From Chloroflexota bacterium (lineage in GTDB: Bacteria > Chloroflexota > Dehalococcoidia > Lucifugimonadales > Lucifugimonadaceae): a stretch of 64,000 bases of DNA. Position numbers and translations under genes: made by a program. Positions within the stretch are counted from its first letter, which is position 1. The number at the start of each line of letters is the position of its first letter. This document shows, in pieces, positions 1 to 64,000 of this stretch. Below the pieces are notes generated by a model, which ran no database searches, was not told where the DNA came from, and worked only from the letters and a program-made list of their open reading frames with translations. The stretch spans positions 1 to 64,000 of the forward strand of contig JABHBJ010000086.1 in NCBI GenBank assembly GCA_018673955.1. Reading direction: 5' to 3'.

Positions 1-45
1 CGAAAGCGCGATGGGCGGCGATCGGTACACGTAGCAAAATTTGCC

Positions 46-597
46 GTGGTGCTCGCAGGTTTACTGTCGTTCGTGATTATCGGCTGTGTGGAGAGTCGTG
101 CTCGATACACCCCGGTGCCAGCGACTCCTGCTTCGACATCGATTCCATTGCCGACCACTACGACCGTTCCGCCTACGTCTACGTCTACGCCTACGCCTAC
201 GCCTACGTCTACGTCTACGCCTACTTCAGCACCGGTTCCTACAGCGACACCCTCACCAACTCCAGTGCCCACAGCCGTTCCTACGGTGTTACCGATTCCC
301 ACAGTAGTTCCAACTGTTTCATCCAGCGCGTTTAATCTCGCATTGAATTTTGAGGGTATTGGAGATGAAAGTATCGTGCGTAGCGATACGGTTTTGTTAC
401 GTGGGGTCACATCGGCTGATGCGATTGTAAGTGTGAACGATGTCATCATTCAAGTTCAGGCTGATGGGACGTTCGAGCTAACGATTGGTTTGAAACCTGG
501 GCCCAATTTCGTCGACGTTGTCGCTAGTAATTTGGATGGGAGTTCTCACAGTTCATCTTTGGCGATTATTTCCATTCCACCAGAGGATGCGTCATGA
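46..597 (+). CDS. Putative lipoprotein: lipobox, Pro/Thr/Ser-rich stalk, C-terminal Ig-like/bacterial surface domain
   Basis: GTG start; N-terminal hydrophobic segment ending in FVIIGC lipobox; (PT/ST)n stalk; C-terminal 'VSVNDVIIQVQADGTFELTIGLKPGPNFVDVVASNLDGS' resembles Ig-like beta-sandwich repeats. Confidence 0.65.
   Translation: MVLAGLLSFVIIGCVESRARYTPVPATPASTSIPLPTTTTVPPTSTSTPTPTPTSTSTPTSAPVPTATPSPTPVPTAVPTVLPIPTVVPTVSSSAFNLALNFEGIGDESIVRSDTVLLRGVTSADAIVSVNDVIIQVQADGTFELTIGLKPGPNFVDVVASNLDGSSHSSSLAIISIPPEDAS
172..224 (+). repeat. Imperfect hexanucleotide tandem repeat (ccTACG / tcTACG) coding the Thr-Pro/Thr-Ser stalk
   Basis: Direct reading: cctacgtctacgtctacgcctacgcctacgcctacgtctacgtctacgcctac. 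Confidence 0.85.
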
Positions 598-3446
598 CTA
601 CCCAGCCTAATCGGTGGACCCGAGTGGTTTCCGTTGCATTCAGAAGTAACAAAAGCGTAATTGCAATGACCTCAATATTATTGAGCTGGGGGACAGTACA
701 AGCTGCTCTGAAAATTTTAACAATGTTCGCGCCGACTGAAAATATTATCGCTCGCACCCTTCGTCACCAGATGGTTATTGTGCTCGCGCTGGTCGCCGTT
801 GTGTTTGCTTTCGGTAGCAACGGCGCGAAGGCTGAAGTGAGATCGGCAGATATTGAAGCTGTTTTCGGTATGGCGGTTGAAGTACGACCACCAAGCGCAA
901 TTGTGATCGCTTCTAATTCAGGGCTTATTACTCTCACGTTCGATTCTGACTCAGAGTTGCGAATTGGTTCAAATAAGGCTGCGGTCGAAGAAGTTGCAGA
1001 AGGCGACCGAGTGATTTCGACTGCTGCTCGAAATGCGGACCATGATCTTGTAGCGCTGAGAACTCTCGTGCGGGTTGCCAATACCCAGACGCGTACGAAG
1101 CACGTCGTGGGTGTGGTGAGCAGTGCTTCTGTTGACGAGATATCGATTCAGACTCGTAATAGTGGCGTTGTGAATGTGCTGATCCCAGCAGGAATTGACG
1201 CTCCATCTGTTGGTGATGGAATAACTATGGTTGCGCGGCTGGATCGATCTAGTGGAATTTTGACAGCGGTTGGTTTCCAACTAACGAGCACGACTGTCGA
1301 GCGAATTCAGGAAGCTCAAGATAAGGCCGCTGATGAGGCGGAGTCTGCTCGTTTGGCCCAAATCGCTATCAATGCTAGGACTCAACATCTTTCTTCTTTA
1401 GACGATGCTGCGCGAGAGCTAAAACGAATACTAGATTCGGATATCGAGGATCAGGTGATGCTCGATAAAACAGCTGCCCAGTACCAAGAGATTCAACGTC
1501 GATTCGAAGAGCTCCAGCGAATCTACAAGACTGCTGCACGAACTCGCGGTGAGGTTCAACCGCTGCTGAAAATATCAGGTGGACTGGTTGATGACATTGG
1601 ATCTTCATCATTCACGATAGTTCCGAATGGTGAACAGGACGCTAATCCGTTCTCGGTCAGCTTCCGTTATGACGGAGAAGAGACGGCTGTTTATCTACCG
1701 AAAGATTTACTCGCTAAAATTTCTGACACGACATCGAATCCACAGTTATTGAATGAAGTTCGTCGATTGATTGATCTGGGTAGTGAGCTTGAAGTTATGT
1801 ACTTGATCGACGGTGACGCGCGTAAGGCGGTTTCGGTTAGCGTGCGTGAGCCTCGGCTTATGAGTGAGTTGGAGGCAGTTCTAGAGCACGAATCACGCCG
1901 AGCATTTAGCGGCGTTATTACTCTCGTCGAAATTGACATGTCACTTGATGATGCACTTGGCATTGTGATTGCTACGAATGAGAAACAGGGAATCAAAGTA
2001 GCTGCGAAAGTTACTGGTGAAACTACCATAACTGTAGATGGACGTTCATCTGATATTTCTTCACTCGATGCGGGTCAGGCCGTTGATATTCAGTTCGAAT
2101 CTTCGAGCGAAAACTCAATTTCAGACATCACTGGATCTGACATCACGCTTAGAGCGCTGGCAATTCACGCACGTTCGAGTGCACCATCCGAAGAGGATCA
2201 TATTTCGGGGATAGTCGAATCGGTGGATTCTGCTGCCGTCACGATTCGTCCGACTGATGGAGTGCTGGTTCGACTAACTGTTGGTGATGACGCGCAGATT
2301 GTTCGCAATGGCAATGTTGCGGTTATTACTGACTTGAAGATTGGTGATCTGGTAGTTGATGCCACTCGGCCTGATAGTGAATCCGACGAACTTACGAGGT
2401 TGATAGTTGTAGCACGTAAGAACGTGAAGTTTTCAGGTACTGTCACTGGGATTGGTCGTGAGCCTGATCGACTTCAGGTGACGGGTGCTAACGGTCAGTC
2501 GCTTAACGTTTTGATTACTGACGATACCTGGGTGATTATTGATGAGCGACGGGTGAAATTTGGATCAGTAGTCGCAGGAATGAATATAGTCAATGGCGTG
2601 TATTCGGTGACTGGACGTGGTGGAACGTTATATAACGTTGGAACGATTATTTCGATTGAATCTCCCAAAGTTGGCAAGGCTTCTGGGATCATCACCAGTG
2701 TGAATGCTATCGAAGGCACGCTAAGTGTACTTTCCGGTAAATCAACCGAAACGAGGTTGATCGAACTGCAAATGCCTGAAACTCCCCTCGGCGAAAATCT
2801 TATTAAAGACGGTGTGCTGATTCGGTCGCTGTTAGATATTGAGCGTGGTGATAGAGTCGACATAGTTTTCTACGTACTAGATTCGGGGATTGTTCAGAAG
2901 CTTTCGGTTGTTTCCGATAACTTCATTCAATCGCGCGGAACTCTTGCGAGCATTCCAGATAGTGGCCGATATGTTGTAGTGAATTTAATTGACGGTCGGG
3001 AATTCGAACTTTGGATAGGGCGTGACTCTTCTATTCAGTTGAATGGCCGGCGTATTCAATCGTTAATACCAGTGACGGATCTAATTTCAGAGGCACGTCA
3101 TCTCGGTTTAGACGTGAGTACGTTGGTGCCTGAAGTGCTGTTTATCAGAGATTCCATCGATTCGAATTTGGGTGTGATTATTTCGGTCAAGTTCCAGATC
3201 AAGTCAGAAGTCGAATCCTGGAGTACCAACTCTGCACATCAGGCCACTATTGAACTGAGCATGTCTGGTGTAATCGAGGCGATTGACGGCAAAAACTGGG
3301 TAATCAACGGTCGAGTATTTACAGTGAATCAAGCGACAACATTCCGGGGAAGAGATCCCGAGGTGGGCGAGGTAGTTGTGGCTGTGCTGATCAGTAGACC
3401 AGGCGGATCATTCGTAGCTCGGTCTATCAGTAAATCGGGTCGTTAG
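594..3446 (+). CDS. Large exported protein with multiple DUF5666-like repeats and a coiled-coil segment
   Basis: ATGA overlap with upstream stop; recurring 'SGxVxxVxxxxxxI....' modules with beta-rich DUF5666-like pattern; internal hydrophobic/signal-like segment near residue 60. Confidence 0.6.
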   Translation: MTTQPNRWTRVVSVAFRSNKSVIAMTSILLSWGTVQAALKILTMFAPTENIIARTLRHQMVIVLALVAVVFAFGSNGAKAEVRSADIEAVFGMAVEVRPPSAIVIASNSGLITLTFDSDSELRIGSNKAAVEEVAEGDRVISTAARNADHDLVALRTLVRVANTQTRTKHVVGVVSSASVDEISIQTRNSGVVNVLIPAGIDAPSVGDGITMVARLDRSSGILTAVGFQLTSTTVERIQEAQDKAADEAESARLAQIAINARTQHLSSLDDAARELKRILDSDIEDQVMLDKTAAQYQEIQRRFEELQRIYKTAARTRGEVQPLLKISGGLVDDIGSSSFTIVPNGEQDANPFSVSFRYDGEETAVYLPKDLLAKISDTTSNPQLLNEVRRLIDLGSELEVMYLIDGDARKAVSVSVREPRLMSELEAVLEHESRRAFSGVITLVEIDMSLDDALGIVIATNEKQGIKVAAKVTGETTITVDGRSSDISSLDAGQAVDIQFESSSENSISDITGSDITLRALAIHARSSAPSEEDHISGIVESVDSAAVTIRPTDGVLVRLTVGDDAQIVRNGNVAVITDLKIGDLVVDATRPDSESDELTRLIVVARKNVKFSGTVTGIGREPDRLQVTGANGQSLNVLITDDTWVIIDERRVKFGSVVAGMNIVNGVYSVTGRGGTLYNVGTIISIESPKVGKASGIITSVNAIEGTLSVLSGKSTETRLIELQMPETPLGENLIKDGVLIRSLLDIERGDRVDIVFYVLDSGIVQKLSVVSDNFIQSRGTLASIPDSGRYVVVNLIDGREFELWIGRDSSIQLNGRRIQSLIPVTDLISEARHLGLDVSTLVPEVLFIRDSIDSNLGVIISVKFQIKSEVESWSTNSAHQATIELSMSGVIEAIDGKNWVINGRVFTVNQATTFRGRDPEVGEVVVAVLISRPGGSFVARSISKSGR

Positions 3447-3498
3447 ATCCAGGTCAACCGGATGCGTTCGTTCTTTGCCTGAGATGTATTGAACGTTG

Positions 3499-4827
3499 CT
3501 AGTTGAGCGATTCGAACCGATTTCTTTCACGATATGTTCGTCGTGTTAGCTGTCGAGCTTTTGCCGCGACGCGCCCTGCTGGTTCTAGGCCCAGTGCGAG
3601 CGGAATCGATATCACCAGCACCACTGCTAGCGTCGTGAATCCCAGTCGGTAGCTGTCAGTTCCGTCATAAATAAAGCCGACGAGAGCGGGCCCGGCTGCA
3701 CCGAATAGGGCGTTAACCGAACTGGTAAGACCTACGATAGAGCCATAGCTAGTTCTGCCAAAGTAATCTCCCAGTATTGAGAGTCTGAGGGGTATTGATG
3801 ATCCAAATCCTAGTCCAAAGAATACGACGAACAGCGGCAATGGCCAAAGACCAAGGTTCACTCCTAATACTTCGGCGTTTATCCCGGCGAGCCCTGCCAC
3901 TCCGACAGTTTGCATAATCATCGCAATAGTGAGCATTTTGCGTTTGTCGAAACGATCGCCGATTACTGCGATACCGGCTCGACCACCGAGATCGCCAATT
4001 GCGACTGCTCCTGCTGCAGCCGCAGCTAACGCGGCGGTCATGCCGTAGTCTAAAAGGGCCGCGAAGTGAAACAGATTGGTTGAACTGACAAGCTGGCCGA
4101 GGCTAGTGACAATTGCGAGTTGCCAGAAGAAACGTAGTTTGATGGCTTGTCGCATTGTGATGGCTTGTTCTCGGATTCCACCGGCGCGGTTTGTTTTGCC
4201 ATTGACTGAGCCGTCATCATCCGTTTCACCATCGGGAAGCATGCCGTAGTCTTCTGGTCGTCTCCGCATGACCAGCGTCGCTGGAAATCCGATTAACCAG
4301 AATCCGATTCCGCACGCCAGCATTACTTCTCGCCAACCGAACGTATCGATTGACGCTACGAGGATCGGAAGGGTGATTCCTCCGATTGCCGAGAACGACA
4401 TTAGCACCGCTAGAGCTCGTGCGCGCTTTCGTATAAACCAGTTGGCGACGGTAGCTACAAATACGATGAATGTCCCGAACGACATTCCGAGGGTGAGCAA
4501 CGCTATGGCGATGTAAAACTGCCAAAGCGATTGCATTTGGCTCATATAGACGAAGCCACCGCCGGTAAGGAGAACACCGAACGCCATCGCCTTGCGTGGT
4601 CCGTACTTGTCGAGAATTACGCCGACAAACGGTGAGATCATGCCGCTTTCGCCACGTTGGAGCGATATGGCCGCCCCGGTTACGCCTCTGCTCCACCCAA
4701 ATGTTTCTAATATTGGCGGGACGAACGCTTGAAATCCGCGCCAGAAGATTACAGATGTGTACCACTGGACTACTCCACCTGCTCCGACGATCCACCATCC
4801 GTAGAATGGTTGTTTGAACGATTTCAT
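3499..4827 (-). CDS. MFS transporter (OFA/monocarboxylate-like)
   Basis: 442 aa, multiple TM segments, 'DKYGPRKAMAFG' MFS loop motif. Confidence 0.85.
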   Translation of the reverse strand: MKSFKQPFYGWWIVGAGGVVQWYTSVIFWRGFQAFVPPILETFGWSRGVTGAAISLQRGESGMISPFVGVILDKYGPRKAMAFGVLLTGGGFVYMSQMQSLWQFYIAIALLTLGMSFGTFIVFVATVANWFIRKRARALAVLMSFSAIGGITLPILVASIDTFGWREVMLACGIGFWLIGFPATLVMRRRPEDYGMLPDGETDDDGSVNGKTNRAGGIREQAITMRQAIKLRFFWQLAIVTSLGQLVSSTNLFHFAALLDYGMTAALAAAAAGAVAIGDLGGRAGIAVIGDRFDKRKMLTIAMIMQTVGVAGLAGINAEVLGVNLGLWPLPLFVVFFGLGFGSSIPLRLSILGDYFGRTSYGSIVGLTSSVNALFGAAGPALVGFIYDGTDSYRLGFTTLAVVLVISIPLALGLEPAGRVAAKARQLTRRTYRERNRFESLN

Positions 4828-5065
4828 AGGGCTCGTTCAATATCAGTGGGTTCAAATGGCATACGCAGGGTTCGGATGTTCTCTTGATAGTGGATGATTA
4901 GTGAATCATAGTCCCGTTGCGGGGTACTGCGGTTTAAATAGCGACCAACCTGCTATTTTTTCTCGTATGTTGTATCGGAGCGTTCACCTGAAATTGGCGT
5001 GCGAGTATAGGCTTACGTTTTGAACAACTAGCGGCTATTGTTTTCACAAGGATACTTTCGAACTA

Positions 5066-6259
5066 TTGCGTGGTTCAGTAAAACTATTCAAGATTTTTGG
5101 AATCCCGGTCGAAATTAATCCGACCTGGTTAATCGCGGTAGCGATTATCACTTGGTCGTTGGCAACAACGGCCTATCCTTCCTTCTTCGGCTTTTGGTCG
5201 ACTACCCAGTACTGGATTGCTGGGCTACTCACAACGTTGTTGCTGTTTGCATCGGTATTGGCGCACGAACTCGGGCATTCTCTAGTGGCTTTGTCGCAGG
5301 GACTCAAAGTTCGCAGCATCACCCTGCTGTTGTTCGGCGGTGTTTCCAGAATTCAAGGTGATGCGACTAGGCCTCGTAACGAATTCTTAATAGCATTCGC
5401 TGGCCCAGCGGTATCGCTTGCGATTGGCGTTACGTTGGTCGGATGGTGGGTGATGTTTCGGCCCGTGTATGAACAAGATGTGACTTTGTTCAACGGTGTC
5501 ATTTTCTTCACAGGTTGGATGAACATCATGGTTGCCGGATTCAACATGTTGCCGGGCTTCCCGATGGACGGTGGGCGTGTTCTCCGTTCAGCTGTGTGGA
5601 GTTTCACTGGCGATACAGTGCGTGCGACCAGAGTCGCCTACCTTGTTGGTAGGGCAGTCTTCTTCGTATTGATCGGATGGGGCGCCTGGCAGATGTTAAA
5701 CGGTGACGTCTTCGGTGGAATATGGATCGCGATGATCGGCTGGTTCTTGATGTCGTCAGGACGGAACGAAGTCGATGGAGAGAAGGCAAACGGCGCCGAG
5801 GAATCTGCAAAAGTAGCTGGTTCAATCGATGGACTAGATTTCACTGTGGGTATGGCGACTCGACAAATGCCGTCGATGATAGAGGGCAGTTGGTCGATTG
5901 AACAGGTCATGCGTCAAGGGTTGCCGGCGAGTCCGATAGCATCGGTACCGGTGGCACAGGGCGGCGAGTTGGTTGGATTCGTTGTTAGGCAAGATATCGA
6001 TGCTGTCCCACTCCAACGCCGAAGCGATATTTCTATCGGCGAGCTGATGAATCCAGATAGTCTTCGGGTAATTTCTAAAGATGAATCGGTCCGAGGGGCA
6101 CTCGGTTCAATGGATCGTCACCGCGTGAACCAGTTGGTGGTTATGGATAGTGACTATGTGGTTGGTATTGTGACTCGAGAAGATATCGTTCGAGCGCTTT
6201 TGCAGTTTCGGGTAACAGTTGAAAGATTTGACCCGACTGACACAGGAACGTCGGTCTAG
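5066..6259 (+). CDS. Site-2 protease family (M50) metalloprotease with C-terminal CBS domains
   Basis: HELGHSLVAL zinc motif, 'NMLPGFPMDGGRVLRS', CBS-like C-terminus; TTG start. Confidence 0.9.
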   Translation: MRGSVKLFKIFGIPVEINPTWLIAVAIITWSLATTAYPSFFGFWSTTQYWIAGLLTTLLLFASVLAHELGHSLVALSQGLKVRSITLLLFGGVSRIQGDATRPRNEFLIAFAGPAVSLAIGVTLVGWWVMFRPVYEQDVTLFNGVIFFTGWMNIMVAGFNMLPGFPMDGGRVLRSAVWSFTGDTVRATRVAYLVGRAVFFVLIGWGAWQMLNGDVFGGIWIAMIGWFLMSSGRNEVDGEKANGAEESAKVAGSIDGLDFTVGMATRQMPSMIEGSWSIEQVMRQGLPASPIASVPVAQGGELVGFVVRQDIDAVPLQRRSDISIGELMNPDSLRVISKDESVRGALGSMDRHRVNQLVVMDSDYVVGIVTREDIVRALLQFRVTVERFDPTDTGTSV

Positions 6260-6286
6260 CACGTCGCTTTAGCTGTTCGAAACGGC

Positions 6287-6990
6287 TTAAGGAAGCCATA
6301 TTGCGGACGATGTACCACCGCCGACTCGGTCTTCAACCCAGACTTTACCATGGAGCAATTTTGGCCTGTGACTCACGATGGCGAGTCCCATTACGATTCC
6401 TCGAACATTGCGGTTGTTGAGCTGACTGTACGGCTCGGACACTCGGTCACGTCCATCGTCAGGTATGCCCGGGTCTTCATCGGTGACTGTGATTCGTAAA
6501 TCTTGCTCTTCGATCCAGATACCAAGCGAAATATTCGTATTGGTAGGTGAGTATTTGCTGACGTTAGTAAGTAGGTTAGTGATCGCCTGTCGTAGCAGTT
6601 CGCGGTCGGCTGTGGCGAATTGATGTTCGTTAGCTGCGGTGACTGAGATTTTATGATCTTGCCCTGTGGCGATCGGTTTGAACGACGTTTATGGATCGTT
6701 TGCAAGTTCGGGTATCTGGAATTTCGAAGGTTTATTTTCGAATGTTTCGGCTTGCATTTTTGAAATGTTGAGGAAGTCGTTTTACCAACAATGTGAATCG
6801 GTCGGTATTTTTCTGAACTACCGAAATTCTCTCGACATGATTGGGGTGAAGATTTCCACGGTCGTTCGTGCCAAGTAGGTCGGTAAGTGCTACGAAGGTG
6901 CTTCGTGGAGATTTCATCTCGTGCGAAAGCGAGACGATGAATGTTTATGCGCGATCCTGCAATTCTCTCAAGTTGAGTAGTGCAGTTTAA
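6287..6990 (-). pseudogene. Decayed sensor histidine kinase (HisKA + HATPase_c remnants)
   Basis: Spliced conceptual translation: RELQDRA*TFIVSLSHEMKSPRSTFVALTDLLG...FTLLV(fs)NDFLNISKMQAETFENKPSKFQIPELANDP*TSFKPIATGQDHKISVTAANEHQFATADRELLRQAITNLLTNVSKYSP...DEDPGIPDD...VEDRVGGGTSSAIWLP*; two in-frame TAA and one frameshift. Confidence 0.8.
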
Positions 6991-7043
6991 GCCCGTGAGG
7001 CGGTTGCCCTATCGGTAATGTCTCACACGACTACCGTGGTAGA

Positions 7044-7211
7044 TTACGGCTGTCCGTTAGGCGTGAGATTCTGTTCCACCCATGCGTCCAGAATGGTGGC
7101 GAAAATTTCGATTTCGAGACGCCCGGAGTGCCCTTCCAGCGCTCGGCTTAGAGCGTCAGCTAGTCCGTCGATCTTGCGAGAGTATGCAATAAATCTCGCC
7201 CGAGTAATCAT
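7044..7211 (-). CDS. Small hypothetical ORF (55 aa)
   Basis: MITRARFIAYSRKIDGLADALSRALEGHSGRLEIEIFATILDAWVEQNLTPNGQP*; helical composition; below the ORF-track length limit. Confidence 0.3.
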   Translation of the reverse strand: MITRARFIAYSRKIDGLADALSRALEGHSGRLEIEIFATILDAWVEQNLTPNGQP

Positions 7212-7419
7212 TCTGGCACCAGGTTGTTTTGTGTTGCTGACTACTTATCACAACTAAAAAACGGATTCTCTCTGTTGGTTGAACATCAGTGCGGCGCTTG
7301 CGGGGCGCGCTACTAGTTCACCGTACACGGAGCAGGTATTTCACTTGCCAGAAGTTTTTGTACGACTTTGCCGTAACTACGTCTGAGTTGGAATTGACCT
7401 ATTTGAATCGGATGAAGGG

Positions 7420-7779
7420 CTATAGGTTGATTACGGCGCGGCGGTGAGTTCCGGTGCCTACGAGAGTTTCGCCGTACTTAGTTTCGACTTTGAAACGCAG
7501 TTTCTTGCCATCGATTTCGATTAGCGTTGCGGTGGTTTCGACTGATTCACCATGGGGTGTTGGTGCGATGTGTTTCACGTCGACATGGAAGCCAACGGAT
7601 GCTTCCACCACGCCTTGAAGTGCTTCAACACAGACGATCTCCATCTCCATAATCATAGCGGGGCTTGAGAGAACGGAATGTTCATCTTTGCCGGTGGGGC
7701 TGTAGAGATGGCTGCCTTCGACTACGAGTGTTCTTGTAGCCGAGAGCCCTATTTCGAGTCTGTCTTGAGTCTCAGACAT
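7420..7779 (-). CDS. FlK-like (fluoroacetyl-CoA thioesterase family) hot-dog thioesterase
   Basis: 119 aa from internal ATG; 'HSVLSSPAMIMEMEIVCVEALQG...SVGFHVDVKHIAPTPHGESVETTATLIEIDGKKLRFKVE' pattern. Confidence 0.75.
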   Translation of the reverse strand: MSETQDRLEIGLSATRTLVVEGSHLYSPTGKDEHSVLSSPAMIMEMEIVCVEALQGVVEASVGFHVDVKHIAPTPHGESVETTATLIEIDGKKLRFKVETKYGETLVGTGTHRRAVINL

Positions 7780-7801
7780 GTTTACACTGGTCCAACGCTC
7801 G

Positions 7802-8581
7802 TTAGAGAGCGATGATGCCGTAACCGGCGTCAACTGGAATGATTGCTCCGGTAATACCCGCCGACATATCGCTAAGTAGGAACAAAGCGGTGTCTGCGAC
7901 TTCCTTATGATTGATGTTGCGTCCCAACGGAGATCGTTCTCGGTGGGCACGAGTCATGTCACGGAAGCCTGGAATGCTGCGGGCTGCGAGTGTTGGCAGT
8001 GGGCCTGCTGAAATAGCGTTGACTCGAATGTTCTGAGATCCGAATTCAACGGCAAGCTGACGTGCTTCGTTTTCAAGAGCAGCTTTCGCAGTGCCCATGA
8101 TGTTGTATCCGGGGTAGACCCTCTGTGATGCATCGAACGTGAGGGTGATAGCCGAACCACCCGATTCCCCAAACAATGGTGCTGCTTTACCGACGACGGG
8201 CATGAGCGTGTACGCGCTGGTTTCGAGAGCGGTTCGGAATCCTTGGAGATTGGTGTCAGAGAAGTTCCCGCCAAGGTCGTCTCGATCAGCATATGCGATG
8301 CAATGGACTACGAAGTCGATCTCGCCCCACTCGCTTTTGATGTGGTCGTAAACAGACTGAACTTGCGCATCGTCCGTGGCGTCGCATTCGATAAGCATCG
8401 GGTTCCCTAGGCCTGCGGTGGCTTTCTCAACCGGTGCTTTTAGTCGTTCGTTTAGATATGTGAAGGCAAGTTCGGCACCAGCTTCAGCGAGTCGTTCAGA
8501 GATGGCCCATGCGATGCTGCGTTGGTTTGCAACGCCCCAGATGACACCACGTTTGCCTTTGAGATCGATCAATACTGTCAT
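7802..8581 (-). CDS. fabI: Enoyl-[acyl-carrier-protein] reductase (NADH)
   Basis: 'GKRGVIWGVANQRSIAWAIS', 'YPGYNIMGTAKAALE', 'SAGPLPTLAARSIPGF' FabI signatures. Confidence 0.92.
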   Translation of the reverse strand: MTVLIDLKGKRGVIWGVANQRSIAWAISERLAEAGAELAFTYLNERLKAPVEKATAGLGNPMLIECDATDDAQVQSVYDHIKSEWGEIDFVVHCIAYADRDDLGGNFSDTNLQGFRTALETSAYTLMPVVGKAAPLFGESGGSAITLTFDASQRVYPGYNIMGTAKAALENEARQLAVEFGSQNIRVNAISAGPLPTLAARSIPGFRDMTRAHRERSPLGRNINHKEVADTALFLLSDMSAGITGAIIPVDAGYGIIAL

Positions 8582-8670
8582 AGTTGCTTCTTTACCTTCC
8601 GCTCGCAAAACTAGCCGGTCAATTTGGATGAACCAAATGTAACAGGCGGAAAAAATACTGGCGATTCAAT

Positions 8671-8705
8671 CCTCGTCATTCTGAATCAAGTTCAGAATGA
8701 CGAGG
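8671..8705. repeat. Perfect 15-bp inverted repeat, REP-like (cctcgtcattctgaa-tcaag-ttcagaatgacgagg)
   Basis: Direct reading of both arms; degenerate relatives elsewhere in the window. Confidence 0.85.
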
Positions 8706-8909
8706 GCGACGGGCTACTTCCGCGTCCTAGGCGGTAGTCGAGTGATCTGGACGGGGCGGCTGCGTGGCACGTTCACCAGAAGTAGGAGCAGGTGCTCATG
8801 CGACACAGATCGCTCGCTCTATCGTCAATCAACTTTCAACCGGGCAAATTTTCACCACCCCACCCCGGGTCACTCCGCTCGCGTCGGGACGCGAAACGGG
8901 GACAGTGAT

Positions 8910-10055
8910 TTACCAGTTGGTGTGTGATCCGTCGGCTCGGTGTGGGTGCGGAGCTTCCCAGAACGCAAACGGTTCGGTGAGCTTGCTCTCGTCCACATCA
9001 ACACCAAGACCCGGTCGGTCGTTCACAACGTATCCGCTGCCATTGAATTCAACCTGTTCTGTGAAGACGCTTCGGTCGGTATCTTCAGCACGTTCCATAT
9101 TCACCTCGAGCCACGCAAAGTTCGGAACCGCGGCTGCAAGGTGGACAGATGCTGCTGTACAGATCGGTCCGAGTGGGTTGTGCGGCATGAGATCGATGTA
9201 GTGAGCTTCTGCCCATCCAGCGACCTTCATCGACTCGGTGAATCCACCTACGTTGCAGATGTCGACTCGTGCGTATTGAGTAATGCCTCGTTCGATGTAA
9301 GGCAGGAACTGCCATTTCGACGCGAACTCTTCCCCAATGGCGAACGGAACTTCGGTTAGCTTACGAAGTGCTTCGTATGCTTCTGGTGATTCGTCACGAA
9401 TTGGCTCTTCGAGAAAGTCGAGAGTGTGAGTCGGCATCATCTGACAGAAACTCGCTGTTTCTGCTGGTGACAATCGGTGGTGATAATCGACACCGAGAAT
9501 AGCCTGATTACCGAGTGCTTCCCGAGTCTTGATTAGCCATTCGGCCGAGTTTGCAATTGATTCGCGCGGTTCGAAAAGCCCGCCGCTTTGGATGTCCATA
9601 TTGTCGTACGACATTCGGAACGCATTTATCCCTCTGCCCATGAACTCTTTCGCCTGTTCGATCATGTCGGGACCGTAAGGACCCGCGGTTGTGGCGAACA
9701 CAGGAACGGTGTGTCGGTGTTTGCCCCCGAGAAGTTCGTACACGGGTACGCTGAGTTTTTTACCGACGATGTCGTGAAGCGCGAGGTCGATGGCTGAGAT
9801 TGCAGCAGTAAGCGTGCGTCCGCCTTCAAAGTACTGGCTTCGGTACATCTCTTGCCAGAGAGCTCCTCGTGCCATTGGGTCTCGACCGATAAGGAATTCA
9901 CGGTAGTGTTCCATGATTCCTTTTACGCCGAGTTCGCGACCAGAGAAGCCTGATTCTCCCCAGCCGTATATGCCTTCATCGGTTTCGATTTTGACTAGCA
10001 TCTGGTTTCTTCGACCGACCCAGACTGCGAATGGTTTTACATCTGTAATTTGCAT
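8910..10055 (-). CDS. Enolase superfamily (mandelate racemase/muconate lactonizing; galactonate dehydratase-like) enzyme, paralog 1
   Basis: GVDYHHR (Asp ligand), LEEPIRDES, AIGEEFASKW, MPHNPLGPI motifs. Confidence 0.88.
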   Translation of the reverse strand: MQITDVKPFAVWVGRRNQMLVKIETDEGIYGWGESGFSGRELGVKGIMEHYREFLIGRDPMARGALWQEMYRSQYFEGGRTLTAAISAIDLALHDIVGKKLSVPVYELLGGKHRHTVPVFATTAGPYGPDMIEQAKEFMGRGINAFRMSYDNMDIQSGGLFEPRESIANSAEWLIKTREALGNQAILGVDYHHRLSPAETASFCQMMPTHTLDFLEEPIRDESPEAYEALRKLTEVPFAIGEEFASKWQFLPYIERGITQYARVDICNVGGFTESMKVAGWAEAHYIDLMPHNPLGPICTAASVHLAAAVPNFAWLEVNMERAEDTDRSVFTEQVEFNGSGYVVNDRPGLGVDVDESKLTEPFAFWEAPHPHRADGSHTNW

Positions 10056-10058
10056 AGT

Positions 10059-10140
10059 TATTAGCTCCGTGCTTCGTCGGACGACTTGGTCGCTCGCTGC
10101 AATCTACCCATCCCCTAGCCCCTTCCCGAAGGAAGGGGGG
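10059..10140 (-). repeat. Dispersed ~80-bp 5'-leader repeat, copy 1 (contains SD-like GGAG and a cccttcc/ggaaggg hairpin)
   Basis: ttagctccg-..-gacgacttggtcg-..-aatctacccatccc-tagccccttcc-gaaggagggg matches 41049-41130. Confidence 0.85.
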
Positions 10141-10257
10141 CTGAAGCGATTGTCTGCTTCAGGGGTGATATGTGCAGTTGGGACCTGGCTTGAATCTTTA
10201 TTTCTGCCTAACCTCTTCCCGGGGGAAGAGGGGATATTGTTGGTTGCATAACGATCC

Positions 10258-11409
10258 CTACCAGTTGGTGTGTGATCCGTCTTTTCGTTTTAGGTGGGGC
10301 ATTTCTGAGTATCGGAACGGTTCGGTTAGAGATTCTTCATCCACTTCGACACCGAGTCCAGGTTTGTCGAGAACGGTTACTTTACCGGAGACGATATCAG
10401 GTTGAACAGGGAAGACTTCTTCCGAGTAGAAGCCGTTGTCTTCACCGGCCGATTCTCGAATTTCGAGCCAGGAGAAGTTAGCTGCCGCCATACCCATATG
10501 AGCCGTAGCGGCGACGCAGATTGGTCCAAGTGGATTATGTGGCATCAGATCTATGTAATGAGCTTCCGACCATCCGACGACTTTCATCGCTTCGGTGATT
10601 CCACCCACGTTACAGATGTCGACTCGAATGTAATTGGCCAGTCCTTTTTCGATGTAGGGAAGGAACTGCCATTTTGAGGCGAACTCTTCACCAAGGGCGA
10701 ACGGCATGTTAGTTATCGTTCGAAGCGCTTCGTATGCCTCCGGCGTTTCGTCACGAATCGGCTCCTCGAGGAAATCCAGGGTGTGATTGGGCATCATTTG
10801 GCAGAACGATGCGGTTTCGGCGACGGAGAGGCGGTGATGAAAGTCATATCCGATTACTGGTCGTAGCCCTAGCACTTCTCGTGCCTTTATTAGCCCTTCA
10901 GCAGCGTTTGCAATTGCTTCTCGTGGTTCGTAGGATCCTTCAGATTCTGGTTCGTAATCTCGGTGAAGTCGGAAGCAGTCGAAACCTTCGGCGGTCATCC
11001 TTTGAGCAACATCGATCATCTCTTCTGGAGAATTTCCTCCTCCAGTTGCGAATGTTGGAACGTAGTTTCGCTGTTTACCACCGAGCAGTTCGTAAACCGG
11101 AACACCTAGCTTCTTGCCGACGATGTCGTAAAGAGCGATATCAATTGCAGAAATTGCCGCGGTTAGCGTTCGACCTCCTTCGAAGTACTGGCTACGATAC
11201 ATTTCTTGCCAGAGAGCACCACGCGCCATCGGATCTTTTCCGATTAGGAACTCTCGGTAGTGCTCGACGATGCCCTTTACGCCCATTTCTCTACTAGAGA
11301 GTCCTGATTCACCCCAACCGTATATGCCTTCATCTGTTTCCACTTTGACCAGCATTTGGTTTCGTGTACCAACCCATACTGGGAACGGTTTGATGTCGGT
11401 AATTCGCAT
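10258..11409 (-). CDS. Enolase superfamily (galactonate dehydratase-like) enzyme, paralog 2
   Basis: Highly similar to 8910-10055 outside a divergent central segment; GYDFHHR, LEEPIRDET, ALGEEFASKW, MPHNPLGPI. Confidence 0.88.
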   Translation of the reverse strand: MRITDIKPFPVWVGTRNQMLVKVETDEGIYGWGESGLSSREMGVKGIVEHYREFLIGKDPMARGALWQEMYRSQYFEGGRTLTAAISAIDIALYDIVGKKLGVPVYELLGGKQRNYVPTFATGGGNSPEEMIDVAQRMTAEGFDCFRLHRDYEPESEGSYEPREAIANAAEGLIKAREVLGLRPVIGYDFHHRLSVAETASFCQMMPNHTLDFLEEPIRDETPEAYEALRTITNMPFALGEEFASKWQFLPYIEKGLANYIRVDICNVGGITEAMKVVGWSEAHYIDLMPHNPLGPICVAATAHMGMAAANFSWLEIRESAGEDNGFYSEEVFPVQPDIVSGKVTVLDKPGLGVEVDEESLTEPFRYSEMPHLKRKDGSHTNW

Positions 11410-11539
11410 TAATGAAGAGCCTTTGTATGAAGTGAGAAATTATTCGGGAAATGGTTATCGCCGAAAAAGACTGTTCTCATTGAGGGTCGGTGTCAAGAGC
11501 ATTCAGTTTGGAGCAGGCAGCAGCAACCACCGACCTAGT

Positions 11540-11845
11540 ATGACTATGGAGGGAGGAACAAGTCAAAGAACCACGCCAGCAGAGGTTCATGAAACATCGT
11601 CTGGTAGATCAGATCGTTGGGCAGTTGTGTTGTTAGATGACGAACATCATTCGATGAACTATGTGATCTGGGCGCTGCTCAAGACGATTCCCGAAATGTC
11701 GACTGCTGATGCATCTCTGGTGATGCTCGAAGCACACAACACAGGCAAGGGAGTAGTGACGCTGTGTGGGCGTGACTTGGCGATGTCGTATCGAAATGCA
11801 TTGCGGGTTCTTCAACTTGGTTGCGAAGTCGAAACTGGCTGGTAA
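11540..11845 (+). CDS. clpS: ATP-dependent Clp protease adaptor ClpS-like
   Basis: 'WAVVLLDDEHHSMNYVIWALLKTIPEMSTADASLVMLEAHNTGKGVVTLCGRDLAMSYRNALRVLQLGCEVE'. Confidence 0.8.
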   Translation: MTMEGGTSQRTTPAEVHETSSGRSDRWAVVLLDDEHHSMNYVIWALLKTIPEMSTADASLVMLEAHNTGKGVVTLCGRDLAMSYRNALRVLQLGCEVETGW

Positions 11846-12108
11846 TTTTCTGGTTTTATCCAGAATTTCAACCGGTCGTATGTTCCGAAAGCAGAATATT
11901 TTTAATCGTTTTCAGGGCATACGAATTTTCGATCCACACTTGCGGTGAGACGGATCGGTGTTTAGTGTTCAGTCATCGAACTTTGTATATTTATGTAAGT
12001 GGTCTAGTTCTTACAGCATCGCTGGGCGATTTGCCAACCGAATCTGAAAGATATGACTTAATCGAATTAACTTGGTATTTCATCAAGAACAAGGAACTAT
12101 TTTTTTAG

Positions 12109-12855
12109 ATGCAAGATCCCAAAGACATCCAAGACATTAAGCGACCTTCTAAAGATTTGATCGCTAAGCTCTACGAGCACGTAAGCTCGGCAACTGCTGC
12201 TGGTGACCTGAACAAGCTTGGCGTTTCAAACTGCTTCATACCCGGTCCTACTCCTTACACTCCCGGTAAGAAGATTGTTGGCCCAGCTGCGACGCTTCAG
12301 TTCATGCCAAAACGTGACGACGTTTACGTCGATGGTGAGTACACCGACCCTGAATTACAGCTTCACCGTCACGTTTTGTACGGCACGCAAGAAGGGGACG
12401 TTGTCGTTGTCGATGCAAGAGGCAGTATGACCAGTGGTGTATTTGGGAACATGATGCTTACTTACTTTCAGGGTGCCGGTGGTATTGGTGTAGTAGTTGA
12501 CGGCTGTATCCGTGACTACCCTGAAGCTCCTGAAGAACTGGGATTGTGGTTGAAGGGTGTAACACCTAACTTCCATACACAGACCGAAATCTTTCCGTAC
12601 GCAGTGAATGTTCCAATTGCGGTTGGGGGCACATACGTTGCTCCTGGCGACATCATCATCGCCGACGATGACGGTGTGGTAGTTGTTCCTATTCATCTTG
12701 CCGAGCAGCTTGCCGAATCCGGTGAAGTTCACGCAGAGTGGGAAGAGTTCAGCCGGCAGAAGTTAGAAAATGGCGGAGATCTTCGCCTTTACTACCCACT
12801 ATCGGACGAAGCTCGACCTGAGTACGAAGAATGGAAGAAGGCAAACGGAAAATAG
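12109..12855 (+). CDS. RraA family protein (4-hydroxy-4-methyl-2-oxoglutarate aldolase-like/dimethylmenaquinone methyltransferase-like)
   Basis: 'GDVVVVDARGSMTSGVFGNMM', 'GIGVVVDGCIRD', 'PGDIIIADDDGVVVVP'. Confidence 0.88.
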   Translation: MQDPKDIQDIKRPSKDLIAKLYEHVSSATAAGDLNKLGVSNCFIPGPTPYTPGKKIVGPAATLQFMPKRDDVYVDGEYTDPELQLHRHVLYGTQEGDVVVVDARGSMTSGVFGNMMLTYFQGAGGIGVVVDGCIRDYPEAPEELGLWLKGVTPNFHTQTEIFPYAVNVPIAVGGTYVAPGDIIIADDDGVVVVPIHLAEQLAESGEVHAEWEEFSRQKLENGGDLRLYYPLSDEARPEYEEWKKANGK

Positions 12856-12882
12856 TCCGTGTGTTATTAATCTGAACGGATC

Positions 12883-12929
12883 GAATTAGGAAAGCCCGCC
12901 GATGAATAACCAGCGGGCTTTTCTAATTC
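12883..12929. terminator. Rho-independent terminator-like hairpin (17-bp arms, one G:T mismatch)
   Basis: gaattaggaaagcccgc ... gcgggcttttctaattc downstream of RraA-family gene. Confidence 0.8.
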
Positions 12930-13045
12930 ATCTGTAGCAGATTGTCTTGTCGTTCGACAGGTGCTTATTCAGAACCTTTCTGTCAAACGCGACAAGTCGG
13001 CAGTCCAGTGCTTACCTGAACATACCGACTTGAACGTGATTTCAA

Positions 13046-13121
13046 TGGTACCCCTGGCGTGAATCGAACACGCGGCACATGGTTTAGGAAACCATTGCTC
13101 TATCCACTGAGCTACAGGGGC
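13046..13121 (-). tRNA. tRNA-Arg (anticodon CCT), CCA encoded
   Basis: Cloverleaf on minus strand: GCCCCTG TAGCTCAGTGGATAGAGC AATGGTTTCCTAAACCATG ... TTCGATTC ... CAGGGGT ACCA. Confidence 0.92.
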
Positions 13122-13182
13122 AGGTTGGATATTTGAGTTCAAGTTAGCTATTTCAAGCTGACTTACCCCCGTCGAAACGACG

Positions 13183-13219
13183 TTTTGTGAACGGTCAGAA
13201 AGGCTAAGTGTTCACAAAA
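13183..13219. promoter_or_regulatory. Perfect 10-bp inverted repeat (ttttgtgaac/gttcacaaaa, 17-nt spacer), operator-like
   Basis: Direct reading; lies just upstream of an XRE-like HTH remnant. Confidence 0.4.
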
Positions 13220-13272
13220 TTCTCCAACAAATCGACTCTCGAAGGATATCTCTCGGTCTGTCAGTGCGCTAG

Positions 13273-13521
13273 CTTGCAAAACAGCTGTCCGTGCCACCGT
13301 CACTCCTTTCTATGGTGCTAAATGGTCACCGTAACCCAAGTAAGAAATTTACTGGAGCTTTGCAGAAGTGGCTTCAGGCACCTGCTAAAGGTTTGTCAGA
13401 ACTACTGTTACTGAATGTGAATGACATCGGTAAATACGGTAGAACCAAGGTCGCTGTTAAAGTTAGTAAACAGCGGGTAGTGACTATTGGTGAATCTGAA
13501 CCGACTACGGCTCTGGTTTAG
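13273..13521 (+). pseudogene. XRE-like helix-turn-helix ORF remnant (N-terminally truncated)
   Basis: LAKQLSVPPSLLSMVLNGHRNPSKKFTGALQKWL reads as HTH_XRE; TAG directly precedes LAKQ, only a GTG inside the HTH could start it. Confidence 0.45.
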
Positions 13522-13529
13522 GGATGTCT

Positions 13530-14732
13530 CTACTCGTACCTACGACCATTTAAAAAGACACTAGCAAACGTTCGACGTATAAAAAATCTATACGTAACTA
13601 GTGTTAGTAGGCAAGTTATAAATATTGCAATCAAAAACTTAATCTCATACGGGGCTGAGATGTTAAACATTAAGAAAGTTACAAAGGTGACTATCGGCAG
13701 ATGTGATAAATACACCCAATATGAAGAATCTGCCAACCAACGCCATCTAGAGTTATAGGTGTTTAAATGCTGTTCAGCAAATCCAATTAAACCAAGGCTA
13801 AAAGTAACTGCACAGACCACTTTTAGTCCAATGAATAATAGTCCTAGACCGGCGTTTTCACCTCCAGAATTGTAGATATCCGTTACCTGAGGAACTATCC
13901 ATAAGTACACGATGAATCCCACAGATCCAGTCACTATGTAGGCAACCCAATAGTGCTTGATAGATTTCATCAGACTGGCACGATGAAACAATCCGTAGCC
14001 GAATAGAAAATAAGTAAAACTGGCGAGTGGATTACCGATTAGTTCAGCCCCAGATGGGATAAGAACTATCATGAGTATCACGCCTAGGGCGAAGGGTACG
14101 GGAAAGTAAATAGCTCGTAAAAAAGTTCTGGCTGAAGATTGCCAAACGATACGTATCGTCTCCGACGGAATAAGTTTCGAGAAGAGTTGACGACTCATAT
14201 TCCAAATTGCCATGACAATCACAAACGTCAGTAGGTGAAAAAGGAACCACAGATGCCACGGATTAAAGTACGACTCAATTTCAACTCCACCCTTAATCGA
14301 TCCTTGCAGTCCGTACAGCCAAATATATGGCATTACTAATGCTATGAGTGGAAGGAAAACGATAAGTGGTAAGCCGATTCGCCTCCATCGTTGGTTTCGG
14401 TACCATTTCCAGGATCGCCTTTGCACGACAAGTGCACCAAAAAATCCTCCCAAAATGAAAAACAGAGGCATACGCCAAATGTGAATGAATTCGAACACCA
14501 CCCAAATGGCTAATGACTCTCCATCGTCCGATGGCCATATTTCGTAGGTGTTGAAGTAAGGCAATGACGCATGGAGAACGATCCCTAATGCCATTGCCAC
14601 GGCTCTAAGTGCATCCAGACCGTAATATCGGACTGCGGCGCCCTGATCGGCTTTGTCACTTATCAAGTCGTTGTTCACTGTGGTTCTGTTCAATTTGATA
14701 TATCCCAAATATGAGTCATTTGTCGGATACAT
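13530..14732 (-). CDS. Acyltransferase 3 family membrane protein
   Basis: 'YYGLDALRAVAMALGIVLHASLPY', about 10 TM segments, 'YWVYLSHLPIV'. Confidence 0.85.
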   Translation of the reverse strand: MYPTNDSYLGYIKLNRTTVNNDLISDKADQGAAVRYYGLDALRAVAMALGIVLHASLPYFNTYEIWPSDDGESLAIWVVFEFIHIWRMPLFFILGGFFGALVVQRRSWKWYRNQRWRRIGLPLIVFLPLIALVMPYIWLYGLQGSIKGGVEIESYFNPWHLWFLFHLLTFVIVMAIWNMSRQLFSKLIPSETIRIVWQSSARTFLRAIYFPVPFALGVILMIVLIPSGAELIGNPLASFTYFLFGYGLFHRASLMKSIKHYWVAYIVTGSVGFIVYLWIVPQVTDIYNSGGENAGLGLLFIGLKVVCAVTFSLGLIGFAEQHLNTYNSRWRWLADSSYWVYLSHLPIVTFVTFLMFNISAPYEIKFLIAIFITCLLTLVTYRFFIRRTFASVFLNGRRYE

Positions 14733-14937
14733 TTGTAACTAAATCTTATCTTGAAATCTTTGAATGCCGACACCTACTGATGCCGCCAACATGGAGACCC
14801 TATACAACTGTGCTAGCCTCGTGACCAAGTGGCTGCTGGACTGCAATCTAGATAACTCATTTGTGATTTTAATTCAAATTGAACCGAACCGTCCGTATTC
14901 TGTTGTGCCGCCGTATGGTTTGCTCTAAAATTCCAAA

Positions 14938-15435
14938 ATGCACAAAATTAAATTCTCATTCCTTCTCGTGGTTTTAGCTACCATATCAATATCAGTTATC
15001 GGCTGTGGATCATCGAGTGTAGATGAATCCGTTTCTAGCGATGAAGATACCGGCGATGGTGTACAAATTACACAGCCAGACGGCGTGTTTACCGTCGACG
15101 ATGTAGCTGCTGTGGGATGGAAAAAATCCAAAGAATTCTCGATTGAAACTTTGCCGGGTGCAACTAGTGTTTGGTACGGGTTCTATCAACAGCGCGATGT
15201 CGAAGTACGCGTGTACGAATCGCAAAGTGAAGCGATTAGCTTAGGTCAGGAACTAGCGGATAAGGCGACTGGACGACGCAAGCCGAGTTCGATGATTGAC
15301 TCAGGTGCAATCACTAATGCACAAACCAGCACACGGACTAGTTACTTGACGTATGCGATTGTCGGTAATTTGATTATGCTGTGTGAGATAAAAATCGAAG
15401 ACTGCCAGAGTCTGCTCGATGGTATTGGGCAATAG
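14938..15435 (+). CDS. Putative lipoprotein B, unassigned family
   Basis: Lipobox SVIGC; paralogous to 15846-16334 (GWKKSKE...WYGFYQQRDVEVRVY). Confidence 0.65.
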   Translation: MHKIKFSFLLVVLATISISVIGCGSSSVDESVSSDEDTGDGVQITQPDGVFTVDDVAAVGWKKSKEFSIETLPGATSVWYGFYQQRDVEVRVYESQSEAISLGQELADKATGRRKPSSMIDSGAITNAQTSTRTSYLTYAIVGNLIMLCEIKIEDCQSLLDGIGQ

Positions 15436-15609
15436 ATTTTCGGTTGGATATGTAAGCTAATCGTTTCGGTGAAGAAATCGAAGCCTTCTGTCAGCATTGC
15501 GCCTCGGTTCGCCGGGGTGTTTTCATTTAATCCGAACTCAACATTAAATATTCAAAAAGTTCGGGTTATGGGTACCCTCATTACTATATTAAAGTACAAA
15601 AAGGGAACT

Positions 15610-15800
15610 GATCGACAAGTGATCCTGAAATGGGAATGGGTCAGGTAATGTCCGTTATTACGGACCCTATGCACTTAGAGTCGTAGCAATGGCATTAGAG
15701 ATCGTTCTCTATGCGTCATTGCCTTACTTCAACATCTTCGAATTGTGCCCATCTGACGATGGAAAGTCATAGACCATTTTGGTGGTTCCTAGTTCGTAGG
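15610..15800 (+). pseudogene. Fragment of the acyltransferase N-terminus (duplicate of 13530-14732)
   Basis: VRYYGPYALRVVAMALEIVLYASLPYFNIFELCPSDDGKS* versus VRYYGLDALRAVAMALGIVLHASLPYFNTYEIWPSDDGES. Confidence 0.85.
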
Positions 15801-15845
15801 CTTATTTTGTCCAAATGTGAAGTTGTTGCTGGAGCTCAGTGTTGA

Positions 15846-16334
15846 TTATTTCAATGTGGAGACTAGTACATCGCATTTTGTTCGGTCAAATTCGCACAGG
15901 AGGACGGCATTTCCTGCCACTAAGAAGTCGGAATATCCTGTGAACGATCCACCACTGACATCGAGTAGATTGCCGCCTTTGGATCGTTTTACTGCGCCTT
16001 CGATTGAACCTTCGGCTGCCGGGACACCGTGCTCGATCGCGGCTTCATGTGATGCGTAGAATCGAATTTCGATATCTTTTTGTTGGAAGAATCCGTACCA
16101 AATCTCGGTCGATTCAGGGACGGTTGCGGTGTCGTACTCTTTCGACTTCTTCCATCCGGCAGCGATAAATGAATCAGTAGAAAAAAATTGGTCTGTGAGT
16201 ACTATCGCGTCTGTAGCGCTTGATTCGTCGCTACTTTCACCACTCGACGATCCCTCCGAGCCACATGTAGCGATTGCGAATATAAGCATCGCCCAAATGA
16301 TGACTTTGATTATGTGTTTCGAGTACATGTTCAC
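15846..16334 (-). CDS. Putative lipoprotein B', paralog of 14938-15435
   Basis: Lipobox-like AIATC; GWKKSKEYDTATVPESTEIWYGFFQQKDIEIRFY. Confidence 0.65.
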   Translation of the reverse strand: MNMYSKHIIKVIIWAMLIFAIATCGSEGSSSGESSDESSATDAIVLTDQFFSTDSFIAAGWKKSKEYDTATVPESTEIWYGFFQQKDIEIRFYASHEAAIEHGVPAAEGSIEGAVKRSKGGNLLDVSGGSFTGYSDFLVAGNAVLLCEFDRTKCDVLVSTLK

Positions 16335-16564
16335 TCCGTGGAATTTATTGTTCTAATCGTCACATAAGGTGCGTGGTTGGAGCATCTGGCATACCTGCTC
16401 TGACTGATTGAGAAATTATTTACGTAGTCTTCACGTCCAATCACACCGCTGTAAGCGAGGACTGACTACTATCAAATCAAGGTAGTGACAACCAGATATA
16501 TAACTGGCTCGTTTGATCTAAGCATGACGTTGGCGATATTGCTTAGCGTTAATATCAGAACGCT

Positions 16565-18112
16565 CTAGTGCCCGTCGCTATTGTCGCTACCGATGCCTTG
16601 AACTGTGACTCGGTACGAAGGGTTGGAGTCTAGATCATGATCGATGATCACATTAGATTTGCTCAGTATTCGCTGGGAGTTAGCGCTGAGGTTAAGAAGA
16701 TGTAATTCTCGACCGGTTGCTTCATAGCGTCGAGCAAGATCGCCAATCGCCTGGATACCAGAGTGATCCCAAACGCGTGAGTGTTGGAAATCGAGAACGA
16801 CTTCCAACGGATCATCTGATGGGTGGAACAAGTCTCGGAAGGAAGTGATCGAAGCAAAGAACAGTTGGCCGTGAAGTACGTACACTTTTCGGTCAGGTCC
16901 ACTGGCTGTGGTTTCTTCTACGTATATGGAACGTGCTGTGTTCCATGCGAACACTAGCGCCGAAACTATCACACCAACGATTACCGCGATAGCGAGGTCG
17001 GTAGCTACGGTTACTGCTGATACAAGGATCATCACAAATGCGTCGGATATAGGCACTTTTCGTATGATTCGTAAGCTCGACCACGAGAACGTGCCGATAA
17101 CGACTACGAACATGACACCGACGAGTGCGGCTATCGGAATCTGCTCAATGAGAGATGAAGCGACCAGAATGTAGGCAAGAAGTAGTAGTGCGGCGATCGC
17201 TCCAGAAAGTCGCCATCGTGCGCCCGACTTCATATTGATCATACTCTGGCCGATCATTGCACAGCCCCCCATTCCACCGAAAAAGCCGGTGAGTATGTTC
17301 GCTGCGCCTTGTGACATACACTCTCGGTTGTTCTGACCCTTCGTTTCAGTGATTCCGTCGATTAGTGAAACGGTCAGTAGGGATTCGATCAGTCCGATCG
17401 CTGCCAAGATCATTGCGTGCGGCAGGATGATCCAAAGCGTCTCAAGGTTCATAGGAACGTCAGGGACGCTGAACGTAGGTAGTCCACCCGAGATGCTTGA
17501 TAGATCGCCAACGGTAGTTGTGTTGACTCCACCGAAGATTACGATTCCCGATACGACGAGTATTCCTGCGAGAGCCGAGGGGAACTTCGTAGTGATTTTA
17601 GGGATTAGGTAAATAACTGCCATCGTGACAGCGATGAGGCCGAGCATGGTGTACAGGGCGCTTCCGGCGAGCCACTGTTCAGAACCGTTTGGCCCTTCGA
17701 ACTTGAAGCTTTCAAGCTGGGCGAGGAAAATAACGATTGCGAGTCCGTTCACGAATCCGAGCATTACCGGATAAGGAACCATGCGTATGAGTCGACCCTG
17801 TTTGAGTGCGCCTACTACCATTTGGATGATTCCCATAAGAATCACGGTTAGGAAGAGGTATTCAACGCCGTGGTCTTTGACGAGCACGACCATCACTACG
17901 GCTAGCGCCCCGGTGGCGCCAGAAATCATTCCAGGTCGTCCGCCAGTTACCGACGTGACAAGGCCAACGATGAACGCGGCGTAGAGCCCTACTAGCGGGT
18001 CGACTCCTGCTACAAAAGCGAAGGCGACTGCTTCTGGGACTAGGGCCAGAGAGACGGTGAGTCCGGCTAGGACTTCAACTCTAATTCTGGATGGTATGGA
18101 TAATTCTTGCAT
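16565..18112 (-). CDS. SulP family anion (sulfate/bicarbonate) transporter with STAS domain
   Basis: '[33 protein letters not shown]', '[18 protein letters not shown]', C-terminal STAS. Confidence 0.92.
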
Positions 18113-18187
18113 AGGCAGTCAAGTACAGGAGAAACTTTTTTCAGTCAGCGTTAGTTTGTATACTTCTCCCCGTTCTAATGGTTGGTT

Positions 18188-18252
18188 ATTCGTTGCCTAA
18201 CTGTGTAGTTAACGGTGATCGTGTCACCGAAGTACACAGTTAGGCAACGAAT
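18188..18252. repeat. Nested palindrome: 20-bp perfect arms enclosing a 6-bp inner hairpin
   Basis: attcgttgcctaactgtgta - gttaa cggtga tcgtg tcaccg aag - tacacagttaggcaacgaat. Confidence 0.92.
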
Positions 18253-18527
18253 CGAAAGCGATCGTACCCGGGCGAAACGGGTGTTTCAGTAGGGGGTGAT
18301 CTGGCGTACTTGTCGAGAATCACTGATCAAGGGGTCGACATGTATCCGACCATAAGGGCGCCATGTGCGATGCGGGCTACGTAGCCGCTTTTACGCATGT
18401 ATTCCTCGTTCACGTGATTCGGAGCGAAGTCGCCAGTGATCCCGGCGAATCCGTACACGTCCGACTCACTAACCGTTTTGGAAAACGAGACAAAAGCACC
18501 TATGTCGATTGGGAACTCTTCTGTCAT
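18239..18527 (-). pseudogene. MaoC-like dehydratase, in-frame TGA and 3' truncation
   Basis: MTEEFPIDIGAFVSFSKTVSESDVYGFAGITGDFAPNHVNEEYMRKSGYVARIAHGALMVGYMSTP*SVILDKYARSPPTETPVSPGYDRFRFVA*. Confidence 0.75.
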
Positions 18528-18545
18528 GAGACTGTGTCTGTAGGT

Positions 18546-20047
18546 TTATATAAACCGCGACCTCTCCTTCGTACCAGCCGAGTGGTCGATATAAACAGTC
18601 ACCGTTTCTGAGAAGAATTCAAACCCTTCAGTCCCTTGCTCACGCTGACCAATGCCTGACGAACCGAGTCCGCCAAACGGCAAGTGAACCTCGCCACCAA
18701 GAGTCGGGGCGTTCACGTGGACCATGCCGTTGTGCGAAGTGTTGATGTACTCGTGCGCCTTCACCAAATCACGTGTGTAAATCGACGACGACAGTCCGAA
18801 CTCAACATCGTTATTAATCCGAATAGCGTCCTGCAAGTCGGAAGCTTTGAGAACACATAGCACAGGCCCGAAAATCTCCTCTTGGGCAATACGCATTTCG
18901 CTCGTAACATCTTCGAAAATCGTTGGCTCAACGTAGTAACCCTCAGCAAATTCGCCGTCCTGAAGGTGATGTCCACCAAGCGTTAGCTTAGCGCCCTCTT
19001 CAGTACCAATACCGATGTACTCAAGCACCGTATCTAGCTGATTCTTCGAAGAAAGCGGGGCAACGTCCTTCGTCTCGTCCATGCCATCGCCTATGGTCAA
19101 AGCCGAAGTTTGATCGATCAGCGTAGACATAAATTCATCATAAATACCGTCTTCAACAATCGCTCGTGAAGTAGCCGTGCAACGCTGACCCGTCGATCCA
19201 AACGCTCCCTGCACAACACCCGTAACCGCCTTCGATAGATCGGCGTCGTTCATGATTATCGCTGCGTTCTTTCCGCCCATTTCGCACTGCATCTTCTTCA
19301 GCAATTCAGATCCACGAGCCGTAATGGCAGTCCCAACTTCGGTTGATCCCGTGAACGAAATTCCGGCTACACGTGGATCCTCAACCAGCGTGTTACCAAC
19401 CGATCCGCCGGGTCCGGTTACGAGGTTAAGTACGCCAGCAGGCAAGCCCGCTTCTTGAAATACTTCGACCAAAATCACGGCGGAAAGCGGTGTTGCCGAT
19501 GCCGGTTTGTAGACAACGGTGTTGCCCGCTATGAGGCATGGAGCGAGCTTCCATGCGGGTATTGCGAGCGGGAGAAGTTCCATGGTGTGATGAGAGCGAC
19601 TACGCCGATGGGTCGCTTTACGGTGTAGGCGATAGTGTCGGCAAGTTCTGAAGGGGTCGTGTAGCCGAATAGTCTTCGACCTTCGCCGGCTGCGTACTCG
19701 ATTATGTTCATCGCCCGCTTTACTTCGCCCATGGAATCGGCGATCGGCTTGCCCTCTTCGATAGTTATCGCTTCTGCCATCTCCTGAGCACGTCGTCTCA
19801 TGACTTCGAGGGCTTTGTAGAGGATTGCTCCGCGTTGTGGTGCTGGCGTGCTCCCCCAGCCTTTCGATGCTTCGTGGGCTGCGGCGATAGCGTTTTCGGC
19901 GTCTTGCGGCAGGCTCGATTGGAATTGACCGATTACCTGCGACGTGTGGGCGGGGTTAGTGACCGGATAGACCTGTCCGGAGATAGAGTCTTGCCATTTT
20001 CCACCGATGAAATTTTGGTGAGTTCGTGAAGCTGAGTCCTGGGTCAT
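18546..20047 (-). pseudogene. NAD(P)-dependent aldehyde dehydrogenase, split by a single frameshift
   Basis: N-part 19529-20047 ends ...VVALITPWNF(fs); C-part 18546-19583 continues PLAIPAWKLAPCLIAGNTVVYKPASATPLS...GQRCTATSR; the two halves are a complete ALDH. Confidence 0.85.
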
Positions 20048-20277
20048 GTTTGTGCTCTCAGCCCGGTCAAACGGTGTTCGATAATTTGGCTGTGGATTCT
20101 GAACGTGCGAAATATTAGTAAATATCTCGGTGCGATAGTACCCGGATATGCCTCTTTAGGGCTGGCAAAGTATCCGATTCGAAGATATTCTGACGCCGCG
20201 AATATTTGGCGCTGTCCTCTAAGGATTCGCGCGTAACGTTTGCGTAGATTCGAATTTTTACTGGAGTAATTGAACGT

Positions 20278-22830
20278 ATGTCACCTCGCGGTAGTTCAAC
20301 CGTCACGATTCACACCTCGTCAACTGATCAGGTCATAACCGATAACGATGTTCAGGTTCCTGACTACGACAAGGAACGTCTGGAACAACTTGGCTTCCTG
20401 ACAAACATGACTTTCGTTTTGATGTGCAACTATCATCAGACGGGTCACTTCGGTGGTGGTACGGCTTATACACCGTACGTGATTTCAACTCACCTCGCTG
20501 GACCTGAAAACGGCGGAATGACGTTCGACTACCGTCGACCGAAGCACCCGTTCTCCGACAAGTTCATGCTCGCTGGCGGGCACAACGCTCCCGTTACTTA
20601 CGCTATGTGGATGCTGATGGGCGAGGCGCTTGATCGCAAGCACAAGGCAACTGGCGATGACAAGTACAAGGCTGACGCCGAAGCTTCGATGCTTGCCATC
20701 GATGCTCTTGGTTTCCGTCGAGGTGCTGGTGCGCTTTCGAACATTCTTGAAGAGAACGGCCTTACCGATCACCCTGCATTTGCTCAGGCAAAAATTCGCG
20801 GAATTCGTGCGCTATCGGGGCACTCAGAATCGACCGACCTGACGAACGATGTGAACGGTGGTCCTTCTGGTGTTGGTATTGCTACCGCCGCTGGTAAGGC
20901 TGCCTTCTGGGACATGATGGGTGCCGACGAATCGCTGAAAATATTCGCACTCGAAGGTGAATTCGCTCTGACATCGGGTCACTCGCAGGAGTTCAAGACT
21001 CAGGCAGTTGCTAACCGAGTCGGCAAGCGTCTACGTGTGCTGATGTCTTACAACAATGCTGGTATCGATGACGAACTCGTCGGCAGTGTTGTGAAGGAAG
21101 ATACCTACGACATTGAGAACCAGTGGTCGTCGTACGGATGGAACGTAATTCGAGTCGACAACGCAACTGATTACGATCAGGTTGTTGCTGCATTGAAGAC
21201 GATGGAAGACGCTGACGAGTCGGATCGTCGGCCGATCATTGTTGTCGGTAAGACGGTCAAGGGTTTCTGGCCTGGTGCTCCGGATGGAGAAGATCTACCG
21301 GGTGGCATTCCTCAAATAAAAGACCATTCGAGTCATGCTTACGGTATGCCGATGAACGGCGAGTATTTCCAGGGACTTGCTACTACATTTGAAGAAAAAT
21401 TCGGCGTGAAGTTTGAAGGCATCCGTGACGGCGCTGTGAAGGATCCGAAGGAAAACCTTCTTCAGTTGAAGACCAACATCGACATTGCGATGTCGGTTCT
21501 CGACAACTCAGGCCTTGGTGACTGGCTCGCCGACAAGCTGGTTGAGCTGGGCGACAAAGTCAATGACGATCTTTCGCTTAGCGTTCAATCCGATGTAGAT
21601 CCGTTCCAAGACGATCGACTTCGCGTAAAGAACCTCCCGATCGAGCCAACTACGGTTACCGCTAAGAATCACATTACTGGCGAGACCAAGGACGTTTCGA
21701 TCAAGCTCTACGAGGAGCCGGGTCAGGTCAAGGGAACACGCCGGGCGATTTCTGAGATCATCAAGTGGGCGAACTACGTTACGGATAACCGTTTCGTGAT
21801 TGTTGCAGCCGACCTTGCTGAATCTATCAACGTGAATGCTGGATCATTGTGGGGACACTACGATCCGCTCGGCAATCAAGCTGGTACTCGTTTGAAGGCT
21901 CCGATTCAGGAAGCCGGAAACGCTCTTACAGCTGTTGGATTTACTAGCCAGTCGCTTTCGAAGGACCCTAAGAAATTCAACGGAGTCTGGTCGATTTCAG
22001 GTACATACGGTGCGTTTACGCCTCTGATGTACTTGCCGCTTCGTGTTTGGAGCCAGCAAAATCAGGATTCGCCGTTCCGCATGGGTGTCGCACACGTCCT
22101 TGCTGGTCACTCGGGTCCAGAGACTGCTGCGGATGCACGAACTCACTTCGGAATATTCGCACCTCAGGTGTGGAAGCTGTTCCCTAAGGGGCAGGTAATC
22201 GTACTCAGCTTCTGGGATTACAACGACGTTGCCCCGGGCTACTTCGCTGCTGCTGAAATTGCTGCACGAGACCCGAAGGTCGGTGTGATCGTTATGGAAG
22301 TTGCACGACCTGACTTCGCTGTTGCAGACCGTACTAAGTTTGCCGACACCGACATCAACGCTGCTGCAAAGGGCTTCTACGTGATCCGCGATTACGATGA
22401 AAGAAAGTCTAAGCATGGTGTTGTGCTTTCGCAGGGTTCAAGTTCGACTGTGAACCTTGTTGATTCGCTTGAGAAGCTTGAAGAAGCTGGTGCGAACGTG
22501 AAGGTTGTTGCTGCGATCAGTGAGGAGCTGTTCGATCGACAGTCTGAAGAGTACAAGCAGAGTGTTATCTCGGATGCTGAGAAGTTCAACATGATGGTTG
22601 TCACGACAGGAACTCGCCGAGTATGGCCTTTGACTGGTGTTGGACCGTTGACTGACGAGTATTCGCTGACTTCCGACTGGGACAACCAGTGGTTGAGCGG
22701 TGGTACCGAAGACGACGTGATCAAGGAAGCTCATCTCGACAAGGATTCGATCTTCAACGCAGTGAAGCGATTCGCTGACGATCACGGCGCTCGAATGTCT
22801 AAGCAGGCAGCAGCGTTCAACGGTCAATAG
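20278..22830 (+). CDS. Transketolase/pyruvate dehydrogenase E1 (AceE-like) family TPP enzyme
   Basis: 850 aa; 'LAGGHNAPVTYAMWMLMGEAL', 'ALEGEFALTSGHSQEFKTQAVANRVGKRLRVLMSYNNAGIDDEL', 'GTYGAFTPLMYLPLRVWSQQ'. Confidence 0.8.
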   Translation: MSPRGSSTVTIHTSSTDQVITDNDVQVPDYDKERLEQLGFLTNMTFVLMCNYHQTGHFGGGTAYTPYVISTHLAGPENGGMTFDYRRPKHPFSDKFMLAGGHNAPVTYAMWMLMGEALDRKHKATGDDKYKADAEASMLAIDALGFRRGAGALSNILEENGLTDHPAFAQAKIRGIRALSGHSESTDLTNDVNGGPSGVGIATAAGKAAFWDMMGADESLKIFALEGEFALTSGHSQEFKTQAVANRVGKRLRVLMSYNNAGIDDELVGSVVKEDTYDIENQWSSYGWNVIRVDNATDYDQVVAALKTMEDADESDRRPIIVVGKTVKGFWPGAPDGEDLPGGIPQIKDHSSHAYGMPMNGEYFQGLATTFEEKFGVKFEGIRDGAVKDPKENLLQLKTNIDIAMSVLDNSGLGDWLADKLVELGDKVNDDLSLSVQSDVDPFQDDRLRVKNLPIEPTTVTAKNHITGETKDVSIKLYEEPGQVKGTRRAISEIIKWANYVTDNRFVIVAADLAESINVNAGSLWGHYDPLGNQAGTRLKAPIQEAGNALTAVGFTSQSLSKDPKKFNGVWSISGTYGAFTPLMYLPLRVWSQQNQDSPFRMGVAHVLAGHSGPETAADARTHFGIFAPQVWKLFPKGQVIVLSFWDYNDVAPGYFAAAEIAARDPKVGVIVMEVARPDFAVADRTKFADTDINAAAKGFYVIRDYDERKSKHGVVLSQGSSSTVNLVDSLEKLEEAGANVKVVAAISEELFDRQSEEYKQSVISDAEKFNMMVVTTGTRRVWPLTGVGPLTDEYSLTSDWDNQWLSGGTEDDVIKEAHLDKDSIFNAVKRFADDHGARMSKQAAAFNGQ

Positions 22831-22865
22831 TCCGGATCTGAACTAACGTTCAAATAGAACAAACG

Positions 22866-22901
22866 AAAACGGGCGATGGATTTACTTCCATCGCCCGTTT
22901 T
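22866..22901 (+). terminator. Rho-independent terminator
   Basis: aaaacgggcgatgga-tttact-tccatcgcccgtttt, perfect 15-bp stem directly after the 20278-22830 CDS. Confidence 0.92.
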
Positions 22902-23115
22902 GCGTTTTAGGTGGTTACCGACTAGGACTAGTCGCTTGCATCGCGTATTGGATATCGTCGTTGTACTCGTAAGGGGTGCATTCGAATCGGTTTGATCACG
23001 CATTCACCTCCCATTTGGCCAACAGACAGCGCAGAATACATGGCGTTGAATCTTGTATCGGGGTGGCGGCATTTCGCTTCGCACGATCATAACTCGATTC
23101 ATAGGAGCCCCAGAG

Positions 23116-24609
23116 TTGACCAAGCGGATACTGATAGCAGGTGCGGCACAAGAAGTTTCAACTTTCAACCCGGTGTTCAGCACCTACGAAGATTTCAACA
23201 TTGCGGTCGGCGAAGAAGTCATCGAGAACAAAATCGGCAAGAACTCTGAAATAGCCGGAATGGTCGACGTACTAAAGACCGACAGCGATATAGAAATCGT
23301 TTCTTCGTATTCGGCAGGTGCAACCAGCGCAGGTCCGCTCGATAATGCTTCATGGGAACGAATCGCAAGCGAATTTCTCGAAGCGCTAAAGCCGTTCGCT
23401 GGCGAAATTTCGGGCGCACTGTTCGCCATGCATGGATCGATGAGTGCCGCTAACGAGCTTGATCCTGAAGGCTACTTGCTCGCAGAATCCCGCAAGATTC
23501 TTGGCGAAGAAATTCCTATCGTTTACACGCAGGATATTCACGGTGTAACGACCGCTAAAATGCTGAAACACGCCGACGGTGTTTCCGTTTATCACACATA
23601 TCCGCACGTCGATTTCGCCGACACCGGATCACGTGCAGCGAAGCAGCTTCTTCGACAGTTGAACGATGGTACAAAGCCGGTTGTCGTTCGGGTTCCCATT
23701 CCTGCACTTGTTCGCGGCGAGCAGCTAATCACTGAATCAGGTCTCTTCGGGAATCAAGTCAGCTACTTAAAAGAGCTTCACAACGATCCACGTATTCTCA
23801 ATGCAGGTTTCCAGATCGGAAATCCGTTTACCGACGTTCCTGAGCTCTGTAGCCAAGTGCTTGTCGTAACCGACAACGATGAAGAGTTCGCCAAAGAAGT
23901 TGCGCTAAAAGCAGCCAGCGAATTCTGGGACAACCGACTCGAAATGCAAGCCGATCTCGACCCGCTAGAAGAATCGGTAGCCAAAGCCGCCAAGCTCAAA
24001 GGTCCAGTGATTTTCACCGACGCCGCCGACGCCCCAAGCTCGGGCGCTTCGGGCGATAGCAATGCGATTGTCGTCGAGATGATTCGCCAGGATTACCCGC
24101 ACACCGTTCTCGTACCAATCGTCGACGCTTCGGCAGTAGTACGTGCAGTTGAAAAGGGCATTGGCGGTAGAATTACTGCGAAGCTCGGAGGAAACCTCGA
24201 CCGGCGATTCACCCCAGTCGAAGTAAAAGCCACAGTCATCTCCGCATCCGACGGCACGTTCCCGCTTGAGAAGTGGCCGTCCATCGAACATGCAGGTCCA
24301 ACTGTTGTTTTGGAAGCTGGCAAGATGACGTTCGTCGTGTTCTCGCGACCTATCAACTTGGTCGACCGTGCGCCGTTTTATGCCAACGGTCTCGACCCTC
24401 AAAAGTTCCACTCGATCATCGTGAAGTCGCCGTTCTGCGAGCCGGAATTTTTCGACGACTGGTGCGAAATCAACCTAAACGTCGACGCCCCCGGCTCCAC
24501 ATCAGCCGATCTCCCCTCACTAGGCCACACCATCTGCGCCCGCCCAATGTTCCCGCTAGACGAAGTGGTTGAGTTCGTACCCGAACCAGAAGTGTATTCG
24601 CGGAGATAG
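23116..24609 (+). CDS. M81 family metallopeptidase (MlrC-like)
   Basis: TTG start with GGAG upstream; 'MTKRILIAGAAQEVSTFNPV', 'GALFAMHGSMSAANELDPEGYLL', 'TQDIHGVTTAKMLKHADGVSVYHTYPHVD'. Confidence 0.88.
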   Translation: MTKRILIAGAAQEVSTFNPVFSTYEDFNIAVGEEVIENKIGKNSEIAGMVDVLKTDSDIEIVSSYSAGATSAGPLDNASWERIASEFLEALKPFAGEISGALFAMHGSMSAANELDPEGYLLAESRKILGEEIPIVYTQDIHGVTTAKMLKHADGVSVYHTYPHVDFADTGSRAAKQLLRQLNDGTKPVVVRVPIPALVRGEQLITESGLFGNQVSYLKELHNDPRILNAGFQIGNPFTDVPELCSQVLVVTDNDEEFAKEVALKAASEFWDNRLEMQADLDPLEESVAKAAKLKGPVIFTDAADAPSSGASGDSNAIVVEMIRQDYPHTVLVPIVDASAVVRAVEKGIGGRITAKLGGNLDRRFTPVEVKATVISASDGTFPLEKWPSIEHAGPTVVLEAGKMTFVVFSRPINLVDRAPFYANGLDPQKFHSIIVKSPFCEPEFFDDWCEINLNVDAPGSTSADLPSLGHTICARPMFPLDEVVEFVPEPEVYSRR

Positions 24610-25104
24610 GCGATACTGCTATCCTCGCCAAAATCTCCAACCCGTCATACCGAACTAGATTCAGGGTATCGATTGCAGCATCAGTTCCCGCGTCCTGAGC
24701 TAAGTGCATCCGTAGCACCGTCGAAGGGGTACAGAATCCGAGGGGACTGAGAGGCTGCGGTGTACGAACTGATACACCACACGTTGCTCAAAAGGTTCGT
24801 AATTCTAGTGATTAGAAATCTCTGAGTGAGTTAGGACACGTGAAAGCTATTGTGTAAGAATGCATCGAAATCGGACAAGACGTAGCGCTAAAATCACTTT
24901 CCTTATTAGGAGCTCAGTGTCGGAAAGTAACATCGTTGGTCTGGCAGATGAACTTGCGATCATCAGCAAGATTATTGAACGTGACGTGGTTCATGCGTGA
25001 TGATGAGACAAATATGGTGCTAGTATTCCGCCGAAATCTAGGAACGATGTGTCTCACGGAGTTCTGCGATAGGAAGATTCCCAAAGCGCGCTATTTATCG
25101 TATT

Positions 25105-26211
25105 GTGAGGTTCGAGTTGCTAAAGCACTTTCAGGTGCCTGATGACATTGCCGTTCGAGTGGACGTCGACAAACTACGTTCTGCTACAGAGCAGGTATTC
25201 ATGAAATGTGGCGTTCCAGAGACGGAAGCCAAACTGGGTGCCGACGTTCTTCTGTTTGCGGATGAAAGCGGTATCGACACTCACGGTGTATCGAACATGC
25301 TGCGGTCGTACGTGGCGGGATACACATCGGACGCGTTGAACGCTACGCCCGATATCAAGATCATCAAGGAAACGCCTTCTACAGCGACTATCGATGGTGA
25401 TGGTGGGCTCGGACTGATGATTGCTCCGAAAGCCATGGAGATCGCCATAGCGAAAGCCAAAGCGGTTGGAACTGGTGTCGTTGCTGTTCGTAACTCGGGT
25501 CATTTAGGTGCCGCCGGATATCACGCGATGATGGCAGCCGAGAACGACATGATCGGCTGGTGTATGACGGCTGGCGGTAAGTCGATGGTTCCAACGTTCG
25601 GTGCGGAAGCTCAACTCGGAACAAACCCGATCGCTTTTGCCGCACCCGGTAACAATGAACCTGCATTTATGTTCGATGCAGCGATGACTTCTATCGCTGG
25701 TAACAAGATTGGTCTTGCGAATCGAATGGGTAAGGGAATGTCGCCGGGTTGGGTTGCCGAGGACGACGGTACTCCAGATATGGAAGGCGGAGCGGTAGCA
25801 GATTTCGCAGCCAATTCGATGCGGATGCAGTTGCCGTTGGGTTCGACCCGGGAGCTAGGCTCGCATAAGGGTTATGGGCTTGGAGTGATGGTCGACATAC
25901 TGTGTGGACAACTTGCATTTGCCCCAGGATTTGGGTCATTGGCACGTACTAGGCGAGCGCATTTCGTTGCGGCGTACTCTGTCGATGCATTTGGCGATGT
26001 GGACGAGTTCAAAGAGAACATGGACGGCATGTTGAAGGGTCTAGCTGCTACTAAGCCGATGCCGGGCGAAGAGCGGGTTTACTATGCTGGCTTGCCTGAG
26101 CACGAAGTGAGAATCGAACGACGCGAGAACGGTGTTCCTTTGCATCCTGAAGTGATCGAGTGGTTCCGTGACATTTGCGGTGAGTTCGAGATTACTTTCG
26201 ATCTGGCGTAA
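25105..26211 (+). CDS. Ldh family oxidoreductase (malate/L-lactate/ureidoglycolate dehydrogenase-like)
   Basis: 'ADESGIDTHGVSNMLRSYV', 'VAVRNSGHLGAAGYHAMMAAENDMIG', 'GSHKGYGLGVMVDILCG'. Confidence 0.9.
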   Translation: MRFELLKHFQVPDDIAVRVDVDKLRSATEQVFMKCGVPETEAKLGADVLLFADESGIDTHGVSNMLRSYVAGYTSDALNATPDIKIIKETPSTATIDGDGGLGLMIAPKAMEIAIAKAKAVGTGVVAVRNSGHLGAAGYHAMMAAENDMIGWCMTAGGKSMVPTFGAEAQLGTNPIAFAAPGNNEPAFMFDAAMTSIAGNKIGLANRMGKGMSPGWVAEDDGTPDMEGGAVADFAANSMRMQLPLGSTRELGSHKGYGLGVMVDILCGQLAFAPGFGSLARTRRAHFVAAYSVDAFGDVDEFKENMDGMLKGLAATKPMPGEERVYYAGLPEHEVRIERRENGVPLHPEVIEWFRDICGEFEITFDLA

Positions 26212-26264
26212 AGCGCGATCGTCACCTCGTGATTCGGCTCGAATCTCCCCCTCTTTGTCTTCCT

Positions 26265-27173
26265 TTATCCGGAGGAGCAAGCACGGGGCTTTTGGCTAAA
26301 CACACTGAAATAAGAATCGAAGAAACGGGCCGCATCTACTGTCTTGCCGACACGATGCGGTCCTTTCGCGTTAGGCGACCACATTGTTTCGCCATCGTCA
26401 CGATCGTCGGTGCATTTCACCGTGGCTGTGCCCTGTTCGTATTCGCAGACAGATTCGTCGAAGAGTGTGACGGCTGCTAGCGGGTCGTGAAATTTCAGTT
26501 CGGGTCTTGCCGAAAACCATACTTTTGACATTTCATAGACGGGTTTTAGAACAGGATGCTGAAAATGCGTTTTGACTTGCCCCGAATCCATCACAACCTG
26601 ATGAGTTACATCGAGTCCTAGCGACGTGTGACTGGGTGCGGCGGTCGAGTAGACGACATCGGCTGCAGCGGGGTCGCAGTGGGCATTCCACTCTGATACC
26701 GGAAGTTCGCGGCTGTCGGAAAATCTTCCGATCATCATGTGAAGAGATTTCAGAAGTGAGGCTGTATCGGGGTGTTCGTTGAAAAGCCTAGCAACGTTCG
26801 TCACAGGCCCGACTGCGAGTAGGGCTACCTCGTTCGGATTATTTCGAATGGTTTCAGCCATGAAGTCGATTGCGCCTTGGTCGCTGAACCGCATGTCATG
26901 TTCCCAGTTGGGCAGAACCGACGTTTGAGGGACTTCAGGTTGGCGAGTTGGGCCATCGAGTCGATGTTCGTGCCCGGGGATGATCGGTATGTCGGCTCCT
27001 GCAGTTTTACATATTGCGCTAGCAAGTTTTGCACGCTCGATAGGTTGACCCGATACCGTCGTGATGCCTAGTAGATCGCATCGAGGCTGGGCTAGTAGAT
27101 AGGCGAGAGCTACTGCGTCATCGATGTCGGATCCGATATCGGTGTCGAAAAGAACTTTTATCGTGTCGTTCAT
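26265..27173 (-). CDS. Inosine-uridine preferring nucleoside hydrolase
   Basis: 'VLFDTDIGSDIDDAVALAYLL', 'EVALLAVGPVTNVARLF', 'EWNAHCDPAAADVVY'. Confidence 0.9.
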   Translation of the reverse strand: MNDTIKVLFDTDIGSDIDDAVALAYLLAQPRCDLLGITTVSGQPIERAKLASAICKTAGADIPIIPGHEHRLDGPTRQPEVPQTSVLPNWEHDMRFSDQGAIDFMAETIRNNPNEVALLAVGPVTNVARLFNEHPDTASLLKSLHMMIGRFSDSRELPVSEWNAHCDPAAADVVYSTAAPSHTSLGLDVTHQVVMDSGQVKTHFQHPVLKPVYEMSKVWFSARPELKFHDPLAAVTLFDESVCEYEQGTATVKCTDDRDDGETMWSPNAKGPHRVGKTVDAARFFDSYFSVFSQKPRACSSG

Positions 27174-27224
27174 GAATTTTTTTCAGTGATTCCTATGATT
27201 TCTGGGGCGTGAAAACGCCTGTTG

Positions 27225-27692
27225 CTAGGGTCGTAATTTTCGACGGGATTTAATTGGTTTCGGACGTTCGATGTCGATTTCAACTTTTCCGAAAATTTCG
27301 TTATCAACCTCGAAATTTGTTGGTCGATTCGGAGTTCGGTCGTCTTCGTAGTAAACGTCTCGAGTGATTCCAAGGACGATGTTGAACTCTGCCGGAAAGG
27401 TGGTTTCGACATTGCGAATGGACGATATCTGTTCATCGACTGTAAGAGCGGCGAATCCGCCGACGGCGTGCGACATCATGTCGAGAGACAGTGCGGATAT
27501 GATCCTGAGCAGTGCTGTGTTAGATGATAGGTTGGCTTTAGATCGCTCTTCGACGAGGTCGCGCAAACCTAAGAGCCCCGCTGCAAGTTTCGGGTGGTCG
27601 ACGGGAACGACTCGGTTGAGCACTTGTGTGAGAATGATCTTGTCGGAGTTGGTGAGGGAGCCGTCGCGGTTGGGCATGATTTTGGGTCGCAA
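27225..27692 (-). CDS. Hypothetical protein, possibly gluconate 2-dehydrogenase subunit 3-like
   Basis: 'LTQVLNRVVPVDHPKLAAGLLGL...EFNIVLGITRDVYYEDDRTP' weakly resembles that family. Confidence 0.35.
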   Translation of the reverse strand: MRPKIMPNRDGSLTNSDKIILTQVLNRVVPVDHPKLAAGLLGLRDLVEERSKANLSSNTALLRIISALSLDMMSHAVGGFAALTVDEQISSIRNVETTFPAEFNIVLGITRDVYYEDDRTPNRPTNFEVDNEIFGKVEIDIERPKPIKSRRKLRP

Positions 27693-27845
27693 AGAGCATG
27701 TGCGCTACTTAGGTGCGCAAAAATCTAAATTTCAGAATGATGATTACCGTACGGGTTGCTGCAGCAGATTGGAAGATACTTGCGATGTTGAACATATCGG
27801 AATATGTCGATTGACTCGACATGGTCGCAGTTGAGGAGGCTATCA

Positions 27846-28276
27846 ATGGTAAGAGTGTCGGTCGAGAGTGTGAAGAACGTTCAGGTTCGAGTTGAAGCCG
27901 ACGAGGGGCATGCATAGATTGTGGACGAGCCGCCCAGTGTTGGTGATGGACCTGTGGGCCGGGGCCTTATGATTTACTGCTCGTAGCGCTAGGTTCGTGC
28001 ATGACTATCACTTTATTGATGTATTCACGACGTAAGGAATGGCCACTCGAACGAGTATAAGTAGATATTCGACACGATCGAATCCACGCTGATGACGCGG
28101 CGAATGTTCAGAGTACTTGTGGGATGATAGAACATTTCACGGTAGATCTCGTGTTTCATGGGGGTTTCGACCAAACGCAGATCGACCGATTATCGGATAT
28201 TTCGACTCGATGTCCGGTTCGCAGAACTCTCCCAGGCACTCATGTGTTCAATGAGGCAACCCGTGTTGCTAGGTAG
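27846..28276 (+). pseudogene. OsmC-family protein, decayed
   Basis: [39 protein letters not shown](fs)[43 protein letters not shown]...FHGGFDQTQIDRLSDISTRCPVRRTL. Confidence 0.85.
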
Positions 28277-28381
28277 TTTCGGTTTGATGGACGCGGCTAT
28301 TTGCGAGAGGGACTGCCCGCCGTACTCTAAGTAGGGCAGCGGTAATTCGCAGCAGAAATTGATTTTTATAGGGGAATCTAA

Positions 28382-28747
28382 ATGCTCAACGGTGTTCTGG
28401 TCGGATTCGGAATAATGCTCGCCTCTCTCGTAATTCCCGTCGTCCACTACGTTGCCGCGCCATTGAGTCCATTTATCGCTGGGTTTATTGGTAGTGGTGT
28501 TGCGAAGATAGACCAGGATGGAATTATCAGATTTGGAGCATTGGTTGCACTTTTGATGTTCATCCCTGTAATTGCAGTGTTGATACTGAAATTTATCGTG
28601 GGTGTGGATGAAATTCTGACCATTCCCACCACGTGGGTAATGATTATTGTTCTGATTTTCATTCCGTACACGTGGTTTGGCGTTACCGTGGGCGCGATGG
28701 GTGGATACTACATTCGACGAAATCAGAAAGAAGAATCAGAGACCTAG
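28382..28747 (+). CDS. Small membrane protein, hypothetical
   Basis: 121 aa, 3-4 predicted TM segments. Confidence 0.6.
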   Translation: MLNGVLVGFGIMLASLVIPVVHYVAAPLSPFIAGFIGSGVAKIDQDGIIRFGALVALLMFIPVIAVLILKFIVGVDEILTIPTTWVMIIVLIFIPYTWFGVTVGAMGGYYIRRNQKEESET

Positions 28748-28783
28748 GTGCTCTGGTTCGAATATTTGCCTAGGGCGAATACG

Positions 28784-29758
28784 TTATAGCGAAGATGGAA
28801 GATCACGGGTCATATCGTGAGCAGCATGTTCTCGCCGTTTCATTACCTTCGCATCTGGCACAACGACTACCGGGCCTCTGGCATCACGGGCAATCGAGTC
28901 TGCAAAACTCCCGAACATGGATCTGATTAGTCCTGAACGCATTCTGGAGCCAGAAACTATCCACGATCCCGGATTTTCGGATTGGAGCCCTAGAACCTGT
29001 TGCCCGATGTCGTCGGTAACATTTTGGATTTCGACAAGAATCCCGTCGCTGGTTAACGTGTTTATTAGCTCGTCTTCGATCTGTCCTGAAGACGACGATT
29101 TCGTTAGTACTACTCTTACTGTCGATCTGCTTGCTCCGGCGATGGCACTTGCGAACGGCAGTGCTGAATCGACTTCTCTGCGTCTGCACGGCACGATGAT
29201 AGTTTTTGGTGGCTGTGGCGGATCACCATTGAGCGTGGCATGGTGCGGGTTGACGATGAGCAGTGGTACAGAAGTAGTTCGCCACAGATGATCGAGCAGG
29301 CCGGGTGAGAAGAATCGATGTGGTCGTGATCGAGGGGTGGCTGCGATTGCCACTATTCCAAACGAGCTTGTTGCTGAACGGGACGAGATCATCAGGGCTG
29401 GATCGCCAGTTGCAATGCCCCATCGAGATTTTACGCCGTGTGGTCCGAGTCGACTGACCACTTCTTCAAGGTAGGCAACAGCGAGCGAGGTTCCTCGATC
29501 GTGCGGTGCATCAGGGTAGTGAACTTGACCTAGACGTGCACCCCGAGCTGGGTGGGTCGGTGGAAGTGTGTGGAATAAGGTGGTTTCACCCTCAAACCAG
29601 TCGGCGAGCATCGATGAGAACGGCAAGATTTGTTCTGATCGACGATAGCCGTTGAGCGGAACGAGAATTCGATTGAGATTTAGCGCGATTCCACGACCTA
29701 CGGCAAGGCGCCGGATATCACCCTGAGTCCGTGAAGTCGAGTCTGTTTGTTGAATCAT
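28784..29758 (-). CDS. Universal stress protein (UspA-like), tandem domains
   Basis: 'NRILVPLNGYRRSEQILPFSSMLADWF...', 'SWIVSGSRMRSGLIRSMFGSFADSIARDARGPVVVVP'. Confidence 0.8.
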   Translation of the reverse strand: MIQQTDSTSRTQGDIRRLAVGRGIALNLNRILVPLNGYRRSEQILPFSSMLADWFEGETTLFHTLPPTHPARGARLGQVHYPDAPHDRGTSLAVAYLEEVVSRLGPHGVKSRWGIATGDPALMISSRSATSSFGIVAIAATPRSRPHRFFSPGLLDHLWRTTSVPLLIVNPHHATLNGDPPQPPKTIIVPCRRREVDSALPFASAIAGASRSTVRVVLTKSSSSGQIEDELINTLTSDGILVEIQNVTDDIGQQVLGLQSENPGSWIVSGSRMRSGLIRSMFGSFADSIARDARGPVVVVPDAKVMKRREHAAHDMTRDLPSSL

Positions 29759-29768
29759 GGTTGTTCTA

Positions 29769-30914
29769 TCACAGCGAGTTTATCGCTTTCATGAATAGTG
29801 CAAGACGATTGATTTGTTCTCCGATTTGGATGTTTTCTCCCTCAGCGTGAGGATTGAGGCCTTTGGAGCCCATACCGTCGGCAGACGGCACGCCCATGGC
29901 AGCGGTGAGATTGGCGTCGCTTCCGCCACCGGTCGATTCTTCTGTTAGTTCGAATCCGAAATCCTCGGACCAACCGATCAACTTGGCTGCAAGTTCAGCG
30001 AGTTGAGGTGTGCGTTCCATGGGAGGCCTGTGGAAGTTGCCAGTGATTGTGAGAGTTGTGCCTTCGATAGTTGGTGTTAGTGCTCTGATTTTTGATTCGA
30101 TTTCAGCAGCCTGTTCGTTTGTTCGGACTCGTACATCGATTACAGCTTCGGCTTTTGCTGGAATCGTGTTGCGTGCCGATCCGCCTGAAATGATGCCGGT
30201 GTTGATAGTTATTCCGTTCGTCCAATCGTTCATCATTTGGAGTTCGATGATTCTGTGGGCGAGTTCGTGGATTGCAGACGCTCCGCGCTCTGGAAATGCT
30301 CCGGCGTGGCTGGCTTTTCCTTCGACTAGGAGTCGAAACTCTCCAAGTCCCTTTCGTCGTGTTTTCAAAGCTCCGGCTCCAGCTTGACCCGGTTCCATTA
30401 TTAACGCGTACTCGGCGCCTTTGGCTGATTCTTCTACTAGAGGACGGGAAGATGGACTCCCGACTTCTTCATCGGTATTGAACAAGACTTTTATTGGTCG
30501 ATTCGGCCACAGACCTTGTTTCCTAACAATGCCGAGTCCGATGATCGTTGTAGCTATGCCGGCCTTCATATCGAGCACGCCGGGGCCGTAGAGCCGGCCT
30601 TCTTTTTCTGTGTAGCCCATTCGTTCGAGTGTTCCAAATGGCCAGACGGTATCGAGGTGACCGACGATCAGAGCGTGTTGAGTGGCTGCGTCGTTAGAAT
30701 CGGCTGGCCAATCGGCGGTTACGTGGTCGCCGAATTTTTCCTGAGGGTGAACTTTTACGACTCCGCCAATCGATGTCAGCAGATCAGCGACTACGGACGA
30801 TATGTGATCGTTGGCAGCTTTATCGCTGGTTGGAGTTTCGATCATTACGAGTCGTTCGATCAGATCAAATAACTCGGTTTCGTGCGAGTTGGCGAGTGCG
30901 AGCCAGTCAGTCAA
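29769..30914 (-). CDS. M20 family metallopeptidase (glutamate carboxypeptidase-like)
   Basis: 'ALIVGHLDTVWPFGTLERMGYTEKEGRLYGPGVLDMKAG', 'FNTDEEVGSPSSR'. Confidence 0.9.
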   Translation of the reverse strand: MTDWLALANSHETELFDLIERLVMIETPTSDKAANDHISSVVADLLTSIGGVVKVHPQEKFGDHVTADWPADSNDAATQHALIVGHLDTVWPFGTLERMGYTEKEGRLYGPGVLDMKAGIATTIIGLGIVRKQGLWPNRPIKVLFNTDEEVGSPSSRPLVEESAKGAEYALIMEPGQAGAGALKTRRKGLGEFRLLVEGKASHAGAFPERGASAIHELAHRIIELQMMNDWTNGITINTGIISGGSARNTIPAKAEAVIDVRVRTNEQAAEIESKIRALTPTIEGTTLTITGNFHRPPMERTPQLAELAAKLIGWSEDFGFELTEESTGGGSDANLTAAMGVPSADGMGSKGLNPHAEGENIQIGEQINRLALFMKAINSL

Positions 30915-31008
30915 TTTTTGGATCCAATACAGGCAGGTATTTCAGGTGCACGGATTGTAGGCGTAGACGCTCTACTATGGGACACGCTATCTACTGTTGG
31001 AGTGGTGG

Positions 31009-32013
31009 TTAGCCGTTTGCGATAGTTTGGTCGAGAGCTTCAATGAGTTCAGGCTTTGGCGCAAAGTTTTCGAATCGATGAGTGACGAAGCCGTCTTTTC
31101 CGACGATGAACGTCCATTCCTGAGATGAGAGTCCCCATTCTTTGAGTATTGGCGTGAGCCGGGCTTTGCTGAGGTCGCCTTGAATTTCGTGAGGATTGGC
31201 GTAGAGATCGACGTGGACGAAATCGATTTTATCTCCGTAGTCGTCCTGCAGTTCACTGGCTATTTCTACTTGCGGTCCGCATACAGCGTTTGTGCAGAAT
31301 GCTGGACTGGCAAATACGATCAGTAGTGGACGATCATGTTCGAGTGATTCTGCGATTGAGTGCTGGTATAGATCCTGATCCCTAAGGCTACCAGTAGTGA
31401 GCGTGGCGATATCGCCAGTGCTTGCGACTGTTCGACTTTCACTTGCGGGTGCAGGTTGCCCGACGGTTATTGAGTGGGCTTTTTCGGCGACTGGGAACCG
31501 AACTTCGACGTGAGCACTCGATCCGTCGGCCCGAGGGATTTCTGCGGATACTGACCACAGACCCGGACGGTCGAATTCGAGATCGGTCGTGTGAATTCCG
31601 CGTGTGCCGAGCGGGAATAGGAAGAATCGAGCTAACGCAGAGTTTTCGATTTCAGCGTTGGGTTCAGCGTCATATCCATCGGGGAAGTGACTCGCTGTCA
31701 GCTTTACGATTGGGAACTTGATAAGACCGAAATCGTCGCTCAGCACGACACCGAATCGTTGTATTCCTACTCCTAGGTCAGGAGTCGAGAGTTCGAGATT
31801 GATTTGTTCAGAAATGACTGTCCAGATTGGCGCTAGTTCAGTGAAAGAGGAGAGTTCACTGGATAGCCCTGATTCTTGAGATGATGTTTGCGTGTAATCG
31901 TGGGAGATCACTTCGGGGTTTCCAGACGATCCGTAAGCCGCGATGGCGGCTAACGCTAAACCTGAGAGCACGAGTGTTAACCATCGGAAATGAGATGTGT
32001 TGGATGCTGACAT
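31009..32013 (-). CDS. Membrane-anchored thioredoxin-fold protein
   Basis: N-terminal TM; 'DRPLLIVFASPAFCTNAVCGPQVEIASELQDDYGDKIDFVHVDLY ... WTFIVGKDGFVTHRFE'. Confidence 0.75.
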   Translation of the reverse strand: MSASNTSHFRWLTLVLSGLALAAIAAYGSSGNPEVISHDYTQTSSQESGLSSELSSFTELAPIWTVISEQINLELSTPDLGVGIQRFGVVLSDDFGLIKFPIVKLTASHFPDGYDAEPNAEIENSALARFFLFPLGTRGIHTTDLEFDRPGLWSVSAEIPRADGSSAHVEVRFPVAEKAHSITVGQPAPASESRTVASTGDIATLTTGSLRDQDLYQHSIAESLEHDRPLLIVFASPAFCTNAVCGPQVEIASELQDDYGDKIDFVHVDLYANPHEIQGDLSKARLTPILKEWGLSSQEWTFIVGKDGFVTHRFENFAPKPELIEALDQTIANG

Positions 32014-33233
32014 TAAATCCCACTCTCGTTGGCGCCAAAGGTAAACGCGAATATAGCAAAGTCATCGGAGTCGGAGGCGAGTTTAACTATGTGCTCCCCA
32101 AATCGAGGTGTTTCGAGGAAGGCGTATAAGCGTGGCTCTGTCACTGTGAAGTAGGAGCGGCCGTCTTCACCAAATATCACGTCTATTCCAGCTTCGTCTG
32201 CTTTGAGTGGCCGACCGTCGATTTCAATGTAGACGTCGTATGGCTCGGTTCCAGAGAGAGTAACTACTACGTTGGCGCTTCTACCAACGAACTGGAAGGC
32301 TATGTAATCATCGAGATTGCTGGTGGAGCGGGCGTGAGTGATAGATTCAGGGCCGTTCGTCCATAATCCTTGTAGATACCACTGCTGCGAAGTGTAGTTT
32401 TCGTCGTCAACGTACTCCCGAGTAGAATCCGGCTCGATGTAGTACTGATCCTGACCTGCGTACAGTCCAGACTGTGTGTAATTGCGTTCGTACCCGGCAT
32501 AAAGTTCACGAGTGACTCTATCGGCAACTGGGTCGCGGTCGACTGAGTTGACGTTGCCTATTGGAATATCAGAAACGTCCCATCCTGCTTCAGTTAGTGC
32601 TTCACGAATAGCGTGTTCAGTTTCGACGTAAGAGCCTTCGCCGAAATGCCGATAGGTGAGTTGTCCATCGATACCGATGAGATATTTTGCAGGCCAGTAT
32701 CGGTTGCCGAACGAGCGCCAAGTGTCATATTCGTTGTCAAGTACGACTGGCCAGCCGATTCCCTCGCGTGCGATAGCAGCTTGAACGTTGTCGATTCGCT
32801 CTTCGAATTCGAACTCTGGTGTGTGTACTCCGAGAATAACGAGCCCGTTATCGGCGTACTTTGCGTGCCACTCCTTGAGGAACGGAAGAGTCCGTATGCA
32901 GTTAACACACGTGTAGGTCCAGAAATCGACGAGTACGACTTTGTTATCCGCAGTTTGATCGGCAATTTTCAGCCCTTCGGAATTTAGCCATTCGTTGCCC
33001 CCGTGAACTTCTAGTACACCATCTTGATAAGTTGGCAGCGGGAGGGGGCGGGTCGCCGTGGGAGCCAGTGACAGAGTAGCGGATGGAGTATCTGTGGTAG
33101 TGGTTAACGTGGGGCGAGGGGCAACTTGAGTTGGTGAGTTTGCTGGGTCAAGATTCTCGCCGCAGGCAACTGCCGCCATGGCGATAATTGCAGCGACAGC
33201 TGACCATATGAGGAGGGTTTTGTAGTACTTCAT
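32013..33233 (-). CDS. Thioredoxin/redoxin lipoprotein with DipZ-like C-terminal domain
   Basis: Lipobox AVAC; VDFWTYTCVNCIRTLPFLKEW; C-terminal 'SANVVVTLSGTEPYDVYIEIDGRPL'; stop overlaps the start of 31009-32013 (TAATG). Confidence 0.88.
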   Translation of the reverse strand: MKYYKTLLIWSAVAAIIAMAAVACGENLDPANSPTQVAPRPTLTTTTDTPSATLSLAPTATRPLPLPTYQDGVLEVHGGNEWLNSEGLKIADQTADNKVVLVDFWTYTCVNCIRTLPFLKEWHAKYADNGLVILGVHTPEFEFEERIDNVQAAIAREGIGWPVVLDNEYDTWRSFGNRYWPAKYLIGIDGQLTYRHFGEGSYVETEHAIREALTEAGWDVSDIPIGNVNSVDRDPVADRVTRELYAGYERNYTQSGLYAGQDQYYIEPDSTREYVDDENYTSQQWYLQGLWTNGPESITHARSTSNLDDYIAFQFVGRSANVVVTLSGTEPYDVYIEIDGRPLKADEAGIDVIFGEDGRSYFTVTEPRLYAFLETPRFGEHIVKLASDSDDFAIFAFTFGANESGI

Positions 33234-33460
33234 TCGGATTTAGTGGGAGTGGTGATGCACAGTGGTTCAAAATGTGGGGCGATTTGTGCCGATATGATCG
33301 AGCCGTCGTATGTATGTAACGCGGCTACTCCGGTTTCGGATTTAGGGTTAGCTCCACTAAGAGATAAAAGAGCGCCGGGGTCGAGGTCTTTTTCAGGCTC
33401 GTATCTACCGAGCGATGAAGTAATGGGCTGTTCGATACTGGCCTGAATGTTGCCCTTCAA
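33230..33460 (-). CDS. Small ORF (76 aa) fitting exactly between rhodanese stop and redoxin start
   Basis: TTG start abuts the rhodanese TAG; stop overlaps next start as ATGA; all minus strand. Confidence 0.45.
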   Translation of the reverse strand: MKGNIQASIEQPITSSLGRYEPEKDLDPGALLSLSGANPKSETGVAALHTYDGSIISAQIAPHFEPLCITTPTKSE

Positions 33461-34324
33461 CTATGTGAGGCCTTCGATTGGGCAAGATGGCACTTCAGCC
33501 CATTCTCGCCAAGAGCCGTCGTAATCACGAACTTTGTCGAATCCGACTAGTTTGAGAGTCCAGAATCCGTGCGCCGCACGGATGCCGCCCTGTCAGTATG
33601 TGATGACGTTTTTATCTGGCGTGATTCCGTATTCTGAGAGCAGGTTACGAATTTCATCTGCAGTCTTCAGCACAGGAATGTCGCCTTCTGTCATGAAGTT
33701 CGCCCACTCCAGGTGAACTGCTCCTGGAATGTGCCCGCCGCGTGGGCCTCCGCGTTTGTTGGCACCAGTCCATTCATCATCCGAGCGTACATCGAGGATG
33801 ATCATTGCGCTGTCGTCGATAGAGTCGAGCACGCGCTTTCGTGAGGCGAATATTTCACGGTTAGTTTTCGCTGTAAACGATCCTGATTTCCCTGCTGCAT
33901 TCAGTGGTGTTTTAGTAGTTTCACGACCTTCAGCTACCCATTTTTCTAGTCCGCCGTCGAGGATTTTTACGTTCGTGTGTCCGTAGTAGTGGAGCGCCCA
34001 CATGAGTCGGAACGAGTAGACGCCACCACCACGATTGTATCCAACTACTGTCGTCTCATCGCCGATTCCGAGCCCGGACATTGTTTGTTCGAACTGCTCG
34101 GGGTTCTGAATATGAGTGCGTTCTTCAAGTGAAGTTTTGTAATAGTGATCGACTGGGTTCACTGAGTTCGGTATATGCCCTTGTTCGTACTTTTTGGGTA
34201 CGTCGGTATCGACGAGTCTTACGTTTGGGTCATTGATATGTTCGGCGAGCCAATCTGTTGTGACGAAAATTTCTGGCGTTGTGTATCCGCGATCAGTTGG
34301 TGGGATAATTGGTGGAATGGTCAT
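33461..34324 (-). CDS. Two-domain rhodanese sulfurtransferase with in-frame TGA at the active-site Cys: candidate selenoprotein
   Basis: ...EYGITPDKNVITY[TGA]QGGIRAAHGFWTLKLVGFDKVRDYDGSWREWAEVPSCPIEGLT*; TGA occupies the C of the CxGxxA-type active-site loop; TGA at 33593-33595. Confidence 0.8.
33565..33583 (-). promoter_or_regulatory. Candidate bacterial SECIS hairpin downstream of the in-frame TGA
   Basis: Minus strand: TGA CAGGGCGGC ATCCGTGC-GGC-GCACGGAT; 8-bp perfect stem, loop begins after 17 nt. Confidence 0.65.
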
Positions 34325-34491
34325 AATATAGTGTGGAAATCTTTCGATATATTGATACCTTTAACTCGTTCGCTGATGCTATCAGCAAGATTTATTATCT
34401 CATCACATTATTAGGCAGAAACACCCGCGCCATGTGATAGGCCTTATAGTCAACGTACGTACGTTCGTGACAGGGGCTGGGATTCATGTGA

Positions 34492-35802
34492 TTGAATCTA
34501 CCGACTGCGACATTTACGGGTACGACTAATAATTTGGATTTTATACTCGCAGGCCTAAATATCGACCGTGCACCAGTAGAAATACTCGAATGTGTAGCGG
34601 TTCCGACTCACTCCCTCAAGAAACACCTTGAGCGACTAGCGACAGATGCTGGAGGAGGAGTCATTCTTTCTACCTGTAACCGTACTGAGATCTACTCGGT
34701 TGCTGAAGATGTTGAAGTTGGTGTGCGCCAGCTTCGCGAGTACATCGATGCCGTACCTGAACACGCGGGTGTTACTGGCATCAGTGATTATATTTACACG
34801 AAGACTGGTGACGAAGTAGCTGAGCATTTGTTCAGTGTTACGGCTGGTCTTCAATCGGTAGCCCTTGGTGAATCTCAGATTCTTGGTCAGGTTACCCGGG
34901 CGATGCAGGCAGCCGGTGAAGCGGGAACTATCGACCCGGCTCTTTCACGACTTTTCCACGCAGCTCTACGAACTAGCCGGATAATTCATAAGGAAACTGA
35001 TCTCGGTCGTAATCGAACCTCGGTTTCTTCTTTGGGAGTTCAGGAGCTTCAGAACACTCGGGGCGACCTCAAGGGGCTTCGAGTGCTGTTATTAGGTGCT
35101 GGCGAGATGGGCAAGATCACTGCTCGTGCACTGACCCGTTACGGTGCTGACGATATTGTCGTTTCGAGCCGTTCAATGAACCGTGGCAGGATTCTTGCTG
35201 AGGAATTAGGGGCTCCACAGGTTGCATTTGAAGATATTTCAAAGGCGATGATCGAAGCTGATGTTTTGATTACGTGTACAGCTGCAACCGATTCGGTAAT
35301 TACCGCGCATGTTGTTGCAAATGCGATGTCAGCCCGCCCTGAACGAAGGTTAAGCATTCTTGATTTAGGTATGCCGCGTGACGTTGAGTCGTTATCGGGT
35401 GATGTTGCTAACGTGAATCTGATTAGCCTTACCGAGCTTCAGGCGCGATCGGCTGAGAGCTGGGAGCTTCGTGAATCAGCAGCAGCCGAGGCTCAAGGTT
35501 TGATTGACAATGGTGTTCGTCGTTTCAAGGAGCGTTTGACTGGTATCGAGAGCGAGCCAGTTATTCGAACCCTCGGAGCTCGTGTAGAGCAGATGAGACG
35601 TGAGGAAGTCGAGCGGACTCTTGCTCACCTTGATGGTCTCACCGAAATGCAAGCAATATCTGTCGAGAAGATGACTCGTTCGCTTGTACGACGGATTATT
35701 GCCGACCCTATTAGCTTCTTGAGGAGCGAAGAGGAAAGTGCTGCCGATGCCGTTCAGAAGGTATTTGCACTTGTCGAGCAGGTTGAAGATCAACCCGAGT
35801 AA
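34492..35802 (+). CDS. hemA: Glutamyl-tRNA reductase
   Basis: 'GGGVILSTCNRTEIYSV', 'ALGESQILGQVTRAMQAA', 'VLLLGAGEMGKITARAL'. Confidence 0.95.
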   Translation: MNLPTATFTGTTNNLDFILAGLNIDRAPVEILECVAVPTHSLKKHLERLATDAGGGVILSTCNRTEIYSVAEDVEVGVRQLREYIDAVPEHAGVTGISDYIYTKTGDEVAEHLFSVTAGLQSVALGESQILGQVTRAMQAAGEAGTIDPALSRLFHAALRTSRIIHKETDLGRNRTSVSSLGVQELQNTRGDLKGLRVLLLGAGEMGKITARALTRYGADDIVVSSRSMNRGRILAEELGAPQVAFEDISKAMIEADVLITCTAATDSVITAHVVANAMSARPERRLSILDLGMPRDVESLSGDVANVNLISLTELQARSAESWELRESAAAEAQGLIDNGVRRFKERLTGIESEPVIRTLGARVEQMRREEVERTLAHLDGLTEMQAISVEKMTRSLVRRIIADPISFLRSEEESAADAVQKVFALVEQVEDQPE

Positions 35803-35927
35803 TTTCTGACGAATTAAGATATTGGTTCAAATCTATTTATGGGACGTTGCCTAGAGCGTCTCTTTTTGCGCCAAAATAGCAGGGTTATATTTTTGTTTAG
35901 GATCGATTCGTAATTCGGAGACCTATA

Positions 35928-37208
35928 TTGTCCCGCGCAAAGTCAGCAAAGCTGTTTAGTGACGCTAAAACACTAATTCCTGGGGGAGTTAACAGTCCGG
36001 CGCGTGCGTGGGGGTCGGTTGGGGGTGACCCTATCTTTTTTAAGAGAGCTTTGGGATCACGAGTATGGGATGCAGACGATAACGAACTGATCGACTACGT
36101 GTGCTCTTGGGGTCCAATGATTCTTGGGCACGCGAACCCTACCGTGATCGACTCAGCCGTCGATGCTGCTCGCTTGGGGACTTCATTCGGTGCTCCTACC
36201 GAACTGGAAGTCGAAATGGCTCGACGTGTTGTCGACGCCGTGCCCTCAATTGAAGTTGTCCGATTCGTTAGTTCAGGTACAGAAGCAACAATGTCGGCAT
36301 TGCGATTGGCTCGGGCGAAGACCGGCCGGAACAAGATCCTGAAGTTCGATGGTGGATATCACGGTCACGAAGATGCGTTGTTGGTTGCTGCTGGATCTGG
36401 GTTGGCGAATCAGGGAATAGCTTCTTCAGCTGGTGTTCACCCCGACTATGCGGCAGCTACTTTAGTGGCTGATTTCAATGATATTGAGTCGGTTCGGGCT
36501 CTACTTGAAGCGAACAAGGGTGAAATCGCTGCTGTGATTGTTGAGCCTATTGGCGGCAACATGGGTGTAGTGCCCCCGGCACCAGGATTTCTTGAGGGAT
36601 TGCGTGATCTGACGACGGAGCACGGTTCGATGCTTATCTTCGATGAAGTCATTACGGGGTTCCGAGTTGCATTTGGCGGTGCTCAGAGTGTTTACGGTGT
36701 TACCCCTGATATCACTTGTTTAGGCAAGATAGTTGGCGGCGGATTCCCTGTTGGTGCCTATGGCGCGAGTGCAGAGATTATGAGCGAAGTATCACCGCTC
36801 GGCCCTATGTATCAGGCTGGAACTCTTTCTGGTAATCCGGTGGCGATGGCTGCAGGTATTGCCACTTTGGCTGAACTTTCGAAGCCTGGTGTTTACGAGG
36901 TACTTCAGGCTAAGACCGACAAGCTCGCGGATGGGGTTCTTGATGTGTTTGGCAAAGCCGGTGTTCCTGCGGTCGTGAATCGTGCGTGTGGGCTTATGAC
37001 CGTGTTCTTCACGGATACCGAGGTGACTGACATGGATAGCGCCTCTGCGACCGATAGAGAAGCGTTTGGGGCGTTCTTTCACGGCATGATCGATAACGGT
37101 GTTTACTTACCACCGTCGCAGTTCGAGGCTTGGTTCGTTTCGACCGCACATAGTGAAGCGGACATTGCTGAGACGTTGGAACGTGTCGCCAGATCATTGC
37201 CTTCGTAA
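35928..37208 (+). CDS. hemL: Glutamate-1-semialdehyde 2,1-aminomutase
   Basis: 'LIPGGVNSPARAWGSVGGDPIFFKRA', 'LIFDEVITGFRVAFGGAQ', 'CLGKIVGGGFPVGAYG'. Confidence 0.95.
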   Translation: MSRAKSAKLFSDAKTLIPGGVNSPARAWGSVGGDPIFFKRALGSRVWDADDNELIDYVCSWGPMILGHANPTVIDSAVDAARLGTSFGAPTELEVEMARRVVDAVPSIEVVRFVSSGTEATMSALRLARAKTGRNKILKFDGGYHGHEDALLVAAGSGLANQGIASSAGVHPDYAAATLVADFNDIESVRALLEANKGEIAAVIVEPIGGNMGVVPPAPGFLEGLRDLTTEHGSMLIFDEVITGFRVAFGGAQSVYGVTPDITCLGKIVGGGFPVGAYGASAEIMSEVSPLGPMYQAGTLSGNPVAMAAGIATLAELSKPGVYEVLQAKTDKLADGVLDVFGKAGVPAVVNRACGLMTVFFTDTEVTDMDSASATDREAFGAFFHGMIDNGVYLPPSQFEAWFVSTAHSEADIAETLERVARSLPS

Positions 37209-37300
37209 AGGCGGCATCAACGGATATGTTGATCGCAGAATCTACTCGTAGCCTAACCGGTTATCGAAGGAGTTGAGGCAATTTTTGAAGTGTGATCTGG

Positions 37301-39763
37301 TTAGCTGAGATCGACTATTGTTGCGCCGTTTCCGCCGCGGTTTCTTGGAGCCGCGCTAAACGATGCAACTAGTGTGTGCTTCGACAGGAGGAGACGAATG
37401 GCTTCTCGCAGAGCGCCCGTTCCATCGCCATGGATGATCCTCACACTCGTTAGGCCTTGAATAGACGAGTCGTCGATGAACTGTCTGACGATATCGTCTG
37501 CTTCGTGCACTCGTGAGCCACGGATGTCCAATTCGCCAGAGGTATTTGCCGCTTCACCAGCCGTAATCGTATTTATCGTGATATTTGGCAGTTCGTTGGG
37601 TGATTTCTCCGCCTTGACTGGATCAGCTGCTTTTATTAGTCGCAATTGCCGTTCGTTCAGTTGGATTCGAGAGTTACCCATCATCAGTTCGACGGTTCCA
37701 CCAGAGCTGACTTCGATCACGGATGCTTGAACATTTAGACCTTTGATTTCAACTTCATCGCCCGATTGGAGAGGTCGGTTCTCATCGACTTCGTCAGCCT
37801 TGTCGACTTTCTCCGTGGGAGCGACTGGAAGCCATGTAGGATCGGAGAATTGATTTCGCACTCGGCCGATGGCTCGCTTCGCTACTTCAAGATCATTGTC
37901 GTTCTTGGCTTTGGTTACGATTTTTCGTAGCGATTGCTGGATTTTTTCGGTTTCACGCTTTAGCTCCATCCGTGATTTTTCGACCATGTCTTCTTGTGCA
38001 CGAGTCACATTTTTGAGCTTGTACTGAAGATCTTTCCGAGCCGTTTCAGCTTCTATCTTGGCTTGTTCGGCCTCGGCGAGCATTCGACTGGCCTCTGCCC
38101 GTTCACGTTGGAGCTGTTGAAGAATCGTTTCTGCCTCGGCGCGAGACGGATCCATCATCGATTGAGCGTGGTCGAGCACGTGACTGGGCATACCGAGATG
38201 ACGGGCGACGTGAATGGCGTAACTTCGACCGGGGATGCCCATAAGTACCTGGTAAGTCGGGCGCATAGTGTCAGGGTCCAGTTCAACAGAGGCATTTGCG
38301 AAATCTTCTGATTCGGCGGCAAATTCGGCGACTGTTCGGTAGTGCGAAGTGATCGCAATTGGCATGTCGTTTTCGGCGGCGTGAGATAGAACTGCTCTTG
38401 CTAATGCGGAGCCTTCCTCGGGATCCGTTCCAGTGCCGAGTTCATCAAGCAGTATCAGTGAGTTTGGCGTTGCTTCGAGTAGGATTTCGATTACTCGACC
38501 CATGTGAGATGAGAATGTTGAGACGGATCGTTCGATTGACTGTGAGTCTCCGATATCGGCATAGACTGCATCGAAAATCGCCAACTCTCCATCACTCACA
38601 GGCACTTGCATTCCTGATTGGTGCATGAGTGCGAAGAGTCCGATTGTTTTGATCGCAACTGTTTTACCACCGGTATTGGGTCCAGTTATGACAAGACCGC
38701 GGAAACCGGGACCGATGTTGATTGTGATGGGAACGGCGTCGCTGCCTAATAGCGGATGACGGGCATCAACGAGATTGGCGACATTGTCCGATCCCGCAGG
38801 CATGGTTTCAATGCGGCGTGCTTTCATGGAAGCGGAGAGTCGGGCTCGTGCTGTGATGAAATCGAGTTCAGCAGCAGCTTCGATCGCGATAATCGCTTCG
38901 TCTTTACGATCGCCGATTATCCGAGAGATTCGACGAAGTATTCGTTCTTCTTCTCGCTGGGCTTCAGCAGCTGTTTCTCGCCAGTCGTTACAGAGTTCTA
39001 CTGCCTTGAATGGTTCGACAAATAGTGTTGCGCCACTGCCTGAGACGTCGTGGACGATGCCTGGCACGGATTCACGCGCATCGGCTCGAACTTCCAGCAC
39101 GAGTCGCTCACCTCTAGTAGCGATCGCACCTGACTGTAGGGATGCTCTTATCGATGAGCTTTTGGCGAGCCGTTCCATTGCTCTCATTACTCGTTGGAAG
39201 GTTTTGCTGACGTTTGCTCGGAGGCGGGCGAGTTTAGGAGTTGCTGAACTGAGAACTTCTCCTCGGTCGGAAACCGACTTGAATATCTCTTTACATAGAC
39301 CTCGTAAATCAGGGATGTCGGCGGCAATTGTTTCGAGGAGTGATGCTCGACCTTTCATCGATACGACTGTGTTGCGTGCTACCCAGATTGAATCGAGTAG
39401 GTGAAGCACCGATACGATTTCTTCACCGGTGAGCATACCGTCGATGGCGGATCGATGGAGTAGTTCACGAGGGTCGCGTGCGCCTACTAATCCGATGTCA
39501 CCAACGGTTTCGAGCATGAGGGCTGCTTGTGCAGTTTCGTTTTGCAATCGTTCGACAACTTCGATGTCGACTGTTGGTCGAGTGTCGAGTGCCATCTCAC
39601 GTGACATCAAGAAACGTGTGCGATTGGCGAGTTGCTCTCGAACATTGGTGAATTCGAGAAGCTCCCATGCCTGTAGTTGCAGTTCGGAAATGCCAGAGAA
39701 TTCTGTTTCGCTGGTTGTCTCGGCCGATTGAGATATTTCGGAGAAGTTGTTGGTGGTACTCAT
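37301..39763 (-). CDS. mutS2: Endonuclease MutS2
   Basis: 'ITGPNTGGKTVAIKTIGLFALM', 'SLILLDELGTGTDPEEGSALARA', C-terminal Smr domain 'LDIRGSRVHEADDIV...IIHGDGTGALREAI'. Confidence 0.95.
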   Translation of the reverse strand: MSTTNNFSEISQSAETTSETEFSGISELQLQAWELLEFTNVREQLANRTRFLMSREMALDTRPTVDIEVVERLQNETAQAALMLETVGDIGLVGARDPRELLHRSAIDGMLTGEEIVSVLHLLDSIWVARNTVVSMKGRASLLETIAADIPDLRGLCKEIFKSVSDRGEVLSSATPKLARLRANVSKTFQRVMRAMERLAKSSSIRASLQSGAIATRGERLVLEVRADARESVPGIVHDVSGSGATLFVEPFKAVELCNDWRETAAEAQREEERILRRISRIIGDRKDEAIIAIEAAAELDFITARARLSASMKARRIETMPAGSDNVANLVDARHPLLGSDAVPITINIGPGFRGLVITGPNTGGKTVAIKTIGLFALMHQSGMQVPVSDGELAIFDAVYADIGDSQSIERSVSTFSSHMGRVIEILLEATPNSLILLDELGTGTDPEEGSALARAVLSHAAENDMPIAITSHYRTVAEFAAESEDFANASVELDPDTMRPTYQVLMGIPGRSYAIHVARHLGMPSHVLDHAQSMMDPSRAEAETILQQLQRERAEASRMLAEAEQAKIEAETARKDLQYKLKNVTRAQEDMVEKSRMELKRETEKIQQSLRKIVTKAKNDNDLEVAKRAIGRVRNQFSDPTWLPVAPTEKVDKADEVDENRPLQSGDEVEIKGLNVQASVIEVSSGGTVELMMGNSRIQLNERQLRLIKAADPVKAEKSPNELPNITINTITAGEAANTSGELDIRGSRVHEADDIVRQFIDDSSIQGLTSVRIIHGDGTGALREAIRLLLSKHTLVASFSAAPRNRGGNGATIVDLS

Positions 39764-39851
39764 GGTGCAACGACGATTGTAGGGCGAATCGGTTGTTTAG
39801 GCTCGAGTTGCTTCGTGAAATAGGTTCGAATAGTACTAGTGGCGATGAAAA

Positions 39852-40082
39852 ATGATCACGCCTGAAGTAAATATTGGTACTGATTCGAGGCTTGATTCTG
39901 CTGTACAACAGATTGTAGCCAGCATGACAGAGTTGCTTGCCCGAGCTGTAATCTCTAGTATCGAGGTCGATTTGCCGAGGTGGGCGGGATCGGCAATTTG
40001 GTTCAGGCAGATCGAAGTTCTATCGAAAACCCACCGCATGATCACTCCTGATCAGCCTGCTCCGACAGGTCAAAAGAAGTAA
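39852..40082 (+). CDS. Hypothetical small protein (76 aa)
   Basis: ORF in a divergent intergenic interval, no overlap with a better gene. Confidence 0.35.
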   Translation: MITPEVNIGTDSRLDSAVQQIVASMTELLARAVISSIEVDLPRWAGSAIWFRQIEVLSKTHRMITPDQPAPTGQKK

Positions 40083-40113
40083 ACGAACTTATTTTAGGAT
40101 TCCTCGAAGATGG

Positions 40114-41040
40114 TTAGTTCCCGAGGATATCGCCGACCTTAAGATCGACCGATTCTGCCCATTCGGCTGCACCGATTTTCTTGCCACCGGCTGCTTTTAC
40201 ACGGCCTATGGCTACAGAACCGTCGGTCGAAGCAATGATGATTTTTTCGACACCCACTTCGATTACTGCGCCGGCACTGTGTCCTGACGAGCCGTAAGAG
40301 GACCGGCCTGCATCGTACAAAGATAGTTTTGATCCGCAGTGAGTGGTGTTTGCACTGGGCTGGGGGTCGGCGCCACGAATCATATTGAATATGGTGTCGA
40401 CGCCTGCTGACCAATCGACCACGACATCGCTGGCTTTACACCAACTTTCGTAGGTGGCTTTTGATTCGTCTTGGATGATCTTTGGTGCTTCACCATTACG
40501 AACTAGATCGACCGATTCGATCATGGCTTGTACGCCGAGCGGGAAGAGTTTGTTGAAGTAGACGCTGCCGAGTGTTGCTTCGGGGGCGATTTCAACTTGT
40601 TTTTGCATTAGAACGGGACCGGTGTCGAGTCCTTCGTCCGGCCAGAATATTGTGAGTCCTGTTTCAGTTTCACCGTTAATAATGGGCCAGTTGATCGAAC
40701 TAGGGCCTCGATGGAGTGGGAGTAGGGATGGGTGGTATTGGATGGTTCCGAGTGAGGGATAGTTGATCATTTCCATTGGAACAATGTCGGTCACGAACGC
40801 CATGACGCAGAGCTCGGGTTCGAGTGTTTTGAACTGATCGACGGCGGGTTGGTCGCGTAGTCGAGGGGGCTGGAATAGGGGTATGTCTAGATCGGTTGCT
40901 GCTGTCGAAATTGGGTCGGGTGATCTACCTTCTTTGGTAGGTGGTGCGAATATGCCTACTATTTCGTCATCGCCTTGTTCGACGAGTGCTTCAAGTACGG
41001 ATTTTCCGAATGCGGATTGACCGATTATGGCGATTTTCAT
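40114..41040 (-). CDS. Formyltransferase/10-formyl-THF hydrolase-domain protein (Fmt-like; resembles the N-terminal domain of 10-formyl-THF dehydrogenase)
   Basis: 'MKIAIIGQSAFGKSVLEAL', 'YHPSLLPLHRGPSSINWPIINGETETGLTIFWPDEGLDTGPVLMQK'. Confidence 0.85.
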   Translation of the reverse strand: MKIAIIGQSAFGKSVLEALVEQGDDEIVGIFAPPTKEGRSPDPISTAATDLDIPLFQPPRLRDQPAVDQFKTLEPELCVMAFVTDIVPMEMINYPSLGTIQYHPSLLPLHRGPSSINWPIINGETETGLTIFWPDEGLDTGPVLMQKQVEIAPEATLGSVYFNKLFPLGVQAMIESVDLVRNGEAPKIIQDESKATYESWCKASDVVVDWSAGVDTIFNMIRGADPQPSANTTHCGSKLSLYDAGRSSYGSSGHSAGAVIEVGVEKIIIASTDGSVAIGRVKAAGGKKIGAAEWAESVDLKVGDILGN

Positions 41041-41048
41041 ATTTGCGT

Positions 41049-41130
41049 GATTAGCTCCGAGCGTTGTCCGACGACTTGGTCGCCGCTGTAATCTACCCAT
41101 CCCTTAGCCCCTTCCTGAAGGAGGGGGGAC
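41049..41130 (-). repeat. Dispersed ~80-bp 5'-leader repeat, copy 2
   Basis: Near-identical to 10059-10140, also immediately upstream of a minus-strand start codon. Confidence 0.85.
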
Positions 41131-41345
41131 AAAATATTCCGGGTGTTGTTATTGTGACTTGGCTTTGCGATATTTGGATTAGAGGCTGAGTAGTTCACCG
41201 TCAGCTTCTTCGAGGGTATTTCTAACACGATCTTGGGGTTGGTGTCGGTTAGCATTGGTTCTAGTTTGTGGATTTGAAGTACGAGTAAACGATATTTGAT
41301 CGGGAGATTTCGATTTTGACGACGCCGGGCGACAAGCCGAATGAT

Positions 41346-41735
41346 ATGAACATGGCTGATATTGATTTTCCGCCCAAAACGTCTGCTGAGTTTTTCAATC
41401 GTGGTCTAAAAAACGCGCAATTGGGCATACCTGATAAAGCTGCATCGGATTTCGAAGAGGCTGCTTGGATGGAGCCTGAAAACCATGAAATTCAGTTTAA
41501 TCTGGGTGTTGCGTATCTTTCTATGGCTGATTTTGAGCAGGCGATAAACAACTTTACGAAGGCGATAGAACTTAAGCCTGGTGTTGCCGATATGTACGGA
41601 AATCGCGCAGTTGCTCACGCTGCGATTGGCGAGGATGAGAAGTCAGAGGCCGACGTTGCTGAGGCCGTGAGTCTCGGTGCCCCACCCGATGGACTTGGCT
41701 CGGTTATCGACTACGTGAAGGCACAGCGGAAGTAG
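41346..41735 (+). CDS. Tetratricopeptide repeat protein
   Basis: 'AEFFNRGLKNAQLGIPDKAASDFEEAAWMEPENHEIQFNLGVAYLSMADFEQAINNFTKAIELKP'. Confidence 0.85.
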   Translation: MNMADIDFPPKTSAEFFNRGLKNAQLGIPDKAASDFEEAAWMEPENHEIQFNLGVAYLSMADFEQAINNFTKAIELKPGVADMYGNRAVAHAAIGEDEKSEADVAEAVSLGAPPDGLGSVIDYVKAQRK

Positions 41736-41821
41736 ATGGGGCTGCGGACGAAGGAGTGTTGACGTTGCCTGCGCGTCTGTCGTGCTTGGATGGCTTGTGA
41801 ATTGCGTTGGGTGAGTCGGCT

Positions 41822-41853
41822 GATTGCCACGTCGCTGACTCCTCACAATGACA
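41822..41853. repeat. REP-like motif (reverse complement tttgtcattgtgaggagtcagcgacgtggcaatca)
   Basis: Matches a motif type I recognise as commonly dispersed in environmental bacterial genomes; single copy here. Confidence 0.5.
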
Positions 41854-41861
41854 AACGGCGA

Positions 41862-42608
41862 CTAAGGCGTGGGGTTTCGCCAGTCCGGGTAGGCTTCATC
41901 GAGTTGGAGACTACGTAAATATCGCCTTATTGAATCGAATGCCGCAACTAAATTTGCAGGTTGAGTAGTCGATGTATGACGCGTTGCTGAGCTCAAGTGT
42001 TCTGCGAGGAATAGTGCCTCTGCTTTAGAGAGCGGGTTGTACTCGGTGTGTCGTTCGAGTACCGAGTATTCGATTCCTGAGGATGTGAGCCTAGAGAACG
42101 CCCGGCCCACTGCCAGATCACGTCGATCATGTGCGGGGGCGCCATCAGGCCCCGTTCTGGGGCGACGTATCAGTCCTGCTGTAATCAACTTGTCGTAGAG
42201 ATCGTCGTCGAGACCGCTTTGAGTTAGGAAGTCTGTGATTGATATTGGACCTGATGGCGCTGCTTGAGCTGGAGAAGTGGCGGAGCGATCGTCGGGTATG
42301 GCAGACGCAAGAGGCGAGGTTGGGTCACCGTTCACTACCTGTTTGATTCCATTTAGGTTTAGGCCGGCTGCCTGCAGCTCTTTTATCTTGTTGATTCGAT
42401 TTTCGAAGTCGGCTGGATATAAGGCCCGGGTTGGGCTTGTTTTTCGAGGTGGTGGCAGAACTCCGATGCGAACGTAGTAGTTGATGGTGGCTGTTGTGAC
42501 ACCAGTTCGCTTCGACAGTTCGCCAACTGCTAGTGTTGGATTGTCAGGTGAAGGAATCATCGATGAACTCGAGGATTCTGGGATTTCTTTATTTCCTGAA
42601 CTAGTCAT
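41862..42608 (-). CDS. MerR family transcriptional regulator
   Basis: 'LAVGELSKRTGVTTATINYYVRIGVLPPPRKTSPTRALYPADFENRINKIKELQAAGLNLNGIKQV'. Confidence 0.88.
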   Translation of the reverse strand: MTSSGNKEIPESSSSSMIPSPDNPTLAVGELSKRTGVTTATINYYVRIGVLPPPRKTSPTRALYPADFENRINKIKELQAAGLNLNGIKQVVNGDPTSPLASAIPDDRSATSPAQAAPSGPISITDFLTQSGLDDDLYDKLITAGLIRRPRTGPDGAPAHDRRDLAVGRAFSRLTSSGIEYSVLERHTEYNPLSKAEALFLAEHLSSATRHTSTTQPANLVAAFDSIRRYLRSLQLDEAYPDWRNPTP

Positions 42609-42808
42609 GAGAACTCAGGTGGGACTATGGAAACCGATGTCAGCGAACGGGCGTACCAGTAAACAGGGAGCGAACCTTTTAGTCAGGAACCGTGCACTGG
42701 GCTGAAGGGTTCGCTTTCTTTAATTTTCGTGCAGGTTATGCGAGTCGGTCTGAAGCATAACCCACCCACCATGGCGATTGTGAGTATCTGCGTCGGGGAG
42801 TGGGAGTC

Positions 42809-43921
42809 TTATTCCCAGCGGAACATTTTGATTGCTATCGCAAAACTGATCGAAATCCAGACGCCAAGACCTATCAATTCGCCCCCAAGCGTTGTGATCG
42901 ATGCTCCTTCTACGGTGATTGCCCGCATGCCATCGGCCAAGTAGGTCAAAGGAAGGTATTGCGACCACCGAGTTAGCCAATCAGGCATGACTGATAGAGG
43001 GAAGAAAACGCCGGATAGGAACATCATCGGCATTGTGATTATGTTCGCTATTGGTGCTGCGGTTTCTTCGTTCTTGGCCCAACCGGAAACTGCGAGGCCG
43101 ATCGCTATAAATAGGGCTCCTCCTAGAAGCGCAAGGATCGATAGATCGAACCATGCCCCGAGTCTTCCTCCGCCGACGCTTACTCCAAGCACCACGGCTC
43201 CGACTATGACAAGTACGTAGGTTTGCAGCACGACGACTATAGCCTTCGTTGTTAGCTGGCCCGCGAGAAAGTGTGCGGCTCCGATTGGTGTCGCTTTGAG
43301 TCGGCGCAGGACACCCTGAGATTTGAACCTGACGAGGGTGAATACGACAGTGAATAGCCCTGTCTGCATGATCGCCATGGCAGCGACTCCGGGGATTAAC
43401 CATGCTTTGAAGCCTTGGCCCTGACCGGTGATTACTGAATCCGATATTCCGATTGCGTTCTCAACTCTGTATTCATCAGGAACCTGAGCAGCCTCTTTGA
43501 ATACGGCGTCGGTTACTTTTTCGAGGATAGTGGCAATGACAGCCCGTTCTTGCTGGAACCGTTCGTCGTAGATGAATTTGATTTCGGCGAATTCCCCCGG
43601 GATTCCGTAGTTGGCAGGAATTTCAATTACGGCGCGGCTGCTACCAAACTCAAGCTCGTGGTGCAGTTCGTCGAGCGTACCCGTGCTGACACTGAGTAGC
43701 TTTTGATCGCTGTTGCCTTTGAGAGCTTCGATCAGTGCTTGGGAAGCATAGTTGTTCGCGGCATCGTAGATACCGACGTTCGGTGAGCTGTACTTATTGA
43801 AGTTCATCATTCCGAAGATGATCATGATGAGTAGCGGAAAGAACAACGCCCAGAACAAAGCCTGTTTGTTTCGGAAGTACATTTTTAGCGAGGCGACTGT
43901 GAGTGCTAGATAAATTTTCAT
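42809..43921 (-). CDS. ABC-2 type transporter permease
   Basis: 'NKQALFWALFFPLLIMIIFGMMNF', 'LSGVFFPLSVMPDWLTRWSQYLPLTYLADGMRAI'. Confidence 0.9.
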   Translation of the reverse strand: MKIYLALTVASLKMYFRNKQALFWALFFPLLIMIIFGMMNFNKYSSPNVGIYDAANNYASQALIEALKGNSDQKLLSVSTGTLDELHHELEFGSSRAVIEIPANYGIPGEFAEIKFIYDERFQQERAVIATILEKVTDAVFKEAAQVPDEYRVENAIGISDSVITGQGQGFKAWLIPGVAAMAIMQTGLFTVVFTLVRFKSQGVLRRLKATPIGAAHFLAGQLTTKAIVVVLQTYVLVIVGAVVLGVSVGGGRLGAWFDLSILALLGGALFIAIGLAVSGWAKNEETAAPIANIITMPMMFLSGVFFPLSVMPDWLTRWSQYLPLTYLADGMRAITVEGASITTLGGELIGLGVWISISFAIAIKMFRWE

Positions 43922-43937
43922 ATTTGTTGTTTGCGAC

Positions 43938-44705
43938 TTAGTCTCGAAGATCGTGACCGGTCAAATTCAAGAACACGTCGTCGAGGGTGGCTTCACGTAC
44001 ACGCTTTTCAGGCTTGAAGCCTGTCGACAACAGCTGGTCGATTAGTGCATCGGGTGTGTCGAGGGCGATGATTTCACCGTTTTCCACTACGGCGATTCGA
44101 TCACAGAGCTCTTCGGCCTCTTCCATGTAGTGTGTGGTGAGAACGATGGTCGCTCCATCCGCCTGAATCTTTCGTACAAGTTCCCAAAGTTGGCGTCGGG
44201 CTTGTGGGTCGAGACCTGTAGTTGGCTCATCGAGAAAGAGAACGACTGGATCGTTGACCAGGGCTACGGCGATGGAGAGTCGTTGTTTTTGTCCACCAGA
44301 GAGTTCTGCGTACTGGGCGTTCTTTCGATTATCGAGTCCGACTCTCGAAAGTATTTCTACTGGATCGACTTTGGCTAGGTATAGCTTGGCGTAGAGATCA
44401 ACGATTTCCGAAAGTTTTAATTTGTCGAAAAAGGCGTTCTGTTGGAGCTGTACTCCGATCATCGCTTTGACGGCGATGGGATCATCCTTGACGTTGATGC
44501 CGTTTATGATTGCGTCGCCTGAATCGGCGTCTCGCATTCCTTCAAGAATTTCGATGGTGGTGGTTTTTCCAGCACCGTTTGGCCCGAGCATTCCGAATAC
44601 TTCACCGCGGCGAACTTCGAACGATATGCCGTTCACGGCAGTGATATCTTCGTACTTCTTGCGTAAGTCTTTTGCGACGATTACTGGATCTATTGCGGTG
44701 GTCAT
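43938..44705 (-). CDS. ABC transporter ATP-binding protein
   Basis: Walker A GPNGAGKTTT, LSGGQKQRLS, Walker B VLFLDEPTTGLD. Confidence 0.95.
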   Translation of the reverse strand: MTTAIDPVIVAKDLRKKYEDITAVNGISFEVRRGEVFGMLGPNGAGKTTTIEILEGMRDADSGDAIINGINVKDDPIAVKAMIGVQLQQNAFFDKLKLSEIVDLYAKLYLAKVDPVEILSRVGLDNRKNAQYAELSGGQKQRLSIAVALVNDPVVLFLDEPTTGLDPQARRQLWELVRKIQADGATIVLTTHYMEEAEELCDRIAVVENGEIIALDTPDALIDQLLSTGFKPEKRVREATLDDVFLNLTGHDLRD

Positions 44706-44863
44706 TTGGTCAGGCGTCTCTCGGGATTGAACAACAAATTGGAGAATCGACGTTGAAGAACGGAGAACTGGGGCGGAATACGGGTAGAATCTGCGCTCAG
44801 TCGTGGCGCTAAAAATGCGCCACTCACGAGTTTATTTGAATCAACTGACAAAGAGAATTCCAA

Positions 44864-45880
44864 TTGAGTATTGAATACGTAAACTTCGGTACGGCAGGTG
44901 TGAGAGTAACGCCTATGGCTTTAGGGCTGGGCTTTCGCGGTCAGTTCGATCGAGACGAAGCGGAGAAGGTCATCCTCACGGCTTTGGATTATGGCATCAA
45001 CTTGATCGATTGTGCGAACGTATATGGGTTCATGGATGACCGGCGCAACATCGGTAGTTCGGAACAGGTGCTGGGTAAGGCACTAAAGGGTCGACGTGAC
45101 GATGTGGTGATTACGTCGAAGGTGTTTAGCCCGATTGGTTCGGGACCGAACGATCAGGGTCCTTCTAGATATCACATAATGCGTGAGGTTGAGCGGTCGC
45201 TTGGTCGACTCGATACCGATCACATCGATGTGTATCTCTTCCACGGTGTTGACGACATGAGCCTGTTCGAAGAGCAGTTCCGAACTATGGAAACGCTGAT
45301 TCAGCAGGGCAAGATACGTTATGTAGGAGTGAGTAATTTTCAGGCGTGGCAGGTTATGCAGGCGCTGAAAGTTCAGAAGATAATTAACGCTCAGCCGCTG
45401 ATCGCTGTGCAGAATCCGTATTCGCTGATGAATCGAACACAGGAGGACGAACTGTTTCCGATGGTTCGTGAGAATGGTGTTGGGATCATGGCTTATAGTC
45501 CGCTGGGTGTTGGTCTTCTCAGCGGGACGTACAAGGCTGGCGAAGTGCCTGACGACAGCACGCTTTGGGGTTCGAAGCGCAAGGGAACTATCAACACGTA
45601 CATGCAGGGGCGAGCCGGCAAGGTGATTTCTGCCGTCAGCGAAGTTGCCGCAGATCTTGGGGTTTCGATGCCTCAGGTTGCTATGGCTTGGGTAATGTCG
45701 CATCCGGAGATTACGGTTGCGATTTCGGGGGCCGACACGGTCGACCAGATGAAAGATGTTGCCGGGGCACTCGAACTGAAACTCCCGACTGAAGCGATTG
45801 CGAAACTCGACGATGTATCGTCGGGCATGCGGGCGGTTCTCGATGGTAACCCAAGCGATGTAGCCGATGATCTGAATTAG
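44864..45880 (+). CDS. Aldo/keto reductase
   Basis: 'NLIDCANVYGF', 'RSLGRLDTDHIDVYLFHG', 'GIMAYSPLGVGLLSG'. Confidence 0.93.
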   Translation: MSIEYVNFGTAGVRVTPMALGLGFRGQFDRDEAEKVILTALDYGINLIDCANVYGFMDDRRNIGSSEQVLGKALKGRRDDVVITSKVFSPIGSGPNDQGPSRYHIMREVERSLGRLDTDHIDVYLFHGVDDMSLFEEQFRTMETLIQQGKIRYVGVSNFQAWQVMQALKVQKIINAQPLIAVQNPYSLMNRTQEDELFPMVRENGVGIMAYSPLGVGLLSGTYKAGEVPDDSTLWGSKRKGTINTYMQGRAGKVISAVSEVAADLGVSMPQVAMAWVMSHPEITVAISGADTVDQMKDVAGALELKLPTEAIAKLDDVSSGMRAVLDGNPSDVADDLN

Positions 45881-45980
45881 TGGTCCAACGGCACAGCTTG
45901 GAAATTACGTTTGCGTTCGCCCTCAAACTAGCCTTCCCCACGATGGAGAAGGAATTATCAGACATAACAGAGATTAGAGA

Positions 45981-46745
45981 TTGAAAATATTGCTTGCTGG
46001 TGGATCCGGAATGGTGGGGTCGTTTATTACGCCTTATTTGCAGAAGGAACACGACGTTCGTGTGCTCGATCTAGTAGAGCCGAAGCACGAAGGTGTCGAA
46101 TTCGTTAAGGGTTCGGTTACCGACCCCGTGGCTATTCAGAAGGGAATCGAAGGAGTCGACGCGTTTATCTGGCTAGTAATGCTGAGCCCACAGGGCGGAT
46201 CGGTCACCGATCAAGACTTCAAGGTGATTCGTGAGAACTACGAAGTCAACTGTCTTGGACTTCACACTTTCCTGTGGTTAGCGCAGGGCGTTGGTTTGAA
46301 ACGCGGCGTCTACACGAGTTCGATGAGCGTTCATAATCGGAATCGTCATTACTACAAGAATGAAGACGAACTGCCACTAGATACACCGAGTGCGTATGGT
46401 CTCAGCAAGGGATTTGGCGAAGGGATTTGTTCCTACTTCGCCTCCTGGTTCGACATGAACGTTACGGCTTTGCGAATAACCGGGCCACGGGGACGTGAAG
46501 CATATTTGGAAGAGCGTGCTCGTCCGATTACCGATCGACCTGACGGATCGAATCAGTTATTCGTTACGGACGAGGCTGACCTTGCACGGGCGTATCTGGC
46601 GGCGTTAGAGAACGTTCAAATTGGGCACGGTCGGTTCGACGCTGTGTTCATTGCAGGTGATGAGAACGAGAAAGAACACAATTTGACTAAGGCGAAGACG
46701 TTGCTTGGCTGGATACCGCGGTCGCACTTAGAGATCGAGTCGTAA
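45981..46745 (+). CDS. NAD-dependent epimerase/dehydratase family protein
   Basis: 'ILLAGGSGMVGSFITPYL', 'GVYTSSMSVHN...YGLSKGFGE'. Confidence 0.88.
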   Translation: MKILLAGGSGMVGSFITPYLQKEHDVRVLDLVEPKHEGVEFVKGSVTDPVAIQKGIEGVDAFIWLVMLSPQGGSVTDQDFKVIRENYEVNCLGLHTFLWLAQGVGLKRGVYTSSMSVHNRNRHYYKNEDELPLDTPSAYGLSKGFGEGICSYFASWFDMNVTALRITGPRGREAYLEERARPITDRPDGSNQLFVTDEADLARAYLAALENVQIGHGRFDAVFIAGDENEKEHNLTKAKTLLGWIPRSHLEIES

Positions 46746-47374
46746 TGCGAATCGCTGTTGTTGGAAGTGGCAGTGTTGGGACCGGGTTGGCTAGGGCGTG
46801 GTCAGGGTTAGGTCATTCTGTTGTGATCGGTTCACGTTCGCCTGAGTCGGAGCGCGTTGTTGAGCTGCTTGCTTCGCTCGGGAACGGGGTTTCCGCGGCT
46901 GGATTGACTGAATCAGTAGCCGACGCAGATGTGATCGTTCTGGCTGTTCCGTGGGGTGCGGCTGAGGTTTCTTTGTCTGCGCTAGGTGATCTTTCAGGTC
47001 GACTGGTTATCGATGCAACGAATCCGTTTGTTGGCGGGCTAAATCTTGGTATTGGCTACGACGATTCGGGCGGGGAGCAGGTGGCTCGATGGGCGGCTGG
47101 TGCTCACATAGTGAAGGCTCTGAACATCGTCGATGCTCGTTTGTTGGATGGAAAGAAGCTCGACGGTCGAGAGATTTCGATTCCAATTTGCGGTGACAAT
47201 AAGGAGGCTAAACGTGTTATAGGTGAGCTGATCGCCGAACTCGGCTTCGACGTAATCGACGTAGGGGAACTAGAAATTTCACGACTGCTGGAACCTCTCT
47301 GCTTGCTGATGATCAAGCTCTCGATTAAGAAGTCACTGGGTGCCGAGATCGGGTTTCGGGTGCTGAGAAACTAA
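46745..47374 (+). CDS. NADPH-dependent F420 reductase-like/NAD(P)-binding oxidoreductase
   Basis: 'MRIAVVGSGSVGTGLARAWSGLGHSVVIGSRSPES', 'VIDATNPFVGG'; 1-nt overlap with the preceding stop. Confidence 0.85.
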   Translation: MRIAVVGSGSVGTGLARAWSGLGHSVVIGSRSPESERVVELLASLGNGVSAAGLTESVADADVIVLAVPWGAAEVSLSALGDLSGRLVIDATNPFVGGLNLGIGYDDSGGEQVARWAAGAHIVKALNIVDARLLDGKKLDGREISIPICGDNKEAKRVIGELIAELGFDVIDVGELEISRLLEPLCLLMIKLSIKKSLGAEIGFRVLRN

Positions 47375-48630
47375 AGTTTTACTCGCCAGGCGATTAGGGC
47401 TGAGAGGATCCGGGCTGCTGCCATTCCTAGGAATACGAGGTGCCATGGTGCGCCTGTGGTGTCGAGGACGAGGGCAAAGATGATGGCTTGCGCTCCGGCA
47501 TAGACATAGCCGTGGCCGTCGAGAATGCCTGAGGCGGTTGCTGCGTATTTTGGTCCTGCCATATCGACTACTAGCGTTGATGTCATCGATAGGCTCATTG
47601 CGAACGCTCCGATGAAGAGCAGTGCTGCGCCTGCATATACATTTTCAGCGGGGATTACGGCGAGGCCGATAAGTGCGGCGGCGGATATCAGTGCGGATGC
47701 GGCAATCATAGGGCTTCGTCGGCCGCCGAGTAGCACGTCTGATATCCAGCCTGAGACCATCGGTGCGGTTAGATAGCCGACGGGGAGTGCGACGGTCACT
47801 AGAGCGGTTGTTTCGATGGAGAGTCCGGCTTCTTCGAAGTAGTAGAGCGGTGTCCATGTGGTGAGGCCGTAGCGAACTACGTTTTCGAGTCCTTTTACGT
47901 GCGAAGTAGCTACGAATCGCCAGTTTGTGTAAAGAATTTTGTAAACGGTGAACGCAGTGTGGTTATACGCGCGCTCTGGGGCGACTTCTAGACTTGGAAT
48001 GGTTCCAGATTGATGGAGATCATCGAGTCCGACCTTGGATGGGCGATCGCGAACTAGGAAGAAGAGAGCGATTGCTGCAGGAAGCATTAATAATGGCGGG
48101 TATCTAAACGCTGCTCGCCAGCCGAATTCGGCGACTGTCCAACCGGTTACGAGCCACATCATTAGCATCGCTGATCCAGCTGCGACGCCGATCAGTCCCA
48201 TCACTCGACCACGGTGCGATCGATGCCACCACTGGGCGAGCATTCCAATTCCCGGAGCCCATACGGTGGCATTCACATACCCGTTGATTCCCCACGGAAT
48301 GGCGATTGTCCAAAGATTCGTACCGAAGCTTGTGACCCAGTTGAGTGCTACAGATGCGAGTGTTCCGGTTACGATCCAAAATCGGTAACCGTACGCCTCG
48401 GCAATTCTGCCGTGTGTCATGCCGCCAAATGCGAAGCCCCAGAGTAGACAGGCATTGATTATTCCAAGCTCGATGTGAGTGAAGTCGAGCTGTTCTCGCA
48501 TCACTGGTCCGGCTGGCCAGTGGTTGAATCTGCCCATGTATACGAACAGGTAGAACCCGGCGTAACTGAATAACACGCGGTTTCGCCATTGGCGGAATTC
48601 AGGTTGGGTTGTGTCGGTGTGCGCGCTCAC
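47371..48630 (-). CDS. MFS transporter
   Basis: 419 aa, 12-TM pattern, 'YLTAPMVSGWISDVLLGGRRSPMIAASALI'. Confidence 0.88.
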   Translation of the reverse strand: MSAHTDTTQPEFRQWRNRVLFSYAGFYLFVYMGRFNHWPAGPVMREQLDFTHIELGIINACLLWGFAFGGMTHGRIAEAYGYRFWIVTGTLASVALNWVTSFGTNLWTIAIPWGINGYVNATVWAPGIGMLAQWWHRSHRGRVMGLIGVAAGSAMLMMWLVTGWTVAEFGWRAAFRYPPLLMLPAAIALFFLVRDRPSKVGLDDLHQSGTIPSLEVAPERAYNHTAFTVYKILYTNWRFVATSHVKGLENVVRYGLTTWTPLYYFEEAGLSIETTALVTVALPVGYLTAPMVSGWISDVLLGGRRSPMIAASALISAAALIGLAVIPAENVYAGAALLFIGAFAMSLSMTSTLVVDMAGPKYAATASGILDGHGYVYAGAQAIIFALVLDTTGAPWHLVFLGMAAARILSALIAWRVKL

Positions 48631-48860
48631 CGGAGCAGGGTATACATGTCTGGGAGGTACTGCGTCGTACGGGTGAGTTACTTCGTACTCCTTCGAGATC
48701 CTGAATCTAGTTCATGAAGACGGTTTGTGGATGTTATGAAAGGTGTTCATGCTGATTCTGGGCTGTTGGAAGTGTTTTGAACGTTGTTTCTGGCGTACTA
48801 TTTTCGATTATCGCCACTGGCTAGTGTGGCGTTGCTCGCAGCTTGCCGGAGAACCATAAA

Positions 48861-49745
48861 ATGATCGTTGATGTCCATACCCATTTACCGAGCCATAGAG
48901 GAACCGTTCCGCCAGATGAGATGCAGATCGAGACTACGATGCGTTCGGGCGAGTCGGTTCAGCTAACGAACTCGATAGATGATTATTTGCGAGATATGGG
49001 GCCGGTCGACAAGGCGTTTATTTTTGGAATAGCTCCGCGGCCGTGGCGCCCGGAAGAGCGAGTTCTCCGTACTGAGGGCTGGGATGAGGGGCAGAACCAC
49101 AACGATGTTGCCGCAGAGACTGCCAAGCATGCTCCCGACAAGATCATTCCGTTCATGTCATTGCACCCGATCGATTCTAATTGGAAAGATGAGTACGACC
49201 GTTGTGTGGGCGATCTTGGATGTAAGGGAATAAAGCTAGGTCCGAACTATCAGGATTTTGATCCGACGGGCCCGGAGGCATTCGAACTGTTTGCTCGCCT
49301 CGAAGCAGACGGTATTCCGATTGTGTTCCATCAGGGAACTTCGCCTATGACCGAGGCTCCGCTTACTTATGCTCATCCTCTGACATCGGACAAGATCGCG
49401 ATGGCGTTCCCGAATCTAACGATGGTGTTGGCGCATTTGGGTCATCCATGGCAGAACGATTGTTTGGCGGTTGTTCGAAAGCATCCGAACGTTTGGGCCG
49501 ATGTTTCAGCGCAGTACTACCGTCCTTATTCTTTCTGGCAGGGCATGCGACTGTTTTACGAATGGGGTGTCACCGATAAGATTTTGTTTGCATCTGACTG
49601 GCCAGTGACGCGTCCACAAGACAACATTGATCACCTTCGCGGGCTAGAGAAGTTTGCTAAGGATCATCACTTGCCCCAAATTCCTTCAGAGGACATTGAG
49701 GGGATTATCAATCGTGATGCGGTCGAGATTCTGCGCGTCGATTAG
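48861..49745 (+). CDS. Amidohydrolase family (ACMSD-like) metal-dependent hydrolase
   Basis: 'MIVDVHTHLPSHRG', 'GIKLGPNYQDFDP', 'PNLTMVLAHLGHPW', 'DKILFASDWPVTRP'. Confidence 0.9.
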   Translation: MIVDVHTHLPSHRGTVPPDEMQIETTMRSGESVQLTNSIDDYLRDMGPVDKAFIFGIAPRPWRPEERVLRTEGWDEGQNHNDVAAETAKHAPDKIIPFMSLHPIDSNWKDEYDRCVGDLGCKGIKLGPNYQDFDPTGPEAFELFARLEADGIPIVFHQGTSPMTEAPLTYAHPLTSDKIAMAFPNLTMVLAHLGHPWQNDCLAVVRKHPNVWADVSAQYYRPYSFWQGMRLFYEWGVTDKILFASDWPVTRPQDNIDHLRGLEKFAKDHHLPQIPSEDIEGIINRDAVEILRVD

Positions 49746-49761
49746 TTAGAAAGGGATAATC

Positions 49762-49902
49762 ATGCAGTTTCTGTTCGTACTCGTCCTAGCGCTTGTTGTC
49801 GCGTTGATCATTTACTTCATGGGGCGAAAAGCTGGATATGCGCAAGGCAGAATCGATGAAGGTAAAGATTGGGCAACAAAGATTCGCGAGATAGACGAGT
49901 AA
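49762..49902 (+). CDS. Small single-TM protein (46 aa)
   Basis: AAGGGA SD upstream; MQFLFVLVLALVVALIIYFMGRKAGYAQGRIDEGKDWATKIREIDE*; below ORF-track cutoff. Confidence 0.6.
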   Translation: MQFLFVLVLALVVALIIYFMGRKAGYAQGRIDEGKDWATKIREIDE

Positions 49903-49993
49903 CAAGTATTTACTTTCCACTACGGTCGACGTGTAGGGGAACGTGAAATGTGGTGTGAAACCAAGTGCGAAAGCACGCCCGGAGCTGAGCTGA

Positions 49994-51346
49994 ATGAGTA
50001 ATGACCTATCAAGGTTGGAGGGTTCTCCTAAAAAGCAGAGTGTGTACTACGGCTGGTACGTGGTTGCCGCTCTGTTTTTCGCGTCGTTTTTAGCGATCGG
50101 TTCTCGTCAGGGTTTCGGCGTTTTCGTGAAGACGTGGGAAGAGGATTGGGGTGTTTCGACTGCTTCAATTTCGGTTGCTGCTGCGATTGGTTGGCTAATG
50201 AATGGGGTTTCTCAACCTATAGTTGGTTTCCTCACCGACAAGTACGGCGGTAGGCCTGTCTTAGTTATTTCGCTTGCCGTTATGTCTGTAGCGACTATCG
50301 CTGTTGCTTTGATTTCGAACGTGTTTGGGTTGATTGTTCTTTACGGGTTCGTGATTTCGTTTGCATCGGGTGGAATATCGCCAGCTACGACTGGGGTTGT
50401 GATCGCCCGGTGGTTTGATCGCAAGCGTGGTACTGCAATGTCGGTTCTAGTCGCTGGCGGATCGGCTGGTGGCCTTATTATCGTGCCGTTTCTGAGCTAT
50501 GTGCTTGTCGAGTACGGATGGCAAGTTGCTTGGATCATCACGGGGTCGTTGGCGCTTGGCTTGGGAATACCGCTGTTGTTGTGGGTAGTTCGTAGTAAGC
50601 CGAGCGATATGGGGTTATTCGTCGACGGTGAAGAGCCGTCGATAAACGAGGCTGGTGAGGCGAAGGTTATTGTTCGCGCGGTTGGGCCTGATTTTGTCGA
50701 TAAGTGGAAAGAGGCGTTGGGAACGAAACCACTTTGGCAGTTGTCGTTTGGATATTTCGTTTGTGGGATTACGACAGCTTCGATCTCAGTTCACTTTGTG
50801 CGTTGGGCTATCAGTGAAGACATAACTACGGGAACTGCGGCTCTGGCATTTGGGCTGCTGAGTGCTATCAATGCGGTTGGTGTTTTGGTTGCAGGGATGC
50901 TTTCCGATCGATTACAGCGGAAGAATCTTCTTGGGGCGGTTTACCTAGTTCGAGCGCTTGCGTTTGTATCTTTGATAATTGTGCCTGGCGATAAGGCAAT
51001 TTGGGCTTTCGCGGTGATCGGTGGGATGTCGTGGCTGGCGACCGTGCCTCTGACTGCTTCTTTGACTGCTGACGTTTATGGGGTGCGCAATCTTGGAACT
51101 CTATTTGGGTTTTCGAATATGGCACACCAGATAGGCGGTGCTGGAGCGGTGCTGCTGTTCGGTTGGGCTTTCACTCGATTAGGTTCCTACGATATTGTGT
51201 TCGCTGTTGGTGCGGCGACATTGTTGGCAGCAGGAATCGTTTCGCTGTCGATCCGAGAGAAGAAGCATTCGGTTCGCTATGTTCAGGTCGCTCCAGAGAG
51301 TGGTGCGGTTGATGATGTTAGTTCGAGTGTGAAGGGCAGAGAATAG
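49994..51346 (+). CDS. MFS transporter (OFA-like)
   Basis: 450 aa; 'YYGWYVVAALFFASFLAIGSRQGFGVFVKTWEEDWGVS', 'DKYGGRPVLVIS'. Confidence 0.9.
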   Translation: MSNDLSRLEGSPKKQSVYYGWYVVAALFFASFLAIGSRQGFGVFVKTWEEDWGVSTASISVAAAIGWLMNGVSQPIVGFLTDKYGGRPVLVISLAVMSVATIAVALISNVFGLIVLYGFVISFASGGISPATTGVVIARWFDRKRGTAMSVLVAGGSAGGLIIVPFLSYVLVEYGWQVAWIITGSLALGLGIPLLLWVVRSKPSDMGLFVDGEEPSINEAGEAKVIVRAVGPDFVDKWKEALGTKPLWQLSFGYFVCGITTASISVHFVRWAISEDITTGTAALAFGLLSAINAVGVLVAGMLSDRLQRKNLLGAVYLVRALAFVSLIIVPGDKAIWAFAVIGGMSWLATVPLTASLTADVYGVRNLGTLFGFSNMAHQIGGAGAVLLFGWAFTRLGSYDIVFAVGAATLLAAGIVSLSIREKKHSVRYVQVAPESGAVDDVSSSVKGRE

Positions 51347-51550
51347 ATGCCACGATTTCCGGGAATTCTTGCTCATCATTCGGAGCCGATTGATCCGACG
51401 CTTTGGGAGTGGCTGAGCGTCAAGATCGATCATATTCTGGGATTGTCACCGGGCGTTTTGATTTTACTGCTCGGTGCAGTGATCGTGTCGTTTCCTATCG
51501 TCGTTATGGTGCTGGTTTCGCGACGACGCGGCGGATTAGATAGCGAGTAA
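51347..51550 (+). CDS. Small membrane protein coupled to the MFS gene
   Basis: ATG directly abuts the MFS TAG; one strong TM segment. Confidence 0.6.
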   Translation: MPRFPGILAHHSEPIDPTLWEWLSVKIDHILGLSPGVLILLLGAVIVSFPIVVMVLVSRRRGGLDSE

Positions 51551-51571
51551 CCTCTCGTATTTGTCACGACG

Positions 51572-52128
51572 TTAGGAACTTCGGGTGGAACTTACAAGTA
51601 TTTCTGCGAGTTCTTCGAGAGCTTCCCAGTGATCGATGGTTGGTTCAATTTTACGATCGAATTGGATTGACCATCCATGAAAATCTTCATGCAGACTTCG
51701 CACTTCGATGTTTCCAAGATCCGTCGCTGTTTGGCTGATGGCGCTATTTTTTCTGAGAGCTTTGACTAGTCCATAACCTTGATCTTGTCCTTCCCACTTA
51801 ACCTCAGCAGCATTGCCAAAAGCTGGAAACGATTTACTACGTTTCGTTTTGATTCTGACCGACTGTTCTTTTGGAATTGCATGTTTGTCGGGGACTCCAA
51901 AATGAACCCACCATCGTTCAGAAGAATCCTTGCTGAGTTCCTCCTTCATGATGTTCACCCAGTAGATCGTGGCACCGTCAATATCGATCACTCCGAGTGA
52001 ATGACGGGCCCTGCTTTTGCCGACCTTTTCTTCAGGTCGGTCGCGTTCGGCAAGCACAGAGGTGATACCAAGATCATTGAGGTGACCCATAAGATCGTCC
52101 CTAGTGTCATCTTGGAGGTTTTCTTGCA
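51572..52128 (-). CDS. Hypothetical protein
   Basis: Long ORF downstream of and co-oriented with the DapA-family gene; likely start MQENLQDD avoiding overlap. Confidence 0.55.
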
Positions 52129-52191
52129 TTATCGTATCCTTACGTAGCTCGACCCTCTCACGATCGATCTGGTTCTGTGACGTTAAATTAT

Positions 52192-53127
52192 CTACTTCTT
52201 CCAACTGAGTAGATCGCCCATTCGGTCGAGGATGGTATCGAGTTCTTGGTAGTCGAGCTTGTCGAGGTATTTGTTTGCTGGATTTCGTGTTAGATCAGTC
52301 TTGATGATTCCACGTCGGAAATAGGCGGCTTTGTATGCGTTTGCTCCGAACATGAATTCGAAGTTGAGCGAAGGAATCATTCGTTCCCAGAGAGTTCGTG
52401 CTTCGTCGCTGACTATCTGGAGGCCGTTGCTATCGATACCACCAGCGTCGAGCGCGTTCCAGAGCTTCACGTGGGCATCAGTGATGTGCCCGGCCGGCAT
52501 TGTTCCCGCTGATCCACGGCGATATTCGTCTACTAGGTAGCGTCCGCCCATTCCGCCCATTAAACCTTTGACTGCTCCACCAGCCTTTTCAAGTAGTTCG
52601 GTCATGATCTGACCCGGAAGATAGCTTTCTTCCTTAACGTAGTCGACGTGTTTGACTTCGTTGAGCATTTTGACCATCATGTTCGTAGGTACTACTGGTC
52701 CGGCGGGCGGCTTGTTGTTCTGTATCCAAACTGGAAGCTGGCCTGTTTCGGCGATCGCTACATAGTGATCCCACACGACTTGCCCTGCAGCTCCGTTCGG
52801 TGGCATTGCCATTACAGCGTCGGCACCGAGTTCGGCTGCATTTTTCGTTAGATCGACAGATACGGCTGTGGATGCCCCGCTGACTCCGGCGATTACTGGG
52901 ACTGCGCCGTTTACGACTTCGATTCCGGTTTTGAGAACTTCTTTTCGTTCTGCGTCCGTTAGGAACGGTCCTTCTGATGCGTTAACAGGAAGGACGATTC
53001 CGTGAGCTCCGGTTTCAACGCTGAAGGCGATGCACCTTCGAAGAGATTGCCAATCGATGGAAAGATCTTCGTTGAATGGGGTGACGGGAATGGCGTAGAC
53101 GCCGCGGAATTGAGTTGAAGTAGTCAT
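52192..53127 (-). CDS. Dihydrodipicolinate synthase (DapA) family aldolase/lyase
   Basis: 'GVYAIPVTPFNEDLSIDWQSL', 'GIVLPVNASEGPFLTDAERKEVLK', 'YVKEES'. Confidence 0.9.
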   Translation of the reverse strand: MTTSTQFRGVYAIPVTPFNEDLSIDWQSLRRCIAFSVETGAHGIVLPVNASEGPFLTDAERKEVLKTGIEVVNGAVPVIAGVSGASTAVSVDLTKNAAELGADAVMAMPPNGAAGQVVWDHYVAIAETGQLPVWIQNNKPPAGPVVPTNMMVKMLNEVKHVDYVKEESYLPGQIMTELLEKAGGAVKGLMGGMGGRYLVDEYRRGSAGTMPAGHITDAHVKLWNALDAGGIDSNGLQIVSDEARTLWERMIPSLNFEFMFGANAYKAAYFRRGIIKTDLTRNPANKYLDKLDYQELDTILDRMGDLLSWKK

Positions 53128-53261
53128 TTATGGTTTATTACAAGCTATGGTTTGGATTGGAACGATAGAAGAATATACCCTTCGATTGTGGGGTAAGATG
53201 CTGCGATTAGTTGAGATCGCCAGCAATTTACTCGCTGACACAAGATAGATTAGGAATACCA

Positions 53262-54305
53262 ATGGCAGAGACGATGCGAGCAGCACTGGATGATGGGACT
53301 GGTCAGTACGTAGTTCAGGACGTGCCTATGCCAGCTATGTACGACGGTTCGGCTATGATTAGAATTCGCCAGACGGGTATTTGTGGTTCTGACTTGCATA
53401 TGACCGCTGACAGGACAGAAGCACAAGAAATGGCTTCGGGTCACGAGGTTGCTGGTGAAATCCTAGAACTTCCAAAAGGCGAAACCAAACTCAAAGTTGG
53501 TGATCATGTCGCTGTCGAGATGATTGGTGCCGGTCGAGCTTGCTTGAATTGCCATTTTTGCCGGTATGGCCAGTGGAAGCATTGTTTGGGTCTTGCCCCT
53601 GACACAGGTGGCGGCTTCGCGCAATACATGACTCGTAAAACAGCTGGGATTTTCAAACTGCCTGACTCGATGGATTGGGTTGATGGTGGTGTTGTCGAGC
53701 CGATGGCTGTAAGCGTCCACGGATTTCGCTACGGCCGAATGCAGCCAGGCGATGTTGTTGGAGTTGTTGGTGCGGGAACGATTGGTCTATCTGCAATTGC
53801 AGTTGCCAAGGCCTATGGAGCACGAAAAGTAATCGCATCTGCTCGTTACCACCATCAGGCTGAAGCTGCGAGGAAGATGGGTGCGGATATCGTTGTTGGA
53901 TCGGAAGCAGGGGCGTTTGAAGCCGCATGTTTAGATGCTACGGATGGTCTTGGTGCGGATTTTGTTGCCGAATCGGTTGGTGGCAATCAAACGGTTTCAT
54001 TCACGCAGGCGATAAAAGCGACTCGAAATCAAGGCACGATGTTGTATTTGGCGGCTATCAGATCTCCTATGCCGGTAGATTTGCTTGAGCCGATGCTTCG
54101 TGAAATCCGAATGCAGTCGGTGATTTGCTATGGCGTTATTGATGGACGTCACGATTTTGAAGTCGCAATAGATCTGCTGGAATCAGGCGATATACCTTAT
54201 CGCGACATTGTGACCCATCAGGTTGAACTCGAAAACATTCAAGAAGGTTTTGACCTTGCAGGCGACAAGACTTCAGGCTCGATCAAGGTGCAAGTTAATA
54301 TTTAG
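53262..54305 (+). CDS. Zinc-binding alcohol dehydrogenase (MDR family)
   Basis: 'TGICGSDLHMTADRTEAQEMASGHEVAGEI', 'CLNCHFCRYGQWKHC', 'GVVGAGTIGLSAIAVAKAYGA'. Confidence 0.93.
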   Translation: MAETMRAALDDGTGQYVVQDVPMPAMYDGSAMIRIRQTGICGSDLHMTADRTEAQEMASGHEVAGEILELPKGETKLKVGDHVAVEMIGAGRACLNCHFCRYGQWKHCLGLAPDTGGGFAQYMTRKTAGIFKLPDSMDWVDGGVVEPMAVSVHGFRYGRMQPGDVVGVVGAGTIGLSAIAVAKAYGARKVIASARYHHQAEAARKMGADIVVGSEAGAFEAACLDATDGLGADFVAESVGGNQTVSFTQAIKATRNQGTMLYLAAIRSPMPVDLLEPMLREIRMQSVICYGVIDGRHDFEVAIDLLESGDIPYRDIVTHQVELENIQEGFDLAGDKTSGSIKVQVNI

Positions 54306-54511
54306 ACGTTAGTGCTAGTCGAACTGTGCATAGCGACTGCATTAGGTCCCATTGTCATCGAACGAACTAGTCAAGCGTTTGAGAACGTTAGTTTCGCTCG
54401 TAACATTTGGACTCAGGCCGTCGCTGTAGCAGCCAACGAAGGCCAGTTTTGGCCAGTTCTTGCTGATGAAGTAACCGCTGGCGTCTAACTTATAGCGTGC
54501 TAGATGACGGT

Positions 54512-54697
54512 TTAGTAGCGAGCACTATGATCTATTTCTTCGGTAGCGATTTCTTCCCATATTTGATCGACGTATCGATATGAGATGCCGCAGTGGCTGC
54601 ATGTTTTGAATATGAGTGTCGCGTTTGCACTAACATCGACGGGTACAATCGAGAAGTTGTGTCTGTTGTCGTTCGAACCAAGAATACAATCGGTCAT
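54512..54697 (-). CDS. Hypothetical small protein with CxxC (TCSHCG)
   Basis: MTDCILGSNDNRHNFSIVPVDVSANATLIFKTCSHCGISYRYVDQIWEEIATEEIDHSARY; start approximate. Confidence 0.4.
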   Translation of the reverse strand: MTDCILGSNDNRHNFSIVPVDVSANATLIFKTCSHCGISYRYVDQIWEEIATEEIDHSARY

Positions 54698-54844
54698 TAT
54701 TTCTCTAGCTCCATTTAGACGCACCCATTATCTTCGAAAAATATTGTGAGACTCCCGTTTATTGAGGTTATTATTTCATACGTTATTTCAGGTGTCAGAG
54801 AAAGATTCGCTATAAGGTCTACGGGCACTCATTTAGTGACTATG

Positions 54845-56017
54845 TTAATCGCGATATCCGTCTATTGCGTTGGCTCGCATATAGTCCTTATCGAGTTCAA
54901 TCCCGAGGCCAGGTCGGTCTGATAGGTATATTTTGTCGCCTCTGATATCCAGTGGGTGATCGATCATAACGTCGTAGGCATTGAGCTTAGCTCGCGACGT
55001 TTCGACTCGGTAGTGGTTCGGCACTGATGCCATGGCGTGTGCACCGGCGAGGACATTAATAGGTCCGCTGGCGTCGTGAGGTGATATCGGAACGTAGTAC
55101 GCTTCTGCCATCGTGGCGATTTTCTTAATCTCGCTGATTCCACCGGTCCAAGTTACATCGGGCATTATGAAATCGGCGAGTTCGTTTTCGAGAATCGGTA
55201 TGAATTCCCAGCGGGTGTGGATTCGTTCGCCGACACATATTGGGACGCTTACGTTGTCACGTACTTGCCTGAGGGCGTGCGTGCTTTCGACGGGAACCGG
55301 CTCTTCGAACCAGAATATGTTGTATGGCTCGAGTGCTTTGGCTAAACGGATTGCAGTTGGTGCGTCGAAACGGCCGTGGCAGTCGATAAGGATTTCGAAA
55401 TCGGGTCCGAGTGCTTCTCTCATACCGGCGATAACTTCTACACCATGGTTTTCAGCTTCGGCACTTAGTTGCCCAGTTAGGTAGCCGTTTGATTCTTCCG
55501 TGTAGTGCGGGTACCACGGGTCGGTTTTGAGCGACTTTTGGCCGGTTGCTTTGATCGCTTTGGCGTGTTGGATTGAGTCTTCAACTGATGATCCGTCTTC
55601 AGGGTGACAGTAGATCGGGATGCCTTCGCGGACAGGCCCGCCAAAGAGTTCGGAAATTGGAAGTCCGAGAACTTTGCCACGGATGTCCCAGAGGGCGATG
55701 TCGATGCCGGATATGATGTTCGTTGTCGCTCCGCGCGAGCCCATGTAGGTGAATGACCGGAAAATTTTGTTCCAGATCATTTCGATGAGTCTTGGGTCAT
55801 CGCCTTCGATTAGGTCGCTAACGTGCTTGAGCGAAGCGCAGACGGCTCGGTTGGAGACTGCTGAAGTTCCTGTTATTTCACCCCAGCCGGTGACGCCTTC
55901 GTCGGTGTTCACTTCGACGTAAACGTATTCTCGATTGCGAATATGGCTGTCGTTGGCGGTGTCGAGATAGGGGGTTGGTGCTTCGACAAGCCATGGGGTG
56001 ACTTTGGTGATTTTCAT
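54845..56017 (-). CDS. Enolase superfamily (mandelate racemase/muconate lactonizing) enzyme, paralog 3
   Basis: 'MKITKVTPWLVEAPTPYLDTANDSHIRNREYVYVEVNTDEGVTGWGEITG', 'ILIDCHGRFD', 'WFEEPVPVE', 'VGERIHTRWEF', 'ISPHDASGPIN'. Confidence 0.9.
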   Translation of the reverse strand: MKITKVTPWLVEAPTPYLDTANDSHIRNREYVYVEVNTDEGVTGWGEITGTSAVSNRAVCASLKHVSDLIEGDDPRLIEMIWNKIFRSFTYMGSRGATTNIISGIDIALWDIRGKVLGLPISELFGGPVREGIPIYCHPEDGSSVEDSIQHAKAIKATGQKSLKTDPWYPHYTEESNGYLTGQLSAEAENHGVEVIAGMREALGPDFEILIDCHGRFDAPTAIRLAKALEPYNIFWFEEPVPVESTHALRQVRDNVSVPICVGERIHTRWEFIPILENELADFIMPDVTWTGGISEIKKIATMAEAYYVPISPHDASGPINVLAGAHAMASVPNHYRVETSRAKLNAYDVMIDHPLDIRGDKIYLSDRPGLGIELDKDYMRANAIDGYRD

Positions 56018-56106
56018 TCGTGATTTGCTCCGGGCAGTAGTGGTGCGAAATGCGCGACGGAATCGTATGCCGGAAGTGTTGGAATGTCGAGGTAATTCAG
56101 ACAAAT

Positions 56107-56137
56107 AAAAAGACCCCGCATCGTGCGAGGTCTTTTT
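56107..56137. terminator. Rho-independent terminator-like hairpin
   Basis: aaaaagacc-ccgcatcgtgcga-ggtcttttt. Confidence 0.82.
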
Positions 56138-56147
56138 GAGTTCTAGA

Positions 56148-56222
56148 TGGTAGCCCCGCGGAGAATCGAACTCCGGTCTCAGCCTTGAAAGGGCTGTGTC
56201 CTAACCGCTGGACGACGGGGCC
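56148..56222 (-). tRNA. tRNA-Glu (anticodon TTC), CCA encoded
   Basis: GGCCCCGTCGTCCAGCGGTTAGGACACAGCCCTTTCAAGGCTG...GGAGTTCGATTCTCCGCGGGGCTACCA. Confidence 0.95.
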
Positions 56223-56403
56223 ATGCGCTGTGAATGGGCGGCTTCTTCGCAACAGTCATTGTAAGCACTGATTATTAGCATACCGCAGAGTTTGTTAAAC
56301 GGCGATTTGTGGAGACGGCCAATTTTGGGTCTTACGGGCGTTAGTCGCGCTCGTCGTCGCAGTCTTAACTCCCCCGACCCGTAGAAGGATGGTTGTATCC
56401 GGG

Positions 56404-57114
56404 CTAAAGAGTGCTTGCAGGGCATTCTTTGGCGAGCGGGCAGCGGAAGCATTGGGCGATGCGGGCTTTGCAGATTTGGCGTCCATGGGTGATTAGGAGC
56501 ACATGCATGTCGTATCGATCGCCTTCTGGAATGAGTTCTTCCATGATCGGGTGTGCTTGGTCGGCAGTGGTTTTTTCTTCGATGAGTCCGAGTCGTTTCG
56601 AAACTCGGTGAATGTGGGTATCGACCGGAAACGCTGGCATTTTGAGAGAAAATGCCATTACGACCGCAGCGGTTTTGGGCCCGACACCGGGAAGTGATGT
56701 AAGCCATTCCCGAGCTTCTTCGAGAGGTCTGTCGGCGAGGAACTCTAGTTCAAAGTGGCCTAGTCGTTTCAGGATTTCAACAAGTATTTTCTGGATGCGA
56801 ATTGATTTCTGATTGGACAGACCACCGCGTTTGATTGCTTCGGCAACTTGTGAAGTTTCAGCTTCGACCACCTCACCCCAAGTCGGTAGGACTTTGCGGA
56901 GCGAGTCGTAGGCGCGCTCGGCGTTTAGATCGGACGTGTTCTGCGTGAGTACCGTGAATATCAGCTCGTCGATAGCGATCATTCTCGGTCGCCATTCGAT
57001 TGGACCGTAGACTGAATTAAGGCACTCTTTGACGAATGCTGGGGTTACGGTCGGTATTCGCTTCTTCGGCGATGCGGAGCTTTTTGGCGACCACTTTTTC
57101 GATGAGGAAGGCAT
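56404..57114 (-). CDS. nth: Endonuclease III-like (HhH-GPD, FeS) DNA glycosylase
   Basis: 'LTSLPGVGPKTAAVVMAFSLKMPAFPVDTHIHRVSKRLGL', C-terminal C..C cluster 'CKARIAQCFRCPLAKECP'. Confidence 0.92.
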   Translation of the reverse strand: MPSSSKKWSPKSSASPKKRIPTVTPAFVKECLNSVYGPIEWRPRMIAIDELIFTVLTQNTSDLNAERAYDSLRKVLPTWGEVVEAETSQVAEAIKRGGLSNQKSIRIQKILVEILKRLGHFELEFLADRPLEEAREWLTSLPGVGPKTAAVVMAFSLKMPAFPVDTHIHRVSKRLGLIEEKTTADQAHPIMEELIPEGDRYDMHVLLITHGRQICKARIAQCFRCPLAKECPASTL

Positions 57115-57120
57115 GATTGC

Positions 57121-58125
57121 CTAGTAGTTACGTGACTGAACGTACTCGGCGAGTAAGAGCAGGGAATCGAGCGATTCCGATGCTGGGATGCCGTCGAGAT
57201 TACTGACTGCAGATTCGATGTAATCGTTGGCTACCTTGTGAGTTTTCTCTATTGCGCCTGTTTGCTTGATTGCTTCAATTGCTGCTGGCAGAAGATCGAG
57301 ACGCGCTTCTTCTGGAGTGTTGAACAGTGCCAAAATTTCTTCTGAAGCTCCGTTTTCGGCAGCGATGATTGCGGGAAGCGTGATAATGCCTGCTCCAAGA
57401 TCGTGCCCGGCAGGTTTACCTAACTCTTCGCTGGTAGCGCTGTAATCCAATAAATCGTCGTAGACCTGATACGCCATGCCGATGTTGTAGCCGTAGTCAC
57501 GGACATTTTTCACGGCTGCTTCATTGCCACCACCAAGAACTGCACCGCTCTCTGCAGCTGTGCAGAACAAAGAGGCTGTCTTGTCGTAGATTCGCTGGTT
57601 GTAGTCCTTGAGAGGAACTCCGGGTTTCCAGGCTGTGTAGATTTCGTTTAGCTCGCCGCGGGCTAGTTCGGTAATCGTTTCTGCGAACCGTCGGACGAGT
57701 CGGACGTTGTTGGTGTCACAGACGTACATTGCAGATGTGGCGAAGACGAAATCACCGATGAGCACGGCTACGTTTCGACCCCAGAGTTTGCTGGCTGTTT
57801 GGTGCCCACGTCGGGTGTCGGCATGGTCGACGGTGTCGTCGTGAACTAGAGTTGCGATGTGTAGCAACTCGACAGCGGTTGCCATTTTGATTGGCATTTC
57901 GCCGCTACCTTCGCCGAATAAACGTGACGCGAGAAGGGTTAGCGCTGGTCGAACACGTTTGCCTGGTGTGGCTAGAACGTGACCGAGTTGCGCGTCCAGA
58001 TCACCGGCTTGCTCGGGAGAGCTTTCGGGTGCCCGATCTGCGATGGTCGCAATTTCAACAATAACGGCCTGTAGGTCATCGGCGACTGGCTCGTAGATGC
58101 TTTCCTGTGTAATTGCTTCAACCAT
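57121..58125 (-). CDS. Polyprenyl synthetase family protein
   Basis: 'ELLHIATLVHDDTVDHADTRRG', 'YQVYDDLLDY'. Confidence 0.93.
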   Translation of the reverse strand: MVEAITQESIYEPVADDLQAVIVEIATIADRAPESSPEQAGDLDAQLGHVLATPGKRVRPALTLLASRLFGEGSGEMPIKMATAVELLHIATLVHDDTVDHADTRRGHQTASKLWGRNVAVLIGDFVFATSAMYVCDTNNVRLVRRFAETITELARGELNEIYTAWKPGVPLKDYNQRIYDKTASLFCTAAESGAVLGGGNEAAVKNVRDYGYNIGMAYQVYDDLLDYSATSEELGKPAGHDLGAGIITLPAIIAAENGASEEILALFNTPEEARLDLLPAAIEAIKQTGAIEKTHKVANDYIESAVSNLDGIPASESLDSLLLLAEYVQSRNY

Positions 58126-58159
58126 AAATGTTCTCAAAATTGTTTCTGAGTTTGATCAA

Positions 58160-59827
58160 TTATTCGCTGGCTAGTCGGACGTTTTCTTCTTCGATTATCG
58201 AATCATCGAGCTTCGTGAAGAGCCGTTCTGGATTTTGGATGGGAGCACCCCGAGCGATTTCTCGTCGGTTCCAGCCGTCGGCCAGTGTGTCGCTGTTCTG
58301 GAACAGCATACTGTGTATCTTGTCGGCTGACGTTGGTAGGTATGGGTAGAACACGGTACGAAGGGTCGATATTACGTTTAGGCCGACCCATAAAGCGGTT
58401 CCGGCTGCTTCTTTGTCGACCTTGACGATTTTCCAAGGTTCTTTGCCGTCGATGTACTGGTTGCCGTGTCGGGCGAGTCTCATTGCAGCGCGTAGACCGT
58501 CACGGAATCGACGACCGTCGATTGCTTTGGAGACTTCTGCGAGAGCGGTGTCGCAGGCGGCTAGAGCTGCTTTATCGTCATCGTCGAGTTCGCCGGGAGT
58601 TGGAGCTGCGTTGTCGAAGTTTTTAGTCGTGATCGTGAGCACCCGATTTACGAAGTTTCCGAACGTAGCAACAAGTTCGTTGTTGTTCGCTGCGTGGAAT
58701 CCTTCCCAGGTGAAATCGGAGTCGGACGTTTCTGGCATGATCGACGATAGGTAGTAGCGGAGCGGGTCGGCTTCGTATCGTGACAAGAAGTCGGTCACCC
58801 AAATGGCGTTGCCGGTGCTCTTCGAGAAATCAGCTCCACCTATGTTGAGATATTCGTTTGCGACTACGTCAGTTGGCAAGTTGAGATCGCCACTGCCCAT
58901 AAGAATCGATGGCAGCATGATGGTGTGGAACGAGACGTTGTCTTTGCCCTGGAAATAGTACGACTCGCCTTCAGGGTCGACCCAAAATTTTTTCCATTCG
59001 TCAGGCATTCCCTTTTGTTCAGCCCACGCTCGTGCAGCCGATAGATATCCAAGAACGGCTTCGAACCATACGTAAATTCGCTTTGATTCCCAGCCTCCAA
59101 GAGGAACTGGTACCCCCCAATCGATGTCGCGAGTGATTGCTCGATCGTGGAGGCCTTCCCGAAGCATTCCGAGCGTTTGGTTGCGAACATTGGCTCGCCA
59201 GTCGTCTTTGCCTGTGACCCATTTTTCAAGCTTCTCTTGGAAATCACCAAGTTTGAGCATGTAGTGGGTGGTGTCTTTGAAGACCGGAGTCGATCCGTCA
59301 CGCTTGCTTCGAATGTTGATTAGGTCGATAGGGTCGAGTGTACGGCCACAGTTGTCGCACTGATCGCCACGTGCTGATTCGTGTGCGCAATGCGGGCATG
59401 TGCCTTCTACGAATCGATCGGATAGGAAACGCTGTTCGGTTTCTGAGAACGGCATCGATTGAGTTGCTTCAACTAAGTGCCCATTTTCAAGAAGTTTTGT
59501 AAATAACTCTTGTGCGACCTCGACGTGTCGGTCGGTGTGTGTGTGTGTGTACAGATCGTAGGAGAACGACATGTCGGCGAGGGCTTTACTCCAGATCTCG
59601 TGGTAGCGCGTCGCTACTACCTCTGGAGACACGCCTTCTTCGGCTGCTTTGAGGGCGGTCGGAGTGCCGTGCATGTCAGAGCCGGAGACCATTGCGACTT
59701 CGTTGCCGATGATTCGGTGATACCGGGCAAAGATGTCGGCTGGGACGTTCATGCCTGCGATGTGGCCGAGATGGGGTTCGCCGTTTACGTACGGCCATGC
59801 GACGGCGACAAGAATTTTACGAGGCAA
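58160..59827 (-). CDS. metG: Methionyl-tRNA synthetase
   Basis: 'AVAWPYVNGEPHLGHIAG', zinc knuckle CPHC..CDNC, 'FSKSTGNAIWV' (KMSKS-like). Confidence 0.95.
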   Translation of the reverse strand: MPRKILVAVAWPYVNGEPHLGHIAGMNVPADIFARYHRIIGNEVAMVSGSDMHGTPTALKAAEEGVSPEVVATRYHEIWSKALADMSFSYDLYTHTHTDRHVEVAQELFTKLLENGHLVEATQSMPFSETEQRFLSDRFVEGTCPHCAHESARGDQCDNCGRTLDPIDLINIRSKRDGSTPVFKDTTHYMLKLGDFQEKLEKWVTGKDDWRANVRNQTLGMLREGLHDRAITRDIDWGVPVPLGGWESKRIYVWFEAVLGYLSAARAWAEQKGMPDEWKKFWVDPEGESYYFQGKDNVSFHTIMLPSILMGSGDLNLPTDVVANEYLNIGGADFSKSTGNAIWVTDFLSRYEADPLRYYLSSIMPETSDSDFTWEGFHAANNNELVATFGNFVNRVLTITTKNFDNAAPTPGELDDDDKAALAACDTALAEVSKAIDGRRFRDGLRAAMRLARHGNQYIDGKEPWKIVKVDKEAAGTALWVGLNVISTLRTVFYPYLPTSADKIHSMLFQNSDTLADGWNRREIARGAPIQNPERLFTKLDDSIIEEENVRLASE

Positions 59828-59981
59828 GTGAATTTCCGGTTTGTTACTGGGCTATCTGAGACGGCGGGTCGATTTCGTCTGCCGACGATGATTTCGTTTA
59901 GAGGTTTATTATAGCGACGGTCGTGTTGGAGTCAGCAGGAACTCGTGATCAATAAGTTGTGATGGTTTTAGGTTATTACGC

Positions 59982-60809
59982 TTACTTTAAGTCTTTGCTC
60001 AGTGAGAGCTGATAGACCCTGTTTTTGGGTGCGCTAGTGATTTCTACTGCCCGTTCGACGAGCATTCGTCCGCTGAGACCATTTTCTTTTAGGTTTTTTA
60101 TCACTCCTGAAATCTCATCGTCAGAAAGTTCGATGTTGACTGCTTTGCCCGCGCCCTGAATGACAATGACGAACTCGCCTTTAGTCTGTTTGTCGAAATG
60201 AGAGATCGCTTGGGCGGCTGTTCCACGGAAGGTTTCTTCGTAGAACTTGGTTAGCTCTCGGCAGATGACTAGTTGTCGATCTTGGAACGCCTGGTTGATG
60301 TTTTCGAGCGTTGCTTTTATTCGATGTGGCGATTCGTATGCGACTAAAGGTCCCGGTTCATGTGCGGCATTGTTGAGCGTTGTTAGCTGATCTTTCTTTT
60401 TTCTCGGCAGGAATCCTAGAAAAAGGAATCTGTCGAATGACCAGCCAGTGATGGATAAGGCGCTGACTATTGCGGATGGGCCGGGGAGTGGGATTACATC
60501 GTGTCCGGCTTCAACAGCTGCGGCGACCAGCGATGAACCGGGGTCGCTTATTCCGGGTGTTCCAGCATCGGATACTACGGCCATGTCACCGAGTTCAAGT
60601 TTTTCTACGAGTGATTGGAGTCGCTCAGGAGAGGTGTGTTCGTGGAGGCTTTCGAGCTGAGGCGAAACACCGATGTGGTTGAGGAGCTTTCGAGAGACGC
60701 GGGTGTCTTCGGCTGCGACGGTCGATACGGTGGAGAGTATTTCCGTGGCTCGTTGTGAAATGTCGGAGAGGTTTCCGATTGGTGTTGCGACAACGTAGAG
60801 AGTCGACAC
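59982..60809 (-). CDS. rsmI: 16S rRNA (cytidine-2'-O)-methyltransferase
   Basis: 'LYVVATPIGNLSDISQRATEILS', 'VVSDAGTPGISDPGSSLV', 'FLFLGFLPRKKKDQ'. Confidence 0.95.
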   Translation of the reverse strand: MSTLYVVATPIGNLSDISQRATEILSTVSTVAAEDTRVSRKLLNHIGVSPQLESLHEHTSPERLQSLVEKLELGDMAVVSDAGTPGISDPGSSLVAAAVEAGHDVIPLPGPSAIVSALSITGWSFDRFLFLGFLPRKKKDQLTTLNNAAHEPGPLVAYESPHRIKATLENINQAFQDRQLVICRELTKFYEETFRGTAAQAISHFDKQTKGEFVIVIQGAGKAVNIELSDDEISGVIKNLKENGLSGRMLVERAVEITSAPKNRVYQLSLSKDLK

Positions 60810-60812
60810 TGG

Positions 60813-61796
60813 TTAGGTTTTGGTGTTTGCGGAATCGAGGATCTGATCGATTGCGGCGTTGTGCTGATCGTCGGCGTGGTAAGAACTGCGGACTAGTGGA
60901 CCTGCTGCGACGTGTTTGAATCCCATCTTCAAGCCTTCCTCTTCGAGCTCTTTGAACTCTTCAGGACGGTAGAAGCGGATAATTGGGTGATGCCGCTTAG
61001 AGGGGCGGAGATATTGGCCGATTGTAAGTAAATCGGTGTTTGCTTCTCGGAGGTCATGCATCGTTTGAAGGATTTCAGGCTTCGTTTCCCCTAGGCCGAC
61101 CATCATTCCAGATTTCGAGGGCATGAACGGGTTGATCTCTTTGACCCGCTTCAGTAGCTCGAGAGAAAGATCGTAGTTCCCGCGAGGCCTAACCTTTTTG
61201 AATACTCGTCGAGTAGTTTCGATGTTGTGGTTCAGAACGTGCGGGCCGGCGTTGATGACTCGTTCGAGTGATTCGAATTCGCCTTCGAAATCAGGGATCA
61301 ACACTTCGATTTTGCAATTTGGTGTGGTTCGTCGAACCTGATTGATCGTTTCCGAGAATATTCCTGATCCGTAGTCGGATAGGTCGTCACGATCGACTGA
61401 TGTGATCACGGCGTAGCTGAGTTCCATTTGCTGCACGGTTGAGGCGACACGGATAGGTTCAGCTTGATCGACAGTTCCAGGCCAGCCAGTTTTCACGTTG
61501 CAGTAGGAGCAGGCTCGTGTGCAGGTGTCACCAAGGATCATGAAGGTTGCTGTGCCGCGTTCCCAGCATTCGCCGATGTTTGGGCATGCTGCTTCTTCGC
61601 AGACGGTGTTCAGGCTTGCTCCTTTGATCTTTTTGCGAATTTCAAGGAATTTTTCACTGCCGGGGGCTTTGACCTTGAACCAGTCGGGGAGACGTCGCTC
61701 CACTGATGGTGATCCTGCGTTTTCTGACTTTGAAACCAATGATTTGTTTTCGATTCGATTAGGAAGAATTGACCATTTGGTGGCCGTGATTCGCAC
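60813..61796 (-). CDS. lipA: Lipoyl synthase
   Basis: 'CEEAACPNIGECWERGTATFMILGDTCTRACSYCNVKTG', 'KSGMMVGLGE', 'GQYLRPSKRHHP'. Confidence 0.95.
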   Translation of the reverse strand: MRITATKWSILPNRIENKSLVSKSENAGSPSVERRLPDWFKVKAPGSEKFLEIRKKIKGASLNTVCEEAACPNIGECWERGTATFMILGDTCTRACSYCNVKTGWPGTVDQAEPIRVASTVQQMELSYAVITSVDRDDLSDYGSGIFSETINQVRRTTPNCKIEVLIPDFEGEFESLERVINAGPHVLNHNIETTRRVFKKVRPRGNYDLSLELLKRVKEINPFMPSKSGMMVGLGETKPEILQTMHDLREANTDLLTIGQYLRPSKRHHPIIRFYRPEEFKELEEEGLKMGFKHVAAGPLVRSSYHADDQHNAAIDQILDSANTKT

Positions 61797-61894
61797 CTAG
61801 CTAGGCGCATCGTGACCTGAACTAGTTCAGAATAACAGATAGGGTATTTTTTTAGTCGATAAAATAATGGTTTTATTAGTCTAGTGATTCATGG

Positions 61895-63178
61895 TTGAGG
61901 CACGAATTCGTAATGGCAAAGCGTAAGCGGCGACAGCGCTATAACGGTCCTGATTTGACCGATCATATCGATTTGAACCCGGGTGATAATTTTGAGATCA
62001 CTTTGGGTGCTATCAACGATGCTGGTGATACCGTCGCTGAGATCTACGGCGCTCCGGTTATTGTGTCGGGTGGACTGCCTGGCGAGGTAGTAATCGCTGA
62101 GGTTCAGAAGAAGTTTCCAGAACGGATCGCGGCCATTGTTGCGCAAGTTCTTGAACCGGCTGATGAACGAATCGAACCGGCGTGTAAGTATTTTCTAGCT
62201 TGCAGCGGGTGCCAGTGGCAGCACGTTTCGTACGATCATCAACTTCAACTGAAGCGTGAGCGCGTTCAGCGCGAGATCGCTAATTACGAGACTCTCTCTG
62301 GCGTTGAGGTTGATATGACGGTAGAGAGCCAGAGGCGATTTAAATACCGGAATCACGGTCGATTTACGATTGGCAAGTACGAGGATTCCGGGGAGGTTGG
62401 GTACAAGAATGCTGTGACTCGGCAGTTCGTACGTATCGAAGAGTGCTTGCTGATGGACGAGAAGGTGAATGACACGATCGCTCTTGTTCAGGACAAGATG
62501 GAAGGTCAGACGCAGATGTCGATCAGAGTCGGGGTGAATACCGACTCGATGCTTGTTCAGCCGAAGATGGATATTCCGGGATTGGATCTCGTGACTGGAG
62601 TACAGCATTACGAAGAAGAGGTGCGAGGATCACGATTCACGGTGGCGGCGTCTTCGTTTTTCCAAGTGAATACGGGTCAACTTTCACGCGCCGTCGATGA
62701 GGTTCGTGAGCTGCTTGAACTTCGCGGCGATGAAGTGATGGTCGATGCCTACTGCGGCGTTGGGGTGTTCGCTGTATTGATGTCTCCGTACGTAAAGCGT
62801 GTAGTAGGAATCGAAGAATCTGTGTCGGCGATCGAGGATGCGAATCTGAATTTGAACGGTGCTACGAACGTCGAATTTATCGAGGGTAAGACTGAACACG
62901 TGATGGCCGATTGGCAGGATGAAGATTCAGTTGATGTGCTTTTGCTTGACCCACCACGAGTTGGTTGCCATCCGGATGTTTTGGAATCGGTCAAGAAACT
63001 GCAGCCAAAAAAGGTGTTGATGATTTCCTGCGAGCCTGCGGCGATGGCTCGAGACCTTGATCTTCTATGTGATGGCGGGATGTACCAGCTCGATACTGTT
63101 AGACCAGTCGACATGTTCCCGCAGACTCGACACGTTGAGACGATTAGTGTGTTGTCGTTCCAAGGGATTCAGGGTTAG
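61895..63178 (+). CDS. 23S rRNA (uracil) methyltransferase, RumA/TrmA family
   Basis: TRAM-like N-terminus, 'CSGCQWQHVSYDHQLQLKRERV', 'VDAYCGVGVFAVLMSPYVKRVVGIE', 'DPPRVGCHPDVLES'. Confidence 0.93.
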   Translation: MRHEFVMAKRKRRQRYNGPDLTDHIDLNPGDNFEITLGAINDAGDTVAEIYGAPVIVSGGLPGEVVIAEVQKKFPERIAAIVAQVLEPADERIEPACKYFLACSGCQWQHVSYDHQLQLKRERVQREIANYETLSGVEVDMTVESQRRFKYRNHGRFTIGKYEDSGEVGYKNAVTRQFVRIEECLLMDEKVNDTIALVQDKMEGQTQMSIRVGVNTDSMLVQPKMDIPGLDLVTGVQHYEEEVRGSRFTVAASSFFQVNTGQLSRAVDEVRELLELRGDEVMVDAYCGVGVFAVLMSPYVKRVVGIEESVSAIEDANLNLNGATNVEFIEGKTEHVMADWQDEDSVDVLLLDPPRVGCHPDVLESVKKLQPKKVLMISCEPAAMARDLDLLCDGGMYQLDTVRPVDMFPQTRHVETISVLSFQGIQG

Positions 63179-63183
63179 CTGAG

Positions 63184-63837
63184 ATGGTGAGTTCATCTGT
63201 CACAAAATTAGTGCTCGCTAGTGGTTCGCCTCGGCGTGCGGAAATTCTGTCTGAGTCTGGATTTGATTTAAAAATTATTCCAGCTTCCGTTGATGAGGAC
63301 GCTATTTTGACCCAAGGATCTGATCTTGTTTCGGCTGTTAGGGCATTAGCATTGGCGAAGGCTTCTTATGTAGCTGGATCGAATGTTGGCGAGTTTGTGC
63401 TTGGTGCGGATACGATCGTTGTTTTCGAGAACGAAGTGTTCGGCAAGCCTGAATCGTCAGAGCAAGCCTGTGAGATGTTGAATCGATTGAGTGGACGTCA
63501 ACACAAAGTTATTACGGGGGTTGCTATTGTGAATCCCGTCGGACAATCTCACACCAAGTTTGTTAGTACGTCAGTTGTTTTTCGTAATCTAGAAGACGAT
63601 GAAATTTCTAAGTACGTTTCAAGCGATCTGTCTCTGGATAAGGCAGGGGGTTACGGTATTCAAGATTCTTCTTTTGCTCCGGTTGCGAGTTACGATGAGT
63701 GTTATTTGAATGTTGTTGGGCTGCCCATGTGTGCAACGAGCGACTTGTTAGAAAAATCTGGTTTTGAGATTGGTGAATCTCTCGCATGTACGGGTCATTC
63801 TGTGCCCAGAGTTTTTCACGATATGGAGTCGTTGTAG
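63184..63837 (+). CDS. maf: Maf family nucleotide pyrophosphatase
   Basis: 'LVLASGSPRRAEIL', 'GADTIVVFENEVFGKP', 'DKAGGYGIQ'. Confidence 0.94.
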   Translation: MVSSSVTKLVLASGSPRRAEILSESGFDLKIIPASVDEDAILTQGSDLVSAVRALALAKASYVAGSNVGEFVLGADTIVVFENEVFGKPESSEQACEMLNRLSGRQHKVITGVAIVNPVGQSHTKFVSTSVVFRNLEDDEISKYVSSDLSLDKAGGYGIQDSSFAPVASYDECYLNVVGLPMCATSDLLEKSGFEIGESLACTGHSVPRVFHDMESL

Positions 63838-64000
63838 TGAACCTCTTTGGGCTTGGCGGATTCGAGGTATTGCTCGTTGGGGCGATAGCTCTGTTCGTGC
63901 TTGGTCCTAAGCGTTTGCTCGAAGGCATTCGTGATGGCCGGAAGGTTTATTCAGACTTGAAGCGGCAGCGTGATGCGTTGCAGTCGCTGATTACCGAGGC
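63837..64000 (+). CDS. Sec-independent translocase TatA/TatB family protein (runs off window end)
   Basis: GTG start overlapping maf TAG; (V)NLFGLGGFEVLLVGAIALFVLGPKRLLEGIRDGRKVYSDLKRQRDALQSLITEA. Confidence 0.88.
   Translation, partial: MNLFGLGGFEVLLVGAIALFVLGPKRLLEGIRDGRKVYSDLKRQRDALQSLITE

Follow-up and report, generated by a model that had tools for sequence, protein, structure and literature searches.

A predicted selenocysteine-containing two-domain rhodanese in Dehalococcoidia, a new addition to a family of selenoproteins originally predicted in Sargasso Sea DNA

Does a TGA at the catalytic position of a rhodanese gene end the protein, or is it read as selenocysteine (Sec)? The question is raised by a minus-strand frame in the window, by which we mean the whole stretch of 64,000 nucleotides analyzed here (Table 1). 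The frame runs from an ATG at 34324 through a single TGA (33595-33593) and 43 clean codons to a TAG, and ORF calling with table 11 ends it at 33593, after 243 aa, which is the truncation that the original prediction expected of automated callers. The read-through protein matches PF00581 with 140 bits in two stretches, as one two-domain rhodanese, and the codons after the TGA are indeed free of lesions, as had been claimed. It aligns near end to end with two solved two-domain thiosulfate sulfurtransferases, the Thermus rhodanese 1uar and M. tuberculosis SseA 3hzu. Their counterpart of residue 244 is the Cys in the motifs 'yCRIAERSSH' and 'yCRIGERSSH', which places the in-frame TGA at the catalytic Cys, as first proposed. 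The catalytic loop lies in the second of the two rhodanese domains; judged from the sequence, the N-terminal domain lacks a Cys at the corresponding position.

Table 1. Features of the locus, with positions in the window
Feature	Positions	Strand	Basis
Predicted Sec-containing two-domain rhodanese, thiosulfate-sulfurtransferase type	33461..34324	-	287 aa by read-through, TAG stop 33463-33461
TGA in frame at codon 244, aligned with the catalytic Cys, predicted to be read as selenocysteine	33593..33595	-	codon counts in homologues
Putative SECIS hairpin: 8-bp stem AUCCGUGC/GCACGGAU, GGC apical loop	33565..33583	-	fold z, covariation
TlpA/ResA-like thioredoxin with Thioredoxin_10 C-terminal domain, downstream	32013..33233	-	Pfam PF17991, PF08534
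Conserved 334-aa protein, CTNAVC motif	31009..32013	-	no significant Pfam match
hemA (glutamyl-tRNA reductase), divergent neighbour	34492..35802	+	TIGR01035

The active loop had been described as C-x-G-x-x-(A/T), and this needs correction. It reads U-Q-G-G-I-R, six residues with Arg last, as in thiosulfate sulfurtransferases of the CRIGER type. Like 1uar and 3hzu, the protein follows this six-residue, Arg-terminated loop with S/A and H, and it differs from them in having Sec where they have Cys. Mercaptopyruvate enzymes have an active loop of the CG[ST]GVT type. By homology the protein would be a thiosulfate-type sulfurtransferase, its UQGGIR resembling the CRIGER of 3hzu more closely than CG[ST]GVT. 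No NCBIfam model claims the read-through protein. The best match, the 3-mercaptopyruvate sulfurtransferase model NF008557 (PRK11493), reaches 136.7 bits over the whole length, below its cut-off of 250, and the active loop here is unlike the CG[ST]GVT type. The rhodanese_LYCAU selenoprotein model NF041203 likewise describes a rhodanese domain with Sec, but it spans 126 positions, its CxU motif (LYCAU) differs, and the score of 30.6 bits does not reach its cut-off of 115.

In a MAFFT alignment of 102 distinct homologues, some of them from outside the class, codon 244 is TGA in 69, TGC in 20 and TGT in 13. No other stop (TAA, TAG) and no other sense codon occurs there among the 102, which bears out the expectation that homologues would carry Cys or Sec at this place. 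A TAA flagged in the homologues of genomes G035 and G019 proved to be the normal terminator of those genes. Within the genus the TGA is kept in 18 of 19 genomes, the window's included, the nineteenth (G012) having only a 33% homologue; one of those that keep it is the closed PacBio genome of Ca. Lucifugimonas marina JH1073 (CP046147.1), a cultured SAR202 strain. Since the TGA is so consistently retained in the genus, and all 102 homologues have either TGA or TGC/TGT, we do not regard it as a product of chance. A sequencing or assembly error hiding a true TGC or TGT might be suspected in a window from a fragmented MAG (2.2 Mb in 103 contigs), but independently assembled genomes show the same TGA, as does the PacBio genome of the cultured strain. 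These independent genomes refute such an error, and its probability is negligible. A nonsense mutation or pseudogene, with the TGA terminating a rhodanese that is truncated or in decay, agrees with the stop that table 11 reads at codon 244, but the same TGA is found across genus, family, order and class, TAA and TAG never take its place, and a pN/pS of 0.13 after the TGA points to purifying selection on the 43 downstream codons. Conservation of the TGA refutes this explanation, which we hold to be extremely improbable.

The original prediction proposed looking for selA, selB, selD and tRNA-Sec in the same genome. All four were found: a tRNA-Sec with anticodon TCA, SelB (326.9 bits against a curated cut-off of 242), SelA (515.9 against 268) and SelD (363 against 125). 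The pattern named in advance as telling against Sec, namely no selB or selC together with TGC or TGT in close relatives, is thus the opposite of what we see, since both selB and selC occur in the genome and the TGA is found in close relatives too. One point against the Sec reading is that in many genus members, including the window's genome, the listed stretch of the SelB match is confined to about positions 2-350 of 581, although the open frames are about 620 aa long. The selD gene (L043:1501-2430; G000:C96:55507-56436) has one in-frame TGA of its own, in the motif ASCAGUAGK, and for this reason SelD is a second likely selenoprotein of the window's genome. Across the window's genome and 59 relatives, SelA and SelB are both present in 38 of the 39 genomes with the TGA form, whereas one or both are missing from 4 of the 9 with the Cys form (Fisher p 0.003, uncorrected for relatedness), and none of the 60 has the TGA form while lacking both. 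The one exception, G056, also counts against Sec, having no SelB over the cut-off; its SelA and tRNA-Sec are present, and it is 91% complete. With strict filters, tRNA-Sec was found in 45 of the 60.

It could also be asked whether TGA is reassigned genome-wide, or whether read-through generally inserts some other residue, for instance Trp or Cys. We found nothing that specifically favours this. Of the long frames with a TGA that were scanned in the window, only this one has a clear family match extending across the TGA (the other frames were judged by eye), the alternative residue at codon 244 is always Cys and never Trp, and a dedicated tRNA-Sec, SelA, SelB and SelD are present, with a SECIS element after codon 244. 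We therefore consider reassignment very unlikely.

The putative SECIS element is a hairpin whose loop starts 17 nt after the UGA (fold z -3.15), and its small apical loop holds a guanosine, the first G of GGC, as in bacterial SECIS elements. Across 34 Sec forms 93.4% of stem cells are paired and three pairs have changed on both sides, giving a covariation score reached by none of 500 shuffles, whereas 15 Cys orthologues have 50.8% of stem cells paired and no covariation. At least six of the seven inner pairs are kept in 66 of 69 Sec forms but in none of the 33 Cys forms. Sec forms hardly vary in the four codons that follow QGG-I (mostly R-A-A-H), whereas Cys forms vary freely there, and over the nine codons directly after the TGA pS drops to 0.25, versus 0.74-0.76 elsewhere (0.76 further on). 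As the amino acids here are largely the same in the Cys orthologues, whose codon choice is free, it is the RNA that is constrained. No Rfam family matches the hairpin. A covariance model of it finds no second convincing copy in the genome, and so reveals no further selenoprotein genes.

Hairpins of another kind occur in two homologues. One, in a Planctomycetota MAG (L104, near 4001-4792), has a TGA at the same codon in the loop YUGSGQRSS, followed by a hairpin with a GGU loop and a bulged U; the fold alone is not significant (z -1.31), and this is possibly an independent Sec sulfurtransferase. The other, a Dehalococcoidia Sec homologue (L166, G067:C52), has a hairpin with other pairing, AAGGUCGUC GGU GAUGUACCUU, which closely resembles the one in L104. 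Together these two hairpins suggest a second SECIS type in the family.

The Sec machinery, the exclusive alternation of TGA and Cys codons, a covarying hairpin confined to the TGA forms and the selection downstream are four independent reasons for reading the TGA as selenocysteine, and they uphold the central claim of the original prediction. The gene almost certainly encodes a two-domain rhodanese of the thiosulfate-sulfurtransferase type, with Sec as the catalytic residue of its C-terminal domain, inserted at UGA by the ordinary bacterial route. Along that route, Sec-tRNA would be made by SelA with selenophosphate from SelD, and SelB, bound to the hairpin that directly follows the UGA, would deliver it. 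By analogy with rhodanese chemistry, the selenolate might then accept sulfane sulfur as a selenosulfide (Se-S), and this sulfur might be passed to a thiol acceptor or to cyanide.

Sec rhodaneses of this kind have been described before, and the original prediction was right to mention marine examples (PMC1088965, PMC2398784). Sargasso Sea data yielded in 2005 a Sec 'rhodanese-related sulfurtransferase' in COG2897, with three sequences and a drawn SECIS element (PMC1088965), and GOS data in 2008 added eight Sec sequences in cd01449 and one in COG2897 (PMC2398784). A 2022 review lists the family as COG2897/SseA with the example MQG53192.1 (PMC9312934), and a 2026 review, citing the 2005 paper, calls it 'rhodanese-like form 4' with the motif UxxG and the example MCY3690685.1 (PMC13188914). 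As described there by class and motif, the published family shares with our gene membership of a two-domain group, Sec in place of the catalytic Cys, the UxxG motif (here UQGG), a bacterial SECIS element after the UGA and a marine origin. The suggestion that the two-domain form might be new does not hold, as COG2897 (2005) and cd01449 (2008) were already two-domain sulfurtransferase groups. Forms 1, 2, 3 and 5 of the 2026 review are likewise rhodanese domains with Sec (PMC13188914). In the sections that deal with the family, these papers know it from a few environmental reads or from individual accessions cited as examples, and give neither host lineage nor locus. Literature on selenocysteine together with SAR202 yielded only incidental mentions, and the Ca. 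Lucifugimonas paper leaves selenium unmentioned. We regard our gene as a well-supported new member of the selenoprotein family first predicted in 2005, of a kind already known.

What the present analysis adds is a host lineage, a class-wide spread and repeated exchange of Sec and Cys. It also provides a locus that is conserved, and in Ca. Lucifugimonas marina a relative in culture, for a family that the cited papers know from environmental sequence. We infer a SAR202-type Dehalococcoidia host because a genome of the same genus is that of the cultured SAR202 strain JH1073. Accessions of the MQG type have presumably been given to SAR202 MAGs. In routine annotation, the catalytic end of the Sec rhodanese is lost across this abundant deep-ocean group.

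The thioredoxin gene lies beside the Sec gene in many, not all, genus members, and the gene for the 334-aa CTNAVC protein travels with it. Both neighbours are absent from beside the Sec gene in several genus members (e.g. L070, L073, L075 and L080), which argues against an obligate thioredoxin partner at the locus. Our guess is that the thioredoxin-like protein is a candidate reductant of the Sec rhodanese. The hemA gene marks the syntenic locus, with no functional link implied. In the sponge SAR202 genomes L088 and L090 a Cys form is found at the corresponding position, next to hemA and the thioredoxin gene, and these Cys forms are therefore orthologues of the Sec gene.

On a quick tree the Sec/Cys label needs 11 changes, 5 of them forced by well-supported branches, compared with a mean of 28 when shuffled, and several Cys clades are nested inside a Sec-rich clade, in a tree whose root is not fixed. 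With the root not fixed, the pattern is consistent with a Sec form that is old and has reverted to Cys several times. One could go further and speculate that SAR202-type Dehalococcoidia have an old, class-wide two-domain Sec sulfurtransferase, repeatedly reverted to Cys, in which Sec serves reactions to which the Cys enzyme is ill suited (such as a selenosulfide relay, or the handling of selenium for SelD), although we think this rather unlikely. The naturally occurring exchanges of Sec and Cys, some of which took place at a single syntenic locus, offer a way to ask why selenium is used. No relative was found among viral contigs. One MAG has two Sec copies (L010 and L045, on G014:C30 and G014:C67), 88% and 76% identical to the window's, reflecting either gene duplication or a bin that mixes two strains. 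A Sec form with a SAR202-type SECIS element also lies on a contig assigned to a Deltaproteobacteria bin (L099), through either misbinning or transfer.

Follow-up and report, generated by a model that had tools for sequence, protein, structure and literature searches.

On the minus strand of the window, i.e. the whole stretch of 64,000 nucleotides of Chloroflexota DNA that was analysed, a rhodanese gene whose product has two domains (thiosulfate/3-mercaptopyruvate sulfurtransferase of the COG2897/SseA type) spans positions 33461-34324, running from an ATG at 34324 to a true stop TAG at 33463-33461 and encoding 287 aa when an in-frame TGA at 33593-33595 is read as a residue, namely predicted selenocysteine (Sec) 244. 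Two rhodanese domains are recognised (PF00581, E 3e-41) and the best solved relative is 1uar (E 8e-46), the predicted rhodanese fold being settled by homology to solved rhodaneses. The TGA aligns with the catalytic Cys of the homologues and opens the active-site motif U-Q-G-G-I-R-A-A-H-G, while protein homology runs on beyond it to the TAG. The Cys-type rhodanese/3-mercaptopyruvate sulfurtransferases of known structure (1uar, 3hzu, 1urh and 1rhd) share with this protein, by sequence, the two-domain family and the place of the active site; they differ by a thiol where the SAR202 form has a predicted selenol, as well as by the active loop, which reads CRIAER in 1uar and CRIGER in 3hzu vs. UQGGIR in the SAR202 form.

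Regarding the neighbourhood, the downstream gene (32013-33233, minus strand) encodes a thioredoxin-like protein of the TlpA/ResA type with a CVNC motif and a C-terminal Thioredoxin_10 domain, which keeps its place beside both the Sec and the Cys forms of the rhodanese. It is followed on the same strand by a second gene (31009-32013) with a CTNAVC motif and no Pfam family, the place of which is conserved in near relatives. On the opposite strand are hemA and hemL, and the gene arrangement around the rhodanese is conserved among relatives. The gap between the rhodanese and thioredoxin-like genes is filled by a small open reading frame of 76 aa with a TTG start (33230-33460 of the window, minus strand), which could be recognised in the two closest relatives alone and is perhaps not a real gene.

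Read directly on the minus strand, the TGA (33595-33593) is followed by a spacer of 9 nt, CAGGGCGGC (33592-33584), and then by a hairpin at 33565-33583 composed of the 5' arm ATCCGTGC (33583-33576), the loop GGC (33575-33573) and the 3' arm GCACGGAT (33572-33565). The stem is perfect over 8 bp and the loop lies 17 nt from the TGA, exactly as described in the initial annotation of this DNA, which had also proposed folding the region after the TGA. RNA folding returns precisely the 8-bp stem and the GGC loop, together with short outer helices beneath (predicted by single-sequence folds at 33557-33591), with an MFE of -16.9 kcal/mol over 45 nt, -19.7 kcal/mol over 54 nt (z -1.7) and -24.1 kcal/mol over 61 nt (z -3.2). 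The evidence for the element thus comprises sequence and folding as well as the orthologue comparison and covariation presented below. Besides, the same genome encodes a second tandem rhodanese, of the Cys type (L157, G000 contig C5:77981-78775), with 33% identity and the active loop CQTAVR; by eye, no hairpin stands at the corresponding downstream place, making this gene an internal control.

In the model that Zhang and Gladyshev proposed for bacterial SECIS elements (bSECIS), here taken from PMC13188914, the loop lies 16-37 nt from the UGA inside the open reading frame and contains a G, its size is limited, the upper stem has 4-16 bp and the MFE is at most -7.5 kcal/mol. With its 3-nt loop starting with G, its spacing of 17 nt, its 8-bp stem and its MFE of -16.9 kcal/mol over 45 nt, the hairpin agrees with all four published criteria, in keeping with what had been claimed for it at the outset. 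Compared with the general model, the rhodanese loop (GGC or GUC) ranks among the smallest allowed and the spacing is close to the minimum. The element also resembles the SECIS of epsilonproteobacterial selenoproteins (PMC4607533), for which the part of that paper considered here describes an inner hairpin of 5-6 bp, an invariant loop G and covariation support; the latter differ in belonging to other gene families and another phylum, and the same part of the paper holds no contrast with Cys orthologues. Rfam gave no match at the hairpin site.

Viewed without its relatives, the hairpin stands out only slightly and constitutes modest evidence; it is the orthologues that make the evidence strong. 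Over both strands of the window, a perfect Watson-Crick stem of at least 8 bp in bSECIS geometry follows 4 of about 2,400 TGA triplets, one of the four being the opposite strand of the rhodanese palindrome itself. Among the 27 TGAs of the window that continue an open frame for at least 100 codons, only that of the rhodanese has a stem of more than 6 bp, and a scan of the other in-frame TGAs in the window yielded no stem comparable to it; by eye, the long extensions behind these other TGAs resemble out-of-frame or antisense translations. With the peptide held constant and synonymous codons sampled according to their frequency in ordinary genes, 2.2% of trials produced an 8-bp stem and 3.6% an equally low MFE. 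A null drawn from codon usage including the stem codons gave 6.3% for 8 bp, which was too generous, and was replaced by the former.

Under the standard code TGA terminates, and open-reading-frame callers end the gene there, in which case the protein would stop at residue 243 and the downstream part would be a decayed remnant, or the TGA itself a sequencing error. This reading is extremely improbable. The TGA is found in 19/19 distinct same-genus orthologues (among them Ca. Lucifugimonas marina CP046147 and further SAR202/Dehalococcoidia bins), as well as across several families of the order, and homologues have Cys; with an isolate genome (CP046147, L050) and many independent assemblies among them, a sequencing error is already refuted. 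Past the TGA, constraint persists at codon positions 1 and 2 (0.13 and 0.10), and that part is therefore translated, while a product of 243 residues would be deprived of its catalytic residue. Very probably, the in-frame TGA is a Sec codon at the rhodanese active site rather than a stop.

The comparison that carries most weight sets the aligned site of 42 distinct TGA orthologues against that of 25 Cys homologues. The initial annotation had named two outcomes that would speak against a SECIS element, namely a stem equally frequent in Cys orthologues and a stem not conserved among the TGA orthologues, and the opposite was found in both respects: at least 5 contiguous loop-proximal pairs are kept in 41/42 TGA orthologues vs. 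0/25 Cys homologues, these being related sequences and not independent events. Mean MFE is -17.2 kcal/mol in the TGA forms vs. -9.7 kcal/mol in the Cys forms. The loop is GGC or GTC in relatives and its leading G is invariant across all TGA orthologues; mismatches among the Sec orthologues are found in L035 (C-A in pair 6) and in L029 and L118 (both in pair 3). Because conservation of the outermost A-U pair ends with the near relatives, the selected element is made of the inner 6-7 bp and the G[G/U]C loop.

That the palindrome could be a by-product of the conserved IRAAHG peptide and codon bias, devoid of RNA function, draws on the 2.2% of synonymous recodings yielding such a stem but is hardly credible in view of the orthologues. 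Several Cys forms have the identical peptide QGGIRAAH and encode it with AGG, GCA, GCT and CAT codons that disrupt the stem. Within the genus, third-position differences amount to 0.085 in stem codons 248-253 vs. 0.608 upstream and 0.544 downstream, i.e. synonymous sites are frozen in the stem codons only; GCG-GCG is fixed in 31/31 Sec orthologues with IRAAH, the mean share of the commonest codon being 0.59. Moreover, covariation among orthologues, another check put forward in the initial annotation, reveals compensatory changes at three pairs (UA to GC; CG to GC or AU; GC to UA), with a covariation score reached by 0/500 shuffles. Two long-branched lineages (L138 and L143) show the GC-to-UA change through the paired replacements A250S and H252N, where the protein, judging from these substitutions, follows the RNA.

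The imprint of the RNA on the protein extends to residue 253, whose codon provides the GG pairing with the CC of the stem. This residue is Gly in 38/42 Sec forms vs. 0/18 Cys forms, the latter being those nearest to the family, and because of this contrast the RNA stem appears to dictate the protein sequence at that position. The proposal that the palindrome encodes the conserved IRAAHG stands, but not as the mere coincidence of structure and coding constraint originally envisaged, since the choice of codons, and even of amino acids, is limited by the stem.

The genome is that of a marine SAR202 bacterium (Ca. Lucifugimonas genus) and encodes the complete Sec set, namely a tRNA-Sec with a TCA anticodon, SelA, SelB and SelD, with profile scores of 326.9 bits for SelB and 515.9 bits for SelA, both exceeding the cut-off. 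Strong GC-rich hairpins can serve other functions, and an intrinsic terminator, attenuator or mRNA-stability element with the UGA read otherwise, e.g. as Trp, was thus considered, but this is most unlikely as there is no T-run after the stem, the hairpin occurs only with the TGA and is absent from Cys orthologues having the same gene neighbours, the homologues have Cys and not Trp, and the tRNA-Sec anticodon matches the codon. Of note, the genome's own selD gene (L166:1228-2538, plus strand, G000 contig C96) itself has an in-frame TGA at 1531, within the motif SCAGUAGK, with a hairpin behind, and SelD is probably a selenoprotein itself. A SECIS motif common to the whole genome was sought and discarded: the rhodanese gene is the only place with a perfect match to the core CGTGCG[G/T]CGCACG, the SelD hairpin differs in sequence from the rhodanese hairpin, and no genome-wide SelB consensus was found.

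Taken together, the hairpin is almost certainly a genuine bacterial SECIS, with the UGA read as selenocysteine 244 of a full-length tandem rhodanese. When bacteria insert Sec, SelB attaches to the SECIS at its loop and upper stem and delivers Sec-tRNA-Sec. Here, the hairpin directly behind the UGA in the mRNA would bind the C-terminal part of the SelB of this genome, which would deliver Sec-tRNA-Sec to the UGA for insertion of selenocysteine 244, and the product would be a full-length tandem rhodanese with a selenol in place of the thiol as catalytic nucleophile. By its expected chemistry, this selenol may take up sulfane sulfur from a putative donor as a selenenyl-sulfide (E-Se-S) and hand the sulfur over to a thiol acceptor, perhaps in concert with the thioredoxin-like proteins of the neighbouring genes, by which the selenenyl-sulfide could possibly also be reduced.

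Among 60 related genomes, SelA scores above cut-off in 39/39 with a TGA orthologue and the TGA in 0/7 without SelA (Fisher p 3e-4, uncorrected for relatedness). Four genomes (G028, G034, G047 and G059) keep SelA and nevertheless have a Cys-form rhodanese, and Sec is therefore not required for the role of the enzyme. A maximum-likelihood tree built from 59 proteins shows 6 changes of the TGA/Cys label, with the family's Cys clades nested in TGA lineages. This agrees with Sec having come first in the family and Cys having replaced it later, a direction read from the nesting; it also agrees with some of these switches having taken place in genomes that lack SelA and others in genomes that retain it (G028 and G034).

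Beyond the order, the 28-nt core of TGA plus hairpin is sparse (3/151 genomes, own included). The other two occurrences are L173 (G171 contig C27:33122-33149) and L172 (G180 contig C58:12094-12121); one of their host genomes belongs to a different class of the phylum, the other to a different family within the class of the SAR202 genome. A TGA rhodanese with an identical hairpin core (CGTGCGGCGCACG) is found at L055:758-1576, on a contig assigned by binning to Deltaproteobacteria/Myxococcota, which reflects horizontal transfer or else misplacement of the contig. Besides, a distant rhodanese of a Planctomycetota (L060, match 3001-3792; 32% identity) has a TGA at the same active-site codon, although its loop motif (U-GSGQRSS) differs and so does the hairpin that follows, and is possibly an independent Sec rhodanese.

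A Sec-containing rhodanese-related sulfurtransferase of COG2897 (SseA) with a predicted SECIS was already reported from the Sargasso Sea (Zhang et al., 2005; PMC1088965, Table 1, Figure 3, AACY01016424), and the GOS survey listed a Sec rhodanese, cd01449, with 8 sequences (PMC2398784). In reviews, COG2897 is listed with MQG53192.1 (PMC9312934) and a "Rhodanese-like domain-containing protein form 4, UxxG" is given (PMC13188914). The protein described here resembles these reported COG2897 rhodaneses in its tandem rhodanese organization, in UxxG at the Cys site (here U-Q-G-G), in a predicted bacterial SECIS just past the UGA and in its marine origin; it is a well-supported addition to a selenoprotein family known since 2005 and not a new kind. 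The earlier reports present 3 and 8 metagenomic fragments with predicted folds, the hairpins being likened by description only, whereas what is added here are SAR202 genomes including a cultured strain, the machinery, the Sec/Cys contrast and the compensatory evidence. In the literature searched, no paper linking SAR202 with a Sec rhodanese was found, and the SAR202 cultivation paper makes no mention of selenium.

The added value lies in the Sec/Cys contrast, in the amino-acid imprint of the stem and in a cultured host permitting tests. While ordinary annotation would call this gene truncated or split, whereby the catalytic residue is lost, the family offers an unusually clean natural test of the bSECIS, where the same peptide occurs with or without the TGA and the stem is kept or lost accordingly. 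SAR202 is an abundant deep-ocean group, and because cultured Ca. Lucifugimonas marina JH1073 (L050) carries an orthologue, its selenium use is directly testable. On balance, it seems rather probable that the SECIS stem has governed the evolution of the active-site protein sequence, with base pairing holding Sec lineages to Gly253 and Ala-Ala-His (or Ser-Ser-Asn), and with lineages that changed to Cys set free to carry Ala, Val, Thr or Ser at that position; the active loop of the whole SAR202 enzyme family would then have been shaped by an RNA signal and not by catalysis alone, and selenium-dependent sulfur transfer would be widespread and ancestral in SAR202.
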